A stretch of DNA of 64,000 nt from Kocuria rhizophila DC2201 (GTDB lineage: Bacteria; Actinomycetota; Actinomycetes; Actinomycetales; Micrococcaceae), in NCBI RefSeq assembly GCF_000010285.1, contig NC_010617.1, positions 682,001 through 746,000 on the forward strand, written 5' to 3'. A program made the position numbers and the translations under genes. Of the stretch, positions 1 through 64,000 are shown piece by piece. Each line of letters starts with the position of its first letter. The first letter of the stretch is position 1. Below the pieces are notes generated by a model. It was given only the letters and a program-made list of their open reading frames with translations, had not been told where the DNA came from and ran no database searches.

Positions 1-105
1 AACGACGGGGACCCCCGCGGCACGCGCATCTTCGGCCCCGTGGGCCGCGAGCTGCGCGACAAGAAGTTCATGAAGATCGTCTCGCTGGCTCCGGAGGTGC
101 TCTGA
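1..105 (+). CDS. rplN: 50S ribosomal protein L14, C-terminal end (partial)
   Basis: Only the last 34 codons are in the window. They read in frame from base 1 to a TGA and end in the L14 C-terminal pattern ([23 protein letters not shown] without its middle would be family-typical; key parts are ARG-rich GPVGRELR and SLAPEVL). L14 binds 23S rRNA and contacts the 30S subunit at bridge B8. The gene opens the visible part of the spc operon, with rplX starting one base after its stop, so the two are co-transcribed. The start lies upstream of the window. Confidence 0.95.
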
Positions 106-106
106 C

Positions 107-445
107 ATGGCTAAATTCAAGATCAAGACCGGCGACCTCGTGCAGGTCATCACCGGCAAGAACAAGGGCGAGCAGGGCAAGGTCCTGCGCGTGATCACCG
201 AGACCTCCCGCGTGGTGGTCGAGGGTGTGAACGTCGTGACCAAGCACAAGCGCGCCAACGCCCAGGGCGAAGCCGGCGGCCTCGTCAAGTCCGAGGCTCC
301 CATCCACATCTCCAACGTGATGCTCGGGGACCCGGAGACCGGCAAGCCGACCCGTGTGGGCTACCGCACCGAGACCGTGGAGCGCGACGGCAAGCAGAAG
401 ACCGTCCGCGTTCGCGTGTCCAAGAGCACCGGCAAGGATCTGTGA
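107..445 (+). CDS. rplX: 50S ribosomal protein L24
   Basis: The protein is 112 aa. L24 binds 23S rRNA early in 50S assembly. A KOW motif is at about residues 6-30 ([19 protein letters not shown]), followed by a conserved [12 protein letters not shown] segment and an actinobacterial-length C-terminus. ATG 107 follows the rplN stop by one base, with the Shine-Dalgarno-like GGAGGTG of the rplN end about 8 bases upstream. The stop overlaps the rplE start as TGATG, indicating translational coupling within the spc operon. Confidence 0.97.
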
Positions 446-1014
446 TGAGCGAAACGACCGAAACCAAGTTCACCCCCCGGTTCAAGACCAAGTACCAGGA
501 GACCGTTGCTCCGGCGCTTCAGGAGCAGTTCGGCTACGCGAACGTCATGGAGATGCCGCGCGTGGTCAAGGTCGTGGTCAACATGGGACTGGGCGAGGCG
601 GCCAAGGACTCCAAGCTGGTGGACAACGCCATCAAGGACCTCACCGCCATCACCGGCCAGAAGCCCGTGATCAACCGTGCCAAGAAGTCCATCGCGCAGT
701 TCAAGCTGCGTGAGGGCATGCCGATCGGCGCGCACGTCACCATGCGCGGCGACCGCATGTGGGAGTTCCTGGACCGCCTGGTCACGCTCGCGCTGCCGCG
801 CATCCGTGACTTCCGTGGGCTGTCCGACCGTCACTTCGACGGCAACGGCAACTACACCTTCGGTCTGACGGAGCAGTCCATGTTCCACGAGATCGATCAG
901 GACAAGATCGACCGCGTGCGTGGCATGGACATCACCGTGGTCACGTCCGCCAAGACCGACGACGAGGGTCGTGCGCTGCTCAAGGCGCTCGGCTTCCCGT
1001 TCAAGACCAACTAA
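445..1014 (+). CDS. rplE: 50S ribosomal protein L5
   Basis: The protein is 189 aa from ATG 445; a GTG at 442 would add one residue and cannot be excluded. L5 binds 5S rRNA and the central protuberance. Family motifs are [10 protein letters not shown] near residue 50, [19 protein letters not shown] near 80, and FTRDFRGL-like [22 protein letters not shown] near 130. The gene overlaps the rplX stop by one base. Unlike most spc operons, the next gene is rpsH and not rpsN. Confidence 0.97.
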
Positions 1015-1033
1015 TTCCATCGACGCCAGAAGG

Positions 1034-1059
1034 TCCCTGCGGGCTGCAACCGGCAGGGA
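1034..1059 (+). other. Small hairpin in the rplE-rpsH gap
   Basis: TCCCTGC (1034-1040) pairs with GCAGGGA (1053-1059) across a 12-base loop in the 74-base rplE-rpsH gap, where rpsN is normally found. It might be a translational control element or a scar of gene loss. Nothing else recognisable is in the gap apart from the rpsH ribosome binding site (GAGGAAGG, 1069-1076). Confidence 0.4.
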
Positions 1060-1088
1060 AACCGTGGCGAGGAAGGGCTGAAGCCCAC

Positions 1089-1487
1089 ATGACAATGACA
1101 GATCCCGTCGCAGACATGCTGACGCGTCTGCGCAACGCGAACTCCGCCTACCACGACACCGTGAGCATGCCGTACTCCAAGCTGAAGGCTCGGATCGCGG
1201 AGATCCTCAAGGCCGAGGGCTACATCGCGGACTGGTCCGAGGAGCCCGCGCGGGTCGGCAAGACGCTGACCCTGTCGCTGAAGTTCGGGTCCAACCGTGA
1301 GCGCTCGATTGCTGGTGTGCGCCGCATCTCCAAGCCGGGCCTGCGCGTGTACGCGAAGTCCACGAACCTCCCCCGGGTGTTCGGCGGCCTCGGCATCGCG
1401 ATCCTCTCCACGTCCTCCGGACTGCTCACTGACAAGCAGGCCGGCAAGAAGGGCGTGGGCGGGGAAGTCCTCGCGTACGTCTGGTAA
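1089..1487 (+). CDS. rpsH: 30S ribosomal protein S8
   Basis: The protein is 132 aa, the usual length. S8 binds helix 21 of 16S rRNA in the 30S platform. It begins [18 protein letters not shown] and has [11 protein letters not shown] near residue 85 and the C-terminal GGEVLAYVW signature. ATG 1089 has GAGGAAGG 13-20 bases upstream. It is part of the spc operon, 31 bases before rplF. Confidence 0.97.
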
Positions 1488-1518
1488 CCGGTAGCACAGA
1501 AGAAGAAAGGAAGAAGAC

Positions 1519-2055
1519 ATGTCACGTATTGGACGTCTCCCGATCTCTGTGCCCGCCGGTGTGGAGGTTTCCGTGGACGGTTCCGCGGTGTCGGTCAAGG
1601 GCCCCAAGGGCACGCTGACCCACACTGTCTCGGCACCCATCACGGTGGTCGTGGAGGACGGCACCGTTCAGGTGTCCCGCCCCAACGACGAGCGCGAGTC
1701 CCGCTCCTTGCACGGTCTCACGCGTTCCCTGATCGCCAACATGATCCAGGGTGTGTCCGAGGGATACACCAAGCAGCTGGAGATCGTGGGCACGGGTTAC
1801 CGCGTGCAGGCCAAGGGGGCCGACCTGGAGTTCGCTCTGGGCTACAGCCACCCGGTTCCCTTCTCCGCGCCGGACGGCATCACGCTGTCCGTCGAGGGGA
1901 ACAACAAGGTCACCGTTTCCGGTATCGACAAGCAGCAGGTTGGCCAGGTCGCCGCGAAGATCCGCTCCCTGCGTCTGCCCGATCCCTACAAGGGCAAGGG
2001 TGTCCGCTACGCGGGCGAGCAGATCCGCCGCAAGGCCGGAAAGGCTGGTAAGTAA
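1519..2055 (+). CDS. rplF: 50S ribosomal protein L6
   Basis: The protein is 178 aa, the usual length. L6 sits near the GTPase-associated centre of the 50S subunit. It has two duplicated alpha/beta domains: the first begins [17 protein letters not shown], and the second ends in the L6 signature [14 protein letters not shown] (about residues 154-167). ATG 1519 is preceded by the purine-rich AGAAGAAAGGAAGAAG. Two bases separate its stop from rplR. Confidence 0.97.
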
Positions 2056-2057
2056 TC

Positions 2058-2429
2058 ATGGCTCTCGTAATCAAGGGAAAGTCGAAGGCTGCCCAGCGCG
2101 CGCGGCGTCACCGTCGCGTTCGCAAGCACATCGCCGGAACCGCGCTGCGCCCCCGTCTGGTGGTCACGCGTTCCACCCGCCACATGGTCGCCCAGGTGAT
2201 CGACGACGACAAGGGCTTCACCCTGGTCTCCGCGTCCACCATGGAGAACGACCTGCGTGCGTCGTCCGACGACAAGACCGCCAAGGCCAAGCGCATCGGT
2301 GAGCTGATCGCCGAGCGCGCCAAGGCCGCGGGGATCGAGACCGTCGTGTTCGACCGCGGCGGCAACAAGTACCACGGCCGTGTGGCCGCGGTGGCCGAGG
2401 GTGCCCGTGAAGGAGGTCTGGCGCTGTGA
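2058..2429 (+). CDS. rplR: 50S ribosomal protein L18
   Basis: The protein is 123 aa. L18 binds 5S rRNA together with L5. It has a basic N-terminus ([27 protein letters not shown]) split over conserved positions, then [18 protein letters not shown], and the family C-terminus [24 protein letters not shown] without the tail. ATG 2058 follows the rplF stop by two bases. Its stop overlaps the rpsE GTG (GTGA), indicating translational coupling. Confidence 0.96.
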
Positions 2430-3151
2430 GCGAGCAGAAGAACGAGAAGGAAACTCAGGTGAGCGAAGCCACCAACGGTTCCAACGAGACTGCCGGGGCG
2501 AACGCCTCGCAGCGTGGTTCCGACGACAACCGCGGTGCCCGCGGCGGTCGCAACGAGCGCGGTGGCCGCAACGAGCGCGGTTCGCGCAACGACCGCGGCG
2601 GCCGTGGTGGTCGTGGCGGGCGTGACGAGGAGAAGGACAAGTTCCTCGAGCGCGTCGTCACCATCAACCGCGTGTCGAAGGTCGTGAAGGGCGGTCGTCG
2701 CTTCAGCTTCACCGCTCTCGTGGTCGTCGGCGACGGCAACGGCATGGTGGGCGTGGGCTACGGCAAGGCCAAGGAAGTTCCCGCGGCCATCTCCAAGGGC
2801 GTCGAGGAGGCGAAGAAGAACTTCTTCCGCGTCCCGCGTGTGGAGGACCGCACCATCCCGCACCGCGTGCAGGGTGAGGCCGCGGCCGGCGTCGTCATGC
2901 TCCGTCCCGCCACCCCGGGTACCGGTGTGATCGCCGGCGGTCCGGTGCGTGCGGTGCTCGAGTGCGCCGGCATCCACGACGTGCTGTCCAAGTCGCTCGG
3001 CTCGTCCAACCAGATCAACATCGTGCACGCGACCATCCAGGCGCTGCGTGAGCTCGAGGAGCCCGCGTCCGTGGCGGCCCGCCGTGGCCTGCCCATGGAC
3101 GAGGTCGTCCCGGCGCCGTTGCTGCGTGACATCCAGAAGGCAGGTGCCTGA
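2426..3151 (+). CDS. rpsE: 30S ribosomal protein S5 with an RG-rich N-terminal extension
   Basis: The protein is 241 aa, against about 167 in E. coli. S5 contributes to decoding accuracy and lies at the mRNA entry pore. The conserved core starts near residue 70 ([20 protein letters not shown]) with the double-stranded-RNA-binding-like fold, and motif [19 protein letters not shown] near residue 107. The first ~70 residues are polar, then a low-complexity run of RGGRNERGG-type repeats (about residues 36-67). The start is GTG 2426, overlapping the rplR stop by four bases; an in-frame GTG at 2459 would remove only 11 residues and keep the RG run. Confidence 0.96.
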
Positions 3152-3357
3152 TGAACGGAAAGCGCATCCAGGCCACCGGCGCGACCCTGCGTGTCAAGCA
3201 GGTCCGTTCCGTGGTCGGTCAGAAGCAGAACATGCGCGACACGCTGCGTTCGCTGGGTCTCAAGCGCCCCGGCCAGGTCGTGGAGCGCAAGGCCGATGCG
3301 GCCACCGTGGGCATGATCAACACGGTGACCCATCTCGTTGAGGTTGAGGAGGCTTGA
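3151..3357 (+). CDS. rpmD: 50S ribosomal protein L30
   Basis: The protein is 68 aa, a typical bacterial L30. It begins [20 protein letters not shown] and carries the L30 signature [20 protein letters not shown] at about residues 22-42. The ATG shares its A with the rpsE stop (TGATG). The end of the gene supplies the ribosome binding site for rplO (GAGGAGG). Confidence 0.96.
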
Positions 3358-3359
3358 GC

Positions 3360-3827
3360 ATGGCTGAGAACACCCAGAACAAGCGCCACGCTCTGAAGGT
3401 TCACCACCTGCGTCCGGCCCCCGGATCGCACCAGGCCAAGACCCGTCTTGGCCGCGGTGAGGCCTCCAAGGGCAAGACGGCGGGTCGCGGTACCAAGGGC
3501 ACCAAGGCGCGCTACCAGGTCAAGGCCGGCTTCGCGGGCGGGCAGCTGCCGCTGCACATGCGTCTGCCGAAGCTGCGCGGGTTCAAGAACCCGTTCCGCG
3601 TGGAGTACCAGGTGGTCAACCTGGACCGTCTCGCGGAGCTGTTCCCCGAGGGTGGCACCGTCACCGTCGCGGACCTCGTGTCCAAGGGCGCAGTACGCAA
3701 GAACCAGCCGGTGAAGGTGCTGGGCAGCGGGGAGATCTCCGTGGCCCTGAACATCACCGCGGACAAGTTCTCGGCCTCCGCGGCCGAGAAGATCTCCGCG
3801 GCCGGCGGTTCCACGCAGAACGCGTGA
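3360..3827 (+). CDS. rplO: 50S ribosomal protein L15
   Basis: The protein is 155 aa from ATG 3360. An upstream in-frame TTG at 3354 lies almost on top of the GGAGG ribosome binding site (3347-3352), so the ATG is preferred. L15 is a late 50S assembly protein. Motifs are [14 protein letters not shown] (residues 11-24), [17 protein letters not shown] (31-47) and [16 protein letters not shown] (about 60-76). It is the last gene of the visible spc transcript; a strong hairpin follows before secY. Confidence 0.96.
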
Positions 3828-3870
3828 CCCGTTTCCAGCATCCGGTTGTAGGGTGAGTCCCTGAACTGGA

Positions 3871-3906
3871 GTGGGCCCCGTGCCGTCTCGACGGCGCGGG
3901 GCCCAC
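3871..3906 (+). terminator. Hairpin terminator between rplO and secY
   Basis: A 17-bp stem with one G-T wobble pairs 3871-3887 with 3890-3906. The arms start GTGGGCCCCG and end CGGGGCCCAC, and the stem is followed by TGCTTTC. It is very stable and sits 44 bases after the rplO stop. Confidence 0.75.
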
Positions 3907-3960
3907 TGCTTTCCCGGGATGCCTCTGCGGCGGGCCACAGGGCTGCCGCGCATCCTTCGC

Positions 3961-3966
3961 TAGACT
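3961..3966 (+). promoter_or_regulatory. Possible -10 box of secY promoter
   Basis: TAGACT fits the actinobacterial TANNNT -10 consensus and lies 55 bases before the secY GTG. No clear -35 is visible. Together with the hairpin at 3871-3906 it suggests that secY-adk-map can be transcribed separately from the spc operon. Confidence 0.45.
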
Positions 3967-4015
3967 TGCCCGGGGCCGGGACCTCCCGGGCCACCACATT
4001 TTTGGAGGAGGACCA

Positions 4016-5329
4016 GTGCTCAGTGCTTTCGCGCGGGCGTTCACCACGCCGGAGCTGCGCAACAAGCTGCTGTTCACGCTCGGGATCATCGTGATCTACC
4101 GGCTGGGGACTTTCATCCCCGCGCCGGGGGTGGACTACGGCAACGTCCAGCAGTGCCTGGCGATGGGCAACACCACGGGCGGCGCGTACGACCTGGTCAA
4201 CCTGTTCAGCGGCGGCGCCCTGCTGCAGCTGTCGGTCTTCGCCCTCGGCGTGATGCCCTACATCACGGCGAGCATCATCGTGCAACTGCTGCGCGTGGTC
4301 ATCCCGCGCTTCCAGGAGCTGCACGAGGAGGGCGCCCAGGGGCAGACCAAGCTCACGCAGTACACCCGCTACCTCACCATCGGCCTGGCCGCGCTCAACG
4401 CCACCACGGTGATCTCGCTGGCGCGCTCCGGGAACCTGCTGGGCAACTGCCCGCTACCGGTGATCCCGGACGACTCCCTGTTCGTGCTGGTGGTCATGAT
4501 CATCACCATGACGGCCGGCACCACCGTGATCATGTGGCTCGGTGAGCGCATCACGGACCGCGGCGTGGGCAACGGCATGTCCCTGCTGATCTTCACCTCG
4601 ATCGCCGCGACCTTCCCGTCCGCGCTCGGTGAGATCCTGCGCACCCGCGGCTGGGGGATCTTCCTGGGCGTGTGCGCGATCGGGCTGGTGGTCATCACGT
4701 GCGTGGTGTTCGTGGAACAGTCCCAGCGCCGGATCCCGGTGCAGTACGCCAAGCGCATGGTGGGGCGCCGCACGATCGGCGGCACCAGCACCTACATCCC
4801 GCTGAAGGTCAACATGGCCGGCGTGATCCCCATCATCTTCGCGTCCTCCATGCTCATGCTGCCCACCATGCTGGCCCAGTTCGCCATGCCCGACGACGGC
4901 AGCCCCGTGCCCGGGTGGGTCAACTGGATCAACACGTACCTGGCCCGCGGCGACCACCCCGTGTACATGACGGTCTACTTCCTGCTGATCGTGGCGTTCA
5001 CGTACTTCTACGTGTCCATCACGTTCAACCCGGAGGAGGTCTCCAACAACATGAAGCGCTACGGCGGCTTCATCCCGGGGGTCCGCGCGGGCCGTCCCAC
5101 AGAGAACTACCTGCGCTACGTGCTCTCGCGCATCACCCTGCCGGGCGCGCTGTACCTGGGCATCCTGTCCATGATCCCGCTGATCGCGCTCGTGGCCTTC
5201 GGCGCGAACCAGAACTTCCCGTTCGGCGGTCCGTCCCTGCTGATCATGGTGGGCGTGGGCCTGGACACGGTCAAGCAGATCGACGCCCAGCTGCAGCAGC
5301 GCCACTACGAGGGCCTGCTGCGCGCCTGA
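4016..5329 (+). CDS. secY: Sec translocon channel subunit SecY
   Basis: The protein is 437 aa with ten hydrophobic segments. It is the protein-conducting channel of SecYEG in the cytoplasmic membrane. It begins MLSAFARAFTTPELRNKLLFT, has LFSGGALLQLSVFALGVMPY near residue 62 (plug/TM2 region) and the cytoplasmic loop RIPVQYAKRM near residue 240, and ends with QLQQRHYEGLL. GTG 4016 is preceded by a strong GGAGGAGGA (4003-4011). adk follows after 122 bases containing a hairpin. Confidence 0.97.
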   Translation: MLSAFARAFTTPELRNKLLFTLGIIVIYRLGTFIPAPGVDYGNVQQCLAMGNTTGGAYDLVNLFSGGALLQLSVFALGVMPYITASIIVQLLRVVIPRFQELHEEGAQGQTKLTQYTRYLTIGLAALNATTVISLARSGNLLGNCPLPVIPDDSLFVLVVMIITMTAGTTVIMWLGERITDRGVGNGMSLLIFTSIAATFPSALGEILRTRGWGIFLGVCAIGLVVITCVVFVEQSQRRIPVQYAKRMVGRRTIGGTSTYIPLKVNMAGVIPIIFASSMLMLPTMLAQFAMPDDGSPVPGWVNWINTYLARGDHPVYMTVYFLLIVAFTYFYVSITFNPEEVSNNMKRYGGFIPGVRAGRPTENYLRYVLSRITLPGALYLGILSMIPLIALVAFGANQNFPFGGPSLLIMVGVGLDTVKQIDAQLQQRHYEGLLRA

Positions 5330-5337
5330 GCCGCGCC

Positions 5338-5380
5338 GCGGCGTCGTCGTCAGGGTGCCTCTGGCGGGTGACGACGCCGC
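5338..5380 (+). terminator. Hairpin after secY
   Basis: GCGGCGTCGTC (5338-5348) pairs perfectly with GACGACGCCGC (5370-5380) over a 21-base loop. There is no T-tract. The arms are two inverted copies of the dispersed GGCGGCGTCGT motif seen throughout the window. Confidence 0.5.
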
Positions 5381-5412
5381 CCGGTCACGTCGAGCGCGTC
5401 CGGGCGCCCCGG

Positions 5413-5418
5413 TAGAGT
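5413..5418 (+). promoter_or_regulatory. Possible -10 box upstream of adk
   Basis: TAGAGT fits TANNNT and lies 33 bases before the adk ATG, leaving room for the ribosome binding site AAGGAGAG (5441-5448). No -35 is evident. Confidence 0.4.
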
Positions 5419-5451
5419 GGCAGCACGTACCCGCTCACGCAAGGAGAGATC

Positions 5452-6018
5452 ATGACCCGCATGTTGATCATCGGACCGCCAGGTGCAGGCAAGGGCACGC
5501 AAGCCGCCCGGATCTCCGAGCGACTGGGCGTGCCCGCCATCTCCACCGGGGACATCTTCCGAGCGAACATCAAGGACCAGACCGAACTGGGCCGTGAGGC
5601 GCAGCGCTACACGGACGCGGGCAACCTCGTGCCGGACTCCGTGACCAACGAGATGGTGCGGGACCGGCTCTCGCACGAGGACGTCTCCGGAGGGTTCCTG
5701 CTCGACGGCTACCCCCGCACCGTGGCGCAGGTCGAGGAGCTCGACCGGATCCTCGAGGCGAACGGCGTGGGCCTCGACGTGGTGCTGCTGCTGACCGCGG
5801 ACAACGACGAGCTCGTGTCCCGGCTGCTGGGCCGGGCCCAGGAGCAGGGCCGCACGGACGACACCGAGGACGTGATCCGCCACCGTCTGGACGTCTACGA
5901 CGAGCAGACCGCCCCGGTGGTGGGCGTCTACGAGGACCGCGGCATCGTGGTGCGCGTGGACGGGCTGGGCAGCATCGACCACGTCACCGAACGCATCATG
6001 GCGGCGCTCGAGCGCTGA
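5452..6018 (+). CDS. adk: Adenylate kinase
   Basis: The protein is 188 aa. It catalyses AMP + ATP <-> 2 ADP in the cytoplasm. The P-loop [12 protein letters not shown] is at residues 8-19, and the NMP-binding segment [10 protein letters not shown] is near residue 40. [13 protein letters not shown] near residue 80 and the short lid (no zinc-finger Cys) match the short actinobacterial form. ATG 5452 has AAGGAGAG 4-11 bases upstream. It sits in the common secY-adk-map order. Confidence 0.97.
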
Positions 6019-6081
6019 GCCCGCCCGCCGCTGCGACGGCTCCCGCACGGGACCGTCAGGGCGGCACGAGACCACGAGAGG

Positions 6082-6117
6082 GCCCCCGGGCCGGTGCACA
6101 GCACGGGCCCGGGGGCT
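6082..6117 (+). terminator. Hairpin between adk and map
   Basis: GCCCCCGGGCC (in 6082-6093) pairs with GGCCCGGGGGC (6106-6116), and an adjacent GTGC/GCAC pair closes it after one mismatch. There is no T-tract, so it may act as a weak terminator or an mRNA-stabilising structure. Confidence 0.45.
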
Positions 6118-6170
6118 CCACCATCGACACCCGCAGCGAGCGGGACGCATCCAGGGAGGACCCGAGCACC

Positions 6171-7004
6171 GTGCTGGGACGCCGCAAGATCCAACTCAAG
6201 TCCGACGCCGAGCTGGCCGCCATGGCCCGGGCGGGCGTCGTGACGTCCCGCGCGCTCGACGCCGCGGTGGCCGCGGCCGTGCCCGGGGCCACCACCGCGG
6301 ACCTCGACCGCGCCTTCCGCGCGGTGCTGGACGAGTACGGGGCGGAGTCCAACTTCCTGGGCTACTACGGCTACCCGGCCACGGTGTGCACCTCCGTCAA
6401 CGAGGAGGTGGTCCACGGCATCCCGGGGGAGCGGGAGCTGCGCGACGGGGACATCGTCTCGATCGACGGCGGGGCCGTGGTGGCCGGCTGGCACGGGGAC
6501 TCCGCCCGCACGGTGCTCGTGGGCGAGTCCCAGGACCCCGCGGACCAGGAGCTCTCGGACGTCACACGGGCCGCCATGTGGCGCGGCATCGCCGCCATGG
6601 CCACGGGCACGCACGTGGGCGACATCGGTCTCGCGGTGGAGAACCACGTGCGCGGGACCGTGGGCGGGCGCCTCGGGATCCTCGAGGACTACGTGGGCCA
6701 CGGCATCGGCACCGAGATGCACATGGCCCCGGACGTGCCAAACTTCGCGATCAAGCACCGCGGTCCCAAGCTGGTTCCCGGCACGGCACTGGCCGTCGAG
6801 CCCATGCTCGTGCGCGGCGGCATCGAGACCAGCGTGCTCGCCGACGACTGGACGGTCGTGACCGTGGACGGCTCCCGGGCGAGCCAGTGGGAGCACAGCG
6901 TGTGCCTGCACAGCCGGGGCGTGTGGGTGCTCACGGCCGAGGACGGCGGAGCCTCCGGACTCGAGCCGCTCGGGATCCACCCGGTCCCGATCCCGGGATC
7001 CTGA
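6171..7004 (+). CDS. map: Methionine aminopeptidase, type I
   Basis: The protein is 277 aa. It removes the initiator Met from nascent proteins. Dinuclear-metal ligands are visible: [17 protein letters not shown] supplies two Asp (near residues 98 and 109), GHGIGTEMH gives the His near residue 180, and VEPMLV and WEHSVCL give the two Glu. GTG 6171 is preceded by AGGGAGGA (6153-6160). The protein has the usual N-terminal FRAVLDEYG...NFLGYYGYP substrate-pocket region. rlmN follows across an 8-bp tandem repeat. Confidence 0.95.
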
Positions 7005-7010
7005 CCCCGG

Positions 7011-7066
7011 ACACCCGGACACCCGGACACCCGGACACCCGGACACCCGGACACCCGGACACCCGG
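7011..7066 (+). repeat. Seven tandem copies of an 8-bp unit (ACACCCGG)
   Basis: Seven perfect head-to-tail copies of ACACCCGG fill 7011-7066, flanked by degenerate copies (CCCCGG before; ACACCG, ACACGG after). The array starts seven bases after the map stop and ends 24 bases before the rlmN ATG. It abuts but does not include the rlmN ribosome binding site (GGAAGAGGA, 7077-7085). Copy number in such arrays usually varies by slippage. Confidence 0.95.
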
Positions 7067-7090
7067 ACACCGACACGGAAGAGGACAGCC

Positions 7091-8239
7091 ATGACCACGA
7101 CACCCGTGGAGATCACACCGAGGCCCGAGACCGGCCAGCTGGTGTTCAAGCCCGCCCGCCGGGGCAAGCCGCCGCTGCACCTGGCGGACTTCGACATGGC
7201 CGGGCGCAAGGAGTTCCTGCGGGCGGCCGGCTACCCGGCGTTCCGGGCGTCGCAGCTGTCCAAGCACTACTTCGAGCGCTTCGAGGCCGATCCCGCCGCC
7301 ATGACGGACCTTCCCGCGGGGCAGCGGGAGGAGCTCGTGGCCAAGGCCATGCCGCCGCTGCTCAAGACCGTCCGGCAGCTGCGCGCGGACGAGGGGATGA
7401 CCGTCAAGTCCGTGCACCGGCTCTTCGACAACGCCATGGTGGAGTCCGTGCTGATGCGCTACGACAAGCGCGTGACCATGTGCATCTCCTCGCAGGCCGG
7501 CTGCGGCATGAACTGCCCCTTCTGCGCGACCGGCCAGTCGGGGCTCACCCGCAACCTGTCCGCGGCGGAGATCGTGGACCAGGTGGTGCAGGGCGTGCGC
7601 GCACTGCGTGACGGTGCGGTGGGGGACCCGGAGGAGGCGCCGCAGCGGGTGTCCAACATCGTGTTCATGGGCATGGGCGAGGCGCTCGCGAACTACAAGG
7701 CCACCATGGGTGCGGTGCACCGGATCATCGACCCGTCGCCCGAGGGCCTGGGCATCTCCGCCCGCGGGCTCACGATGTCCACGGTGGGCCTGGTGCCCGG
7801 CATCCGCAAGTTCACCCTCGAGAAGCTGCCCATCACGCTCGCGCTGTCCCTGCACGCCCCCGACGACGAGCTGCGGGACGAGCTGATCCCCATCAACACC
7901 CGGTGGAAGGTGGACGAGGCGCTCGACGCCGCCCGCGACTACTACGACGCCACGGGCCGCCGCGTGTCCATCGAGTACGCGCTGATCCGCGACATCAACG
8001 ACCAGGGCTGGCGCGCGGACCTGCTGGGGGAGAAGCTCAACAAGCGGGGTGGGGGATGGGTGCACGTGAACCCCATCCCGCTCAACCCCACGCCCGGCTC
8101 CAAGTGGACCGCCTCGCGGCCCGGGGTGGAGCAGAACTTCGTGGAGCGGCTGCGCGCCCACGGCATCCCCACCACGGTGCGGGACACCCGGGGCTCGGAC
8201 ATCGACGGCGCCTGCGGCCAGCTGGCCACGGAGGCCTGA
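7091..8239 (+). CDS. rlmN: 23S rRNA (adenine2503-C2)-methyltransferase RlmN (radical SAM)
   Basis: The protein is 382 aa. It uses two SAM to methylate C2 of A2503 in 23S rRNA and A37 of some tRNAs. The radical-SAM cluster CGMNCPFC has Cys138, Cys142 and Cys145. The SAM-binding MGMGEALAN is near residue 195, and the methyl-carrying Cys375 is in GACGQL near the C-terminus. ATG 7091 has GGAAGAGGA upstream; a longer in-frame reading through the octamer repeat is not supported. rlmN usually sits near frr-cdsA in actinobacteria, so its place between map and infA is unusual. Confidence 0.95.
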
Positions 8240-8297
8240 GCGGTCCACCGCGCGGGAGCGGCGCGCCGCCTGGAGCCGGGCGCGGCGGCGTCGTGCC

Positions 8298-8326
8298 TTG
8301 CGGAAACCACCGGAAAGGCGTAGTGT
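8298..8326 (+). promoter_or_regulatory. Promoter of the infA-rpmJ-rpsM-rpsK cluster
   Basis: TTGCGG (8298-8303) and TAGTGT (8321-8326) are separated by 17 bases, a good fit to a sigma-70-type housekeeping promoter. The predicted start leaves a leader of about 145 bases before infA. The leader has a 7-bp AACCCCG/CGGGGTT pairing but no feature I can name. Confidence 0.7.
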
Positions 8327-8479
8327 CGTCCGTTGGTTGTTTGTGCTCGCAGGTCGAGCCGTGCCCAGAACCCCGACCCCCGCTGCCGCGTGCAGTGCGG
8401 GGTTGTTCATCTGGTGGGCTGGATCGGAGCACCGCCGTCCGGATAGACACCCGGACCCCTCGAGAAGTTAGCGGAGGAT

Positions 8480-8701
8480 ATGGCCAAGAAAGACGGAGTC
8501 ATCGAGATTGAAGGCACTGTGGTCGAGGCACTGCCCAATGCGTCGTTCCGTGTTGAGCTGACCAACGGTCACAAGGTGCTCGCCCACATCTCGGGCAAGA
8601 TGCGCCAGCACTACATCCGGATCCTCCCCGAGGACCGCGTTGTGGTGGAGCTCAGCCCCTATGACCTCTCCCGAGGCCGGATCGTCTACCGCTACAAGTA
8701 G
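8480..8701 (+). CDS. infA: Translation initiation factor IF-1
   Basis: The protein is 73 aa with a single S1/OB fold. It binds the ribosomal A site and helps fMet-tRNA selection. It starts [21 protein letters not shown] and has [21 protein letters not shown], as in all IF-1 proteins. ATG 8480 has GCGGAGGA (8471-8478) upstream. It heads the alpha-type cluster, with rpmJ 85 bases downstream. Confidence 0.97.
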
Positions 8702-8786
8702 CATCCGCGGCCACCGCCGCGCCAGGGACACCTGCGCGCTCCGGGGCCACAGTGCATACGCCATTACTAGTACGCGAAGGAATGCG

Positions 8787-8900
8787 ATGAAGGTCCAACC
8801 GAGCGTCAAGCAGATCTGCGACAAGTGCAAGGTGATCCGCCGCAACGGCCGGGTCATGGTGATCTGCGAGAACCCCCGGCACAAGCAGCGCCAGGGCTGA
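8787..8900 (+). CDS. rpmJ: 50S ribosomal protein L36
   Basis: The protein is 37 aa from ATG 8787 (GCGAAGGA upstream), the standard size. It is a zinc-ribbon L36 with ligands Cys11, Cys14, Cys27 and His32 all present (ICDKCKVI...[10 protein letters not shown]), so this is the zinc-binding C+ type. It is placed between infA and rpsM as in most bacteria. Confidence 0.97.
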
Positions 8901-9058
8901 CGGGAACGCTCCCGCCCACGCAAGTGGATTGACAAGAACGGACACCGCAGCCGCCGCCCCAGGGCGCGGCAACCCCCGGCACGGAGGCCGGAGACCGATC
9001 GTGAACCGATCGGGACGCGGTGTTCAAGACCTCCGGAACATCAAGGAGAACCGCCACT

Positions 9059-9427
9059 ATGGCTCGTCTCGCAGGCGTCGACCTTCCCCGTGAAAAGCGG
9101 CTGGAAGTTGCGCTGACCTACATCTACGGCGTGGGCCGTACCCGCGCACTCGAAACCCTGGAAGCCACGGGCATCTCCGGGGACGTGCGCGTCAAGGATC
9201 TCACCGATCCGCAGCTCGTGGAGCTGCGCGACTACATCGAAGGCAACTACAAGGTCGAAGGCGATCTTCGCCGTGAGGTGGCCGCCGACATCCGCCGCAA
9301 GGTCGAGATCGGCAGCTACCAGGGCCTGCGTCACCGTCGGGGTCTGCCCGTCCACGGCCAGCGCACCAAGACCAACGCCCGCACCCGCAAGGGTCCCAAG
9401 CGCACGGTCGCCGGTAAGAAGAAGTAA
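9059..9427 (+). CDS. rpsM: 30S ribosomal protein S13
   Basis: The protein is 122 aa. S13 is in the 30S head and contacts the 50S subunit and P-site tRNA. It starts [21 protein letters not shown] and has the helix-two-turn-helix [14 protein letters not shown], then the tail signature [22 protein letters not shown] split around residue 95. ATG 9059 has AAGGAG (9043-9048) upstream. A longer in-frame reading from 9020 lacks family support. Confidence 0.97.
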
Positions 9428-9485
9428 TCGCGGCCGCCGTCCGGTGGGCGGCTGACCGACGTCGAAGATCTTTGTAGGAGAATCC

Positions 9486-9890
9486 ATGGCCCAGAAAACT
9501 CGCGCGACGGCCGCTCGCAAGCCGCGTCGCAAGGTGAACAAGAATGTGACCCAGGGACAGGCTCACATCAAGTCCACGTTCAACAACACCATCGTGTCCA
9601 TCACCGACCCCTCGGGTGCGGTCCTGTCGTGGGCCTCGGCCGGCGGCATGGGCTTCAAGGGCTCGCGCAAGTCCACTCCGTTCGCCGCGCAGCAGGCCGC
9701 AGAGGCCGCAGCCAAGGGCGCCCAGGAGCACGGAATGCGCAAGGTGGATGTGTTCGTCAAGGGACCGGGCTCGGGGCGCGAGACCGCGATCCGCGCCCTG
9801 CAGGCCACCGGGCTGGAGGTCGGCTCCATCCAGGACGTGACCCCGTCCGCGCACAACGGCTGCCGTCCCCCGAAGCGCCGCCGCGTCTGA
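9486..9890 (+). CDS. rpsK: 30S ribosomal protein S11
   Basis: The protein is 134 aa. S11 forms part of the mRNA exit channel and the platform. Motifs are [18 protein letters not shown] (about residues 25-42), [20 protein letters not shown] near 58, and the C-terminus [16 protein letters not shown] 9486 has TAGGAGAA upstream. rpsD does not follow, as is known for several actinobacteria where it lies elsewhere; a perfect hairpin separates rpsK from rpoA. Confidence 0.97.
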
Positions 9891-9898
9891 CTCGTGTC

Positions 9899-9936
9899 GC
9901 GTGGTCACCGGGCTCTCACGAGCCCGGTGACCACGC
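9899..9936 (+). terminator. Perfect 17-bp hairpin between rpsK and rpoA
   Basis: 9899-9915 pairs perfectly with 9920-9936 over the loop TCAC; the arms run GCGTGGTCACC...GGCTC. There is no T-tract after it. It is likely a terminator or attenuator that splits the ribosomal and RNA polymerase genes. Confidence 0.65.
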
Positions 9937-9980
9937 ATCGACGCGGTGACCTCGCCTGCTCACCGCGGCATCCACCCATT

Positions 9981-10009
9981 TTGTTTTCCACCACCTGCGT
10001 GCGTCATAT
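9981..10009 (+). promoter_or_regulatory. Possible rpoA-rplQ promoter
   Basis: TTGTTT (9981-9986) and TCATAT (10004-10009) are 17 bases apart in an unusually AT-rich patch, 29 bases before rpoA. The -10 is off-consensus, so this is tentative. Confidence 0.35.
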
Positions 10010-10037
10010 GGCGGAGGCACGCTGAAAGGAAACATCA

Positions 10038-11057
10038 GTGCTCATCGCACAGCGCCCCACCCTCACGGAAGAGGCTGTGGCCGAGAACCGCTCCCGGTTC
10101 GTGATCGAACCCCTCGAGCCGGGTTTCGGGTACACCCTCGGTAACTCCCTGCGTCGCACGCTCCTGTCCTCCATCCCCGGGGCCTCCGTGACCAGCATCC
10201 GCATCGACGGCGTGCTGCACGAGTTCTCCACCGTGGAGGGCGTCAAGGAGGACGTCACCGAGCTCATCCTGAACATCAAGAAGCTCTCCCTGTCCTCCGA
10301 GGAGGACGAGCCCGTCACGGCGTGGCTGCGCAAGCAGGGCCCGGGTGAGGTCACCGCGGCTGACATCTCGGCCCCGGCCGGGGTGGAGGTCCACAACCCC
10401 GAGCTGCACATCGCCACGCTGAACTCGAAGGGCCAGCTCGAGATCGAGCTGACCATCGAGCGCGGCCGCGGCTACGTCTCGGCGTCCCAGAACAAGTCCG
10501 GTGACGCGGAGGTCGGTCGGATCCCCGTGGACTCGATCTACTCCCCGGTGCTCAAGGTGACCTTCCGCGTGGAGGCCACCCGTGTCGAGCAGCGCACCGA
10601 CTTCGACAAGCTCATCCTGGACGTGGAGACCAAGGAGGCCATCTCCCCGCGTGACGCGGTGGCCTCTGCCGGCACCACCCTGGTGGAGCTGTTCGGGCTC
10701 GCCCGCGAGCTGAACTCCTCCGCCGAGGGCATCGAGATCGGGCCGTCGCCCACGGACGCGGCCGCCGCCGCAGACATGGCGCTGCCCATCGAGGATCTCG
10801 AGCTGTCGGTGCGGTCCTACAACTGCCTCAAGCGCGAGGGCATCCACAGCGTGGGTGAGCTCGTGGGCCGTTCCGAGGCGGACCTCATGGACATCCGCAA
10901 CTTCGGTGCGAAGTCCATCGACGAGGTCAAGGACAAGCTCGGCGAGCTCGGTCTGGCCCTGAAGGATTCCCCTCCGGGCTACGACCTCGCCGCCCACGCG
11001 GCGTCCCTCGAGGACGAGGACGACAACAACAACCCGTTCGACGTCGACCTCGACTGA
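10038..11057 (+). CDS. rpoA: DNA-directed RNA polymerase subunit alpha
   Basis: The protein is 339 aa. It dimerises to nucleate RNA polymerase assembly; the C-terminal domain binds UP elements and activators. The N-terminal domain has [20 protein letters not shown] near residue 24, and the C-terminal HhH domain has [20 protein letters not shown] near residue 254. A flexible acidic tail ([15 protein letters not shown]) ends it. GTG 10038 has GAAAGGA (10024-10030) upstream. It lies with rplQ in the usual pair. Confidence 0.97.
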
Positions 11058-11128
11058 CGCCCACACCACTTTCCGTGCCCCGCGGCGGCTGAGCCTACCG
11101 CGCGGGCCCGATCACCAGGAGACCTGAT

Positions 11129-11893
11129 ATGCCTACCCCTACCAAGGGACCCCGTCTCGGCGCCGGGCCGACCCACGAGCGCATGATCCTCTCGAACATG
11201 TCCCAGCAGCTGTTCGAGCACAAGCGCATCACCACCACCGTGACCAAGGCCAAGCGCCTGCGTCCCGTGGCCGAGCGCCTGATCACCTTCGCCAAGCGCG
11301 GTGACCTGGCCTCCCGTCGCCGCGTGATGCGCCAGCTGACCGACAAGTCCGTGGTGCACGAGCTCTTCACGAGCATCGCACCGGCCATGGACGGCCGCGA
11401 GGGTGGCTACACCCGCATCACCAAGATCGGCAACCGCAAGGGCGACAACGCCCCCATGGCCGTGATCGAGCTGGTCATGGAGCCGGTCGCCTCCAAGGCC
11501 ACCGTGTCCGAGGCCGAGCGCGCCACCGCCAAGGCCGCCCCGGCTCCCGTCGCTCCCGTGGACACCCCCGCCGGTTCCACCACCGCGGACGTGCAGGAGA
11601 AGGAGATCCCGGCCGACGAGCAGGCTCCCGCCGTGGGCTCCGAGGAGGCCGCCGAGGTCGCCGCGGAGAACCAGGACGCCGAGTTCCCGGGTTCGCACGC
11701 ACCGCTCGAGTCCGGTGAGGCCCCCGAGGGCTTCGCCGTCAAGGGCAACCGCAACTCCATGAAGTACCACGTGCCCGGTTCGCGCTGGTACTCCGGTACC
11801 ACCGCCGAGATCTGGTTCGACTCCCCGGCCAACGCCGAGGCCGCCGGCTTCCAGCCGGCCGGTGGAGCCGCCGCCCAGAAGATCTCCGAGTAG
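11129..11893 (+). CDS. rplQ: 50S ribosomal protein L17 with a long C-terminal extension and extra domain
   Basis: The protein is 254 aa; the canonical L17 is only about residues 1-120 ([17 protein letters not shown] at the start, [18 protein letters not shown] near 48). Residues ~125-195 are Ala/Pro/Glu-rich and probably disordered. Residues ~197-243 form a compact module, [17 protein letters not shown], then W-Y and IWFDS, then AEAAGF. This resembles the short KGN...YHxPG...WF...AGF module fused to various actinobacterial proteins. ATG 11129 has AGGAGAC upstream. A perfect terminator follows. Confidence 0.95.
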
Positions 11894-11925
11894 TCGAGGG
11901 ATCTCCCCGCGAGGGGACGGCCGGA

Positions 11926-11960
11926 ACGACGCCGCCGCAGGTTGCCTGCGGCGGCGTCGT
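11926..11960 (+). terminator. Perfect 16-bp hairpin after rplQ
   Basis: ACGACGCCGCCGCAGG (11926-11941) pairs perfectly with CCTGCGGCGGCGTCGT (11945-11960) over a 3-base TTG loop. There is no T-tract. Both arms contain the dispersed GGCGTCGT core. The truA ribosome binding site follows immediately. Confidence 0.7.
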
Positions 11961-11981
11961 CGTATCCGAGGAGGAGTGAGG

Positions 11982-12977
11982 ATGCCCGAGCAGGACCCGT
12001 GCGTGCGGCTGCGGATCGACCTGGCCTACGACGGCGCGCCGTTCCGCGGCTGGGCCCGCCAGCCCGGGCTGCCCAGCGTCCAGGAGGCCGTGGAGGACGC
12101 GCTCTGCCTGGTCTTCCGGGTGCGCTGCCCCACCGTGGTGGCCGGGCGGACCGACACGGGCGTCCACGCCCGGAGCCAGACCGTGCACGTGGACGTGCCC
12201 CGCGAGGCATGGGAACGGGTGACGCGGAGCAGGGGAACGGGCCGCGTCGCCGGAGCGCTGCCGGCGTCCCCGGACCCCGCGCACGCTTCCGCCCCGGCAG
12301 CCACGACAGGAACGGTTGCGGCGTCCGACGCACGGGGGCCCGTGGACCCGGTGCTGGCCCGGCGGCTCAACGGCGCCCTGAACCGCGTGCTCGGCAAGGA
12401 CCGCGCCGACCGGGGCTGGGAGCCCGTGGTGGGCGCGGTGGTCGTGCAGAGCGTGGCGCAGGCGCCGCCGGGCTTCGACGCGCGGTTCTCGGCGCTCTCC
12501 CGCGCGTACCGGTACCGCGTGGCGGACGCCCGGACGGGCCACGACCCGCTGACCCGCACGTTCTCGTGGTGGGTCGACCCGCAACTGGACGTCGCGGCCA
12601 TGGACGGCGCGGTCCGCGAGCTGCTGGGGCTGCACGACTTCCTGAGCTACTGCAAGCCACGGGCGGGGGCCACCACCGTGCGCGAGCTGCAGCGCGCCAC
12701 CGTGGACCGTGACGAGCACGGCATGATCACCGTGGCCCTCACCGCGGACGCCTTCTGCCACCACATGGTCCGTTCCGTGGTGGGGGCCCTGGTGCGCGTG
12801 GGGGAGGGCCGCCACGGGCCCTCCTGGCCGGGGGAACGGCTGCGGGCCCGCACGCGGGACGCGGCCATCGTGATGGCCCCGGCGCACGGTCTGGTGCTCG
12901 ACGCCGTGGCCTATCCCGACGACGCCCTGCTCGCCGAGCGTGCCCGCGTCACCCGCGCGCGGCGCGGCGGCGACTGA
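11982..12977 (+). CDS. truA: tRNA pseudouridine(38-40) synthase TruA
   Basis: The protein is 331 aa. It makes pseudouridine at positions 38-40 of the tRNA anticodon arm. The catalytic Asp is in VAGRTDTGVHARSQ near residue 57. The N-terminal LRIDLAYDGAPFRGWARQPG and FCHHMVRSVVGALVRVGEG near residue 260 are family hallmarks. About 35 residues of Ala/Pro-rich sequence (near 85-115) are inserted relative to short homologs. ATG 11982 has GAGGAGTGAGG upstream. The usual actinobacterial position after rplQ is kept. Confidence 0.95.
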   Translation: MPEQDPCVRLRIDLAYDGAPFRGWARQPGLPSVQEAVEDALCLVFRVRCPTVVAGRTDTGVHARSQTVHVDVPREAWERVTRSRGTGRVAGALPASPDPAHASAPAATTGTVAASDARGPVDPVLARRLNGALNRVLGKDRADRGWEPVVGAVVVQSVAQAPPGFDARFSALSRAYRYRVADARTGHDPLTRTFSWWVDPQLDVAAMDGAVRELLGLHDFLSYCKPRAGATTVRELQRATVDRDEHGMITVALTADAFCHHMVRSVVGALVRVGEGRHGPSWPGERLRARTRDAAIVMAPAHGLVLDAVAYPDDALLAERARVTRARRGGD

Positions 12978-13041
12978 GCGGCATCGGCGGGCCCACCCCC
13001 GGGCACACGGCCCGGCACTGGCGGGGTCCGCGGGGATCGGG

Positions 13042-13047
13042 TATCAT
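13042..13047 (+). promoter_or_regulatory. Possible -10 of the rplM-rpsI promoter
   Basis: TATCAT fits TANNNT; the hexamer 17 bases upstream (TGGCGG) is a poor -35. If used, the leader is about 190 bases, as expected for a regulated ribosomal transcript, but I recognise no known leader motif in it. Confidence 0.45.
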
Positions 13048-13244
13048 CGAACGCTGTTGTGCGTGTTCTGCCCCGGTTCACGTGTACCCGCAGCGGTCGC
13101 TCATGTTGCAGAGCGCAAGGCCGTGCGGTGCACCGGGTTGCGGACGCACGGATGCCGCCCGGATCTCACCCGGGCCCCGAAGCACAGCGGAACCGATCGA
13201 CACGAGTAATCGTGTCTTCACCAGACAAACGAAGGCAGATCAAC

Positions 13245-13688
13245 GTGCGTACGTACACTCCGAAGCCCGGTGACGTCCAGCGTCAGTGGCACGTCATCGA
13301 CGCCACCGACGTCGTCCTGGGTCGTCTTGCCAGCCAGACCGCAACGCTGCTGCGCGGGAAGCACAAGCCGACCTTCGCTCCCCACGTGGACACCGGCGAC
13401 TTCGTCATCATCATCAACGCGGAGAAGGTGGCCCTCACCGGCTCCAAGCTCCAGAAGAAGCGCGCCTATCGGCACTCCGGCTACCCGGGCGGACTCAAGT
13501 CCACCAGCTACGCCGAGCTGCTCGAGAAGAACCCCACGCGTGCCGTGGAGAAGGCCATCAAGGGCATGCTGCCCAAGAACAAGCTGGCCGCCCAGCAGCT
13601 GTCCAAGCTCAAGGTCTACGCCGGTGCCGAGCACCCGCACCAGGCCCAGCAGCCCAAGCCCTACGAATTCACGCAGGTCGCCCAGTAA
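13245..13688 (+). CDS. rplM: 50S ribosomal protein L13
   Basis: The protein is 147 aa from GTG 13245 (GAAGGCAGATCAAC upstream), exactly the usual L13 length. An early 50S assembly protein. Motifs are [18 protein letters not shown] near residue 12, [24 protein letters not shown] split near 43, and [14 protein letters not shown] near 98. An extended in-frame reading from 13059 has no family support. rpsI follows after 32 bases in the usual rplM-rpsI operon. Confidence 0.97.
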
Positions 13689-13720
13689 TTCGGGCCAACG
13701 AAGAACACACAAGGAGAATC

Positions 13721-14224
13721 GTGGCTCAGAACACTGAAGAGCAGATCACCGAGGACGTGGAGCTGACCAGCTACACCTCCGAGTCCACCGAGTCCGTGGC
13801 CGGCTCCGCCGCCATGTCCGAGCGCCCCGCGCTGACCGTCCCCGGCCAGGCCGTGGGCCGCCGCAAGCAGGCCATCGCCCGCGTGCGCCTGGTTCCCGGT
13901 TCCGGCAAGTGGACCGTCAACGGCCGCAGCCTGGAGGAGTACTTCCCCAACAAGCTGCACCAGCAGGAGGTCAACGACCCCTTCACGCTGCTGGAGCTGC
14001 AGGGCGGCTACGACGTCATCGCCCGCATCAGCGGCGGCGGCCCCTCCGGCCAGGCCGGTGCGCTGCGCCTTGGCGTGGCCCGTGCCCTCAACGAGATCGA
14101 CGCCGAGCACAACCGCCCGGCGCTGAAGAAGGCCGGCTTCCTCACCCGTGACGCCCGCGTCATCGAGCGCAAGAAGGCCGGCCTCAAGAAGGCGCGCAAG
14201 GCTCCGCAGTACTCCAAGCGCTAA
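13721..14224 (+). CDS. rpsI: 30S ribosomal protein S9
   Basis: The protein is 167 aa. S9's C-terminal tail reaches P-site tRNA and ends, as it should, in QYSKR. The core starts near residue 43 ([19 protein letters not shown]), so there is an acidic ~40-residue N-terminal extension, common in actinobacteria. [13 protein letters not shown] and [19 protein letters not shown] are conserved. GTG 13721 has AAGGAGAA (13711-13718) upstream. A repeat-rich region follows. Confidence 0.96.
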
Positions 14225-14225
14225 A

Positions 14226-14315
14226 CGACGCCACCCGGCCCCCGGCCGGACTGCGTCTTGCAGGGTCCCGTTCCTCGGCTTCGGCCGGGGGCCGGGGCCC
14301 TGCGTCGTTTGGCGC
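14226..14315 (+). repeat. Structured tandem repeat, copy 1 (90 bp)
   Basis: Four arms occur in the order A-B-A'-B'. A is GGCCCCCGGCCG (14237-14248) and A' is CGGCCGGGGGCC (14282-14293), 12 bp perfect. B is GCAGGGTCCCG (14260-14270) and B' is CGGGGCCCTGC (14293-14303), 11 bp with one G-T wobble. The arms interleave, allowing a pseudoknot or two alternative hairpins. Copy 2 begins 110 bases downstream. Confidence 0.85.
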
Positions 14316-14335
14316 TTGGCTCCCCTCGCGCTGGC

Positions 14336-14425
14336 CGACGCCACCCAGGCCTCGGCCGGGTTTCGTCTCGCAGGGTCCCGTACCCTGGCTTCGGCCGAGG
14401 CCCGGGGCCCTGCCTCGTTTCGCGC
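14336..14425 (+). repeat. Structured tandem repeat, copy 2 (90 bp)
   Basis: The layout matches copy 1. A is GGCCTCGGCCG (14348-14358) and A' is CGGCCGAGGCC (14392-14402), 11 bp. B is 14370-14380 and B' is 14403-14413, identical to copy 1. Relative to copy 1 the A stem has lost one base in each arm and swapped a C-G for a T-A pair, so both arms changed together. Confidence 0.85.
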
Positions 14426-14576
14426 CCGGGTTCGCCGCGCGGTGGGTGGGACGAGCGGGGGAGCCGCACGCGGCGTCGTCGTGACCGGTGTTGCGCGGGT
14501 ATCCGCAACGTGACGCGGGCGTAAAGTGCGAGGTGGGGCACCGCAGCCCCCACCGCACCGTCACGAGAGGGCCCGT

Positions 14577-15617
14577 ATGAGCAAGCAGCCGGACCAGCAG
14601 CAGGAGAACGCCATCATCGCGAAGGCCGAGGACGAGGCGGCGCAGCACGCCCGTCAGGACAGCGCGGTGGACGAGGCCCTCAAGAAGGAGCAGCACCGGG
14701 TGTCGGTGGTCGAGGACTACGCGGCGGAGCTCGACGAGATCGGCGAGCTGGACAGGAAGCTGCACAAGAAGCGCGGCGCGGAGGACTCGCAGGCCTGGAA
14801 GATCGGCTACCCCTACGATGAGAAGCTCTCCCGCAAGGACTACGAGCGCACCAAGCGTGCCCTGCAGATCGAGCTGCTCAAGCTGCAGCTGTGGATCAAG
14901 GAGACCGGCCAGAAGCTGCTCATCATCTTCGAGGGTCGTGACGCGGCGGGCAAGGGTGGAGCGATCAAGCGCTTCACGGAGCACCTGAACCCCCGTGGCG
15001 CGCGCGTGGTGGCCCTCGAGAAGCCCACCGACATCGAGCAGACGCAGTGGTACTTCCAGCGCTACGTGCAGCACCTGCCCTCGGGCGGCGAGATCGTGCT
15101 CATGGACCGCTCGTGGTACAACAGGGCCGGCGTGGAGCGCGTGATGGGCTACTGCACCTCCCAGCAGTACTACGAGTTCATGCGCCAGGCCCCGGAGTTC
15201 GAGCGGATGCTGGTGAACTCGGACACCCACCTGATCAAGTTCTGGTTCTCGGTCACGCGTGCCGAGCAGCTGGCGCGCTTCCAGTCGCGCCGCACGGACC
15301 CCGTGCGCCAGTGGAAGCTCTCGCCCACGGACGTGGCGTCCCTGGACAAGTGGGACGACTACACCGAGGCCAAGGAGGCGATGTTCTTCTACACGGACAC
15401 CGGAGACGCGCCCTGGACCGTGATCAAGTCCAACGACAAGAAGCGCGCCCGGCTGGAGGCCATGCGCTACGTGCTCACGCAGTTCGACTACCCCAACAAG
15501 GACCACTCCCTGGTGGGTTCGGTGGACTCCAAGATCGTGGGCGGCGCCACGGACTTCACGGACGACAACGGCGCCAACCCGGACGGCTTCCCGGTGGTCC
15601 GCCCCGGCAAGGACTGA
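14577..15617 (+). CDS. ppk2: Polyphosphate kinase 2
   Basis: The protein is 346 aa. It transfers phosphate between polyphosphate and nucleoside di/triphosphates. Walker A GRDAAGKGGAIKRF begins at residue 120, and Walker B/lid MDRSWYNRAGVERVM has Asp177. FTEHLNPRGARVVALEKPT and TQWYFQRYVQHLPSGGEI are PPK2 signatures. Residues 1-70 are a charged helical extension. ATG 14577 has GAGAGG 6-11 bases upstream. It stands as its own unit between rpsI and glmM; which nucleotides it prefers cannot be read from sequence. Confidence 0.93.
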   Translation: MSKQPDQQQENAIIAKAEDEAAQHARQDSAVDEALKKEQHRVSVVEDYAAELDEIGELDRKLHKKRGAEDSQAWKIGYPYDEKLSRKDYERTKRALQIELLKLQLWIKETGQKLLIIFEGRDAAGKGGAIKRFTEHLNPRGARVVALEKPTDIEQTQWYFQRYVQHLPSGGEIVLMDRSWYNRAGVERVMGYCTSQQYYEFMRQAPEFERMLVNSDTHLIKFWFSVTRAEQLARFQSRRTDPVRQWKLSPTDVASLDKWDDYTEAKEAMFFYTDTGDAPWTVIKSNDKKRARLEAMRYVLTQFDYPNKDHSLVGSVDSKIVGGATDFTDDNGANPDGFPVVRPGKD

Positions 15618-15651
15618 GCCGGGTGCGCCGCCAACGCCCAGAGGATGGTCG

Positions 15652-15657
15652 TAGGAT
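15652..15657 (+). promoter_or_regulatory. -10 box of glmM, probably leaderless
   Basis: TAGGAT lies 8 bases before the ATG at 15666. With normal -10 to +1 spacing transcription would start at or next to the ATG. No Shine-Dalgarno sequence can fit between them. Confidence 0.5.
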
Positions 15658-15665
15658 GATCTGCG

Positions 15666-17021
15666 ATGTCTAGAATCTTTGGAACGGACGGCGTCCGCGG
15701 TCTCGCGAACGGCCTCCTCACAGCAGAACTGGCCATGGAGCTGTCGCAGGCCGCGGCGATCGTCCTGGGCCACCGCCACGCACCGGAGGGACAGCGCCCC
15801 ACGGCCGTGGTGGCGCGGGACGGCCGGGCGAGCGGTGAGTTCATCGGCGCCGCCGTCACCGCGGGTCTCGCGAGCTCCGGCGTGGACGTCTACGACGCCG
15901 GCGTGCTCCCCACCCCGGCCGCGGCGTACCTGGTGGGGGACATCGACGCCGACTTCGGCGTGATGATCTCCGCCTCGCACAACCCCGCGCCGGACAACGG
16001 GATCAAGTTCCTGGCCCACGGCGGCAAGAAGCTGCCCGACGCCGTGGAGGACACCATCCAGCAGGTCTACGAGGCCAAGGACTTCGTGCGCCCCACGGGC
16101 GCCGAGGTGGGCCGTGTGACCCGCCTGTCCGACGCCGAGGACCGCTACATCCTGCACCTGGTGGGCGCCATCCCGCACCGCCTGGACGGACTGTCCATCG
16201 TGCTGGACTGCGCCAACGGCGCGGCCTCGGGAGCCTCCCCGGACGCCTTCCGGGACGCGGGCGCCACCGTGCACGTGATCGGTGCGGAGCCCGACGGCCT
16301 GAACATCAACGACGGCGTGGGCTCCACGCACCTGGGCCCGCTCAAGCAGGCGGTCCGGGAGCTGGGCGCGGACCTCGGGATCGCGCACGACGGCGACGCC
16401 GACCGCTGCCTCGCGGTGGACCACACCGGCACGGAGGTGGACGGGGACCAGATCATGTGCATCCTGGCCGTTGCCATGAAGGAGGCCGGGCGGCTGAACC
16501 AGGACACCCTGGTGGCCACGGTGATGAGCAACCTGGGTCTGCAGCTCGCCCTCGACGAGGCCGGGATCACCCTGGTGCGCGCCTCCGTGGGGGACCGCTA
16601 CGTCCTGGAGTCCATGGTGGCCAACGGCTACAACCTGGGCGGGGAGCAGTCCGGACACGTGATCATGGCGGACTACGCCACCACGGGGGACGGTCTGCTG
16701 ACCGGGCTGATGCTGGCCTCCCGCGTGGCCCAGACGGGCATGCCCCTGCAGGAGCTCGCCCGCACCATGACGCGGATGCCGCAGGTGATGATCAATGTGA
16801 AGAACGTGGACAAGGCCGCGGCCAAGACCAGCGAACCGGTCCTCGAGGCCGTGGCCCGTACCGAGGAGCGGCTCGGGGCGGAGGGGCGTGTGCTGCTGCG
16901 CCCGTCCGGTACCGAGCCGGTGGTGCGCGTGATGGTCGAGGCCGCCACGCACGAGGACGCCCGCCGGGAGGCGGAGCAGCTCGTCTCCGCCGTGGAGGAG
17001 CACCTCAGCCTGCAGAGCTGA
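15666..17021 (+). CDS. glmM: Phosphoglucosamine mutase
   Basis: The protein is 451 aa. It converts glucosamine-6-phosphate to glucosamine-1-phosphate for UDP-GlcNAc and peptidoglycan. The phosphoserine is Ser104 in [18 protein letters not shown]; the metal loop DGDADRC is near residue 245 and the phosphate-binding [15 protein letters not shown] is near 417. It begins [15 protein letters not shown]. glmS, the preceding step in the pathway, is 1.6 kb downstream beyond the convergent mscL-coaA pair. Confidence 0.97.
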
Positions 17022-17032
17022 ACCACGGACGG

Positions 17033-17070
17033 ACGAGGGCCCCGCATCCTGGTGGATGCGGGGCCCTCGT
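17033..17070. terminator. Bidirectional hairpin between glmM and mscL
   Basis: 17033-17049 pairs perfectly with 17054-17070 (17 bp; arms ACGAGGGCCCC...GCATCC) over TGGT. It sits between two convergent genes, so it probably serves both. Confidence 0.75.
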
Positions 17071-17089
17071 GGTCGGAAGGGACGGGCGG

Positions 17090-17524
17090 TCAGACGGCAG
17101 GGCCGGAGTGGCGACCCTCGGCGCCCGGCGCGGCGGGGTTGCCGGCGAGGGCGTCACGGATCTCGGTGAGCAGCACCGTGTTGGGATCGGCGGGCTCCGC
17201 GGTGGGCTCGATGCCCATGCGGCGGTTGCGACGCTCGATCATCTTGTTCATGGGGAGCACGATGCAGAAGTACACCGCGGCCGCAATGAGCAGGAAGTTG
17301 ACGACCGCGGTGAGCAGCACGCCGAACTTCAGCTCGTTGCCGCGCAGGGTGACCACGGCGAAGGTGTCGAAGTTGGGGGACCCGACGACGGCGGAGATGG
17401 CGGGCATGAGCACGCTCTCCACGAGGGCGTTGACGATCTTGGAGAACGCGGCACCGATGATGACGGCAACCGCGAGATCCATCACGTTGCCCTTCATGAT
17501 GAATTCCTTGAAACCACTAAGCAT
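17090..17524 (-). CDS. mscL: Large-conductance mechanosensitive channel
   Basis: The protein is 144 aa from ATG 17524. It is a homopentameric emergency osmotic release valve in the inner membrane. It begins MLSGFKEFIMKGNVMDLAVAVIIGAAF (read in two parts) with TM1 at about residues 15-42 and TM2 at about 70-95, and a cytoplasmic helix TVLLTEIRDALAG near 120. A longer in-frame start ten residues upstream is not conserved. A TACTGT -10 box lies seven bases before the ATG. Confidence 0.95.
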   Translation of the reverse strand: MLSGFKEFIMKGNVMDLAVAVIIGAAFSKIVNALVESVLMPAISAVVGSPNFDTFAVVTLRGNELKFGVLLTAVVNFLLIAAAVYFCIVLPMNKMIERRNRRMGIEPTAEPADPNTVLLTEIRDALAGNPAAPGAEGRHSGPAV

Positions 17525-17531
17525 GGCGCTC

Positions 17532-17537
17532 ACAGTA
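17532..17537 (-). promoter_or_regulatory. -10 box of mscL, probably leaderless
   Basis: On the - strand TACTGT ends seven bases before the mscL ATG, and no ribosome binding site is seen. Confidence 0.45.
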
Positions 17538-17631
17538 CAGAGACGCACGATCATTCAGGAAATTCTGAGGGCCTGGGCGCGTGTCGTGACGCGGGGGCGG
17601 CGCAGCGCAGTGATCACCCGCCGTGCCCCCG

Positions 17632-18588
17632 TCAGTTCTTGCGCAGCAGCACCCGGCGGATCTTGTGGTCGTGGTCCTTGGAGAGGATCAGGCGGGCCCG
17701 TCCCCGGGTGGGCCGGACGTTCTGCTCCAGGTTGGGCTCGTTGATCCGGTGCCAGATGTCGGTGGCCACGTCCCGGGCCTCGGTGTCGGTGAGGTTGGCG
17801 TAGCGGTGGAAGTAGGAGTGGGGGTCCGCGAAGGCCGAGGAGCGCAGCGCCTGGAACCGTTCCACGTACCAGCGCTCGATGTCCGCGGTGCGCGCGTCCA
17901 CGTAGATGCTGAAGTCGAAGAAGTCGCTCAGGGCCAGGGCCGTGCGGTTGCCGCTCTCCAGCTTGGCGGGCGCCAGCACGTTGAGTCCCTCCACGATCAC
18001 GACGTCCGGGCGGGTGACCACCACCTCCTCGTCCGGGAGGATGTCGTAGGTCACGTGGGAGTACTTGGGGGCCCGCACCTCGGCGGCCCCGGACTTGATC
18101 TCGGCCACGAAGCGCAGCAGGGCGCGGCGGTCGTAGGACTCCGGGAAGCCCTTGCGGTCCATGAGCCCGCGGCGCCGCAGCTCCGCGTTGGGGTGGAGGA
18201 AGCCGTCCGTGGTGACCAGCTGGACGTTCGGGGTGGAGGGCCAGCGGGAGAGCATCTCCCGCAGCAGGCGGGCGGTGGTGGACTTGCCCGCAGCCACGGA
18301 GCCGGCGATCCCGATCACGAAGGGGGTGCGCGCGTGGTGCTCGCCCAGGAACGAGTTGGTCGCGGCGTTGAGCTGCGTGGAGGACATGTCGTAGAGGGTC
18401 AGCAGCCGGGACAGCGGGAGGTAGACCTCGCGCACCTCGTCCACGTCCAGGCGGTCACCGAGACCGCGCAGGTTCTCGATCTCCTGCGCGGTGAGAGGGA
18501 CGTCGATCTCGTGGGAGAGTCTGGACCACGTCTGACGATCCAGCTCCACGAACGGGGAGACGCGCTGGGTGGTGGGCTGTGTGCTCAT
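17632..18588 (-). CDS. coaA: Pantothenate kinase, type I (CoaA)
   Basis: The protein is 318 aa. It phosphorylates pantothenate in the first step of CoA synthesis. The P-loop [14 protein letters not shown] starts at residue 96. Also seen are [32 protein letters not shown], and the substrate-pocket tract [28 protein letters not shown] matches type I N-termini. The gene is divergent from glmS, with 73 bases between start codons and back-to-back -10 boxes. Confidence 0.96.
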
Positions 18589-18597
18589 GCTCGGACC

Positions 18598-18603
18598 AGT
18601 GTA
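18598..18603 (-). promoter_or_regulatory. -10 box of coaA, probably leaderless
   Basis: TACACT on the - strand ends nine bases before the coaA ATG. No ribosome binding site is present in between. Confidence 0.5.
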
Positions 18604-18647
18604 GGCCCGCCCGTACCGCACCGGCGCACGAGGGGACCCGTTTCCGG

Positions 18648-18653
18648 TAGAAT
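18648..18653 (+). promoter_or_regulatory. -10 box of glmS, probably leaderless
   Basis: TAGAAT ends eight bases before the glmS ATG. The spacer CCACTCTC has no Shine-Dalgarno character. Confidence 0.6.
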
Positions 18654-18661
18654 CCACTCTC

Positions 18662-20545
18662 ATGTGTGGAATTGTGGGATATGTGGGCTCCAAGGGTGCT
18701 GACGGTCGGACGCACACCGCGCTCGACGTGATCCTCGAAGGGTTGCGCCGCCTCGAGTACCGCGGCTACGACTCCGCCGGGGTCGCCGTGATCGCGGACG
18801 GCGAGGTCGAGTACCGCAAGAAGGCCGGCAAGCTCAGCAATCTCGTGGCGGAGCTGGAGGCCCACCCCCTGCCCGACTCCACGATCGGCATCGGGCACAC
18901 CCGGTGGGCCACGCACGGCGGGCCCTCGGACGTCAACGCCCACCCGCACGTGGTGGACGGCGGCAAGCTCGCCATGATCCACAACGGCATCATCGAGAAC
19001 TTCAGCGAGATCAAGCGCGAACTGGTCGCGCAGGGCGAGACCTTCGTGTCCGAGACGGACACCGAGGTGGCCGCCGTGCTGCTGGCCCGCACCTACAACG
19101 CTCAGGACGACGGTCACAAGGACCTCACGGTGGCCATGCAGGACACGTGCCGCCGCCTCGAGGGTGCGTTCACGCTGCTGGCCGTGCACGCCGACGTCCC
19201 GGACCGCGTGGTGGCCGCCCGCCGCAACTCCCCGCTCGTGATCGGGCTGGGCGAGGGCGAGAACTTCCTGGGCTCGGACGTCTCCGGCTTCATCGACTAC
19301 ACCAAGCGGGCCGTGGAGATGGGCCAGGACCAGATCGTGACCATCACCGCGGACGACTACTCGATCGTGGACTTCCACGGCAGCCCCGCCGAGGGCAAGC
19401 CCTTCGACATCGAGTGGGACGCCGCCGCCGCCGAGAAGGACGGCTACCCCTCCTTCATGGAGAAGGAGATCCACGACCAGCCCGCCGCGGTGGGGGACAC
19501 CCTGCTCGGCCGCCTGGACGAGAACGGCCGGCTCACGCTGGACGAGATCAAGATCGACGAGTCCGTGCTGCGCTCGATCGACAAGATCGTGGTCATCGCG
19601 TGCGGCACCGCGGCCTACGCCGGGCAGGTGGCCCGCTACGCCATTGAGCACTGGTGCCGGATCCCCACCGAGGTGGAGCTGGCCCACGAGTTCCGCTACC
19701 GGGACCCGATCGTCAACGAGAAGACCCTGGTGGTGGCCGTCTCCCAGTCCGGCGAGACCATGGACACGCTGATGGCCGTGCGCCACGCGCAGGAGCAGGG
19801 CGCCAAGGTGGTGGCCATCTGCAACACCAACGGCTCCACGATTCCGCGCGAGGCCGACGCCGTGCTGTACACCCACGCCGGCCCCGAGATCGCGGTGGCC
19901 TCCACCAAGGCGTTCCTCGCGCAGATCACCGCGGCGTACCTGCTGGGGCTGTACCTCGCGCAGCTGCGCGGCAACAAGTACCAGGACGAGATCGGCGGCA
20001 TCCTCTCCGAGCTCGAGGCCATGCCCGCCAAGATCCAGCGCGTGCTGGACGAGGTGGAGCCGCAGGTCAAGGAGCTCGCCACGAGCATGGAGGACGCCGA
20101 GTCCGTGCTGTTCCTGGGCCGTCATGTGGGCTACCCCGTGGCCATGGAGGGCGCCCTCAAGCTCAAGGAGATCGCCTACATCCACGCCGAGGGCTTCGCC
20201 GCGGGTGAGCTCAAGCACGGCCCCATCGCGCTGATCGACCAGGGTCAGCCCGTGATCGTGATCGTGCCCTCTCCCCGCGGCCGGGACTCGCTGCACGCCA
20301 AGGTGGTCTCCAACATCCAGGAGATCCGCGCTCGGGGTGCGGAGACGATCGTGATCGCAGAGGAGGGCGACGACGCCGTGCGCGAGTTCGCCACGCACGT
20401 GTTCCACGTGCCCGAGGCCCCCACGCTGCTGCAGCCCCTGCTGGCCACGGTGCCCCTGCAGATCTTCGCGTGCGAGCTCGCCGGGGCCAAGGGCTACGAC
20501 GTGGACCAGCCGCGCAACCTCGCGAAGTCCGTCACGGTCGAGTAG
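18662..20545 (+). CDS. glmS: Glutamine--fructose-6-phosphate aminotransferase (isomerising)
   Basis: The protein is 627 aa. It makes glucosamine-6-phosphate from fructose-6-phosphate and Gln. Cys2 (MCGIVGYVG) is the glutaminase nucleophile. The glutaminase domain covers residues 1-240 ([19 protein letters not shown]). Two SIS domains follow, with [16 protein letters not shown] and [10 protein letters not shown], and the C-terminal [17 protein letters not shown] holds the ring-opening region. There is no glmS ribozyme-like leader; the mRNA seems leaderless. Confidence 0.97.
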
Positions 20546-20564
20546 CCGCAGCTCGTTCCCGCAC

Positions 20565-20603
20565 ACGGCGGGTGGTGCCCTCTCACAGGGTGTCACCCGC
20601 CGT
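20565..20603 (+). terminator. Hairpin after glmS
   Basis: ACGGCGGGTG (20565-20574) pairs with CACCCGCCGT (20594-20603). An inner CCCT/AGGG stem (20578-20581 with 20587-20590) closes a CTCACA loop. CGTCGTT follows. Confidence 0.65.
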
Positions 20604-20707
20604 CGTCGTTGCCGGGGCGGCCGCCGCGGGGACGACGACGCCGCGGTGCCCCGGCGGGGGAGCGGGCCGCGCGGCGCCGGGGTGCGCGGGCGACGTCGCG
20701 CGGTGCC

Positions 20708-20736
20708 TTCTGGGGGTCGGAGGGCGCCGCTAGGCT
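20708..20736 (+). promoter_or_regulatory. Promoter of acpS-nnr, probably leaderless
   Basis: TTCTGG (20708-20713) and TAGGCT (20731-20736) have a 17-base spacer, and the acpS ATG is only six bases after the -10. Confidence 0.55.
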
Positions 20737-20742
20737 GACGGC

Positions 20743-21114
20743 ATGATCGTGGGCACCGGCGTGGACATCGTGGACATCGCGCGTTTCGAGCGGCAGCTCG
20801 AGCGCACCCCCCGGCTGCGGGAGCGGCTGTTCGTGCCGCACGAGCGGGAGCTGGCCCCGCGGTCGCTGGCCGCGCGCTTCGCGGTCAAGGAGGCGGCGGC
20901 CAAAGCACTGCTGGCGCCGCCGGGGATGATCTGGCAGGACTGCTGGGTCAGCAACGACGAGCACGGCGCGCCCCACCTGCACACCACCGGGACGGTGGCC
21001 CGGCAGCAGCGGGCTCGCGGTGTGGACACGTGGCACGTGAGCATCTCCCACGACGGCGGCATGGCCGTGGCGTTCGTGGTGGCCGAGGCACAGGAAGGAT
21101 CCCGCGATGATTGA
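20743..21114 (+). CDS. acpS: Holo-[acyl-carrier-protein] synthase
   Basis: The protein is 123 aa. It transfers phosphopantetheine from CoA to acyl carrier protein. The Mg2+-binding Asp is in [17 protein letters not shown] (residues 3-19), and the second signature [12 protein letters not shown] supplies the Glu near residue 50. The start ATG has no ribosome binding site and lies just after a -10 box. Its end overlaps nnr by eight bases, so they are one transcript. Confidence 0.93.
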
Positions 21115-23053
21115 CGCCCGCTCCGGTGAGAGCATCCGTCGAGCCGAGCAGCCCCTGCTCGACGAGGGACAGGGGGACGCCCTCATGCACCGGGCGGCCC
21201 GTGGGCTCACCCGCGAGTGCGAGGCCCAGCTGCGCGCCGGTTCCGGTGCCCTCGGCGGCACCCGGGCGGTGGTGCTCGTGGGCCCGGGCAACAACGGTGG
21301 CGACGGCCTCTGGGCCGGGGCGTTCCTGCGCCGCGGCGGCGTGGCGGTGGTGGCCGTGCTGACGGGTTCCCGCGCGCACGAGGCGGGCCTGGAGGCGTTC
21401 AGGCGGGCGGGCGGCGTCGTCACGCGGCTGGTCGAGGACGCCGTGCGCGGCCACGGGCCCGGCGCGGCCGGAGAACAGGGAGGGGCGGCTCGCGACGCGG
21501 CGGGTGCGAGCCCCGGCAATGGGGCGGGCTCGGACGGCCCGGCCACCGACGGCACCGGCGCGGCCACCCACGGAGCGGGCGCGGGAGGTCATGGCAGCAG
21601 GAGGACCGGAGACCGGACGGCCACGGCGGATTCCCCGGCGGAGGCGGTGGCCGCCGCGGAACCCGTCGACGTGGCCGGGGCGGCGGAGCTGCTGTGGGCG
21701 GCGGACCTCGTGGTGGACGCTGTGCTCGGCACCGGCGCGAGCGGCGGGCTCAGGGGGCCGGTCGCGGACCTGGTGCGGGAATTTGAGGAACGCCGGGGCC
21801 GGGACGCGCGCGCCGGGCAGCGCCGCCCTCGCGTGGTGGCGTGCGACATCGTCTCGGGCGTGTCCGCGGACACCGGGCAGAGCCCCGGGCCCGTGCTCAC
21901 GGCGGACGCGACCGTGACGTTCGGCAGCGCGAAGACCGGCCACGTCGTCTCCCCGGGGGAGCAGGCCACGGGTGCGCTGACCGTGGTGTCGATCGGCATC
22001 GAGGACCTGCTGGGCCCCGCGGCCGTGCACCGTGTGGAGCACCGGGACGTCCTGGAGGCGTGGCCGCGGCCCACGGCCACCGACACCAAGTACTCGCGCG
22101 GGGTGCTCGGCGTGGTCGCCGGGGCCCCCAGCTATCCCGGTGCGGCCATCATGTGCACGCAGGCCGCCGTGAACGCCGGAGCCGGGATGGTCCGCTTCCT
22201 GGGGGACGCCGCGGCACGGGCCATGGTGCTTACGCGCAGCCCCGAGGTGGTGTGCTCCGACGACCAGCCGTGGGACGTCCACGTGCAGGCCTGGCTCGCG
22301 GGCCCCGGCGTGGTGGGGGACGAGTCCCAGGCCGCGCGCGTGCAGGCCGTGATCGAGGCCGCCGAGCCCGCGGTGCTGGACGCCGGGGCGCTCGACGCCG
22401 CGGCGCGCTCGGTCGCGGACGCCCGGCTGGGTCCGCACAAGGTCCTCACCCCGCACGCGGGAGAGCTGTCACAGATCTTCGACTGGCTGCACGGCTTCGG
22501 GCTGTGCGAGGCGGGGGTCGAGCGCACGGAGATCGAGGCGAACCCGCTGCACTGGGCCCGCGAGGCCGCCCGGCTGACCGGGGCCACCGTGCTGCTCAAG
22601 GGGGCCACCACCGTGATCGCCTCACCCGTTGCCTCCGCACCGGGGCACCGGGCGGAGTACGCGGCAGCGGCCCCGTCCGAGCCCCGCCCGGACCGGGAGC
22701 AGGGCGGCGGAGCCGACCCCGCGGCGTCGTCGAGCACCGCGCACCGCGAGGCGTCCCCGAGCACGCCGGACGAGTGCCTGTGCCTCAGCGTGGGCGGTGC
22801 CAGTGCCTGGCTTGCGACCGCGGGGTCCGGGGACACCCTCGCCGGGATCCTCGGTACCGTGCTCGCCCACGTGGCCGAGCACCTGGACGCCCTCGCCGGC
22901 CTCGGCCCGTGGGCGTGCGGGGACGGCCGGTGGGCCGCGGCCGCGGCGCTGGGAGCCGGGCTGCACGCGCTCGCATCGCGCGCCCACGGGGAGGGCCCCG
23001 TGCCCCCGTCCGTACTCGCCGAGAACGTCCGCGCGGTCCTCACCCGTCCGTGA
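21107..23053 (+). CDS. nnr: Bifunctional NAD(P)H-hydrate epimerase / ADP-dependent (S)-NAD(P)H-hydrate dehydratase
   Basis: The protein is 648 aa. It repairs hydrated NAD(P)H. The epimerase domain (YjeF_N; residues ~1-320) has [16 protein letters not shown] near 62. The dehydratase domain (ribokinase-like; ~330-648) has [12 protein letters not shown] near 448 and the ADP site [13 protein letters not shown] near 570. Two low-complexity stretches (about residues 118-185 and 508-555, Ala/Gly/Pro-rich) interrupt the domains and make it longer than usual (~500 aa). The start overlaps acpS by eight bases. Confidence 0.9.
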
Positions 23054-23070
23054 GCGCCACCCGGAACGGC

Positions 23071-23076
23071 TATGGT
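23071..23076 (+). promoter_or_regulatory. Possible -10 box of glgX
   Basis: TATGGT fits TANNNT and lies 61 bases upstream of the glgX ATG. The -35 region is unclear. Confidence 0.35.
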
Positions 23077-23137
23077 TGGACGTTGGCCGAGAGCGGGGGA
23101 CCCGTGCTCGGCCCCACCACACCCTGAGGAGAACCAC

Positions 23138-25315
23138 ATGGAAGTTTGGCCCGGACACCCGTATCCACTGGGCGCCACGTTCGACGGCACAGGGACCAAT
23201 TTCGCGATCTTCTCGGAGGTCGCCGACCGCGTGGAGCTGTGCCTGTTCGACGAGGACGGCGCCGAGACCCGCGTGGAGGTCACCGCCGTGGACAGCTACG
23301 TGTGGCACTGCTACCTCCCGGCCGTCCAGCCCGGTCAGCGCTACGGCTACCGTGTGCACGGCCCGTGGGACCCCTCCCAGGGGCTGCGCTGCAACCCCGA
23401 CAAGCTGCTGCTGGACCCCTACGCCAAGGCCGTGGAGGGCGGGATCGACTGGGACGAGTCCCTGTTCTCCTACAACTTCGGCGACGAGGACTCCGAGAAC
23501 CACCAGGACTCCGCCGCGCACATGATGAAGGGCGTGGTGATCAACCCGTTCTTCGACTGGGAGGGCGACCGCACCCCCCACACCCCGTACCACAAGTCCG
23601 TGATCTACGAGGCGCACGTCAAGGGCCTCACCGAGCAGCACCCCGAGGTTCCCGAGGAGCAGCGCGGCACCTACGCTGGCGTCTCCCACCCCGCGGTGAT
23701 CGCCCACCTCAAGAAGCTCGGCGTCACCGCGGTGGAGCTGATGCCCGTGCACCAGTTCGTGCAGGACTCCACGCTGCTGGAGAAGGGGCTGCGCAACTAC
23801 TGGGGCTACAACACCATCGCGTTCTTCGCCCCGCACAACGAGTACAGCGCCGCCTCCCACCTGGGCAGCCAGGTGCAGGAGTTCAAGGCCATGGTCCGCG
23901 CCCTGCACCAGGCGGACATCGAGGTCATCCTGGACGTGGTGTACAACCACACGGCCGAGGGCAACCACATGGGCCCCACGCTGTCCATGAAGGGCATCGA
24001 CAACAACGCCTACTACCGCACCGTGGACGACGACCACAAGTTCTACATGGACTACACGGGCACCGGGAACTCGCTCAACGTGCGCCACCCGCACTCGCTG
24101 CAGCTGATCATGGACTCGCTGCGCTACTGGGTCACCGAGATGCGCGTGGACGGCTTCCGCTTCGACCTCGCCGCCACCCTCGCGCGGGAGTTCTACGACG
24201 TGGACAAGCTCTCCACGTTCTTCGAGCTCGTGCAGCAGGACCCGATCGTCTCGCAGGTCAAGCTCATCGCGGAGCCCTGGGACATCGGCCCCGGCGGCTA
24301 CCAGGTGGGCAACTTCCCGCCGCAGTGGACCGAGTGGAACGGCAAGTACCGGGACACCGTGCGCGACTTCTGGCGCGGGGAGCCCGCAACGCTTGGGGAG
24401 TTCGCGTCCCGCGTGACCGGCTCCGCGGACCTCTACGAGAACAGCGGCCGCCGCCCGTTCGCCTCCGTGAACTTCGTGACCGCCCACGACGGCTTCACCC
24501 TGCGGGACCTGGTCTCCTACAACGAGAAGCACAACGAGGCCAACGGCGAGGACAACAACGACGGCGAGTCCCACAACCGCTCGTGGAACTGCGGCGAGGA
24601 GGGCCCCACGGACGACGCCGCGGTGCTGGCCCTGCGCGCCCGCCAGCAGCGCAACTTCCTGGCCACCCTGATGCTCTCCCAGGGCACCCCCATGCTGCTG
24701 CACGGGGACGAGCTGGGGCGCACCCAGAAGGGCAACAACAACACGTACTGCCAGGACAACGAGCTCACGTGGATCAACTGGGAGAAGGTGGACGCGCCCC
24801 TCGTGGAATTCACCGCGGCCATCACCCGGCTGCGCCACGAGCACCCCACGTTCCGGCGCTCGCAGTTCTTCGACGGCCGCCCCGTGGACATGGGGGAGCT
24901 GGGCGAGGGAGATGCCATGCCGGACATCGCGTGGCTCAACACCGACGGCACGCCCATGGTTCCCTCCGACTGGGACGAGCCCCTGGCCCGCGCGGTGGGC
25001 ATGTGGCTCAACGGTGAGGGCATCGCGGGCGTGGACATGCGCGGCCGCCGGATCACGGACGACAACTTCATCGTGTACTTCAACTCGAATCCGGAGCCCG
25101 TGGACGTGACCCTGCCCCCGGCCGAGTACGGCTTGAAGTGGGAGGAGATCCTGGACACCGCCGGCCGGCACTCGGACGGGGACGTGCGGGAGCACTCCAG
25201 CGTGCTGCAGATGGACGGCAAGTCCACCGTGCTGCTGCGCGCGTGGGAGGAGCCCGAGGAAGAGCCGGACGCCTCCGTGGCGGCGTCGGTCGCGGTGTAC
25301 GCGGACGAGGGCTGA
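23138..25315 (+). CDS. glgX: Glycogen debranching enzyme GlgX / TreX
   Basis: The protein is 725 aa. It hydrolyses alpha-1,6 branches of glycogen. An N-terminal CBM48 domain (~10-100) is followed by a GH13 barrel: nucleophile Asp in VDGFRFDLAATL, acid/base Glu in LIAEPWDIGPGGY, and a third Asp in TAHDGFTLRDLVSYN. CQDNELTWINWE is typical of this subfamily. ATG 23138 has TGAGGAGA upstream. It is followed by treY and treZ, so here it probably supplies linear maltodextrin for trehalose. Confidence 0.94.
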   Translation: MEVWPGHPYPLGATFDGTGTNFAIFSEVADRVELCLFDEDGAETRVEVTAVDSYVWHCYLPAVQPGQRYGYRVHGPWDPSQGLRCNPDKLLLDPYAKAVEGGIDWDESLFSYNFGDEDSENHQDSAAHMMKGVVINPFFDWEGDRTPHTPYHKSVIYEAHVKGLTEQHPEVPEEQRGTYAGVSHPAVIAHLKKLGVTAVELMPVHQFVQDSTLLEKGLRNYWGYNTIAFFAPHNEYSAASHLGSQVQEFKAMVRALHQADIEVILDVVYNHTAEGNHMGPTLSMKGIDNNAYYRTVDDDHKFYMDYTGTGNSLNVRHPHSLQLIMDSLRYWVTEMRVDGFRFDLAATLAREFYDVDKLSTFFELVQQDPIVSQVKLIAEPWDIGPGGYQVGNFPPQWTEWNGKYRDTVRDFWRGEPATLGEFASRVTGSADLYENSGRRPFASVNFVTAHDGFTLRDLVSYNEKHNEANGEDNNDGESHNRSWNCGEEGPTDDAAVLALRARQQRNFLATLMLSQGTPMLLHGDELGRTQKGNNNTYCQDNELTWINWEKVDAPLVEFTAAITRLRHEHPTFRRSQFFDGRPVDMGELGEGDAMPDIAWLNTDGTPMVPSDWDEPLARAVGMWLNGEGIAGVDMRGRRITDDNFIVYFNSNPEPVDVTLPPAEYGLKWEEILDTAGRHSDGDVREHSSVLQMDGKSTVLLRAWEEPEEEPDASVAASVAVYADEG

Positions 25316-25364
25316 GCACCGACCGCGACTGCCCGGCGGCCGGACCACGCGGCTGAGCACCCGT

Positions 25365-25402
25365 GACGACCGCGCCACCCTCCCGGGGGTGGCGCGGTCG
25401 TC
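25365..25402 (+). terminator. Perfect 16-bp hairpin after glgX
   Basis: GACGACCGCGCCACCC (25365-25380) pairs perfectly with GGGTGGCGCGGTCGTC (25387-25402). There is no T-tract. It separates glgX from treY, which has its own -10 box. Confidence 0.65.
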
Positions 25403-25462
25403 GTGTCCGGTGCGGGGTGCTCGCCCTGGGCGGATGGACTGGCACGAGCGCGCGCACTCCGC

Positions 25463-25468
25463 GAGACT
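25463..25468 (+). promoter_or_regulatory. -10 box of treY, possibly leaderless
   Basis: GAGACT lies six bases before GTG 25475. GGAGGG sits directly against the start, too close for a normal Shine-Dalgarno spacing. Confidence 0.4.
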
Positions 25469-25474
25469 GGAGGG

Positions 25475-27844
25475 GTGCTGACACCCACTTCCACGTACCG
25501 TCTCCAGATCACGTCCCAGCAGGACCTCCACCGCGCGGCGGAGCTGGTCCTGTACATCCGGCGCCTCGGGGCGGACTGGGTGTACCTCTCACCGATTCTG
25601 CGGGCCACGAGCGGCTCCGACCACGGCTACGACGTGGTGGACCCCACCGAGGTGGACCCCGAGCGCGGTGGCTCCGAGGGGCTCCGAGCCCTCTCCGAGG
25701 CCGCGCACGCCGCGGGGCTGGGCGTGGTGGTGGACATCGTCCCCAACCACCAGGGGGTGGCCGAGCCGCAGCAGAACCCGTGGTGGTGGTCCCTGCTCGC
25801 CGAGGGACGTGAGAGCCGCTACGCGGACGCGTTCGACGTCGACTGGGAGGCCGGGCACGGCAAGGTGCTGATCCCGGTGCTGGGTGACGGCGACGAGGAC
25901 CTCTCGGCGCTGACCCTCCAGGACGGCACGCTGCGCTACTACGACAGCGTCTACCCGCTCGCCGAGGGCACCTGGTCCGAGGGCGACAACCCCGCGGAGG
26001 TGCACTCGCGCCAGCACTACGAGCTGGTCAACTGGCGCCGGGGGGACTCCGAGCTGAACTACCGCCGCTTCTTCACCGTGGCCACGCTGGCCGGTGTGCG
26101 CGTGGAGGACCGGGCGGTCTTCGACGAGTCCCACGCGGAGGTCTCCCGCTGGTTCCGCAAGGGTCTCGTGGACGGGCTGCGGATCGACCACCCGGACGGC
26201 GTGCGGGACCCGCGCGGCTACCTCGAGATGCTGGCCGGGGTCACGGATGGCGCATGGACCGTGGTGGAGAAGATCCTGGAACCGGGGGAGTACCTCCCCG
26301 AGGACTGGCGCACGGCCGGCACCACGGGCTACGACTCCCTGGGGTGGATCGACCGTGTGCTGACCGATGCGCGGGGCCACTACGAGCTCGCCTCCCTGGA
26401 CACGAAGCTGCGCGGCGGCACCCCCGTGCGTTGGGACGAGCTGATCCACGAGACCAAGCGCCGCATGGCGGACGAGGGCCTGTCCGCAGAGATCCACCGC
26501 CTGGTGCGCGAGCTGCCCGGGGACTTCCCGCACGGCGCGGAGGCGTCCTACGACGGGCTGGCGGAGATCGCCGCCAACTTCCCCGTGTATCGCACCTACC
26601 TCCCCGAGGGCGCGGAGCACCTGCGCGTGGCGGTGGCCGCAGCACGGGAGCGGCGCGCGGACCTCGACGTCGTGCTCACGGATCTCGCCCGCGTGCTGGG
26701 GCAGGGGGCCACCCGGCAGGAGGACCTGGCGGAGGTGGCCCGGCGCTTCCAGCAGACCTCCGGGATGATCATGGCCAAGGGCGTGGAGGACACCGCGTTC
26801 TACCGCTGGACCAAGCTCACGTCCCTCACGGAGGTGGGCGGCGACCCCTCGATCTTCTCCCTGACCCCGGAGCAGTTCCACGAGGAGGCCGCGAAGCGCC
26901 AGCGCGAGTGCCCGGCCACCATGAATGCGCTGACCACCCACGACACCAAGCGCTCCGCCGCTGTCCGTGCGCGCATCACGGTGCTCTCCGAGCTGCCGCG
27001 CGTGTGGTCCGAGACCGTCTCCACCCTCGTGGGCCGCGCGAAGGACGCCGGGATCTCGCTCTCGGACGGTCCCGCCGTGAACCTCGTGCTGCAGGCCGTG
27101 GTGGGCGCGTGGCCCCTGGAGCGGGACCGCGCCGTCGACTACGCCATGAAGGCCGTGCGCGAGGCGTCCGTGTCCACCGCGTGGGTGGACGGGGACGAGA
27201 ACTTCGAGCGGGAGCTCACCCGCTTCATCGACTTCCTGTTCACGAACCCGCGCGCCCGCGGCGTCGTGGAGGGCTGCGTGGCCCGCGTGAGCGGCCCGGG
27301 CTGGGCCAACGCCCTGGCCGCCACGGCGCTGCAGCTGACCCTGCCGGGTGTTCCGGACATCTACCAGGGCCAGGAGCTGTGGGAGCCGTCCCTCGTGGAC
27401 CCGGACAACCGCCGCTCCGTGGACTTCACGGCGCGAGAGGCGATGCTGACCGAGCTCGACGCCGCCGCGCCGGGTTCTGCGGCAGCCACGCCCGCCGTGG
27501 ACGAGACCGGCGCCGCGCGGATGCTGCTGACCTCCCGCGCCCTGCGGTTGCGCCGCGATCACCCCGAGCTCTTCACGGACTACACGCCGCTGGAGACCAC
27601 GGGTGCGCTCGCGGAGCACGCCTTGGGCTTCGACCGCGGCGGCGCGGCCACCGTGGTCACGCGCTTCCCCGCCACGCTCGCCGCCGAGGGCGGTTTCACG
27701 GACGAGACCGTCGCGCTGGCCCCCGGCCTGTGGCAGGACGTCCTGACCCACCGCGAGTTCACGGCCGCCCAGGATGCGCGCGTCACGCTCGCCGAACTCC
27801 TCGACACCTACCCCGTGGCGATCCTGCGCCGGAAGGACGGCTGA
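25475..27844 (+). CDS. treY: Malto-oligosyltrehalose synthase
   Basis: The protein is 789 aa (GH13_26). It converts the reducing-end maltose of maltodextrins into an alpha,alpha-1,1 trehalose unit. Motifs are TPTSTYRLQITSQQ at the N-terminus, VVDIVPNHQGVAEPQQNPWW (region I), GLRIDHPDGVRDP with the nucleophile Asp, VVEKILEPGEYLPEDW with the Glu, and NALTTHDTKRSAAV. GTG 25475 fits the family N-terminus. treZ starts three bases after its stop. Confidence 0.95.
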   Translation: MLTPTSTYRLQITSQQDLHRAAELVLYIRRLGADWVYLSPILRATSGSDHGYDVVDPTEVDPERGGSEGLRALSEAAHAAGLGVVVDIVPNHQGVAEPQQNPWWWSLLAEGRESRYADAFDVDWEAGHGKVLIPVLGDGDEDLSALTLQDGTLRYYDSVYPLAEGTWSEGDNPAEVHSRQHYELVNWRRGDSELNYRRFFTVATLAGVRVEDRAVFDESHAEVSRWFRKGLVDGLRIDHPDGVRDPRGYLEMLAGVTDGAWTVVEKILEPGEYLPEDWRTAGTTGYDSLGWIDRVLTDARGHYELASLDTKLRGGTPVRWDELIHETKRRMADEGLSAEIHRLVRELPGDFPHGAEASYDGLAEIAANFPVYRTYLPEGAEHLRVAVAAARERRADLDVVLTDLARVLGQGATRQEDLAEVARRFQQTSGMIMAKGVEDTAFYRWTKLTSLTEVGGDPSIFSLTPEQFHEEAAKRQRECPATMNALTTHDTKRSAAVRARITVLSELPRVWSETVSTLVGRAKDAGISLSDGPAVNLVLQAVVGAWPLERDRAVDYAMKAVREASVSTAWVDGDENFERELTRFIDFLFTNPRARGVVEGCVARVSGPGWANALAATALQLTLPGVPDIYQGQELWEPSLVDPDNRRSVDFTAREAMLTELDAAAPGSAAATPAVDETGAARMLLTSRALRLRRDHPELFTDYTPLETTGALAEHALGFDRGGAATVVTRFPATLAAEGGFTDETVALAPGLWQDVLTHREFTAAQDARVTLAELLDTYPVAILRRKDG

Positions 27845-27847
27845 ACC

Positions 27848-29668
27848 ATGAGCACCGACCACCGCTTCGACGTCTGGGCCCCGCACGCCCGCAAGGTCAC
27901 CGTGCGCATCGAGGGCGAGGACCACCCCATGGAGGGTCTCGATGGCCGCCCCGGCTGGTGGACGCTGCCCGCCGACGACGCCGCCCCGCAGGGCACCGTG
28001 CGCTACGGCTACATCCTGACCAAGACCTTCGACGAGGGCACCCCCGAGGAGCGCGAGCAGGTCTCGGACGTGCTGCCGGACCCACGCTCGCGCCGACAAC
28101 CGCAGGGCGTCCACGACCTCTCGTGCACGTTCGACGCGGACGCCTTCGAGTGGCACGACGCCGACTTCCGCCCCCGTCCGCTGCAGGACTCCGTGCTCTA
28201 CGAGCTGCACCCCGGCACGTTCACCCCCGTGGGCACGCTGGACGCGGCCATCGGCAGGCTGGACCACCTGGTGGACCTGGGCGTCACCGCGGTGGAGCTG
28301 CTGCCGGTCAACGGCTTCAACGGCGAGCACAACTGGGGCTACGACGGCGTCGCGTGGTACACCGTGGCCGAGCCCTACGGCGGGCCCGAGGCCTACCAGC
28401 GGTTCGTGGACGCGTGCCACGCCAGGGGCCTGTCCGTGATCCAGGACGTGGTCTACAACCACCTGGGCCCGAGCGGGAACTACCTGCCCCTGTTCGCGGA
28501 CTACTTCAAGCCGGGTGCCTCCAGCTGGGGGGACCTCATCAACCTGGACGGCTGGGGCGCGGACGGGGTGCGCGAGTACATCCTGGACAACGTGACCATG
28601 TGGTTGCGCGAGTACCACGTGGACGGCTTCCGTCTGGACGCCGTGCACGCCCTCGCGGACTCCAGCGCGAAACACATCCTCGAGGAGATCGCCGAGCGCG
28701 TGGCCGAGGAGGTGCAGCGCACCGGCAAGGACCTGGTGACCATTGCGGAGTCGGACCTCAACGACCCCCGCATGATCGCGGCCACGCACCGCCACGGGCT
28801 GGGCATGGGCGCGCAGTGGCTGGACGACGTCCACCACGCCGCGCACACGGCCTTCACGGGCGAGACCCAGGGCTACTACGGGGACTTCGCGTCCCTGCAC
28901 GCCCTCGAGAAGACCATGCACACCGCGTACTTCCACAACGGGACGTACTCCACGTTCCGCGGCCGCTCCCACGGCCGGGAGATCGACCCCGTGGAGCAGC
29001 GCCCCTACCAGTTCGTCACGTTCCTGCAGAACCACGACCAGGTGGGCAACCGGGCCGCCGGGGACCGGATGAACCAGTCCATGAGCGTGGACCGCGCGAT
29101 CGCCGCCGCCACGTGGCTCATGGCCCAGCCCTTCACCCCCATGCTGTTCATGGGGGAGGAGTACGGGGCGAGCACCCCCTGGCAGTTCTTCACCGCGCAC
29201 CCCGAGCCGGAGCTGGGAGAGGCCGTGGCGAAGGGCCGCAAGGCCGAGTTCGCGCAGATGGCGTGGGACCACGCCACGGTGCCGGACCCGCAGGACCCGC
29301 AGACGTTCGAGCGCTCCAAGCTGAACTGGGCCGAGGTCCACGAGGGCGACCACGAGCGGATCTACCGGGCCTACCGGGACCTCATCGCCCTGCGCCGGAA
29401 CACCCCCGAGCTCACGGACCAGCGCTGGGACACCGTGGCCACCCAGGCCAGCGACTCCGAGCAGTGGTTCGTGCTCAAGCGCATGACCGAGCCCGAGTCC
29501 GAGCATGGCGTGGTGATCGCCATCAACCTGGGGCGGGAGCCCCGCAACCTGCCGCTGATGGGCGGGGACGCGCCCCGGCTGCTGTTCACGAGCGGCACCG
29601 GACCCGAACCCGGGGCCGAGGGCACGGTGCGCGTGGCCCCGGAGACCGCCGTGGTGCTGCGCGTCTGA
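27848..29668 (+). CDS. treZ: Malto-oligosyltrehalose trehalohydrolase
   Basis: The protein is 606 aa (GH13_10). It releases trehalose from maltooligosyl trehalose made by TreY. An N-terminal CBM48-like domain (DHRFDVWAPHARKVTVRI) comes before the barrel: VIQDVVYNHLGPSGNY, DGFRLDAVHAL (nucleophile), IAESDLNDPRM (acid/base), and FLQNHDQVGNRAAGDRM. ATG 27848 directly follows the treY stop. With glgX it forms a full TreX-TreY-TreZ route. Confidence 0.95.
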   Translation: MSTDHRFDVWAPHARKVTVRIEGEDHPMEGLDGRPGWWTLPADDAAPQGTVRYGYILTKTFDEGTPEEREQVSDVLPDPRSRRQPQGVHDLSCTFDADAFEWHDADFRPRPLQDSVLYELHPGTFTPVGTLDAAIGRLDHLVDLGVTAVELLPVNGFNGEHNWGYDGVAWYTVAEPYGGPEAYQRFVDACHARGLSVIQDVVYNHLGPSGNYLPLFADYFKPGASSWGDLINLDGWGADGVREYILDNVTMWLREYHVDGFRLDAVHALADSSAKHILEEIAERVAEEVQRTGKDLVTIAESDLNDPRMIAATHRHGLGMGAQWLDDVHHAAHTAFTGETQGYYGDFASLHALEKTMHTAYFHNGTYSTFRGRSHGREIDPVEQRPYQFVTFLQNHDQVGNRAAGDRMNQSMSVDRAIAAATWLMAQPFTPMLFMGEEYGASTPWQFFTAHPEPELGEAVAKGRKAEFAQMAWDHATVPDPQDPQTFERSKLNWAEVHEGDHERIYRAYRDLIALRRNTPELTDQRWDTVATQASDSEQWFVLKRMTEPESEHGVVIAINLGREPRNLPLMGGDAPRLLFTSGTGPEPGAEGTVRVAPETAVVLRV

Positions 29669-29770
29669 GACCGCCCGCGGGACCGGCGCCCGTGCGCGGG
29701 CCCCGGTCCCGACGACGCCGCGCGGCCTGCCCCGCGCGACGCCACCGAACCGTTACGGCGCTGCGGACGC

Positions 29771-29936
29771 CGGTCCTGCCATCGAGCTGCCGGTCCCGCA
29801 GGGCGCCGCCGGCGTCGCAGGACCCCACGGGGCCAGAGCGTTGCCGCCGATCTCGGTCCTGCCACCGAGCCACCGGTCCCGCAGGGCGCCGCTGGCCTCG
29901 CAGGACCCCACGGGGCCAGTGCGCCGCCGCCGCCGA
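29771..29936 (+). repeat. Two tandem 83-bp direct repeats
   Basis: Units 29771-29853 and 29854-29936 are about 90% identical by eye. Each contains GGTCCTGC near its start and GCAGGACC 44 bases later, which can pair (8 bp), around an inner GC-rich segment GGTCCCGCAGGGCGCCGC. The sequence is not obviously related to the repeat at 14226-14425. Confidence 0.85.
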
Positions 29937-29960
29937 CCCCGCGCGATGCCGCCCGGCACG

Positions 29961-30011
29961 CGAACGAGCCCGGCGGCGTCGTGCGCGAACGGGCCCGGGC
30001 GGCGTCGTGCG
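29961..30011 (+). repeat. Tandem pair of a 25/26-bp unit ending in GGCGGCGTCGTGCG
   Basis: Units 29961-29985 and 29986-30011 both read CGAACG(A/G)GCCCGG followed by GCGGCGTCGTGCG, differing by one substitution and one inserted G. Confidence 0.85.
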
Positions 30012-30047
30012 CCGTCATGCGGTGCGGTGTGCGGAGTCGAGCGGTGG

Positions 30048-30053
30048 CAGACT
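30048..30053 (+). promoter_or_regulatory. -10 box of the aldo/keto reductase, probably leaderless
   Basis: CAGACT ends seven bases before ATG 30061 (spacer GGGATTC), with no ribosome binding site. Confidence 0.4.
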
Positions 30054-30060
30054 GGGATTC

Positions 30061-31152
30061 ATGCTGATCTATGGCGACGACACCGTGTGGACCCCTGCCG
30101 AGAACCGCTACGAGACCATGCCGTACCGGCGTGTGGGGGAGTCCGGGCTGAAGCTGCCCGCCGTGTCCCTGGGGCTGTGGCACAACTTCGGGGACGACAA
30201 GCCCGTGGCGGGCATGCGCGCGACCCTGCGCCGCGCGTTCGACCTGGGCATCACGCACTTTGACCTGGCCAACAACTACGGCCCGCCCGCGGGCTCGGCG
30301 GAGCTCAACTTCGGCCGGATCCTCAAGGAGGACTTCGCGGGGCACCGCCACGAGCTGGTGATCTCCACCAAGGCCGGGTGGGACATGTGGCCCGGCCCGT
30401 ACGGTGACGTGGGTGGTTCGCGCCAGTACCTGGTGACCTCCCTGGACCAGTCGCTCGAGCGCATGGGCCTGGACCACGTGGACGTGTTCTACCACCACCG
30501 CCCGGACCCCGAGACGCCACTCGAGGAGACCATGCAGGCGCTGGACCACATCGTGCGCTCCGGTCGCGCCACCTACGTGGGCGTCTCCTCCTACGGTGCG
30601 GACCTCACGCTCGAGGCGCAGCGGATCATGCGCGAGCTCGGCACGCCGCTGGTGATCCACCAGCCCTCCTACTCGATGCTCAACCGCTGGATCGAGCAGC
30701 CCAACGAGCAGGCCGGAGGGAAGAACCTGCTGGGCGCGCTGACCGAGACCGGCATGGGATCCATCTGCTTCACCCCGCTCGCGCAGGGCATGCTCACCGA
30801 CAAGTACCTGCACGGGGTGCCCGAGGGATCCCGCGCGTCCGAGGACAAGTCCCTGGACCCGTCCTGGCTCAGCGAGCAGACCCTGGACCAGATCCGGGAG
30901 CTCAACACCATGGCGCAGGAGCGCGGGCAAACCCTCGCGCAGATGGCGATCGCGTGGACCCTGCGCCCGCAGGACTCGGGGCAGGTCACCTCCGCGCTGG
31001 TGGGGGCCTCCTCCGCGCGGCAGATCGAGGACTCCGCGCGCGCCGTGGCCAACCTGGAGTTCTCCGCGGAGGAGTTGCGCCGGATCGACGGGCTCGTCAC
31101 GGACGCCGGCGTGAACATCTGGAGCGCGGCCACCGACTCCAAGCACGCATGA
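30061..31152 (+). CDS. Aldo/keto reductase, L-glyceraldehyde-3-phosphate reductase (YghZ) type
   Basis: The protein is 363 aa. It is an NADPH-dependent reductase of the Kv-beta/YghZ branch. The tetrad is visible: Asp and Tyr in THFDLANNYGPP, Lys in VISTKAGWDMW, and His in VDVFYHHRPDP. SAELNFGRILKED and the N-terminal WTPAENRYETMPYRRVGESG match YghZ-like proteins, which act on glyceraldehyde-3-phosphate and methylglyoxal. The substrate here is inferred from family only. The stop overlaps the next gene as ATGA. Confidence 0.88.
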   Translation: MLIYGDDTVWTPAENRYETMPYRRVGESGLKLPAVSLGLWHNFGDDKPVAGMRATLRRAFDLGITHFDLANNYGPPAGSAELNFGRILKEDFAGHRHELVISTKAGWDMWPGPYGDVGGSRQYLVTSLDQSLERMGLDHVDVFYHHRPDPETPLEETMQALDHIVRSGRATYVGVSSYGADLTLEAQRIMRELGTPLVIHQPSYSMLNRWIEQPNEQAGGKNLLGALTETGMGSICFTPLAQGMLTDKYLHGVPEGSRASEDKSLDPSWLSEQTLDQIRELNTMAQERGQTLAQMAIAWTLRPQDSGQVTSALVGASSARQIEDSARAVANLEFSAEELRRIDGLVTDAGVNIWSAATDSKHA

Positions 31153-32018
31153 CGGGGGCGCAGTACGCCGCTCTGCTGGGGCTGTGGATCGCGGGGATCG
31201 TGGTCCCGGGCCCGGACATCTTCATCATCCTGCGCAACGCGTTCCTGTCCTCGCGGCGCAGCGCGGTGTTCACGGCGCTGGGCGTGATGGTGGGCAACCT
31301 CGCGTGGATCACCCTCTCTCTCCTGGGCGTGACGGTGTTCATCAGCGGGAACCACGTGCTCAAACTGGTGGTGCAGATCGGCGGGGCCCTGTTCCTCGTG
31401 CGCATGGGCTACGGCGCCATCCGCGCCGGTCTCGCCGCCCGCTCCGGTGCCGCGGTGGGACACTCCCGCGTGGTGGCCAGCACGGAGCCGGGTGCCTCGG
31501 GGGCGGACGACGACGTCGCGGCGGCCGTGGGCGCGCCCCACGCCTCGCAGCGGCTCGGGGCGCAGAGCTCCGGGCACGGGGAGGTCGCGTCCTCCCTCAC
31601 CTCCGGGCCCGCGGCGCAGCCACCCACGGATCCCCTGATGGCGGACGACGCCGCCGTGGCCGAGGAGATCGCGGCCGGCGGGCGCACCACGCTGCTGGGC
31701 GCGAGCGGTCTGACGCCGCTGCGCGCACTGGTGCAGGGCACGGTCACCAACCTGGCCAACGCGAAGGCCGTGGTGTTCTTCGTGGCGCTGTTCGGCTCCG
31801 TGGTGCCCGCGGGACTGCAGTGGTGGGAGGGACTCACGGCCCTGGGGATGCTCGTGGCGGTGGGGCTCGCGTGGTTCCTGGCCGTGGCGTGGCTCGGATC
31901 CGTGCCCGCACTGGCCCGCCGTTTCCGGGCCCGCTCCGCGGAGGTCGAGATCGTCTCGGGCGTGGTGTTCGTGCTCGTGGCGCTGGGACTGTTCGTGGAG
32001 GCCGTGCTCACGGTGTGA
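31149..32018 (+). CDS. LysE/RhtB-family exporter with a long hydrophilic loop
   Basis: The protein is 289 aa, against about 210 usual. LysE proteins export amino acids or other small metabolites across the cytoplasmic membrane. The family N-terminus GIVVPGPDIFIILRNA is present, with six hydrophobic segments. A hydrophilic insert of about 85 residues (~98-182; SGAAVGHSRV...AAGGRTT) splits TM3 from TM4. ATG 31149 overlaps the reductase stop by four bases (ATGA), so the two are co-translated. The exported substrate is not deducible. Confidence 0.82.
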   Translation: MTGAQYAALLGLWIAGIVVPGPDIFIILRNAFLSSRRSAVFTALGVMVGNLAWITLSLLGVTVFISGNHVLKLVVQIGGALFLVRMGYGAIRAGLAARSGAAVGHSRVVASTEPGASGADDDVAAAVGAPHASQRLGAQSSGHGEVASSLTSGPAAQPPTDPLMADDAAVAEEIAAGGRTTLLGASGLTPLRALVQGTVTNLANAKAVVFFVALFGSVVPAGLQWWEGLTALGMLVAVGLAWFLAVAWLGSVPALARRFRARSAEVEIVSGVVFVLVALGLFVEAVLTV

Positions 32019-32155
32019 GCCCCGGGGCGGGCCGCGGAACGCACGGAGCGGCGTGGACGCGAAGCGGCGACGTCGTTCGCGGGGACGCCGCGGGGCGCAC
32101 GGGACCGGGCGGCGTCGTGAAACGGCAGCGGGAGGGAACCCGGCGTGAGCCTGGT

Positions 32156-32161
32156 TACACT
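32156..32161 (+). promoter_or_regulatory. Likely -10 box of ino1
   Basis: TACACT in TGGTTACACTGGG fits TANNNT and would give a leader of about 100 bases before ino1. No clear -35. Confidence 0.45.
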
Positions 32162-32268
32162 GGGAAACCGGTCGACGGCCGCGCGGTCGCGGGGGACGAC
32201 ACCCCGCCCGCGCCCCGGCGTGCGTGGCGTGTCCGCGCGGACCGTCAGCAACCCAGTCGAGGAGAACC

Positions 32269-33354
32269 GTGTCCGAACATCCTATCCGCGTGGCCATTGC
32301 TGGCGTGGGCAACTGCGCCACTTCGCTCATCCAGGGCGTGCACTTCTACCGTGACGCCGATCCCTCCGACTCCGTGCCCGGGCTCATGCACGTGCAGTTC
32401 GGTGACTACCACGTGCGGGACGTGCAGTTCGTCGCCGCGTTCGACGTGGACGCCGCCAAGGTGGGCCTGGACCTGTCCCAGGCCATCCTGGCCGGCGAGA
32501 ACAACACGATGGAGATCGCCAAGGTCCCGCCCCTGGACGTGACCGTGGACCGCGGCCCCACCCTGGACGGGCTGGGGCAGTACTACCGCGAGACCATCAC
32601 GGAGTCCGACGCCGAGCCCGTGGACGTGGCGCAGGTGCTGCGCGAGCGCGAGGTGGACGTGCTCGTGTCCTACCTCCCGGTGGGCTCGGAGGAGGCGGAC
32701 CGCTTCTACGCGCAGGCCGCAATCGACGCCGGGGTGGCCTTCGTCAACGCCCTGCCCGTGTTCATTGCGGGCACGGACGAGTGGGCGCAGAAGTTCACGG
32801 ACGCCGGCCTGCCGATCGTGGGCGACGACATCAAGTCCCAGGTGGGCGCCACCATCACCCACCGCGTGCTGGCGAAGCTTCTGGAGGACCGCGGCTACGT
32901 GCTGGACCGCACGTACCAGCTCAACGTGGGCGGCAACATGGACTTCAAGAACATGCTGGAGCGCTCGCGGCTGGAGTCCAAGAAGATCTCCAAGACCCAG
33001 GCGGTGACCTCCAACGTGCCGCACGAGATGCGCGCCAAGGACGTCCACATCGGCCCGTCCGACTACGTGGGCTGGCTGGACGACCGCAAGTTCGCGTTCG
33101 TGCGCCTGGAGGGCCACGGCTTCGGCAACGCGCCCATCTCCCTCGAGTACAAGCTCGAGGTGTGGGACTCACCGAACTCAGCGGGCGTCATCATCGACGC
33201 GATCCGCGCCGCCAAGATCGGCCTGGACCGCGGCATCGGCGGGCCGCTGACCTCGGCGTCCTCCTACTTCATGAAGTCCCCGCCCGAGCAGTTCGACGAC
33301 GACACCGCCCGCGAGAACGTGGAAAAGTTCATCCGAGGCGAGGTGGAGCGCTGA
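32269..33354 (+). CDS. ino1: Inositol-3-phosphate synthase
   Basis: The protein is 361 aa, the actinobacterial/archaeal size. It converts glucose-6-phosphate to 1L-myo-inositol-1-phosphate with NAD+. Motifs are [18 protein letters not shown] (NAD fold), [18 protein letters not shown] near 140, [17 protein letters not shown] near 185, and [19 protein letters not shown] near 220. GTG 32269 has GAGGAGAA upstream. Its product is the acceptor used by MshA, encoded convergently 0.9 kb away. Confidence 0.96.
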
Positions 33355-33377
33355 GCGGCTGACGCACCCGGCACCGA

Positions 33378-33420
33378 CCACGGCGCCCGGCACCGGGAGA
33401 ACCGGTGCCGGGCGCCGTGG
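33378..33420. terminator. Perfect 19-bp bidirectional hairpin
   Basis: 33378-33396 pairs perfectly with 33402-33420 (arms CCACGGCGCCC...GGCACCGG) over GAGAA. It lies between the convergent ino1 and phosphatase genes, so it can end both transcripts. Confidence 0.8.
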
Positions 33421-33456
33421 TGCCTCCGGGGTCCGCCCGCGTGCGGGAGGTGCGGC

Positions 33457-34254
33457 TCAGGGGCGCTCCTGCCCCGCCAGGCCCGCGCGGGAGATGATGT
33501 AGTCCACCAGGGGGTCGTAGAGGTGCGGGGCCACGTTGTCGTCCAGGGGCACCACCACCTCCACCTGGCCCTGCGCTTCGGCCACGAAGATCCCGGGGTC
33601 GTTGCAGTCGCCCATGGCAATGGTGGGCAGCCCGGCGCGGGAACCGGCCCACCCGGCCATGCCGTGGTCGGCGATCACGAGGTCCGGTGCCTGCCGACCC
33701 TGTTCCTGCAGATGCTCGAGCACGAGCCGCATGGGCTCGGGGAAGTGGGTGTGGCGCAGCCCGCCGTACTGCTCGACCATCACCACGTCCTCGATCTGGC
33801 GGACGTCCCCGTCCTCGAAGGGCAGCGCCTCGTCGAAGCGGATCACCCGGGCCCCGGAGGCGCGGGCCACACGGGCCAGGCGGGCGTACACGGGGGCCAG
33901 ACCCGAGGGGTGGCCCGTGGCGAAGAGCAGGCGCTTGCGGCCCTGGACGGCGCGGCTGAAGATCTCCGCGTACTCGTCCAGCCGGGCCACGCACAGCTGC
34001 GCGGAAATGGAGTCCTGACCGCTCACGTAGGAGGGGTCGTCGTTGATGCCCACGCGGTCGCGCATGAGCCCGAACACGGAGTCGAAGTCCCACTCGCGGG
34101 TGCGCTCGACCCCCATGTGCTGGTGCTGGTCCCCGTCCAGGAACCCCTGGACGTTGCGCAGGTTGGCCTCGCGCGGCGTGGCGACGGCTCCGGTGATGCG
34201 GGAGCGGTCCAGGTATCGGGCGAGGGCGTCTCGACTCAGGTACGCGGTGGTCAC
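33457..34254 (-). CDS. Predicted phosphatase linked to mshA (candidate MshA2)
   Basis: The protein is 265 aa from GTG 34254. It resembles an actinobacterial family usually labelled only 'phosphatase'. Visible blocks are VATPREANLRNVQGFLDG near residue 25, GINDDPSYVSGQDSISAQLC near 65, LLFATGHPSGL near 103, VIADHGMAGWAG near 190, and GDCNDPGIFVAEAQG with VVPLDDNVAPHLYDPLVDYI at the end. No signal peptide or membrane span. It lies 10 bases downstream of mshA on the same strand and faces ino1. This suggests, but does not prove, dephosphorylation of the MshA product. A -10 box (34262-34267) overlaps the mshA stop. Confidence 0.6.
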   Translation of the reverse strand: MTTAYLSRDALARYLDRSRITGAVATPREANLRNVQGFLDGDQHQHMGVERTREWDFDSVFGLMRDRVGINDDPSYVSGQDSISAQLCVARLDEYAEIFSRAVQGRKRLLFATGHPSGLAPVYARLARVARASGARVIRFDEALPFEDGDVRQIEDVVMVEQYGGLRHTHFPEPMRLVLEHLQEQGRQAPDLVIADHGMAGWAGSRAGLPTIAMGDCNDPGIFVAEAQGQVEVVVPLDDNVAPHLYDPLVDYIISRAGLAGQERP

Positions 34255-34261
34255 ACAGGGG

Positions 34262-34267
34262 AGTTTA
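34262..34267 (-). promoter_or_regulatory. -10 box inside the end of mshA, leaderless start for the phosphatase gene
   Basis: TAAACT on the - strand overlaps the mshA TAA stop and ends seven bases before GTG 34254. Confidence 0.45.
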
Positions 34268-35605
34268 GGCGGTGGCCGCGGCGCCCGCACAGGCGAGGTA
34301 CGCGCCCGCGTGCCGCGCGGCGACGTCGTCCCAGGTCAGTTCCCGGGCCCGCCGGGTCGCGGCGTGTGACATCGCTCTCCATGCGCTCGGGTCCGCGGCC
34401 GCGCGGTGCAGCGCCTCGGCCCACACGGCGGGGTCCCGGCCGGGCACCAGGCGGCCCGTCTCGCCGTCGCGCACCGCGTAGCGCAGCCCGTCCACGTCCG
34501 TGGCGAGCACGGGGGTCCCGCACGCCTGGGCCTCCACGGCCACGAGCCCGAAAGTCTCGGAGGAGGACGGCACGGCCACCGCGTCCACCGAGCCCATGAG
34601 CCTGGCGAGCTCGGGGCGGGGCAGGGAGCCGCGCAGCACGACGTCGCCCGCGACCCCCTCCGTGCGCGCCAGCTCCCGCAGGTGGTTCAGGAACTCGGGG
34701 GAGCCCGCGCCGGCCAGGACCAGCCGAACGGGGGTCTCCGGGTGGGTGCGGCGCAGCTGGCCGAGCGCCCGCACGAGCACCTGCTGGCCCTTGAGCGGCT
34801 GCATGCGACCCGCGCACAGCACGGTGAAGGGTGCTTGATGGTCCGGGGACGCCCCGGGGTCGCCGCTCGGGGCGCTCGGGGCGTCGTCGGGGTGCGCGGC
34901 CGGGTGGTCCCCGGCGCGGGGCACGGCTGCGGACCGGGGGGACCGCGGCAGCGGTTCCCGGGGAACGGGGCGGAACACGGTGGGGTCCACCCCGGGCGGG
35001 ATCACCTCCACGCGCTCCGGGTCCGCGCCGTAGAGCTCCACGAGCTGGTGCTTCTCCACCGGGGTGTTGACCACGGTGCGGCACGCCCGGGAGACCACGA
35101 AACGCTCGGCCTCCTCGCGCTCCCGGGTCTCGGGGGCCTCGTCCGCTCCGGCGCGCAGGTTCTTGGCGGCCGCGGACGTGTGCAGGGTCAGCATCAGGGG
35201 GGCGTGCAGGTGCTCGGCGAGCTCCACACCTGCCACCGCGGACAGCCAGTAGTGGGCGTGCAGCACGCGCGGGGCGGCGTCGTCGCCGTCGTAGAAGTGC
35301 GCGAGCGCGCGGCCGAAGGGCTCGGCGAAGCGCGGGAGATCCTGCTTGGGGGCTGCGCCCGCGCCGGGCAGGGACACGGCGAGCAGGCGGATGCCCGGTG
35401 CCAGGTCCGTGGGGTGCACGCCCTCGGTGCGGGAGGGATCGCGGTCGAGCGTGGCCATGTCCACGCGCCACCCGGCCTGCGCCAGGGCGCGGGCGAGGTG
35501 CCACACGTAGACGTTCATCCCCCCGGCATCCCCGGAGCCCGGCTGGTCCACGGGGGAGGTGTGCATGCTGAGCAGCAGCACGCGGTCTGGGCAGGCGGGA
35601 GGCAC
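34265..35605 (-). CDS. mshA: D-inositol-3-phosphate glycosyltransferase MshA
   Basis: The protein is 446 aa (GT4). It joins GlcNAc from UDP-GlcNAc to inositol-phosphate, the first step of mycothiol synthesis. The MshA N-terminal signature HTSPVDQPGSGDAGGMNVYV is at residues 15-34. LHAHYWLSAVAGVELA and ATDVDGLRYAVRDGETGRLV (nucleotide-sugar site) are conserved. A Pro/Asp-rich insert of about 35 residues precedes the second domain (VLCAGRMQPLKGQQVL). GTG 35605 follows a TAGGCT -10 box by six bases. Confidence 0.94.
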   Translation of the reverse strand: MPPACPDRVLLLSMHTSPVDQPGSGDAGGMNVYVWHLARALAQAGWRVDMATLDRDPSRTEGVHPTDLAPGIRLLAVSLPGAGAAPKQDLPRFAEPFGRALAHFYDGDDAAPRVLHAHYWLSAVAGVELAEHLHAPLMLTLHTSAAAKNLRAGADEAPETREREEAERFVVSRACRTVVNTPVEKHQLVELYGADPERVEVIPPGVDPTVFRPVPREPLPRSPRSAAVPRAGDHPAAHPDDAPSAPSGDPGASPDHQAPFTVLCAGRMQPLKGQQVLVRALGQLRRTHPETPVRLVLAGAGSPEFLNHLRELARTEGVAGDVVLRGSLPRPELARLMGSVDAVAVPSSSETFGLVAVEAQACGTPVLATDVDGLRYAVRDGETGRLVPGRDPAVWAEALHRAAADPSAWRAMSHAATRRARELTWDDVAARHAGAYLACAGAAATA

Positions 35606-35611
35606 GGGCCC

Positions 35612-35617
35612 AGCCTA
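35612..35617 (-). promoter_or_regulatory. -10 box of mshA, probably leaderless
   Basis: TAGGCT on the - strand ends six bases (GGGCCC) before GTG 35605, and no ribosome binding site fits. Confidence 0.5.
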
Positions 35618-35859
35618 CCGGCGCGCGCGGACGGCGGCGGGGGCGGGCCCCGAACAGACCCGCCTCAGCCCCGGCGGCGCCCCGGAGCCACACACGGGTC
35701 GGCCCTGCCGGCCCCTCGGGTGGTCAGCCACAGGCCCTCCGCGCCCCGCCCGCGAACTCGCCGTGGCCGGGCGGCACCTCCCGCACCGGAGGCGCCCCGC
35801 GCAGACCGCGCGGTCGGGAAGGCCGGGCCACGGCCTCGGGACACGCGGCGGAGTCGGGG

Positions 35860-35865
35860 CACAAT
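35860..35865 (+). promoter_or_regulatory. -10 box of alr-tsaE, possibly leaderless
   Basis: CACAAT ends seven bases before GTG 35873. The same CACAATGGGGG string occurs upstream of deoD (38072-38082). Confidence 0.35.
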
Positions 35866-35872
35866 GGGGGGC

Positions 35873-37810
35873 GTGAGTGAGATGACCTCGGAGCAGAACC
35901 GGCAGCCCAGCGAGCGCAGCGCGGTGGTGGACCTCGCGGCGGTGCGCCACAACGTGGGGCGGCTGCTCGAGCTGGCGCGGGGGCGCACCCTGATCGCGGT
36001 GGTCAAGGCGAACGCCTACGGTCACGGCGCCCCGCAGGTGGCCCGTGCGGCGCTCGAGGCGGGTGCGCACATGCTCGGCACGGCCCACGTGTCCGAGGCG
36101 CTCGCGCTGCGCGCGGAGGGGATCACGGCCCCCGTGCTCGCGTGGCTGCACACCCCGTCGACCGACTTCGCCGCGGCCGTGCGGGAGGACGTGCGGCTGG
36201 GCGTGAGCGGGGGAGAGCTCGACGCCGTGCTGGCCGCCGCCCGTGAGGCCGGCCGCCCGGCGGTGGTCCACCTCAAGCTCGACTCGGGGCTGGGGCGCAA
36301 CGGTGCCACGCCCGAGCAGTGGCCCGCCCTGGTCCGGCGCGTGCGGGAGGCCGAGGGGGAGGGTCTGCTCTCGGTGGAGGGGATCTTCACGCACCTCGCG
36401 GTCGCGGACGAACCCGCCCGCCCCGAGACGGCCGAGCAGCTCGCCACCCTCACCACCGCGGTGCGCACGGCACGGGAGGCCGGGCTGAGCCCCACGATGG
36501 TGCACGCCGCCAACACCCCCGGGCTGCTCTCGGCCGCGGACCGGGAGGACCCCGACGCGATACTGCGGGACGCCGTGCGCGTGGGCCTGGGACTGTACGG
36601 GCTGAGCCCCTTCGCGGACCGCACCCCCGAGGACTTCGGGCTGGTTCCGGCCATGACGCTGCGGACCCGCGTGGCCAACGTGAAGGACGTCCCCGCCGGA
36701 GCGGGGGTCTCCTACGGGCTCACGTACCGCACGGAGGGCCCCACCCGGCTCGCACTGATTCCGCTCGGCTACGCGGACGGTGTGCCGCGCGTGGCCACGG
36801 GCGCCCCGGTGCGGATCGGGAACCGGCTGCACCCCGTGGTGGGCCGGATCGCCATGGACCAGTGCGTCGTGGACCTCTCCCGGAGCCGGCCCGTGACGGA
36901 GGCCGCGGGGAAGCCCGGTGCCGCTCGGGAGCCCACCGTGCGGATCGGGGACGAGGCGGTGCTCTTCGGTGCGGGCTCGAACCCGTCCGTGACGGACTGG
37001 GCGGACGCGGCGGGCACCATCAACTACGAGGTGGTCACCCGCCTCTCCCCGCGCGTTCCCCGCGAGCACGTGGGGCTGGAGCCGCAGCGCGACAGCGACC
37101 GGAGCCGGAGCGTGGAGCACGGTGGGCACCCCGGCGCGGAGCCCGTGGATGGCCCCGGCGCGGACCGCGACCACGGGGCGGGTGCCGGGCCGGGCGGCGT
37201 CGTGCCCGGGGACGGCGCGCAGGACGGTCCCGGGGCGGGTGCCGCGGGTGAGAACTGGAGCATCACGCGGGAGCTCGCGAGCGCGGAGGAGACCCGGGCG
37301 CTCGCGGCGGCGCTCGCCCCGCACCTGCGCGCGGGGGACCTCGTGCTGCTCAACGGGGAGCTCGGCGCGGGCAAGACCACGTTCACGCAGGGCCTCGGCG
37401 CGGGGCTGGGGGTGCGCGAGGGCATCATCTCGCCCACGTTCGTGCTGGCCCGCCGCCACCCCAACCTGGCGGACGGGCCGCGCCCGGGCGGCCCGGACCT
37501 CGTGCACGTGGACGCGTACCGGCTGGGCTCGGCCGAGGACGTCGAGAGCATCGACCTCGAGGACACCCTGGACACGTGCGTCACGGTGGTGGAGTGGGGC
37601 ACCTCCAAGGTCGAGCACCTGAGTGCGTCCCGGCTGGTGGTCGACATCGAGCGTGCCCGCGGCGCGCAGGCGGCCCCCGAGCAGGCGGACCTGGCGGGCG
37701 TTCTCGCGCAGCTCGGCGCGCAGTGGGAGGAGGACGCCTCGGCGGGGGAGGTCCGGCAGATCACCCTGCGGGGCGTGGGCCCGCGCTGGACCGAACCGCC
37801 GCGCGTGTGA
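35873..37810 (+). CDS. alr-tsaE: Alanine racemase fused to TsaE (tRNA t6A ATPase)
   Basis: The protein is 645 aa. Residues ~15-390 are alanine racemase, making D-Ala for peptidoglycan: PLP Lys45 in VVKANAYGHG and catalytic Tyr281 in GVSYGLTYRT. Residues ~400-460 are a Gly/Pro/Asp-rich linker. Residues ~465-630 are TsaE, the ATPase of the TsaBDE complex that adds threonylcarbamoyl to A37: P-loop GELGAGKTTFTQ with Lys501, DAYRLGSAEDVESIDLED, and VVEWG. Such fusions occur in some actinobacteria. GTG 35873 or ATG 35882 may start it. There is no stop or frameshift between the domains. Confidence 0.93.
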   Translation: MSEMTSEQNRQPSERSAVVDLAAVRHNVGRLLELARGRTLIAVVKANAYGHGAPQVARAALEAGAHMLGTAHVSEALALRAEGITAPVLAWLHTPSTDFAAAVREDVRLGVSGGELDAVLAAAREAGRPAVVHLKLDSGLGRNGATPEQWPALVRRVREAEGEGLLSVEGIFTHLAVADEPARPETAEQLATLTTAVRTAREAGLSPTMVHAANTPGLLSAADREDPDAILRDAVRVGLGLYGLSPFADRTPEDFGLVPAMTLRTRVANVKDVPAGAGVSYGLTYRTEGPTRLALIPLGYADGVPRVATGAPVRIGNRLHPVVGRIAMDQCVVDLSRSRPVTEAAGKPGAAREPTVRIGDEAVLFGAGSNPSVTDWADAAGTINYEVVTRLSPRVPREHVGLEPQRDSDRSRSVEHGGHPGAEPVDGPGADRDHGAGAGPGGVVPGDGAQDGPGAGAAGENWSITRELASAEETRALAAALAPHLRAGDLVLLNGELGAGKTTFTQGLGAGLGVREGIISPTFVLARRHPNLADGPRPGGPDLVHVDAYRLGSAEDVESIDLEDTLDTCVTVVEWGTSKVEHLSASRLVVDIERARGAQAAPEQADLAGVLAQLGAQWEEDASAGEVRQITLRGVGPRWTEPPRV

Positions 37811-38190
37811 GGCCACGCCGCGCGCGGGTCCGGTGAACGTCGTGCCGCGCGACGGGTCACCGCGCACCGCGGGCGGGATCCCCTGCGCCCGGACGGCACC
37901 ACCGCGCACCGCCCCGGGACGACGCCGCACGAGGGGCTTCCGCGGCTGCCCGGCGTCCCCGGGCGGTCCCGCACCAGGACCCGCGCACCCCGCCGTGAAC
38001 CCCGTCGCGCGCCCCGTCGGGAACACGCCAGGATCCCCCGCGGGACACGCCGTCAGTGGGGCCCCGACGTGCCACAATGGGGGCAGCACCAACGTCCACC
38101 GCAGACGGTGCGACCCCCGGGGGACCCGACGGCGTCGTCGTTCCGCAGGACTCGGCCGCCTCCGTCGCGGACCGACCCGAGGAGGATCGT
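37811..38190 (+). other. 380-base intergenic region alr-tsaE to deoD
   Basis: No gene is evident. Contents are two motif cores (ACGACGCC 37919-37926 and GGCGTCGT 38131-38138), a possible stem ACGCCG/CGGCGT (37922-37927 with about 37959-37964), and CACAATGGGGG (38072-38082). The last is a possible -10 region that would give deoD a leader of about 110 bases. Confidence 0.5.
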
Positions 38191-38907
38191 TTGTCACCGA
38201 CATCGACACCGCACATCAACCCCCAGGGCGCACCGATCGCCGAGACCATCCTGCTGCCCGGCGACCCCCTGCGGGCCAAGTTCATCGCCGAGACGTTCCT
38301 CGAGGACGCCGTGCAGTTCAACTCCGTGCGCAACATGTTCGGCTACACCGGCACGTACCAGGGCCGTGAGCTGTCCGTGATGGGCACCGGGATGGGGATC
38401 CCGTCCATCGCGCTGTACAGCTGGGAGCTGATCAACGTGTTCGGCTGCACCAAGCTGGTGCGCATCGGCTCCTGCGGGGGACTCACGGAGGGCCTCGCGC
38501 TCAACGACCTCGTGCTCGCGCAGGCGGCGTCCACCGACTCCAACTACCTCGCGCAGTTCGACCTGCCCGGCACGTGGGCCCCCACCGGTTCCTTCCGGCT
38601 GCTGGACCATGTGTACCGGGCCGCCGAGAGCCGGGGGATCACCGCCCACGCGGGCAACGTGGTCTCCTCGGACACCTTCTACCACGCCCAGGACGACACC
38701 ACCGAGCGCTGGGCGAAAATGGGTGTGCTCGCCGTGGAGATGGAGACCGTGGGGCTCTACGCCAACGCGGCCGCCGCGGGCGTGGAGGCGCTCGCCATGT
38801 TCACGGTCTCGGACAACCTGGCCACCCACGCGCAGATGACCCCGGAGCAGCGCCAGACGGGCTTCGCGCAGATGATCGAGCTGGCCGCGACGGTGACGGA
38901 GCTGTGA
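38191..38907 (+). CDS. deoD: Purine-nucleoside phosphorylase, DeoD type
   Basis: The protein is 238 aa from TTG 38191, chosen because GAGGAGG (38179-38185) sits five to six bases upstream and the length fits. It phosphorolyses purine (deoxy)nucleosides. Motifs are ILLPGDPLRAKFIAETF near residue 21, GTGMGIPSIALYSWELI near 67, GSCGGL near 93, and VEMETVGLYANAA near 183. The stop overlaps the transporter start (GTGA). Confidence 0.93.
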   Translation: MSPTSTPHINPQGAPIAETILLPGDPLRAKFIAETFLEDAVQFNSVRNMFGYTGTYQGRELSVMGTGMGIPSIALYSWELINVFGCTKLVRIGSCGGLTEGLALNDLVLAQAASTDSNYLAQFDLPGTWAPTGSFRLLDHVYRAAESRGITAHAGNVVSSDTFYHAQDDTTERWAKMGVLAVEMETVGLYANAAAAGVEALAMFTVSDNLATHAQMTPEQRQTGFAQMIELAATVTEL

Positions 38908-40424
38908 ACCCCATGAACCACCCCGACGAGAACCCGGACCTCGCCCAGACCGCGGGCCCCGACAGCGCCGCCTCGACGCCCGCGGCGGCCGTCCCCGCGA
39001 CCCATGCGGGCACCGCCGAGGCCCCCCGCACCGCGGGCGGCGTGAACCCGCGCCGGGCCGTGCCCGTGCTGCTGTTCCTGTTCATCTTCTGCCTGGTGAT
39101 CGACCAGGGCTTCAAGTTCACGTCCCAGCCCATGGCCGAGGCGCTGTCCTTGAGCGAGTCCACCGTGAGCCTGCAGGCCACCCTCACGGGCGTGCTGATC
39201 GGCATCGGCGCCGTGGTGTACTCCGCGCTCGCGGATTCCGTGGCCATCCGCAAGCTGCTGTACCTGAGCATCGGGCTGATCGTGGTGGGCTCGGTGATCG
39301 GCTTCGTGGGCTCCGCGTCCTTCGGGGTGGTGCTCGTGGGCCGTGTGGTCCAGACGGCCGGCCTCGCCGCGGCGGAGACCCTCTACGTGGTCTACGTGAC
39401 CAAGCACTTCCAGGGCGTGGAGCTCAAGAAGTACCTGGGCTTCTCCAACATGTCCTTCCAGCTGGCCTCGCTCATCGGCACGCTGGTCTCCGGGTTCCTG
39501 GCCACCTACGTGTCCTGGACGTGGATGTTCCTGATCCCGCTGCTGATCGTGCTGTCCCTGCCGTTCATCAAGACCCGCGTGTCGGACGACGTCGAGCACA
39601 CGAGCTCCGGCGTGGACGTGTACGGGCTGTTCCTGGTGGGCGTGATCGCCACCGGGCTGATCATGTTCATGCAGGACTTCACGTGGTGGTGGTGGATCCC
39701 CGTGGTGGTGGCCACCGTGCTGTTCGTGCACCACGTGCGCACCAACTCCCGCGCCCTCGTGGACGCCTCCTTCTTCACCAACCGCCCGTACATCAGCGCG
39801 CTGGTGATCGTGTTCATCATCTACTCGGTGAATCTGGCGTTCGTGTTCCTGTTCCCGTTCGCCATCCACGGCGTGCACGGGATGGCCATGGACAAGGTCT
39901 CGCTGCTCACCATCCCGGGCTACGTGCTGGGTGCCTCCACTGCGGCGATGTCCGGTGCCGTGAGCAAGCGGCTGGACTCCAAGCAGGCCGTGACCCTGGC
40001 GCTGTGCCTGCTGGCGCTCGCTCTCGCGGTGGCCGGGGTGTTCATCAACGTGTCCGTGGTGGCCATGGTGATCGCGATGGCCATGTTCTCGGTGGGCTTC
40101 GGCCTGCTGTACGCACCGCTCATGTCCAGCGCGCTGCTGCTGATGCCCGCCGCGAAGTCCGGCGTGGCCGTGGGCTTCTACAACCTGGTGATCAACGTGG
40201 CCTCCCCGATCGGCGTGGCCTACACGGCCATGCTGATGTCCGCCAAGCCCACGTGGTTCGGCGCACTGAGCGTGGGTGGCTCCGCCGAGGGCGACTACTT
40301 CTCCACCATCCTGTGGTTCCTGGTGGGCATCACGCTGGTGGGTCTGGTGGCGTACCGCGTGCTGTTCGGCCTGATCGAGCGCAACAACGCGAAGGCCGCC
40401 GCGCGCCTCACCGCGCAGCAGTAG
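38904..40424 (+). CDS. MFS transporter, DHA2-like (14 TM)
   Basis: The protein is 506 aa from GTG 38904, which overlaps the deoD stop by four bases; ATG 38913 is the alternative. Residues 1-45 are polar and Ala-rich, then about 14 hydrophobic segments run to residue 490. LADSVAIRKLLYLSIGLIVV matches the MFS A motif between TM2 and TM3. The family covers drug/proton antiporters and metallophore exporters. Translational coupling to deoD suggests a link to nucleosides or bases, but that is inference. Confidence 0.8.
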   Translation: MNPMNHPDENPDLAQTAGPDSAASTPAAAVPATHAGTAEAPRTAGGVNPRRAVPVLLFLFIFCLVIDQGFKFTSQPMAEALSLSESTVSLQATLTGVLIGIGAVVYSALADSVAIRKLLYLSIGLIVVGSVIGFVGSASFGVVLVGRVVQTAGLAAAETLYVVYVTKHFQGVELKKYLGFSNMSFQLASLIGTLVSGFLATYVSWTWMFLIPLLIVLSLPFIKTRVSDDVEHTSSGVDVYGLFLVGVIATGLIMFMQDFTWWWWIPVVVATVLFVHHVRTNSRALVDASFFTNRPYISALVIVFIIYSVNLAFVFLFPFAIHGVHGMAMDKVSLLTIPGYVLGASTAAMSGAVSKRLDSKQAVTLALCLLALALAVAGVFINVSVVAMVIAMAMFSVGFGLLYAPLMSSALLLMPAAKSGVAVGFYNLVINVASPIGVAYTAMLMSAKPTWFGALSVGGSAEGDYFSTILWFLVGITLVGLVAYRVLFGLIERNNAKAAARLTAQQ

Positions 40425-40445
40425 TTCCGCAGGTCTGACGAGAAG

Positions 40446-40489
40446 GCCCCTCCACAGCTCCCGTCCCGGGCGTGCGCGGAGGGGCTTTT
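40446..40489 (+). terminator. Rho-independent terminator after the MFS gene
   Basis: GCCCCTCC (40446-40453) pairs with GGAGGGGC (40478-40485), followed by TTTT. It is one of only two hairpins in the window with a real T-run. Confidence 0.75.
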
Positions 40490-40500
40490 CCGTGCGGGCT

Positions 40501-40506
40501 TAGACT
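40501..40506 (+). promoter_or_regulatory. -10 box of tsaB, leaderless
   Basis: TAGACT lies six bases before GTG 40513 and directly abuts an earlier in-frame GTG (40507), which decides the start in favour of 40513. Confidence 0.55.
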
Positions 40507-40512
40507 GTGCGG

Positions 40513-41196
40513 GTGCTTGTGCTGAGTCTCGATTCCTCCTCGATCGCCTCCGTGGCCCTGGCCCGCGACGGCGAGGTGCTGCGGGAGAGCGCCACCACCG
40601 ACACCCGCTCCCACGCCGAGGCCCTGGCCCCCGCGGTGCGCGACGTGCTGTCCGCGGAGGGGCTCACCGGCGCGGACCTCGACGCCGTGCTCGTGGGCAC
40701 CGGGCCCGGCCCGTTCACGGGGCTGCGCGCCGGACTCGCGACCGCCCGTGCCCTGGGCTTCGCGTGGGGGCTGCCCGTGCACGGGCTCTGCTCGCTCGAC
40801 GCCGCCGCCCACCGGATCGCGCCCCGGCTCGCCGAGGCCGGTCACGAGGAGTTCGCGGTGGTCATCGACGCGCGCCGCAAGGAGCTCTACTGGCGCCCCT
40901 ACCGCGTGCTCGAGGACACCGCCGCAACCGCCGTGGGCCTCAGTGAGCCCCGCGTGGGCGCGCCCGAGGACGTCCCGGCCCTGCCGAGCTGCGGTCCCGG
41001 CACCGCGCTGTACCCGCAGCGGCTCGCGCACCCCGTGCCGGGCACCGGGGACCTGCACCCCACCGCGGCGGATCTTGCGCGCGCGGCGTGGGCACTCACG
41101 AGCCGCGGCACCCCCCTGAGCACCGACACCTCGCCCCTGTACCTGCGGGAGTCGGACGCCAAGGTGCCGGCGTTCGCGAAGCGGACCACGGCGTGA
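40513..41196 (+). CDS. tsaB: tRNA t6A synthesis protein TsaB
   Basis: The protein is 227 aa from GTG 40513. TsaB is the non-catalytic dimer partner of TsaD in N6-threonylcarbamoyladenosine synthesis. It begins MLVLSLDSSSIASVALAR and has VLVGTGPGPFTGLRAGLA near residue 60, the ASKHA-fold signature. The preferred start places it six bases after a -10 box. The stop overlaps the rimI start as GTGA. Confidence 0.93.
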   Translation: MLVLSLDSSSIASVALARDGEVLRESATTDTRSHAEALAPAVRDVLSAEGLTGADLDAVLVGTGPGPFTGLRAGLATARALGFAWGLPVHGLCSLDAAAHRIAPRLAEAGHEEFAVVIDARRKELYWRPYRVLEDTAATAVGLSEPRVGAPEDVPALPSCGPGTALYPQRLAHPVPGTGDLHPTAADLARAAWALTSRGTPLSTDTSPLYLRESDAKVPAFAKRTTA

Positions 41197-41750
41197 CGGG
41201 CCCGCAGGGGTCCGCGCCCGGTGCGGCGAGCGCGGCGGCGTCGTCCCTGCCGCGCGGCTACGCGCTGCGGCCCATGCAGCCCAGGGACCTGGACGCCGTG
41301 CACGCGCTGGAGACCGTGCTGTTCCCCGAGGACGCCTGGCCGCGGCACATGTTCGACGAGGAGCTGGCGCACCCCACGCGCGCGTACTGGGTGCTCACCC
41401 GGAACGGGGAGATCGTGGCGTACGCCGGGATGATGTGCATCCCGCCGGTCGCGGACGTCCAGACCATCGCGGTGGCCGCCGCCCACGAGGGCCGGGGGCT
41501 CGGGAGCACCCTGCTGCGCGTGCTGCACGAGGCCGCCGTGCGCGGCGGCGCCACCGAGATGATGCTCGAGGTCCGGGCCGACAACCCTCGCGCGCAAGCG
41601 TTGTACCGCCGCTTCGGCTACGAGCACATCCACAGCCGCGCCCACTACTACGGGCCCGGCCTCCACGCCCTGATCATGCGCTGCGCACTGGTCCCGCCCG
41701 GGCCGCAGGAGCGCAGCGCGGACGGAAGGACCATTCATGAACACCGCTGA
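41193..41750 (+). CDS. rimI: Ribosomal-protein-alanine N-acetyltransferase RimI
   Basis: The protein is 185 aa, a GNAT acetyltransferase that acetylates protein N-termini (S18 in E. coli). The acetyl-CoA loop [19 protein letters not shown] is near residue 92, and [19 protein letters not shown] near 125 is typical RimI. The first ~20 residues are Ala/Ser-rich and contain one dispersed DNA motif copy. GTG 41193 overlaps tsaB by four bases; the end overlaps tsaD by 14 bases. Confidence 0.9.
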
Positions 41751-42819
41751 ACCCCTCGTGCTCGGCATCGAGTCCTCGTGCGACGAGACCGGTGTGGGGA
41801 TCGTGCGGGGCACCGAGCTGCTCACCAACACCGTGTCCTCCTCCATGGAGCAGCACGTGCGCTTCGGCGGCGTGATCCCGGAGATCGCCTCGCGCGCCCA
41901 CCTCGAGGCCTTCGTGCCCACGGTGCAGCAGGCGCTCGCGGAGGCGGGGGTCACGCTCGGAGAGCTCGACGCGATCGCGGTGACCTCAGGACCGGGCCTC
42001 GCCGGGGCGCTCATGGTGGGCGTGGCAGCGGCCAAGGCGCTCGCGGTGGCCACGGGCACGCCCCTGTACGCCGTCAACCACCTCGTGGCCCACGTGGGCG
42101 TGGGGCTGCTGGACGGGGACGGTGCGCTGCCCGAGCACCTCGGCGCGCTGCTGGTCTCCGGCGGGCACACGGAGATCCTCGCCGTGGGGGACATCACGGG
42201 GGACGTCCGGCTGCTGGGCGCTACGATCGACGACGCCGCGGGCGAGGCCTACGACAAGGTCGCCCGGCTGCTCGGGCTGGCCTACCCCGGAGGCCCCGCC
42301 ATCGACCGGGCCGCTCGGGACGGGGACCCCGAGGCGTTCCGCTTCCCGCGCGGGCTGACCGCGGGCAAGTACATGGGATCGGCGCAGCACCCGGGCTCCC
42401 ACCGCTACGACCTCTCCTTCTCGGGGCTCAAGACCGCAGTGGCCCGGGTGGTCGAGGCCTTCGAGGCCGCCGGTCAGCCCGTGCCCGTGGCGGACGTGGC
42501 CGCGAGCTTCCAGGAGTCCGTGGTGGACGTGATTTCCCGCAAGACCGTGCTGGCGTGCACCGAGCACGGGATCACCACGCTGCTGATGGGCGGGGGAGTG
42601 GCTGCGAACTCCCGGCTGCGGGAGCTCGTCACGCAGCGCTGCGCGCAGCACGGCATCCGTGTGGTGGTGCCGCCGCTGTCCCTGTGCACGGACAACGGGG
42701 CCATGGTGGCGGCGCTCGGCGCGCGGCTGGTGAGCCGGGGTGTGGCGCCCACGGGGATCGGGTTCACCGCGGATCCGGGGTTGCCCGTGACCACGGTGTC
42801 GGTGCCCGTCCCGGCCTGA
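41737..42819 (+). CDS. tsaD: tRNA N6-adenosine threonylcarbamoyltransferase TsaD
   Basis: The protein is 360 aa. It transfers threonylcarbamoyl from TC-AMP to A37 of ANN-decoding tRNAs. Features are [14 protein letters not shown] at the start, the iron-ligand His in [13 protein letters not shown] (near 49), [21 protein letters not shown] near 85, NHLVAHV near 111, and SGGHTEIL near 138. ATG 41737 lies inside the rimI 3' end. A hairpin with T-run on the other strand follows. Confidence 0.96.
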
Positions 42820-42853
42820 GTCGGCCCGGCCCGCACGGCCCCGTCAGAAAAGC

Positions 42854-42887
42854 CCCGCCCCGCTCGGTCGGAACGTGGCGGGGCGGG
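42854..42887 (-). terminator. Terminator of the YbdK-type gene (and possibly tsaD)
   Basis: CCCGCCCCGC (42854-42863) pairs with GCGGGGCGGG (42878-42887). On the - strand the stem is followed by GCTTTTC, a proper T-run. The position between convergent genes suggests use from both sides. Confidence 0.65.
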
Positions 42888-42959
42888 CACCGCGCCGCAC
42901 GCGCGGGCCGCGCCCTGGGCACCCGGCCGCGCGGAGCGCGCTCCGTGCCGGCCCAGGGG

Positions 42960-44105
42960 TCAGCGGATCTCGCGGTTCTGCGCCACGATGTCCCGCACCA
43001 CGGCGCGCAGGTCCCCGCCGTTGGCCTCCGCGATCCGCCGCTGGCGCTGGTAGCCGGTCTCGCCCGTCATCATGGTCTCCACGTAGCCCAGCTCGTCAGC
43101 GCAGCCGAGTTCGGCGGCGAGGGGCTCCAGCCGGTTGAGCACCTCGGTGAGGTCCTCCGCCACGGGGCGCTCGTGGTTCTGGGCGTCCCGGATCACCACG
43201 GCGTCCAGCCCGTAGCGGGCGGCCCGCCACTTGTTCTCCTGGTGGTGCCACGGGGGCATCACCGCAATGCTGCGCCCCTCGTCCAGGGTGCGGGAGAAGG
43301 ACTCCACGAGGCACTGCGTCAGCGCGGCCAGGGCGCCGATCTCCCGGAGGTTGGAGGGCCCGTCGCACACGCGCATCTCCACGGTGCCGAAGCGCGGCAC
43401 GGGGCGGATGTCCCAGCGGTTCTCGGAGATCTCCTCGATCACGCCGGTCTCCATGAGGTCCGAGACGTAGGCCTCGTACTCGCTCCAGGAGTCGAAGTGG
43501 AAGGGCAGCCCCGCGGTGGAGAGCTGCTGGAAGATCAGCGCCCGGTGGGAGGCGTAGCCGGTGTCGTGGCCGCACCAGTAGGGGGAGTTCGCGGACAGCG
43601 CCAGCAGGTGGGGGTAGTAGTTCATGAGCCCGTCGAGCACGGGCAGCGCCTTGTCCCGGTGGTCGATGCCCACGTGCACGTGCATGCCGAAGATCACCAT
43701 CTGCCGGCCCCAGTACTGCGCCCGGTCCAGGACCTTGTAGTAGCGCTCCGCGTCCACCACGGGCTGCTCGGTCCAGTCCGAGAACGGGTGGGTGCCCGCG
43801 GCGAAGATTTCCAGGGAGCGGGGGTCGGTGATCTTCCGGATCCGGTCCTGGGTCTGCGCGAGGTGCTCCACCGCCTCGGGAACGGCGCTGCACACGCCCG
43901 TGACCATTTCCACGGTGTTCTGCAGGAACTCGCCCGTGACCTGCGGGTGGTCGCCCTCCTCCCCGAGCTCGGGGTACTCGCCCACCACGGCCTCCAGGAC
44001 CTCCTGGGCGCGCGGGGCGAGCTCACCGGATTCGCGGTCCACGAGCGCGACCTCCCATTCCACACCCAGGGTGGAGTTCTCGGAGGTCTCGAAATCAATG
44101 TGCAC
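42960..44105 (-). CDS. Carboxylate-amine ligase / glutamate--cysteine ligase-like (YbdK type)
   Basis: The protein is 381 aa from GTG 44105, preceded on its strand by GAGAGGA. YbdK proteins have the glutamate-cysteine ligase 2 fold and often weak GCL activity. Motifs are FETSENSTLGVEWEVALVD at the start (key EWE), GTHPFSDW near 107, the metal/substrate tract IFGMHVHVGI near 141, and RPVPRFGTVEMRVCDGPSN near 235. The true substrate in mycothiol-making bacteria is unsettled. The next gene upstream, a methyltransferase, ends 99 bases away. Confidence 0.85.
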   Translation of the reverse strand: MHIDFETSENSTLGVEWEVALVDRESGELAPRAQEVLEAVVGEYPELGEEGDHPQVTGEFLQNTVEMVTGVCSAVPEAVEHLAQTQDRIRKITDPRSLEIFAAGTHPFSDWTEQPVVDAERYYKVLDRAQYWGRQMVIFGMHVHVGIDHRDKALPVLDGLMNYYPHLLALSANSPYWCGHDTGYASHRALIFQQLSTAGLPFHFDSWSEYEAYVSDLMETGVIEEISENRWDIRPVPRFGTVEMRVCDGPSNLREIGALAALTQCLVESFSRTLDEGRSIAVMPPWHHQENKWRAARYGLDAVVIRDAQNHERPVAEDLTEVLNRLEPLAAELGCADELGYVETMMTGETGYQRQRRIAEANGGDLRAVVRDIVAQNREIR

Positions 44106-44204
44106 GGCGTGGTCCTCTCGTGGGTGCGCCGGGAACGGCATCGGTGCCCTGGACCGCGGTGCGGGCCGGGCTACGCGCTGCCGTGGTCCCTGGAACAGGG
44201 AACC

Positions 44205-45479
44205 TCAGTCTAGGGGGTCGACCACCAGCACCACGCGCCGCTCCCTGCCGGAGTCCACCACGCGTGTCATCACGAAGGTCGCGCGCCGCGTGCCGCGGGG
44301 GGCCAGCTGGCGGCGCAGCTGCTCGGGGGTCACGTCCGTGCCGCGCTTCTTGACGTCCAAGGTGCCCACGTCGTGCTCGCGCACCCAGCGCCGCAGCACC
44401 TTCACGGTGTGCGGCAGCACCTCGCGCACCGCGTACGACCGGGCGAGGGGTGTGTCCGCGGGGGTCTCCGAGGAGAGGTAGGCGATGCTCGGGTGCACCA
44501 GGTGGGCGTCCAGGCGCTGCGCGAGATCCGTGACGAGCCCCGCGCGGATCACGGCGCCGTCGGGCTCGTGGAGGTACTCGCCCACGGGACCCAGCAGGGC
44601 GCCGTCGGCGGGCGGGGACTGCCAGGTCCGCGCGGTCAGCTCCACCGCCGACGACGCCGCGGGGCCGGCACCGCGCCCCAGCACGAGTGCCGCACGGGCC
44701 ACGTCCGGGCGGCGCACCGCGTTGAACCACAGCACGGCCTCCACCACGTCCCCGCGGTCGGAGATCCACTGGGCCTCCGCGCCGGGCGGGACGTGCTCGT
44801 GGGGGATGCCGGGCCCCAGCTTGGCCCCGACGGCCAGTCCCGCCTCCGCGAGTCCCGCGACGAAGGACAGGGGAGGGGAGAAGGCCTCGGGGTCGAAGAC
44901 CCGCCGGGTGCGTCCGTCCCCCGTGACGCGCCGCGCCGGGTCAAGCCACACGCCCTGGGCGGGGCCGGCCTCGAGGGACCGCAGGTCCAGGGACCGGGCG
45001 TCCGCGCAGACCACGCGAGCGTGCGGCCAGCCGGTGAGGTTGAGGGTGGCGGCCGCCGCCGTGAGCGGATCGAGCTCCACCGCGGTGACGGTGCGGTCCA
45101 GGGCGGCCAGCGCCATGGCGTCCGCCCCGATCCCGCAGCCGAGGTCCACCACGTGCCCGATCCCGGCCTGCGCGAAGCGCTGGGCGTGCAGCGCGGCCAC
45201 GGACCAGCGGGTGGCCTGCTCCACGCCGTCGCGGGTGAAGACCATGTGCTGGGCGAACTCGCCGAACTTGGCCCGGGCCTTCTCGCGCAGCCGCGACTGG
45301 GTGAGGGCCGCGGCCACCAGCTCGGGGTCGTGGCCCTGGGCGCGCAGGGTCTCGTTGAGCGCGAGGGACGCCGCGGCGTCGTACGGGGGCAGGGAGTCCA
45401 GCAGCTCGCGGCCCTCGGGGGTGAGCAGGCGGGCGAGGCCGTGGGCCTCGGCGTCGTCGGGTGCGGTGGGTGGGGTCAC
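44205..45479 (-). CDS. Class I SAM-dependent methyltransferase with THUMP-like C-terminal domain
   Basis: The protein is 424 aa from GTG 45479. Rossmann motif I is VVDLGCGIGADAMALAALD near residue 102, followed by VTAVELDP and VWLDPARRVTGDGRTRR near 170. The C-terminal tract LDVKKRGTDVTPEQLRRQL with ATFVMTRV resembles the THUMP-like domain of this actinobacterial family. It probably acts on RNA or a small molecule, but no substrate is known. Start context on its strand is GGAGCC next to a weak TCTGAT -10-like hexamer. Confidence 0.8.
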   Translation of the reverse strand: MTPPTAPDDAEAHGLARLLTPEGRELLDSLPPYDAAASLALNETLRAQGHDPELVAAALTQSRLREKARAKFGEFAQHMVFTRDGVEQATRWSVAALHAQRFAQAGIGHVVDLGCGIGADAMALAALDRTVTAVELDPLTAAAATLNLTGWPHARVVCADARSLDLRSLEAGPAQGVWLDPARRVTGDGRTRRVFDPEAFSPPLSFVAGLAEAGLAVGAKLGPGIPHEHVPPGAEAQWISDRGDVVEAVLWFNAVRRPDVARAALVLGRGAGPAASSAVELTARTWQSPPADGALLGPVGEYLHEPDGAVIRAGLVTDLAQRLDAHLVHPSIAYLSSETPADTPLARSYAVREVLPHTVKVLRRWVREHDVGTLDVKKRGTDVTPEQLRRQLAPRGTRRATFVMTRVVDSGRERRVVLVVDPLD

Positions 45480-45609
45480 GGCTCCATCAGACCACGGGCG
45501 GGCCCGCCCGTGCACGGAGCACCCGGACGCGCGGCACGCAGCCCCCGCGGCGGCGCCGGGACGGGCTCCGGGCGGGGCATGCGAATTACGAAGGAAACAT
45601 GATGCGTAA

Positions 45610-45628
45610 TTAGGTTAGGCTTACCTGG
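45610..45628. promoter_or_regulatory. DtxR/IdeR-type iron box
   Basis: TTAGGTTAGGCTTACCTGG matches 16 of 19 positions of the palindromic DtxR/IdeR consensus (TTAGGTTAGSCTAACCTAA). It includes a TAGGCT (45616-45621) that could be the -10 element, 55 bases upstream of the siderophore-binding lipoprotein. Iron-loaded repressor would block the promoter. Confidence 0.85.
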
Positions 45629-45676
45629 TGGCCGGCCGCCCGTTCCCTGACGACTCCACCAGAATGCGAGACACCC

Positions 45677-46663
45677 ATGTCCTCCCACCGCCTGCTGCCC
45701 GGTGCGGCACTGTGCACCGCCGCCGTTCTCGCCCTCGCGGGCTGCGGCACTTCCGGGGGCTCCGCCGATCCCTCGGCCAGTGCCTCCTCGTCCACCGTGA
45801 GCATCCAGGACGACAAGGGCGAGCAGAAGGTCACCGTGCCGCCGCGCTCCGTGGTGGCCACCGACAACCGCGTGTTCGAGACCCTCGCGGACTGGGAGGT
45901 GCCGCTCAAGGCCGCCCCCAAGCGGCTGGTCCCGGACACCATCTCTTACTCCCACGACGACTCCGTGGTGGACCTCGGCTCGCACCGTGAGCCCAACCTG
46001 GAAGCAGTGGCCGGGGTGGACCCGGACCTCGTGATCAACGGCCAGCGCTTCGCGCAGCACTACGACGCCATCCACAAGCTCGTGCCGGACGCCACCGTGC
46101 TCCAACTCGACCCGCGGGAGGACCAGCCCCTCGACTCCGAGCTCAAGCGCCAGACCTCGGCACTGGGAGAGGTCTTCGGCAAGCAGGAGGACGCCGGCAA
46201 GCTCGCCGAGGCCCTCGACAAGGCCGAGCAGCGCGCCAAGGACGCCTACAGCGGCCAGTCCACCATGGGCCTGATCGTCTCGGGCGGGAACATGGGATAC
46301 GTGGTGCCGAAGACCGGGCGCACCATCGGCCCGCTGTTCGAGATGGTGGGGCTCAAGCCCGCCCTCGAGACCAAGGGCTCGGACGACCACCAGGGGGACG
46401 ACATCTCCGTGGAGGCCATCGCCAAGGCCAAGCCCGAGCTGCTGATCGTGATGGACCGGGACGCCGCCCTGAAGTCCCAGAAGGACTCCACCCCGGCCGC
46501 CGAGGTCATCGAGAAGTCCGAGGCGCTCAAGGACGTCCCGGCGGTGAAGAACGGCAACGTGGTGTACCTGCCCGCAGACACCTACACCAACGAGGGCATC
46601 CAGACCTACACCGAGATCCTCAACGACCTCGCGGACAAGCTGGAGCGCAACGGCAAGAGCTGA
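45677..46663 (+). CDS. Iron-siderophore ABC transporter substrate-binding lipoprotein (YclQ/CeuE-like)
   Basis: The protein is 328 aa. The signal peptide ends in the lipobox LALAGC (Cys near residue 24), so it is a membrane-anchored lipoprotein. The mature part begins with the Ser-rich linker, then VSIQDDKGEQKVTVPPRSVV, and DLGSHREPNLEAVAGVDPDLV, similar to petrobactin-type binding proteins. It heads an SBP-permease-permease-ATPase set under the iron box. A hairpin follows, which often keeps lipoprotein mRNA more abundant. Confidence 0.9.
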   Translation: MSSHRLLPGAALCTAAVLALAGCGTSGGSADPSASASSSTVSIQDDKGEQKVTVPPRSVVATDNRVFETLADWEVPLKAAPKRLVPDTISYSHDDSVVDLGSHREPNLEAVAGVDPDLVINGQRFAQHYDAIHKLVPDATVLQLDPREDQPLDSELKRQTSALGEVFGKQEDAGKLAEALDKAEQRAKDAYSGQSTMGLIVSGGNMGYVVPKTGRTIGPLFEMVGLKPALETKGSDDHQGDDISVEAIAKAKPELLIVMDRDAALKSQKDSTPAAEVIEKSEALKDVPAVKNGNVVYLPADTYTNEGIQTYTEILNDLADKLERNGKS

Positions 46664-46684
46664 CCGGGCCGCCAGGCCCCCATC

Positions 46685-46719
46685 CCGCGGCCCCGCGCCA
46701 GCCACGCGCGGGGCCGCGG
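46685..46719 (+). terminator. Intra-operon hairpin after the binding-protein gene
   Basis: CCGCGGCCCCGCGC (46685-46698) pairs perfectly with GCGCGGGGCCGCGG (46706-46719) over a 7-base loop. There is no T-run. It is probably an attenuator or mRNA 3' stabiliser between the lipoprotein and permease genes. Confidence 0.5.
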
Positions 46720-46748
46720 CACGAGCACACGGAAGCACACAGGTACCC

Positions 46749-47753
46749 ATGACCGCGACAGCCGCAGCCACCGCCCCCGCACCGAGGGCCCGCTCCGCAC
46801 CCACCGGGGTGCTGCGGGACCCCTGGTTCTGGGCGGCGTCCCTCCTGGTGCTGGGGCTGCTGGCCGCCTCGGTGCTCACGGGGGTCGCGGACCTCTCCGA
46901 CCCGGAGGAGGGCCGCCGGTTCCTGACCCTCACGAGGATCCCGCGCACCCTCGCCCTCGTGCTCGCCGGCGCGGCCATGGCCATGTCCGGACTGGTCATG
47001 CAGCTGCTCACGCAGAACCGCTTCGTGGAGCCCACCACCACGGGCACCACGGAGTGGGCCGGGCTGGGGCTGCTGGTCATGATGGTCGTGGCCCCGGACG
47101 CCGGGCTGAGCGCACGGATGCTGGGCTCCGTGGTCGCGGCGTTCGCGGGGACCATGGTGTTCTTCGCGGTGCTGCGCCGGATCACGCTGCGCTCCTCGCT
47201 GATCGTGCCGATCGTGGGCATCATGCTCGGCGCGGTGGTGGGCTCCGTGTCCACCTACCTGGCGCTCGTCACGGACCGGCTGCAGAACCTCGGGGTGTGG
47301 TTCGCTGGCAGCTTCACGTCCGTGCTCAAGGGCCAGTACGAGACCCTGTGGGTCGTCGCGGCCGTGGCCGTGCTGGTGTTCCTCGCCGCGGACAGGCTCA
47401 CGGTGGCGGGGCTCGGCGAGGACGTCGCCACCAACGTGGGTCTGAACTACGAGCGCATCATCCTGGTGGGCACCGCGCTCGTGGCGGTGGCCACGGGCGT
47501 GGTCACCGTGGTGGTGGGCAACCTGCCGTTCCTGGGGCTGATCGTGCCCAACGTGGTCTCCCTGTTCCGCGGGGACGACCTGCGCTCCAACCTGCCGTGG
47601 GTGTGCCTGCTGGGGATCGGGCTCGTCACGGTGTGCGACCTGATCGGGCGCACGGTCATCATGCCCTTCGAGGTCCCGGTCTCGCTGATCCTGGGCGTCG
47701 TGGGAGCGGCCGTGTTCATCGTGCTGCTGCTCAGGAGCCGCCGCCATGTCTGA
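46749..47753 (+). CDS. Iron-siderophore ABC transporter permease (FecCD family, YclN-like)
   Basis: The protein is 334 aa with about nine to ten hydrophobic segments. TRIPRTLALVLAGAAMAMSG near residue 64 and NLPFLGLIVPNVVSLFRGDD near 258 are FecCD-family loops; the latter contacts the ATPase. Its end overlaps the second permease by eight bases. Transport probably uses the lipoprotein upstream and the ATPase downstream. Confidence 0.9.
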   Translation: MTATAAATAPAPRARSAPTGVLRDPWFWAASLLVLGLLAASVLTGVADLSDPEEGRRFLTLTRIPRTLALVLAGAAMAMSGLVMQLLTQNRFVEPTTTGTTEWAGLGLLVMMVVAPDAGLSARMLGSVVAAFAGTMVFFAVLRRITLRSSLIVPIVGIMLGAVVGSVSTYLALVTDRLQNLGVWFAGSFTSVLKGQYETLWVVAAVAVLVFLAADRLTVAGLGEDVATNVGLNYERIILVGTALVAVATGVVTVVVGNLPFLGLIVPNVVSLFRGDDLRSNLPWVCLLGIGLVTVCDLIGRTVIMPFEVPVSLILGVVGAAVFIVLLLRSRRHV

Positions 47754-48906
47754 GCTGCGCTCCCGCCGCCCCGCCGGTTCCCCGGCCACTCCGGCCCGCG
47801 GGCGTGACGCCGCCCGGCCGTCCGACGGGGCCGCACCCGCTCCCGGGCACGTGGCCTCCGTTCCCGTAGGAGCCCGCTGCGGGCGCCGTGCGGACCGGCC
47901 CGCCGCCGGGGGCTCCCGTGCGTTCACCTTCGCCGCCCACCGGCGCCGGTACTGGCTCGTCATGGTGGCCCTGGCCCTCGCTGGTGCGCTGTTCTGCGCC
48001 GGGATCCTCACCTGGGCCAACCCGCTGCCGTTCGGCACCGCGGGGTTCTGGCGCATTGCCGGGACCCGCGCGAGCGCCGTGGTGGTGATCGCCGTGGTGG
48101 CCGTGTGCCAGGCCATGGCCACCGTGGCCTTCCAGACCGCGGCCGAGAACCGGATCGTCACCCCGTCCATCATGGGCTTCGAGTCCCTGTACGTGCTGGT
48201 GCAGACCACCGCGGTGTACGCGCTGGGCGTCGCGGGGGTCTCCGCGGTGCAGGGGCTCACGCAGTATGCCCTGCAGGTGGCCCTCATGGTCCTCTTCGCC
48301 CTGGTGCTGTATGGCCGGCTGCTGTCCGGCAAGCATGCGAACGTGCAGGTGATGCTGCTGATCGGCATCGTGCTGGGCGGCGGGCTGGGGTCACTGTCCA
48401 CGTTCATGCAGCGGCTGCTGTCACCGAGCGAGTTCGACGTGCTCAGCGCCCGGCTCTTCGGCTCTGTGTCCAACGCGGACCCCGCCTACTTCCCGCTGGC
48501 GGTGCCCCTGTGCGCGGCGGGCACCGCCGCGCTGCTGCTGCGCTCCCGGAGGCTGGACGTGATGGCCGCCGGGCGGGACGTGGCCACGAACCTGGGGCTG
48601 GAGCACCGCAGGGAACTGGTGATCACCCTGTTCTGGGTCTCGGTGCTGATGGCGGTGTCCACCTCCCTGGTGGGGCCCATGACGTTCCTGGGGTTCCTGG
48701 TGGCCACCCTGGCCTATCAGTTCGCGGACACCCACGAGCACCGCTTCGTGTTCCCCATGGCGGTGCTGCTGGGCTTCGCGGTGCTCTCCGGGGCCTACTT
48801 CATCCTCAAGAACGTCTTCTACGCGGAGGGCGCGGTGTCCATCATCATCGAGCTGGTGGGCGGAACCGTGTTCCTCGTGGTGATCCTGAGAAAGGGCAGA
48901 CTGTGA
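47746..48906 (+). CDS. Iron-siderophore ABC transporter permease (FecCD family, YclO-like)
   Basis: The protein is 386 aa. Residues ~1-65 are an Arg/Pro/Ala-rich cytosolic tail not typical for the family; the FecCD core follows (AGTRASAVVVIAVVAVCQAMA and VGPMTFLGFLVATLAYQFA). ATG 47746 is in the end of the first permease; a later start after the tail cannot be excluded. The stop overlaps the ATPase start (GTGA). Confidence 0.88.
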   Translation: MSELRSRRPAGSPATPARGRDAARPSDGAAPAPGHVASVPVGARCGRRADRPAAGGSRAFTFAAHRRRYWLVMVALALAGALFCAGILTWANPLPFGTAGFWRIAGTRASAVVVIAVVAVCQAMATVAFQTAAENRIVTPSIMGFESLYVLVQTTAVYALGVAGVSAVQGLTQYALQVALMVLFALVLYGRLLSGKHANVQVMLLIGIVLGGGLGSLSTFMQRLLSPSEFDVLSARLFGSVSNADPAYFPLAVPLCAAGTAALLLRSRRLDVMAAGRDVATNLGLEHRRELVITLFWVSVLMAVSTSLVGPMTFLGFLVATLAYQFADTHEHRFVFPMAVLLGFAVLSGAYFILKNVFYAEGAVSIIIELVGGTVFLVVILRKGRL

Positions 48907-49658
48907 TCCGGCTGGACGGACTGAGCAAGCAGTACGGGACGGACACCGCCATCGGGCCGGTGGACCTGGAGATCCCCGAGGGCGGCATCACGGCCCTCGT
49001 GGGACCCAACGGGGCGGGCAAGTCCACCCTGCTGACCATGATGGGCCGGCTGCTGGGCGCGGACGCCGGGACCGTGGTGGTGGGCGGCCACGACGTCACC
49101 ACCACCCCGCCGCGCACGCTCGCCACCGTGGTGTCCACGCTGCGCCAGGAGAACCACTTCACGGCGCGGCTCACGGTGCGCCAGCTCGTGGGCCTGGGCC
49201 GCTTTCCGTACACGCGGGGGCGGATCAACAAGGAGGACGAGAGGATCATCTCCGAGTCCATCGAGTTCTTCGACCTGGGCCCGCTCCAGGACCGGTACCT
49301 GGACCAGCTCTCGGGCGGGCAGCGCCAGCGCGCCTACGTGGCCATGGTGCTGTGCCAGCAGACCGCCTACCTGCTGCTGGACGAGCCCCTGAACAACCTG
49401 GACATGCGCCACTCGGTGCACATGATGCAGCACCTGCGCCGCGTGGCGGACGAGCTGGGGCGCACCGTGGTGATCGTGCTGCACGACATCAACTTCGCGA
49501 GCCACTACGCGGACCGGATCTGCGCGGTCAAGGACGGGAAGGTCGTGGAGTTCGGCACGCCCGCCCGGATCATGACGGACGAGACACTCACCCGCGTCTT
49601 CGACACCCCGGTCACGTGCCACGACGGCCCCGGCGGACGGCTCGCGGTCTACTACTGA
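48903..49658 (+). CDS. Iron-siderophore ABC transporter ATP-binding protein (YclP-like)
   Basis: The protein is 251 aa. Walker A GPNGAGKSTLLTMMG is near residue 35, signature LSGGQRQRAYVAM near 137, Walker B YLLLDEPLNNLDM near 157, and the switch His in VLHDINFASHY near 195. RLTVRQLVGLGRFPYTRGR and LDMRHSVHMMQHLRRV are close to petrobactin-transporter ATPases. GTG 48903 overlaps the permease stop by four bases. Confidence 0.93.
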   Translation: MIRLDGLSKQYGTDTAIGPVDLEIPEGGITALVGPNGAGKSTLLTMMGRLLGADAGTVVVGGHDVTTTPPRTLATVVSTLRQENHFTARLTVRQLVGLGRFPYTRGRINKEDERIISESIEFFDLGPLQDRYLDQLSGGQRQRAYVAMVLCQQTAYLLLDEPLNNLDMRHSVHMMQHLRRVADELGRTVVIVLHDINFASHYADRICAVKDGKVVEFGTPARIMTDETLTRVFDTPVTCHDGPGGRLAVYY

Positions 49659-49875
49659 GGGTCACGACGCCGCTCCTCGCCCGGGCGCGCGAGCTCGCCC
49701 TCTCCGGGCACGGAGCGGGCCGCCCCCGCGCGGGATCCGGGCGCCGGCGCTGCGGGAACGTGCTCGCGCGACCCCGGGGACAGTGCGGCGAGGCGGTCGA
49801 GGGGACCGGGCGGCGTCGTGACGGGACGTGCCCGGAGGCCCGGTTCAGCCCACAGGGGAGTGGCGCGGGCGCGCC

Positions 49876-49905
49876 TTGACCGGGCGCGTCCCGCGTCCCT
49901 ACAGT
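49876..49905 (+). promoter_or_regulatory. groES-groEL promoter
   Basis: TTGACC (49876-49881) and TACAGT (49900-49905) are separated by 18 bases, the best sigma-A-type promoter in the window. The CIRCE operator lies just downstream, where repressor would block elongation or open complex formation. Confidence 0.8.
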
Positions 49906-49909
49906 GCTA

Positions 49910-49936
49910 TTAGCACTCTCCCAGGGAGGGTGCTAA
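49910..49936. promoter_or_regulatory. CIRCE operator (HrcA binding site)
   Basis: TTAGCACTC, nine bases, then GGGTGCTAA; the consensus second half is GAGTGCTAA, so there is one mismatch. HrcA is not in this window. Confidence 0.92.
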
Positions 49937-50067
49937 AGGCCAGGCGCTCAATCGGCACCGCGACGACGGTTGGCACGCCAACTGGCCTGTGGCGCTCGCC
50001 GTCATGGGACCCCATGGCACGCGGCGGACGCACACCGTCTCACACGCCTAGAAGAAAGGGAGAGATC

Positions 50068-50364
50068 GTGTCGGTCTCCATCAAGCCCCTCGAGGATCGC
50101 ATCGTGGTTCAGCCGCTGGCCGCTGAACAGACCACCGCCTCCGGTCTGGTCATCCCGGACACCGCCAAGGAGAAGCCCCAGGAGGGCACCGTCCTGGCCG
50201 TGGGCCCGGGCCGCGTGGACGACAAGGGCAACCGCATCCCCGTGGACGTCAACGAGGGTGACCTGGTCATCTTCTCCAAGTACGGCGGGACCGAGGTCAA
50301 GTACAACGGCGAGGAGTACCTGGTGCTCCCGGCGCGCGACGTGCTGGCCGTCATCGAGAAGTAA
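50068..50364 (+). CDS. groES: Co-chaperonin GroES
   Basis: The protein is 98 aa. It caps GroEL. It begins [17 protein letters not shown] and has the mobile-loop [17 protein letters not shown], followed by [20 protein letters not shown] 50068 has AAAGGGAGAG upstream. It leads a two-gene heat-shock operon under CIRCE control. Confidence 0.97.
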
Positions 50365-50381
50365 CTTCTCCACACCCTTTT

Positions 50382-50432
50382 CGTACGCGGTGCCCGACCG
50401 CCCGGCAACGGGCCGCGCGGGCACCGCGTACG
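50382..50432 (+). terminator. Perfect hairpin between groES and groEL
   Basis: CGTACGCGGTGCCCG (50382-50396) pairs perfectly with CGGGCACCGCGTACG (50418-50432); the loop holds a small CCCG/CGGG stem. It may reduce read-through or protect groES mRNA. Confidence 0.55.
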
Positions 50433-50462
50433 TCGTCTCCGCACTCTTTCCCGGTTCCCTAA

Positions 50463-52061
<1,599 letters not shown>

Positions 52062-52130
52062 TCCCGGTCCCGCGCTCCCGTGGGTGCCCTGCCCGCTCCG
52101 GCGGGGGCGCCCCGGGCTGAGCGGGTGAAC

Positions 52131-52170
52131 GCAACGGCGGTCCACTCCCGAGGGAGTGGGCCGCCGTTGC
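52131..52170 (+). terminator. groEL terminator hairpin
   Basis: A 19-bp stem with one T-G wobble pairs 52131-52149 with 52152-52170 (arms GCAACGGCGG...CCGCCGTTGC). Loop is two bases (GA), probably opening to eight. Confidence 0.7.
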
Positions 52171-52242
52171 CGTGCCCGGGATCGTTCGGGCCGTCGGGCG
52201 TTCTCCCGGGCGCACCGCGCGCCGGGCCAGGGACGGCGAGAG

Positions 52243-52266
52243 GGCCCGCTCCACACGGAGCGGGCC
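52243..52266 (+). terminator. Second hairpin after groEL
   Basis: GGCCCGCTCC (52243-52252) pairs perfectly with GGAGCGGGCC (52257-52266) over ACAC. Confidence 0.5.
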
Positions 52267-52378
52267 GCTGCGCTGCCCGCGGCGGGGGTGCCACGCCACG
52301 CGGCTCCCGCACGAGCGGCGTCGTCCGGGGTGCCCGGGCACAAGGCCGTACGGGGGAGACCCACGAGCAGTGCCCGGG

Positions 52379-52408
52379 TTGGCCCCGCTTGCGCGCCTGG
52401 CATAGCCT
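52379..52408 (+). promoter_or_regulatory. Promoter of the acyltransferase gene, probably leaderless
   Basis: TTGGCC (52379-52384) and TAGCCT (52403-52408) are 18 bases apart, with the ATG six bases after the -10 and no ribosome binding site. Confidence 0.5.
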
Positions 52409-52414
52409 GACGCG

Positions 52415-54517
52415 ATGCGCTTCCCCCCACCCCCGCTTTTGCATCCCGAGAAGACCCCGCCCTGGGACACCCGAGGTCCGGGCGTCGGCACCGCGGCGAG
52501 CTCGACCCCCTCCGAGCGCGTGGCGCGGTACTCGGGGTTCCGCCCCGAGGTACAGGGCCTGCGCGCGGTGGCGGTGCTGCTCGTGGTGGTCTACCACGTG
52601 TTCGTGGGGCGGGTCTCCGGCGGGGTGGACATCTTCCTGTTCATCTCCGCGTTCTTCATGACCCTCTCCTTCGTGCGCAAGATCGAGGGTGGGCGGCCGC
52701 TCGGGCTGGGCCGGTACTGGCTGCACACGTTCAAGCGGCTGCTGCCGCTGGCCACCCTGGTGATCCTGGGGACGTTCTTGCTGCTGTGGCTGTTCTACCC
52801 GGTGGCGGACGCGGCGTCCTTCCGCTCCCAGGGCGTGGCGTCGATCCTGTACGTGGAGAACTGGTCGCTCGCTTTCAACGCCGTGGACTACTACGCGGCG
52901 GACCACTCCAGCGCCTCCCCGTTCCAGCACTTCTGGTCGCTGTCGGTCCAGGGGCAGGTGTTCCTGGCGTGGCCGCTCATCTTCGCGCTCGCGTGGCTCG
53001 TCAAGAGGCGTACCGGGCGTAGCAGCGTGCCCGTGCTCGCGGGGTGTTTCGGGGCGGTCTTCGTCATCTCACTGGCGTTCTCGGTGATCACCACCCACAC
53101 TCAGCAGGCGTTCGCGTACTTCGACACCCGCGCGCGGCTGTGGGAGTTCGCACTGGGGTCCCTCGTGGCCCTGGCCATCCCGTACCTGCGGCCGAGCCGC
53201 TGGCTCCGGGTGCTCCTGGGCTGGGTGGGCTTCGTGAGCATGGTGTCCGTGGGCCTCCTCGTGGACGTCCGGGGCGCCTTCCCGGGGTGGATCGCGTTGT
53301 GGCCGCTGCTCTCGGCTGCCGCGATCATCGTGGCAGGACAGTCCGGTTCGCCGATCGGTTTCGACCGGTTCCTCTCGTGGGCACCGGTGGTGCGCATGGG
53401 CGACGCCGCCTACGCCCTCTACCTCGTGCACTGGCCGCTGCTGATCACCTACCTGGTCGTCCGGGAACGTCCCGTCGCCGGGCCCCGCTCGGGCATGGTC
53501 ATCGTCGTGGTCTCGCTGCTGCTCGCCCTGCTGCTCACCCGTCTCGTGGAAACTCCCCTGAAGAACTGGGCGTGGCCCGAGGCGAAGAACTGGCGGCTGG
53601 GCCTGGTGATCGCGGTGTGCATGGGCCTGGTGCTGACAGTGGCGGGATCCTGGGCCGCGGCGGCGCACCACCGGGAGGCGAAGCTCGAGGCGCAGGCGGA
53701 GCTCAACAATCCCGGGGCACGCGTGCTGGAGCCCGGTTTCGAGTTCGAGGGGGATCCCAACGCACCCGTGCTGCCAGCGTCAATGGCGGACCAGTGGGTG
53801 GGACTGCCGCAGTCCTGCCGCGGCCCGCTGAAGGCCGACAACGCGGTGGCGCAGGACTTCTGCCACCAGACACGCGCCGTGGAGAACCCCACCAAGGTGG
53901 TGGCCGTGGTGGGCAACTCCCACATGGAGCAGTACATGGGTGCGGTGATCCCGGTGGCCGAGGAGGAGAACTGGCAGCTGGTCTCGGTGCTCCAGCCCGG
54001 GTGCGGGCTGGGCGTCGAGGGGCAGAGTCCGCAGTGCCGCAAGGGCAACGAGGCCGTGCTCGAATACCTGGACCAGCTGCAGCCGGACGCCGTGCTCACC
54101 ACCTCCACCCGCGCCGAGCTCATGGACGGGGGCGCCGAGCACGTGGTCGACGGCCTGGGGCCCGTGGTCCGGCGCCTCACGGACCACGGCGCCACGGTGG
54201 TGGGCCTGCGGGACAACCCGCGCCTGGGCCACGACCCCACCCGGTGCGTCGCGGAGAAGGGCCGCGAGGACCCCTCCTGCACCACTGTGAAGGACGAGGT
54301 GCTCGCGGCGGAGAACCCCGCCCGGTCGCTGGAGTCCATCTCGGGCTACAGGGGCATCGACCCGACGCCCCTGATCTGCCCGCAGGGCGTGTGCGCTCCC
54401 GTGATCGGCAACCTGAACGTGTGGCTGGACTCCCACCACCTCACGTGGGACTACGCGCGCAGCATGGCGCCGCTGCTGCGGGAGGACCTCGTGGCGGCCG
54501 TGGAGCAGCTGGGGTGA
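52415..54517 (+). CDS. Membrane acyltransferase 3 with C-terminal SGNH domain (OafA-like)
   Basis: The protein is 700 aa. Residues ~40-410 form the acyltransferase-3 domain with about ten TM segments; GLRAVAVLLVVVYHVFVGR holds the conserved His, and FWSLSVQGQVFLAWPLIF is the second motif. Residues ~430-700 are extracytoplasmic and SGNH-like: VVAVVGNSHMEQY (block I Ser) and LNVWLDSHHLTWDYAR (block V Asp-x-x-His). Such proteins O-acetylate cell-surface glycans. Acceptor unknown. Confidence 0.87.
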   Translation: MRFPPPPLLHPEKTPPWDTRGPGVGTAASSTPSERVARYSGFRPEVQGLRAVAVLLVVVYHVFVGRVSGGVDIFLFISAFFMTLSFVRKIEGGRPLGLGRYWLHTFKRLLPLATLVILGTFLLLWLFYPVADAASFRSQGVASILYVENWSLAFNAVDYYAADHSSASPFQHFWSLSVQGQVFLAWPLIFALAWLVKRRTGRSSVPVLAGCFGAVFVISLAFSVITTHTQQAFAYFDTRARLWEFALGSLVALAIPYLRPSRWLRVLLGWVGFVSMVSVGLLVDVRGAFPGWIALWPLLSAAAIIVAGQSGSPIGFDRFLSWAPVVRMGDAAYALYLVHWPLLITYLVVRERPVAGPRSGMVIVVVSLLLALLLTRLVETPLKNWAWPEAKNWRLGLVIAVCMGLVLTVAGSWAAAAHHREAKLEAQAELNNPGARVLEPGFEFEGDPNAPVLPASMADQWVGLPQSCRGPLKADNAVAQDFCHQTRAVENPTKVVAVVGNSHMEQYMGAVIPVAEEENWQLVSVLQPGCGLGVEGQSPQCRKGNEAVLEYLDQLQPDAVLTTSTRAELMDGGAEHVVDGLGPVVRRLTDHGATVVGLRDNPRLGHDPTRCVAEKGREDPSCTTVKDEVLAAENPARSLESISGYRGIDPTPLICPQGVCAPVIGNLNVWLDSHHLTWDYARSMAPLLREDLVAAVEQLG

Positions 54518-54602
54518 GACGGGCTGGGCAGCGCGGCAGCGGCGTCGTCGTCCGGGGTGCCGCGGGGTGGGCGCCCGACGCCGGGAGGGCGTGCGTGGCC
54601 CG

Positions 54603-56165
<1,563 letters not shown>

Positions 56166-56214
56166 TCCGCGCCGCACCCACCCCCGTGCGCACCGCGCGG
56201 TGAAAGGACCCTTC

Positions 56215-57336
56215 GTGAGCTACGACATCGAGATCGGGCGTTCCAAACGGGCGCGCCGCACGTTCAGCCTGGACGAGATCGCCCTGGTGCCCTCCCGGCG
56301 CACGCGCGACCCGCAGGACGTGAGCACGGCGTGGCAGATCGACGCCTACCAGTTCGACATCCCCGTGGTGGGTGCGCCCATGGACTCGGTGATGTCCCCG
56401 GCCACGGCCATCGACCTCGGCCGAGCCGGCGGGCTGGGCGTGCTGGACCTCGAGGGCCTGTGGACCCGCTACGAGGACCCGCAGCCCGTCCTGGACGAGA
56501 TCGCGGACCTCAGCTCCGAGAACCTGCCGCAGGCCACGCGCCGCATGCAGCAGTTGTACTCGGCGCCCATCCAGCCCGAGCTGATCACCGCCCGGCTCGC
56601 CGAGATCCGCGAGGCGGGGGTCAGCGTGTCCGGGTCCCTGTCCCCGCAGCGCGTGGTGGAGCACTACCGCACCGTGCTCGAGGCCGGTGTGGACCTGTTC
56701 GTGATCCGAGGCACCACGGTCTCCGCGGAGCACGTGTCCAAGACCCAGGACCCGCTGGACCTCAAGCAGTTCATCTACGACCTCGACGTCCCGGTGATCG
56801 TGGGCGGCGCCGCGGGGTACACCCCGGCACTGCACCTCATGCGCACGGGCGCGGCCGGTGTGCTCGTGGGCTTCGGCGGGGGAGCGTCCCTGCGCACCGA
56901 GTCCATCCTGGGCATCCACGCGGCCATGGCCACGGCCATCTCGGACGTCGCCGCAGCCCGCCGCGACTACCTCGACGAGTCCGGCGGGCGCTACGTCCAC
57001 GTGATCGCCGACGGCGGCCTGGGCACCTCGGGCGACATCGTCAAGGCCATCGCCATGGGCGCCGACGCCGTGATGCTCGGCACCCTCCTGGCCCGCGCGG
57101 AGGAGGCACCCGGTCAAGGCTGGCTGTGGGGCGCGGAGGCGCACAACCCGCACTCGCCCCGCGGTGTGCGCACCCACGTGGGCACGGTGGGACCCCTGGA
57201 CGAGCTGCTCAACGGGCCCTCCCGCCACGTGGACGGCTCCTCCAACGTGATGGGCGCGCTGCGCCGGGCCATGGCCACCACCGGCTACTCGGACCTCAAG
57301 GAGTTCCAGCGCGCCGAGGTGGTCATCCGCAGCTGA
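56215..57336 (+). CDS. guaB3: GuaB3-family IMP dehydrogenase-related protein
   Basis: The protein is 373 aa from GTG 56215, with GAAAGGA (56202-56208) at proper spacing. It has an IMPDH/GMP reductase barrel ([39 protein letters not shown]) without CBS domains. At the position of the catalytic Cys (GPGSICTT in GuaB) it reads GGGASLRT, so Leu226 replaces Cys. It is unlikely to be a normal IMP dehydrogenase. It lies 49 bases after guaB, so probably co-transcribed. Confidence 0.9.
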
Positions 57337-57377
57337 GTGCAGCCTCGGGAGTGTGGAGAACGTCCAGGGGTGGCCAG

Positions 57378-57383
57378 TAGGGT
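57378..57383 (+). promoter_or_regulatory. -10 box of the SURF1-like gene, leaderless
   Basis: TAGGGT ends six bases before GTG 57390; the spacer TGAGGG is too close to be a Shine-Dalgarno. Confidence 0.45.
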
Positions 57384-57389
57384 TGAGGG

Positions 57390-58370
57390 GTGCTGAAATC
57401 CGCCCTGCGTCCCCGCTCCCTGGCCTTCCTGGCGGTCGCCCTGCTCGTGGCGGTGCTGTTCGTGCTCCTGAGCCGCTGGCAGCTCAACGCGTCCCTGACC
57501 TCCACCACCGTGGCGGACCCCTCCAAGGACCGGGTGAGCAACCTGGAGAGCGTGGTCCCGCCCGGCGAGGCGACCACCGCCCAGCAGGCGGACCACGTGG
57601 TCACCGCCGTGGGCACCTACCGCCCGGAGACCACGGTGCTGGTCCCCGGCAGGCTCCAGGACGGCGTCTCCGGGTACTGGGTGGTCACCGAGCTGGTGCT
57701 GCCCGAGTCCCGTCAGCGCTGGGATGCCGCGGACCAGGACCTCGGGATCGCCGTGGCACGTGGCTGGGTGGCCTCCCCGGAGGACGCACCCCGGGCGCCC
57801 ACGGGGGAGATCCGGGTCACCGGTCGCCTGATGCCCACCGACTCCCCGCTGCCCAGTCAGAACACCGAGCGCGGGCAGGTGGCCTCGGTGGCCTCCGCCC
57901 AGCTGAGCAACCTGTGGAACGCACCCCTGTACTCGGGGTACGTGGCCGCGTTTGCGGAGGGTCCGGGGGAGTACCCCGCGCCGCTGGCCGATGACGGAAC
58001 CGTGGCGGCGTCGGCCGGGCCCCTGGGGGCGGGGCTGTCCCGGCTGCAGATCGACCAGCAGCCCACGGACACCTCCGTGCACGCACTGAACCTGTTCTAC
58101 GCCGTGGAGTGGGTGGTCTTCGCGGGGTTCGCCATCTTCCTGTGGTGGCGTTTCGTGCGGGACGAGCACCTGCGCCGCGAGAACCCCGAGCAGTACTTCT
58201 ACTTCGACGGCGACTACTTCTGGGACGAGTCCGAGCAGTCCTACTACTACTGGGACGCCCAGGACCAGCGCTACTACTACTTCGACGACCAGCCCGCGGT
58301 GGCCGGTGGGCAGCAGCGCACCCCGCCCCGCGACACCCCGCGACCTGACAACGGAGCCACCCATGACTGA
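57390..58370 (+). CDS. SURF1-like cytochrome oxidase assembly protein with Tyr-rich tail
   Basis: The protein is 326 aa. An N-terminal TM (LAFLAVALLVAVLFVLLSRW) and a second TM near 230-250 (WVVFAGFAIFLWWRFV) bracket an extracytoplasmic SURF1 domain (GTYRPETTVLVPGRL; GIAVARGWVASP). SURF1 proteins help assemble cytochrome c oxidase. After TM2 the cytosolic tail (~residues 265-305) is a run of Tyr/Phe/Trp with Asp (YFYFDGDYFW, YYYWDAQDQRYYYFDD). It overlaps the next gene by eight bases. Confidence 0.82.
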   Translation: MLKSALRPRSLAFLAVALLVAVLFVLLSRWQLNASLTSTTVADPSKDRVSNLESVVPPGEATTAQQADHVVTAVGTYRPETTVLVPGRLQDGVSGYWVVTELVLPESRQRWDAADQDLGIAVARGWVASPEDAPRAPTGEIRVTGRLMPTDSPLPSQNTERGQVASVASAQLSNLWNAPLYSGYVAAFAEGPGEYPAPLADDGTVAASAGPLGAGLSRLQIDQQPTDTSVHALNLFYAVEWVVFAGFAIFLWWRFVRDEHLRRENPEQYFYFDGDYFWDESEQSYYYWDAQDQRYYYFDDQPAVAGGQQRTPPRDTPRPDNGATHD

Positions 58371-58956
58371 CCAGACGCCGCAGCCCGACCAGCAGCCCCG
58401 CCCGGTGCGACGCACCGACGGTGTGCGCGTGAGCGCCCCGGAAGACGCCAGCCCCGAGCGCGCGACCGTCCCGGACAGCGTGCGTGCCAAGGCCGCCGCT
58501 CTCAAGCCGCGACGCCGCTTCGGCGGCACCGAGGCGCAGATCCGGACCGCGCTGAACATCTACAAGGTGTGCGCGTGGGTCTCCGGCACGTTCCTGCTGC
58601 TGCTCGTGGCCGAGATGGTCACCCGCTACGCGCTCGGCTACGACCTCATCGCCGGGGGCACCGACAAGACCACGGGGCAGAGCGTGGCCCTGGGCTGGCA
58701 GAACCTGGATCTCGAGAACCTGGCCGGTGGCGTGAACGTGTCCACCTGGATCCTGATCGTGCACGGCTGGTTCTACGTGGTCTACCTGCTCTCGTGCCTG
58801 CGCGTGTGGTCCCTCATGCGCTGGCCGTTCCCGCAGCTGATCGTCATGGCGCTGGGCGGTGTGGTGCCGTTCCTCTCGTTCATCGTGGAGCGCAAGATCC
58901 ACCGCTCCACCGAGGCGGAGCTCGCGGCCAATCCCAAGGCCGCCAAACGCTACTGA
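58363..58956 (+). CDS. DUF3817 family membrane protein
   Basis: The protein is 197 aa. Residues 1-60 are polar and disordered. Three TM segments follow: IYKVCAWVSGTFLLLLVAEMV, STWILIVHGWFYVVYLLSC and PQLIVMALGGVVPFLSFIVE (all within about residues 68-180). The last is followed by ERKIHRST, the usual DUF3817 end. Often found beside guaA in actinobacteria. Function unknown. Start ATG 58363 overlaps the SURF1-like gene by eight bases. Confidence 0.85.
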   Translation: MTDQTPQPDQQPRPVRRTDGVRVSAPEDASPERATVPDSVRAKAAALKPRRRFGGTEAQIRTALNIYKVCAWVSGTFLLLLVAEMVTRYALGYDLIAGGTDKTTGQSVALGWQNLDLENLAGGVNVSTWILIVHGWFYVVYLLSCLRVWSLMRWPFPQLIVMALGGVVPFLSFIVERKIHRSTEAELAANPKAAKRY

Positions 58957-58985
58957 GGCCCGCCGGGGCACGGGCCCACGTGTTC

Positions 58986-58991
58986 TAGACT
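58986..58991 (+). promoter_or_regulatory. -10 box of guaA, leaderless
   Basis: TAGACT ends seven bases (TGGGGGC) before GTG 58999. Confidence 0.5.
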
Positions 58992-58998
58992 TGGGGGC

Positions 58999-60597
58999 GT
59001 GACTGAAACCCCTGACAACCTGAGCGAACTGGAGCAACGCCCGGTACTCGTGGTCGACTACGGTGCGCAGTACGCGCAGCTGATCGCCCGCAGGGTGCGC
59101 GAGGCCAACGTGTACTCCGAGATCGTCCCGCACACCTGGTCCACGGAGCAGATCCTGCAGCGCAACCCCGCTGCCCTGATCCTCTCCGGCGGCCCCGCCT
59201 CCGTGTACGCGCCCGGCGCGCCGCAGCGCGATGCCGAGCTGTTCGAGGCCGGCGTGCCCGTGCTGGGCATCTGCTACGGGTTCCAGGTCATGGCCGCCGC
59301 CCTGGGCGGGACCGTGGAGCGCACGGGGGTGCGCGAGTACGGCGCCACCACCGCCACGTGCCAGGACACCGCCGTGGGCACCCTGCTGGACGGCACCCCG
59401 GACGTGCAGACCGTGTGGATGAGCCACGGTGACTCCGTCACGGCCGCCCCCGAGGGCTTCACCACCCTGGCCACCACCGAGGGTGCCCCCGTGGCGGCCT
59501 TCGAGAACCGCGAACGCCGCCTCTACGGCGTGCAGTGGCACCCCGAGGTCAAGCACTCGGCGTACGGGCAGAAGATCTTGGAGAACTTCCTCTTCAACGG
59601 CGCCCAGCTGAGCCCCACGTGGTCCACCGGCAACATCATCGAGGAGCAGGTGGCCGCGATCCGCGCCCAGGTGGGTGACGGCAAGGCCCTGTGCGGGCTC
59701 TCCGGCGGCGTGGACTCCGCCGTGGCCGCGGCCCTCGTGCAGCGCGCCATCGGCGACCGCCTCACGTGCGTGCTCGTGGACCACGGGCTGATGCGCCAGG
59801 ACGAGGTCGAGCAGGTCGAGAAGGACTACGTGGCCGCCACGGGCGTCAAGCTGCACGTGGCTCGGGAGCAGGACCGCTTCCTGGAGGCCCTCAAGGGAGT
59901 CACCGACCCCGAGACCAAGCGCAAGGCCATCGGCCGGGAGTTCATCCGCGCGTTCGAGGCCGCCGAGGAGAAGGTGCTTCGCGCCGAGGCCCAGGACGGC
60001 GAACCCGTGCGGTTCCTGGTCCAGGGCACCCTCTACCCGGACGTCGTCGAGTCGGGCGGTGGTGAGGGCGCGGCCAACATCAAGAGCCACCACAACGTGG
60101 GCGGCCTGCCCGAGGACCTGCAGTTCGAGCTCGTGGAGCCGCTGCGGGCCCTGTTCAAGGACGAGGTCCGCGCGGTGGGCCGCGAGCTCGGGCTGCCCGA
60201 GAACATCGTGGGCCGCCAGCCGTTCCCCGGCCCCGGCCTGGGCATCCGCATCATCGGCGAGGTCACCGAGCACCGCCTGGACATCCTGCGCCGCGCGGAC
60301 GCGATCGCGCGCGAGGAGCTCACCAGGGCGGGTCTGGACGACGAGGTCTGGCAGATGCCCGTGGTGCTGCTCGCGGATGTGCGCTCCGTGGGCGTGCAGG
60401 GCGACGGCCGCACCTACGGTCACCCGATCGTGCTGCGACCGGTCAGCTCCGAGGACGCCATGACCGCCGACTGGTCCCGGCTGCCCTCCGAGCTGCTGGC
60501 GCGGGTGTCCAACCGGATCACCAACGAGGTCGAGGAGATCAACCGCGTGGTCCTGGACGTGACGTCCAAGCCGCCGGGAACCATCGAGTGGGAGTGA
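58999..60597 (+). CDS. guaA: GMP synthase (glutamine-hydrolysing)
   Basis: The protein is 532 aa. It aminates XMP to GMP. The N-terminal class I amidotransferase has Cys92 in [11 protein letters not shown] and His in [10 protein letters not shown] (near 178). The ATP-PPase P-loop [14 protein letters not shown] is near residue 235, and the C-terminal dimer domain ends [12 protein letters not shown] 58999 follows a -10 box directly, so the mRNA is probably leaderless. Confidence 0.97.
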
Positions 60598-60629
60598 CCC
60601 CCGCCCCCTGAGGACCATCGTCAGTTCCG

Positions 60630-60673
60630 GTGCGCCGGTCGGCCCCACTTCCCCGTGGCGCAGACCGGCGCAC
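60630..60673 (+). terminator. Hairpin after guaA
   Basis: GTGCGCCGGTC (60630-60640) pairs perfectly with GACCGGCGCAC (60663-60673) over a 22-base loop. There is no T-run. Confidence 0.55.
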
Positions 60674-60690
60674 TCGTGAGTAGGAGCACC

Positions 60691-63600
60691 ATGCCGACAC
60701 CCGCACCGCACGACGCCCCCCGCGAGACACCCCAGGACGCGGGTGCCTCGCCGTCGGACGGCCAGCACCCCCGTGTGTCCCTGCGGGCGTGGACCCAGCA
60801 GATGGACGCCTACACCGGCCCGGACACCCTCCTGGACTTCAACCAGGTGGACAACGTGTGCATCGACCTCACGGAGGCGAACTCCTCGGGGCAGGCGCAG
60901 CTGCTGATGCAGCGCCCCACGCGGCTGTCCACGATGATCCACCAGGACACCCCCGCCTACGACCGGGCGGTGCGCTCCGCGCGGGCGCTGCGCACCAAGA
61001 TCCACGAGCTGTCCGTGGGCCACGGGCTGGACGCCGCCTACCTCGCGGCGGGCACCGCCTCCTGGCTCGCGGACCCGGTGGCGGACGGGCTGCGGCGCTT
61101 CATCGCCCCCGTGCTGCTGGCCCCGGTGAGCGTGAAGCTGCGCCCGGACCACAAGGACTTCGAGCTGCACATCGTGGGCCCCGCCCACCTGAACCCGGCG
61201 CTGGTCCGCCGGCTGCGGGAGGACCACGGGGTCGAGCTTGCCACGGCGGAGATGTCCCGGCTCGCGTACGGCACGCGCAAGCTCGACCCGGCGCCCGTGC
61301 TCGAGACCCTGCGCCAGCTGGCCGCGGAGGTGCCCGGGATGCACGTGGAGCACCAGCTGGTGGTCTCCACGTTCGCGGACCTGCACGAGCGCCCGGCGGA
61401 CGAGCACGTGGTGGCCCGGAGCCGGTTCGTGGCGGACCTGGCGCGGTTGAAGAACCCCGAGGTGGGCAAGCTGCCGGTGGTCGAGCCCGTCACCAACCGT
61501 GCCCCTGCCCTGGACGAGCGCGATCCAGCGCAAGAGCTGCTGCTCACGGACCTGGACGCGGACCAGCAGGAGGTCGTGGACCTGGCCGAGCAGGGGGAGA
61601 GCTTCGTGGTGGGCACCCCGGTGGGGACCCCCGCCGTGGACACCGTGGTCTCCACCGTGGGCGCCCTGGTGCACGGGGGGCGCAGCGTGGTGGTCCTGGG
61701 CGAGTCTCGCACCACGCTGGCCGCCTTCACCCGCGCCTGGAACCGCACGGGGCTCGACTCGCTCGTGCTGCCCCTGGGCTCGCACCTCAGCCCGGACGAC
61801 GTCGCCGAGCGGCTCGTGCGCGCCGTCGCCCGCAACGAGCGGGCCGTCCAGCCGCAGACGGAGCAGATCCACGACGTGCTCCGTCGCTCGCGCGAGCAGC
61901 TGCGGGTGCACGAGGAGTCCCTGCACGCCCGGCGCCCGCGCTGGCAGGCCTCGCCGTACGAGGCCATGCAGGCGCTCGCGGAGCTCACGGCGCGCGAACC
62001 CGGCCCGCAGACCGCGGTCCGCTTCCGCCGGTCGGTGCTCGACGCCGTGTCCCACCGCGCGGAGGTGCGGCGCCAGCTGCAGCGTGCGGCCGGGCTCGGC
62101 GCGTTCGACGCCGCCACCCTGGCCAGCCCGTGGCACGGTGCCCGGCTGGTCAACGACGACGAGGCCCGGCAGGCGCACGAGCTCGCGAAGTCCCTGCTGC
62201 TGGAGCTGACCACCCTCACCACGGCCATGCGGCACGTGCTGGGGGTCTCGGGGCTGCGCGTGGGCACCACGATCGCCGAGTGGGAGCAGCAGCTGGAGCT
62301 CGTGATCGACGTGGGCAACTCGCTGCGCCACCTCACCCCGGACATCTACGACCGCCCCGTGACGGACCTGATCGCGGCCACCGCGTCCGCGTCCTGGCGC
62401 CGTGACCACGAGATCGAGCTCAGCGGCCTGCAGCGCTCCCGGCTGCGCAAGGCCGCCAAGGAGTACATCCGTCCCGGCGTGCACCTCTCGGACCTGCACG
62501 CGGCCCTCGTGAAGGTGCAGTCGGAGCGGGACCGGTGGCGGCAGTGGGCCACCACCCTGGAGCAGCCCGCGGTCTCCGACCGTGCGGAGGAGACCCTGCG
62601 CACCCACCGGCGCTTCCGCGAGGACCTCGAGGGCCTCGCGATCGCCCTGGAGGGCTCGGCCACCGCGGCCCGGCTGGAGTCCGCGAGCGTGGACGAGCTC
62701 GCGGTGATCCTGGACGAGCTGATCAACGACGAGCCCCACCTGAGCACCCTGCCCGAGCGCACCGTGCTGCTCGAGGACCTGCGCGCCCGGGGCCTGGGCG
62801 AATTCCTCGAGGACCTCGAGACGCGCGGGGTGCCCGCGGAGCGCGTGGACGACGAGCTGGAGCTCGCGTGGTGGCAGTCCGTGCTGGAGGCCATGATCAG
62901 TGGGGACGACTTCGTGGCCATGCCGGACGGCACCCAGCTGCGCAGGACCGAGTCCGCGTTCCGACGCGCCGACTCGGCCCACGTGGCGGCGGCCCCCGCT
63001 CGCCTGGAGCACGAGCTCGCCACCCGGTGGTCCCTGGCGGCCCGGCAGTTCCCTCGCGAGGCGCGGCTGCTGCGGGACATGCTGCGCAGCGGACGGGTGC
63101 GCACCGAGGAGCTGGACCGGGTGCAGCACCTCACCCCGGCGCTCGTGCCCGTGTGGACGGCCAGCCCGCTCGCGCTCACCGCCACCCTCGGGGAGGAGCA
63201 GAGCGTGGACACCGTGGTGGTGCTGGACGCGGAGTCCACCCCCCTCGCGGCCACGCTGCCCGCGCTCGTGAAGGCCCGGCAGGTGATCGCGTTCGGCGAC
63301 CCGCACGCGGGCGGCCCGCAGCCGTTCACCGTGGCACCGCACGTGAGCGCGCGGGACGTGGCGCCGCCCGCCACCGAGGTGGACTCCGCGTGGGACGCGC
63401 TGTCCCGCGTGGTGGACTCGCGCAGCCTCACCTCGGTGCGGCGGCCCATGGACCCCCGGCTGTTCGACTACCTCAACGAGGCCTTCTACGACGGCGGGCT
63501 GACCCGGATCCCGTACGCCTCGGAGCTCGTGGCCGCCACCACCGGACTCTCCGCCGAGTACGTGGCGGACGGCGTGGGTGTGCTCACCGCGGGCAGCGAG

Positions 63601-64000
63601 GGGGTGCAGGCGCCCACCGCGGAGGTCCAGCGCACCGTGGACCTCGTGTTCGCGCACGCCGCCCGCCACCCGCAGCGCTCGCTGGCCGTGGTCACCGCGA
63701 GCGCGATGCATGCGGCCCGCGTGGCGCAGGCCGTGCAGCGTCGGCTGCGGGAGACCGGGGAGTCGGCGGAGTTCTTCGCCCCGGGCCACGAGTCCTTCCG
63801 CGTGGTGGAGCTGCACCGGGCCGCGGGGATCGAGCGGGACACCGTGATCTTCTCCCTGGGCTTCGGCCGCACCACGTCCGGGCGCAGCACCCCGCAGCTG
63901 GGGGCGCTCTCGGAGCGCGACGGCCGCCAGGCGTTCGTGCGGGGGATGACCCGCGCGCGGCGGCACACGCACATCGTCACGTCCATCCATCCCAAGGACA
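60691..64000 (+). CDS. Large helicase-like protein (DUF4011 / SF1-type), partial, with degenerate P-loop
   Basis: An open frame of at least 1103 codons runs from ATG 60691 (AGGAG upstream at 60682-60686) to the window end without a stop. Residues ~30-135 resemble the DUF4011 region (LLDFNQVDNVCIDLTEAN, LRTKIHELSVGHGLDAAYLA). The SF1 motif I position (near 301) reads VVGTPVGTPAVDTVVS, with no GKT/GKS. A helicase-like end is present near 1050-1095: AAGIERDTVIFSLGFGR and FVRGMTRARRHTHIV (motif VI-like). It may be an inactive or altered helicase-like ATPase. Neighbour of guaA. The C-terminus is missing. Confidence 0.75.
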   Translation, partial: MPTPAPHDAPRETPQDAGASPSDGQHPRVSLRAWTQQMDAYTGPDTLLDFNQVDNVCIDLTEANSSGQAQLLMQRPTRLSTMIHQDTPAYDRAVRSARALRTKIHELSVGHGLDAAYLAAGTASWLADPVADGLRRFIAPVLLAPVSVKLRPDHKDFELHIVGPAHLNPALVRRLREDHGVELATAEMSRLAYGTRKLDPAPVLETLRQLAAEVPGMHVEHQLVVSTFADLHERPADEHVVARSRFVADLARLKNPEVGKLPVVEPVTNRAPALDERDPAQELLLTDLDADQQEVVDLAEQGESFVVGTPVGTPAVDTVVSTVGALVHGGRSVVVLGESRTTLAAFTRAWNRTGLDSLVLPLGSHLSPDDVAERLVRAVARNERAVQPQTEQIHDVLRRSREQLRVHEESLHARRPRWQASPYEAMQALAELTAREPGPQTAVRFRRSVLDAVSHRAEVRRQLQRAAGLGAFDAATLASPWHGARLVNDDEARQAHELAKSLLLELTTLTTAMRHVLGVSGLRVGTTIAEWEQQLELVIDVGNSLRHLTPDIYDRPVTDLIAATASASWRRDHEIELSGLQRSRLRKAAKEYIRPGVHLSDLHAALVKVQSERDRWRQWATTLEQPAVSDRAEETLRTHRRFREDLEGLAIALEGSATAARLESASVDELAVILDELINDEPHLSTLPERTVLLEDLRARGLGEFLEDLETRGVPAERVDDELELAWWQSVLEAMISGDDFVAMPDGTQLRRTESAFRRADSAHVAAAPARLEHELATRWSLAARQFPREARLLRDMLRSGRVRTEELDRVQHLTPALVPVWTASPLALTATLGEEQSVDTVVVLDAESTPLAATLPALVKARQVIAFGDPHAGGPQPFTVAPHVSARDVAPPATEVDSAWDALSRVVDSRSLTSVRRPMDPRLFDYLNEAFYDGGLTRIPYASELVAATTGLSAEYVADGVGVLTAGSEGVQAPTAEVQRTVDLVFAHAARHPQRSLAVVTASAMHAARVAQAVQRRLRETGESAEFFAPGHESFRVVELHRAAGIERDTVIFSLGFGRTTSGRSTPQLGALSERDGRQAFVRGMTRARRHTHIVTSIHPKD

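Follow-up and report, generated by a model that had tools for sequence, protein, structure and literature searches.

A candidate REP-like palindrome at the 3′ end of rpsI in Kocuria rhizophila and other Micrococcaceae

The rpsI locus and its tandem repeat

In K. rhizophila DC2201 the genes rplM and rpsI are followed by two copies of a repeat, by ppk2 and by glmM (Table 1; positions refer to the window, which is the whole stretch of 64,000 nucleotides analysed, at 682001–746000 of the contig). As originally predicted, the copies are spaced by 110 nt, the 98-mers 14218–14315 and 14328–14425 being 83% identical as compared with 46% for the best tandem identity among 30 dinucleotide shuffles of 14200–14440. 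A DNA search of the own genome returned the locus and its inverted self-match, with a looser E-value adding two matches of 22–35 nt, so that a repeat dispersed over the K. rhizophila genome was rejected. The whole tandem matches the Kocuria genome G026 with an E-value of 1.3e-66.

Table 1. Positions of the genes and structural features at the rpsI locus of K. rhizophila.
Feature	Positions	Strand	Remarks
rpsI (ribosomal protein S9)	13721–14224	+	ORF; relatives in 27/27 Kocuria genomes
rpsI last codons AAG CGC TAA	14216–14224	+	inside P1 of copy 1
Copy 1, P1 5′ arm (rpsI coding end and stop codon)	14214–14231	+	inverted repeat; 17 Watson-Crick pairs and 1 G·U; R1 match
Copy 1, stem A 5′ arm (corresponds to the apical stem of the family)	14234–14248	+	inverted repeat
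Copy 1, stem B 5′ arm GCAGGGTCCCG; hairpin is probably the native terminator	14260–14270	+	by eye also present in relatives whose P1/A is weak or missing
Copy 1, TTCG-loop hairpin at the tip of hairpin B	14273–14290	+	6 Watson-Crick pairs and 1 G·U
Copy 1, stem A 3′ arm	14282–14296	+	overlaps the B 3′ arm
Copy 1, stem B 3′ arm	14293–14303	+	has the GGGGCCC box common to the units of other genera
Copy 1, P1 3′ arm	14302–14319	+	reverse complement of the rpsI end with one G·T; weak T-rich tail GTCGTTT at 14304–14310
Junction CTCCCCTCGCGCTGG...	14320–14343	+	resembles a displaced rpsI 3′ end relic (CTCC..GCGCTGA in G026); starts copy 2; by eye
Copy 2	14324–14429	+	A 14344–14358/14392–14406 (14 Watson-Crick pairs, 1 mismatch); B 14370–14380/14403–14413 (10 Watson-Crick pairs, 1 G·U)
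ppk2 (polyphosphate kinase 2)	14577–15617	+	PF03976, E 2e-102; downstream of the repeats
glmM	15666–17021	+	3′ of ppk2; glmM relatives

In the K. rhizophila group rpsI and glmM are separated by a ppk2-like sequence; in other Kocuria, for example G023 and G013, glmM directly follows rpsI. Ahead of ppk2 a promoter-like stretch GGGCGTAAA(A/G)T is present (14513–14530; loci L109–L112), and since it recurs in several genomes of the K. rhizophila group, ppk2 may have a promoter of its own behind the hairpins. Further long perfect palindromes of the window, with short loops and arms of 17, 17 and 20 nt, are located at 17033–17070, just 3′ of glmM, at 9899–9936 and at 33377–33421, respectively.

Secondary structure of the two copies

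The longest helix of copy 1 is the outer stem P1 with its arms of 18 nt. Inside it lie the two stems that had been predicted as interleaved arms in the order A-B-A′-B′. Both are found in place: the arms of stem A (14237–14248 with 14282–14293) are exact complements and extend to 14234–14248/14282–14296 with 15 of 15 positions paired, whereas the longest perfect arm in 100 shuffles is 13, and stem B (14260–14270 with 14293–14303) pairs with one G·U. The main helix P1 had been overlooked. The interleaving is not supported as the conserved plan of the element, as relatives in other genera keep P1 and one apical stem, the equivalent of A.

Comparison of the two copies reveals two pairs of stem A changed on both sides (C-G to T-A and C-G to G-C) and one pair lost (G-C to A·C). 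The first exchange and the lost pair had been recognised before, while the second exchange was missed and the description of both stems as perfectly paired was too strong, copy 2 having 14 of 15 pairs. P1 of copy 2 is decayed, with 11 Watson-Crick pairs, 2 G·U pairs and 5 mismatches. The predicted RNA fold of copy 1 has an energy of −82.0 kcal/mol (z −8.9; equally low energy in 0 of 200 shuffles) and that of copy 2 an energy of −59.4 kcal/mol (z −2.7; 2 of 200 shuffles as low).

Within P1, which both share, stems A and B are mutually exclusive. For copy 1 the fold energies are nearly equal, −82.0 kcal/mol with A and −80.2 kcal/mol with B, and thus allow both of the competing inner hairpins that had been proposed. 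By the same measure B wins in copy 2 and in the Kocuria genomes G012 and G016, and A wins in both copies of G026. A calculation on the growing transcript of copy 1, which is model arithmetic, lets A form first and B take over once the polymerase has advanced about 98 nt through the unit; in the complete unit A returns, with a probability of 0.93.

Stem B across the genus Kocuria

The DNA downstream of rpsI was read in all 27 Kocuria genomes of the set, rpsI having been found in each, and by eye a strong GC-rich hairpin lies within 150 nt after the gene in 27 of 27. In the K. rhizophila group this hairpin is B (CAGGGTCCCG...CGGGGCCCTG), which in K. rhizophila is followed by the GTCGTTT tail. 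Copy 1 has a strong P1 in both G000 and G026, and A occurs with a weak P1 in G012 and G016. By eye the genome G001 has the P1-A-B plan with different letters and its relative G002 has B without A; the lowest-energy fold of G001 forms B. In G009 and G025 a local hairpin replaces A. As P1 and A come and go while B remains, B is most simply taken as the native rpsI terminator and P1/A as an addition. A simple terminator scan listed none at the feature in the window; automatic terminator picking, which chose wrong hairpins for many loci (for example inside glmM), was used as a lead only.

Related elements behind rpsI in other genera

A model built from genera other than Kocuria, denoted R1, matches the window end to end at 14214–14319 with 55.4 bits and an E-value of 4e-9. 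In the own genome copy 1 is the sole match at E ≤ 0.01 (150 of 4073 candidate spots fully scored), and copy 2 is absent from the R1 matches at E ≤ 1. The R1 scores of copy 2 of G026, of G012 and of G016 are 22, 26 and 23 bits, respectively. Units of the K. rhizophila plan (P1, then CCC-hairpin-GGG[GT]CCC) are found with R1 at E < 1e-3 after rpsI in eight genera, and related copies in other genomes do therefore exist. With small variations they are built as P1 - U[AU]CCC - apical hairpin - GGG[GT]CCCUC - P1′ at a size of 60–106 nt.

The outer-stem pattern AAGCGCTNA-(40..70)-TTNGCGCTT occurs in 30 of 295 genomes of the family, with 4 in the reversed control; 23 of the 30 loci are rpsI ends and the other 7 are not. 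Order-wide, the outer pattern occurs in 10 of 396 genomes, 4 of them inside the family; the two loci read among the 6 others, those of G533 and G569, do not resemble rpsI ends. A P1 scan covered 94 genomes, a set later raised to 110, and 23 of its loci failed the reading as rpsI ends. A scan for nested perfect palindromes found the rpsI unit of G264 and missed the window's own element. The rpsI-specific counterpart of the junction 14320–14343 in other genera, GCGCTTGGCTCCACAAGCGC, was found with at most one mismatch in 31 of 295 genomes, which together contain 41 such places (0 in the reversed control); according to rpsI/glmM coordinates or reading, all 41 are located between rpsI and glmM.

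In genus g32, 19 of the 23 genomes in this sample have an intact unit at rpsI, two have a garbled or assembly-split one (G205, G249) and two are without (G241, G278). Among the genomes read in other genera, units follow rpsI in 5 of 11 (g31), 8 of 11 (g24), 3 of 4 (g19), 1 of 7 (g7), 1 of 6 (g12) and 1 of 1 (g30), counts which are not frequencies since several genomes were read because they matched a pattern. In g32 an ordinary U-tailed terminator, distinct from the unit, can be seen by eye behind the unit at rpsI, and the unit is consequently not needed for termination there. Runs of 6–7 T lie inside P1 in G140 and G204.

With Rfam, 0 matches reached the gathering cut-off in the window, and 15 loci of the element gave 6 matches up to an E-value of 1, all below gathering. 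A known RNA family was therefore rejected, and the original prediction likewise knew of no ribosomal-protein 3′ element of this form. For Kocuria and Arthrobacter the literature search turned up no account of an element of this kind; Arthrobacter livingstonensis is named in one table row of PMC12306157.

Covariation of the stems

In order to be aligned (alignment A1), 23 units of g32 and g31 from 22 genomes were used, 19 of the rows belonging to one genus; left out of a total of 33 units were those of G255, G077, G222, G204, G082, G140, G300, G088b and of the Kocuria genomes G000 and G026. Standard pairs make up 95.2% of the 805 pair cells as compared with 71.3% in shuffles, and 182 cells are changed on both sides as compared with 59, which supports the assumption that structure rather than sequence is kept. 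Such two-sided changes affect 21 of the 35 pairs. The covariation score is 0.574, as compared with 0.137 in shuffles, which ignore relatedness, and with 0.07–0.13 in slid controls, which keep it. Fifteen of the 22 genomes came from the outer-stem pattern, which favours the outer pairs, and the seven found otherwise pair less perfectly (213 Watson-Crick and 9 G·U of 245 cells).

While the stems change together, the letters of the internal loop are kept (U-N / N-CCC-N-C): invariant in A1 are T21, C60–62 and C64 of this loop as well as the CGC/GCG pairs at the apical loop. The changes extend to the coding end. In g31 the terminal Arg codon CGC of rpsI becomes AGG (G143), CGG (G108) or CGT (G214, giving U·G) and the 3′ arm follows, and in G050 the stop codon TGA is matched by TCA in the 3′ arm.

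Wobble pairs are unevenly distributed. The apical stem comprises 351 Watson-Crick pairs, 17 mismatches and 0 G·U in 368 cells, and no apical pair varies on one side alone, whereas 18 of the 23 units have a U·G at the stop codon while its neighbours change. On the sense strand outside the stop position, A·C mismatches (18) outnumber G·U pairs (7). As a control, 31 U-tailed hairpins contain 58 G·U in 512 pairs, a crude comparison since these hairpins come from 31 of 110 sequences, several are not terminators and at least five are pieces of element units.

Units at the ends of other genes

Away from rpsI, R1 lists 53 places in the 30 genomes scanned, with 150 candidates scored per genome: 47 in six genomes of g24, 5 in g32 and 1 in g7. 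Within g24 the genomes G140, G276, G082 and G222 account for 17, 14, 7 and 6 places. The Kocuria genome G000 has 0. Twenty of the 53 places were fetched for inspection. In 20 of 20 the unit follows an ORF of at least 100 codons on the same strand, that is, it lies in sense orientation; 17 start −3 to +15 nt from the stop codon and the remaining three 54–60 nt past it, behind another unit. An opposite-strand ORF ends near the other side of the unit in 3 of 20. Nine of the 20 host ORFs were assigned by Pfam, namely to dihydroxy-acid dehydratase, rhodanese, AIR-synthase-related, GrpE, chaperonin, sigma-70 regions 3-4, DUF1844, UvrB and zinc-binding dehydrogenase. The element thus sits on the stop codons of ilvD-, groEL-, grpE-, sigma-70- and uvrB-type genes in other genera, and it can no longer be regarded as a ribosomal-protein 3′ element as such. 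A ribosomal-protein autoregulatory element was rejected for the same reason.

The five places in g32 share a common dehydratase C-terminus (one of the five was scanned with Pfam). Their stem holds the last Gly codon and TGA, and the Gly codons GGT, GGT, GGC, GGG and GGC are each matched by the 3′ arm (ACC/GCC/CCC). The outer stem contains the last codons and the stop in both rpsI and ilvD units, and the units of g24 start at the stop codon. Of the g24 host ORFs, 14 were read (L301–L313, L315), with TAG as stop in 10 and TAA in 4; three of the units are second copies. As all 14 ORFs ahead of the units end with TAG or TAA, the element may supply the stop codon of these genes.

Gain, loss and tandem copies

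Filled and empty sites form pairs within genera: G284 and G278 in g32, G143 and G062 in g31, and G140 and G055 in g24. In G284 an apparent displaced old rpsI end is still readable by eye before the terminator. Units are arranged in tandem in several genomes, with four copies in G119 and at least two in G050, G088, G204, G215, G276 and K. rhizophila. Between the genomes G302 and G232 the identity amounts to 99.6% for rpsI and to 99.2% for the downstream kilobase compared, and nevertheless the inner part of P1 and much of the apical stem differ, both versions being paired. From these filled and empty sites, the tandem copies and the differing core, it is deduced that the units behave like cassettes, which may be transferred or may change rapidly in place.

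Between unit and terminator, arrays of relics of about 27 nt (like GCGCTTGGCTCCACAAGCGCTCGTTGG) occur at L151, L157 and L284, and these look like layers of displaced rpsI ends. Contigs end or turn into G-rich nonsense at the palindrome in L177 (G205), L178 and L283 (G249), L108 (G012), L183 (G124) and L210 (G084), which suggests that the hairpin disturbs sequencing or assembly.

Discussion

The preferred reading, to which a probability of roughly 0.5 is assigned, is that a REP-like palindrome resides in sense orientation at gene 3′ ends of Micrococcaceae, that copy 1 of K. rhizophila is an intact and copy 2 a decayed unit, and that the palindrome originates by fold-back at the DNA level and is kept for the hairpin at the 3′ end of the mRNA. 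In this mechanism the gene end would be copied by fold-back, a form of template switching, which would create the 3′ arm and also refresh the palindrome. The hairpin in the mRNA would provide a very stable 3′ end which terminates or insulates transcription and blocks exonucleases, and a ribosome arriving at the stop codon would have to open it. In K. rhizophila the unit would have merged with the native rpsI terminator B, so that the RNA inside P1 could hold either A or B ahead of ppk2-glmM. Signs on the RNA side (the sense orientation, the conserved loop letters and the U·G at the stop codon) stand next to signs on the DNA side (the lack of G·U and of one-sided variation in the apical stem, the excess of A·C over G·U, the tandem copies and the block-wise differences), and this mixture favours a palindrome made or refreshed at the DNA level and kept for an RNA role. 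The absence of G·U from the apical cells is odd for selection on RNA alone and the U·G at the stop codon is odd for pure fold-back copying, and hence neither process by itself explains all observations. Counting against the REP-like reading, one locus is known in K. rhizophila and R1 missed copy 2, with the limited share of candidate spots scored as given above. The separate terminator behind the g32 units, the terminator scan of the window and the composition of A1, with most rows from one genus and most genomes found through the outer stem, also weigh against it.

Among the alternatives, a purely RNA-level cis-regulatory fold of the 3′ UTR around the stop codon fares best, although it is considered rather unlikely. 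Such a fold would be bound by a protein or sense terminating ribosomes, would control decay or read-through, and all pair changes would be ordinary compensation. The loop letters conserved amid freely changing stems, the uniform sense orientation, the U·G retained at the stop and the compensated synonymous codon changes are what it would lead one to expect. It sits poorly with an apical stem free of G·U and of one-sided variation, given the wobble pairs in the admittedly crude control hairpins, and with the block-wise differences between near-identical genomes and the tandem arrays, which resemble events at the DNA level.

Less probable still is a plain duplicated intrinsic terminator, in which B would be the rpsI terminator, the tandem a duplication, and A and P1 functionless by-products of template switching. 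The hairpin present behind rpsI throughout Kocuria, the persistence of B where A is missing or replaced (G002, G009, G025; by eye) and the capacity of template switching to create and mend stems (available part of PMC8794818) speak for it, but it leaves unexplained why the P1-apical plan recurs with identical loop letters in further genera and behind further genes, and why copy 1 is recognised by a model whose underlying units are not terminators.

An origin as attachment-site scars, left behind by integrative elements targeting the 3′ end of rpsI, is very improbable. The repeated CTCC(AC)AAGCGC would then represent displaced gene ends, and some streptococcal ICEs do use the rpsI 3′ end (PMC4701971, in part). 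This explanation would fit the rpsI-like ends found displaced behind units and the gene-end repeat seen when filled sites are compared with empty ones (both by eye), as well as arms of 7 nt around GCTCCA. Against it, a scan of 12 genomes gave 0 Phage_integrase matches on the rpsI contig up to 60 kb from the gene (the contigs of G037 and G185 being shorter than 50 kb), long rpsI-glmM gaps (L236–L242) are without an obvious integrase in ORF lists read by eye, and the same elements occur on other genes. An artefact of chance or composition in a GC-rich genome, where hairpins are common and the window alone holds eight perfect inverted repeats with arms of at least 14 nt within 130 nt, is refuted by the z-score of copy 1, the tandem identity far above shuffles, the cross-genus covariation and the R1 match.

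The REP-like reading invites comparison with known systems. Repetitive extragenic palindromes (REP/BIME), described in the consulted part of PMC3733652 as sequences of 20–40 bp in the GTAG and CGTC super-families, resemble the units in being palindromic, in lying near or overlapping coding ends and in occurring singly or repeated; the ends of GTAG REPs can supply a TAG stop, as the g24 units may do. In contrast to these REPs, the units described here measure 60–106 nt, have a gene-specific outer stem including codons as well as variable stem letters, and occupy one known locus in K. rhizophila. An unpaired GTAG or CGTC end tag is absent by eye from the rpsI units, and the g24 units start at their TAG or TAA stop.

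REPs located at most 15 nt from a stop codon are reported to stall ribosomes in E. coli (PMC12306157, in part). Both systems place a sense-oriented hairpin on the stop codon or next to it, and on this basis an effect on translation termination is a live alternative here as well. The present element, known from sequence, differs in that the stop codon can sit inside the stem and the pairs covary with synonymous codons. Intrinsic terminators, which according to the accessible part of PMC8355165 include clusters of hairpins without a U-tract, share the GC-rich hairpins right after the stop, B with its GTCGTTT tail and the tandem arrangement, whereas here P1 encloses the stop codon and the g32 unit precedes a separate U-tailed terminator. 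Template switching has been described, in the part of PMC8794818 at hand, as creating and maintaining stems with multi-base compensatory changes. Reverse-complement copies and such multi-base changes are seen in the units too, but the stems of that study derive from histories of RNA genes, whereas the units form a recurrent gene-end family with conserved loops.

A further and tentative proposal, held to be doubtful rather than probable, is that the units belong to a new class of mobile structured elements which inserts itself into gene ends and copies the last codons and the stop codon of the host gene into its own 3′ arm. The mRNA hairpin would then be locked over the stop and opened by translating ribosomes only, and the synonymous codons and the element would evolve as one unit. 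If the REP-like reading is right, a palindrome located downstream would constrain the synonymous codons that end ribosomal and housekeeping genes, and in these actinobacteria the 3′ ends of mRNAs would be tied to translation termination by a REP-like element. Since the stems evolve fast and many close genome pairs exist, the family would offer a natural test of RNA-level compensation against DNA-level template switching as the source of covariation.
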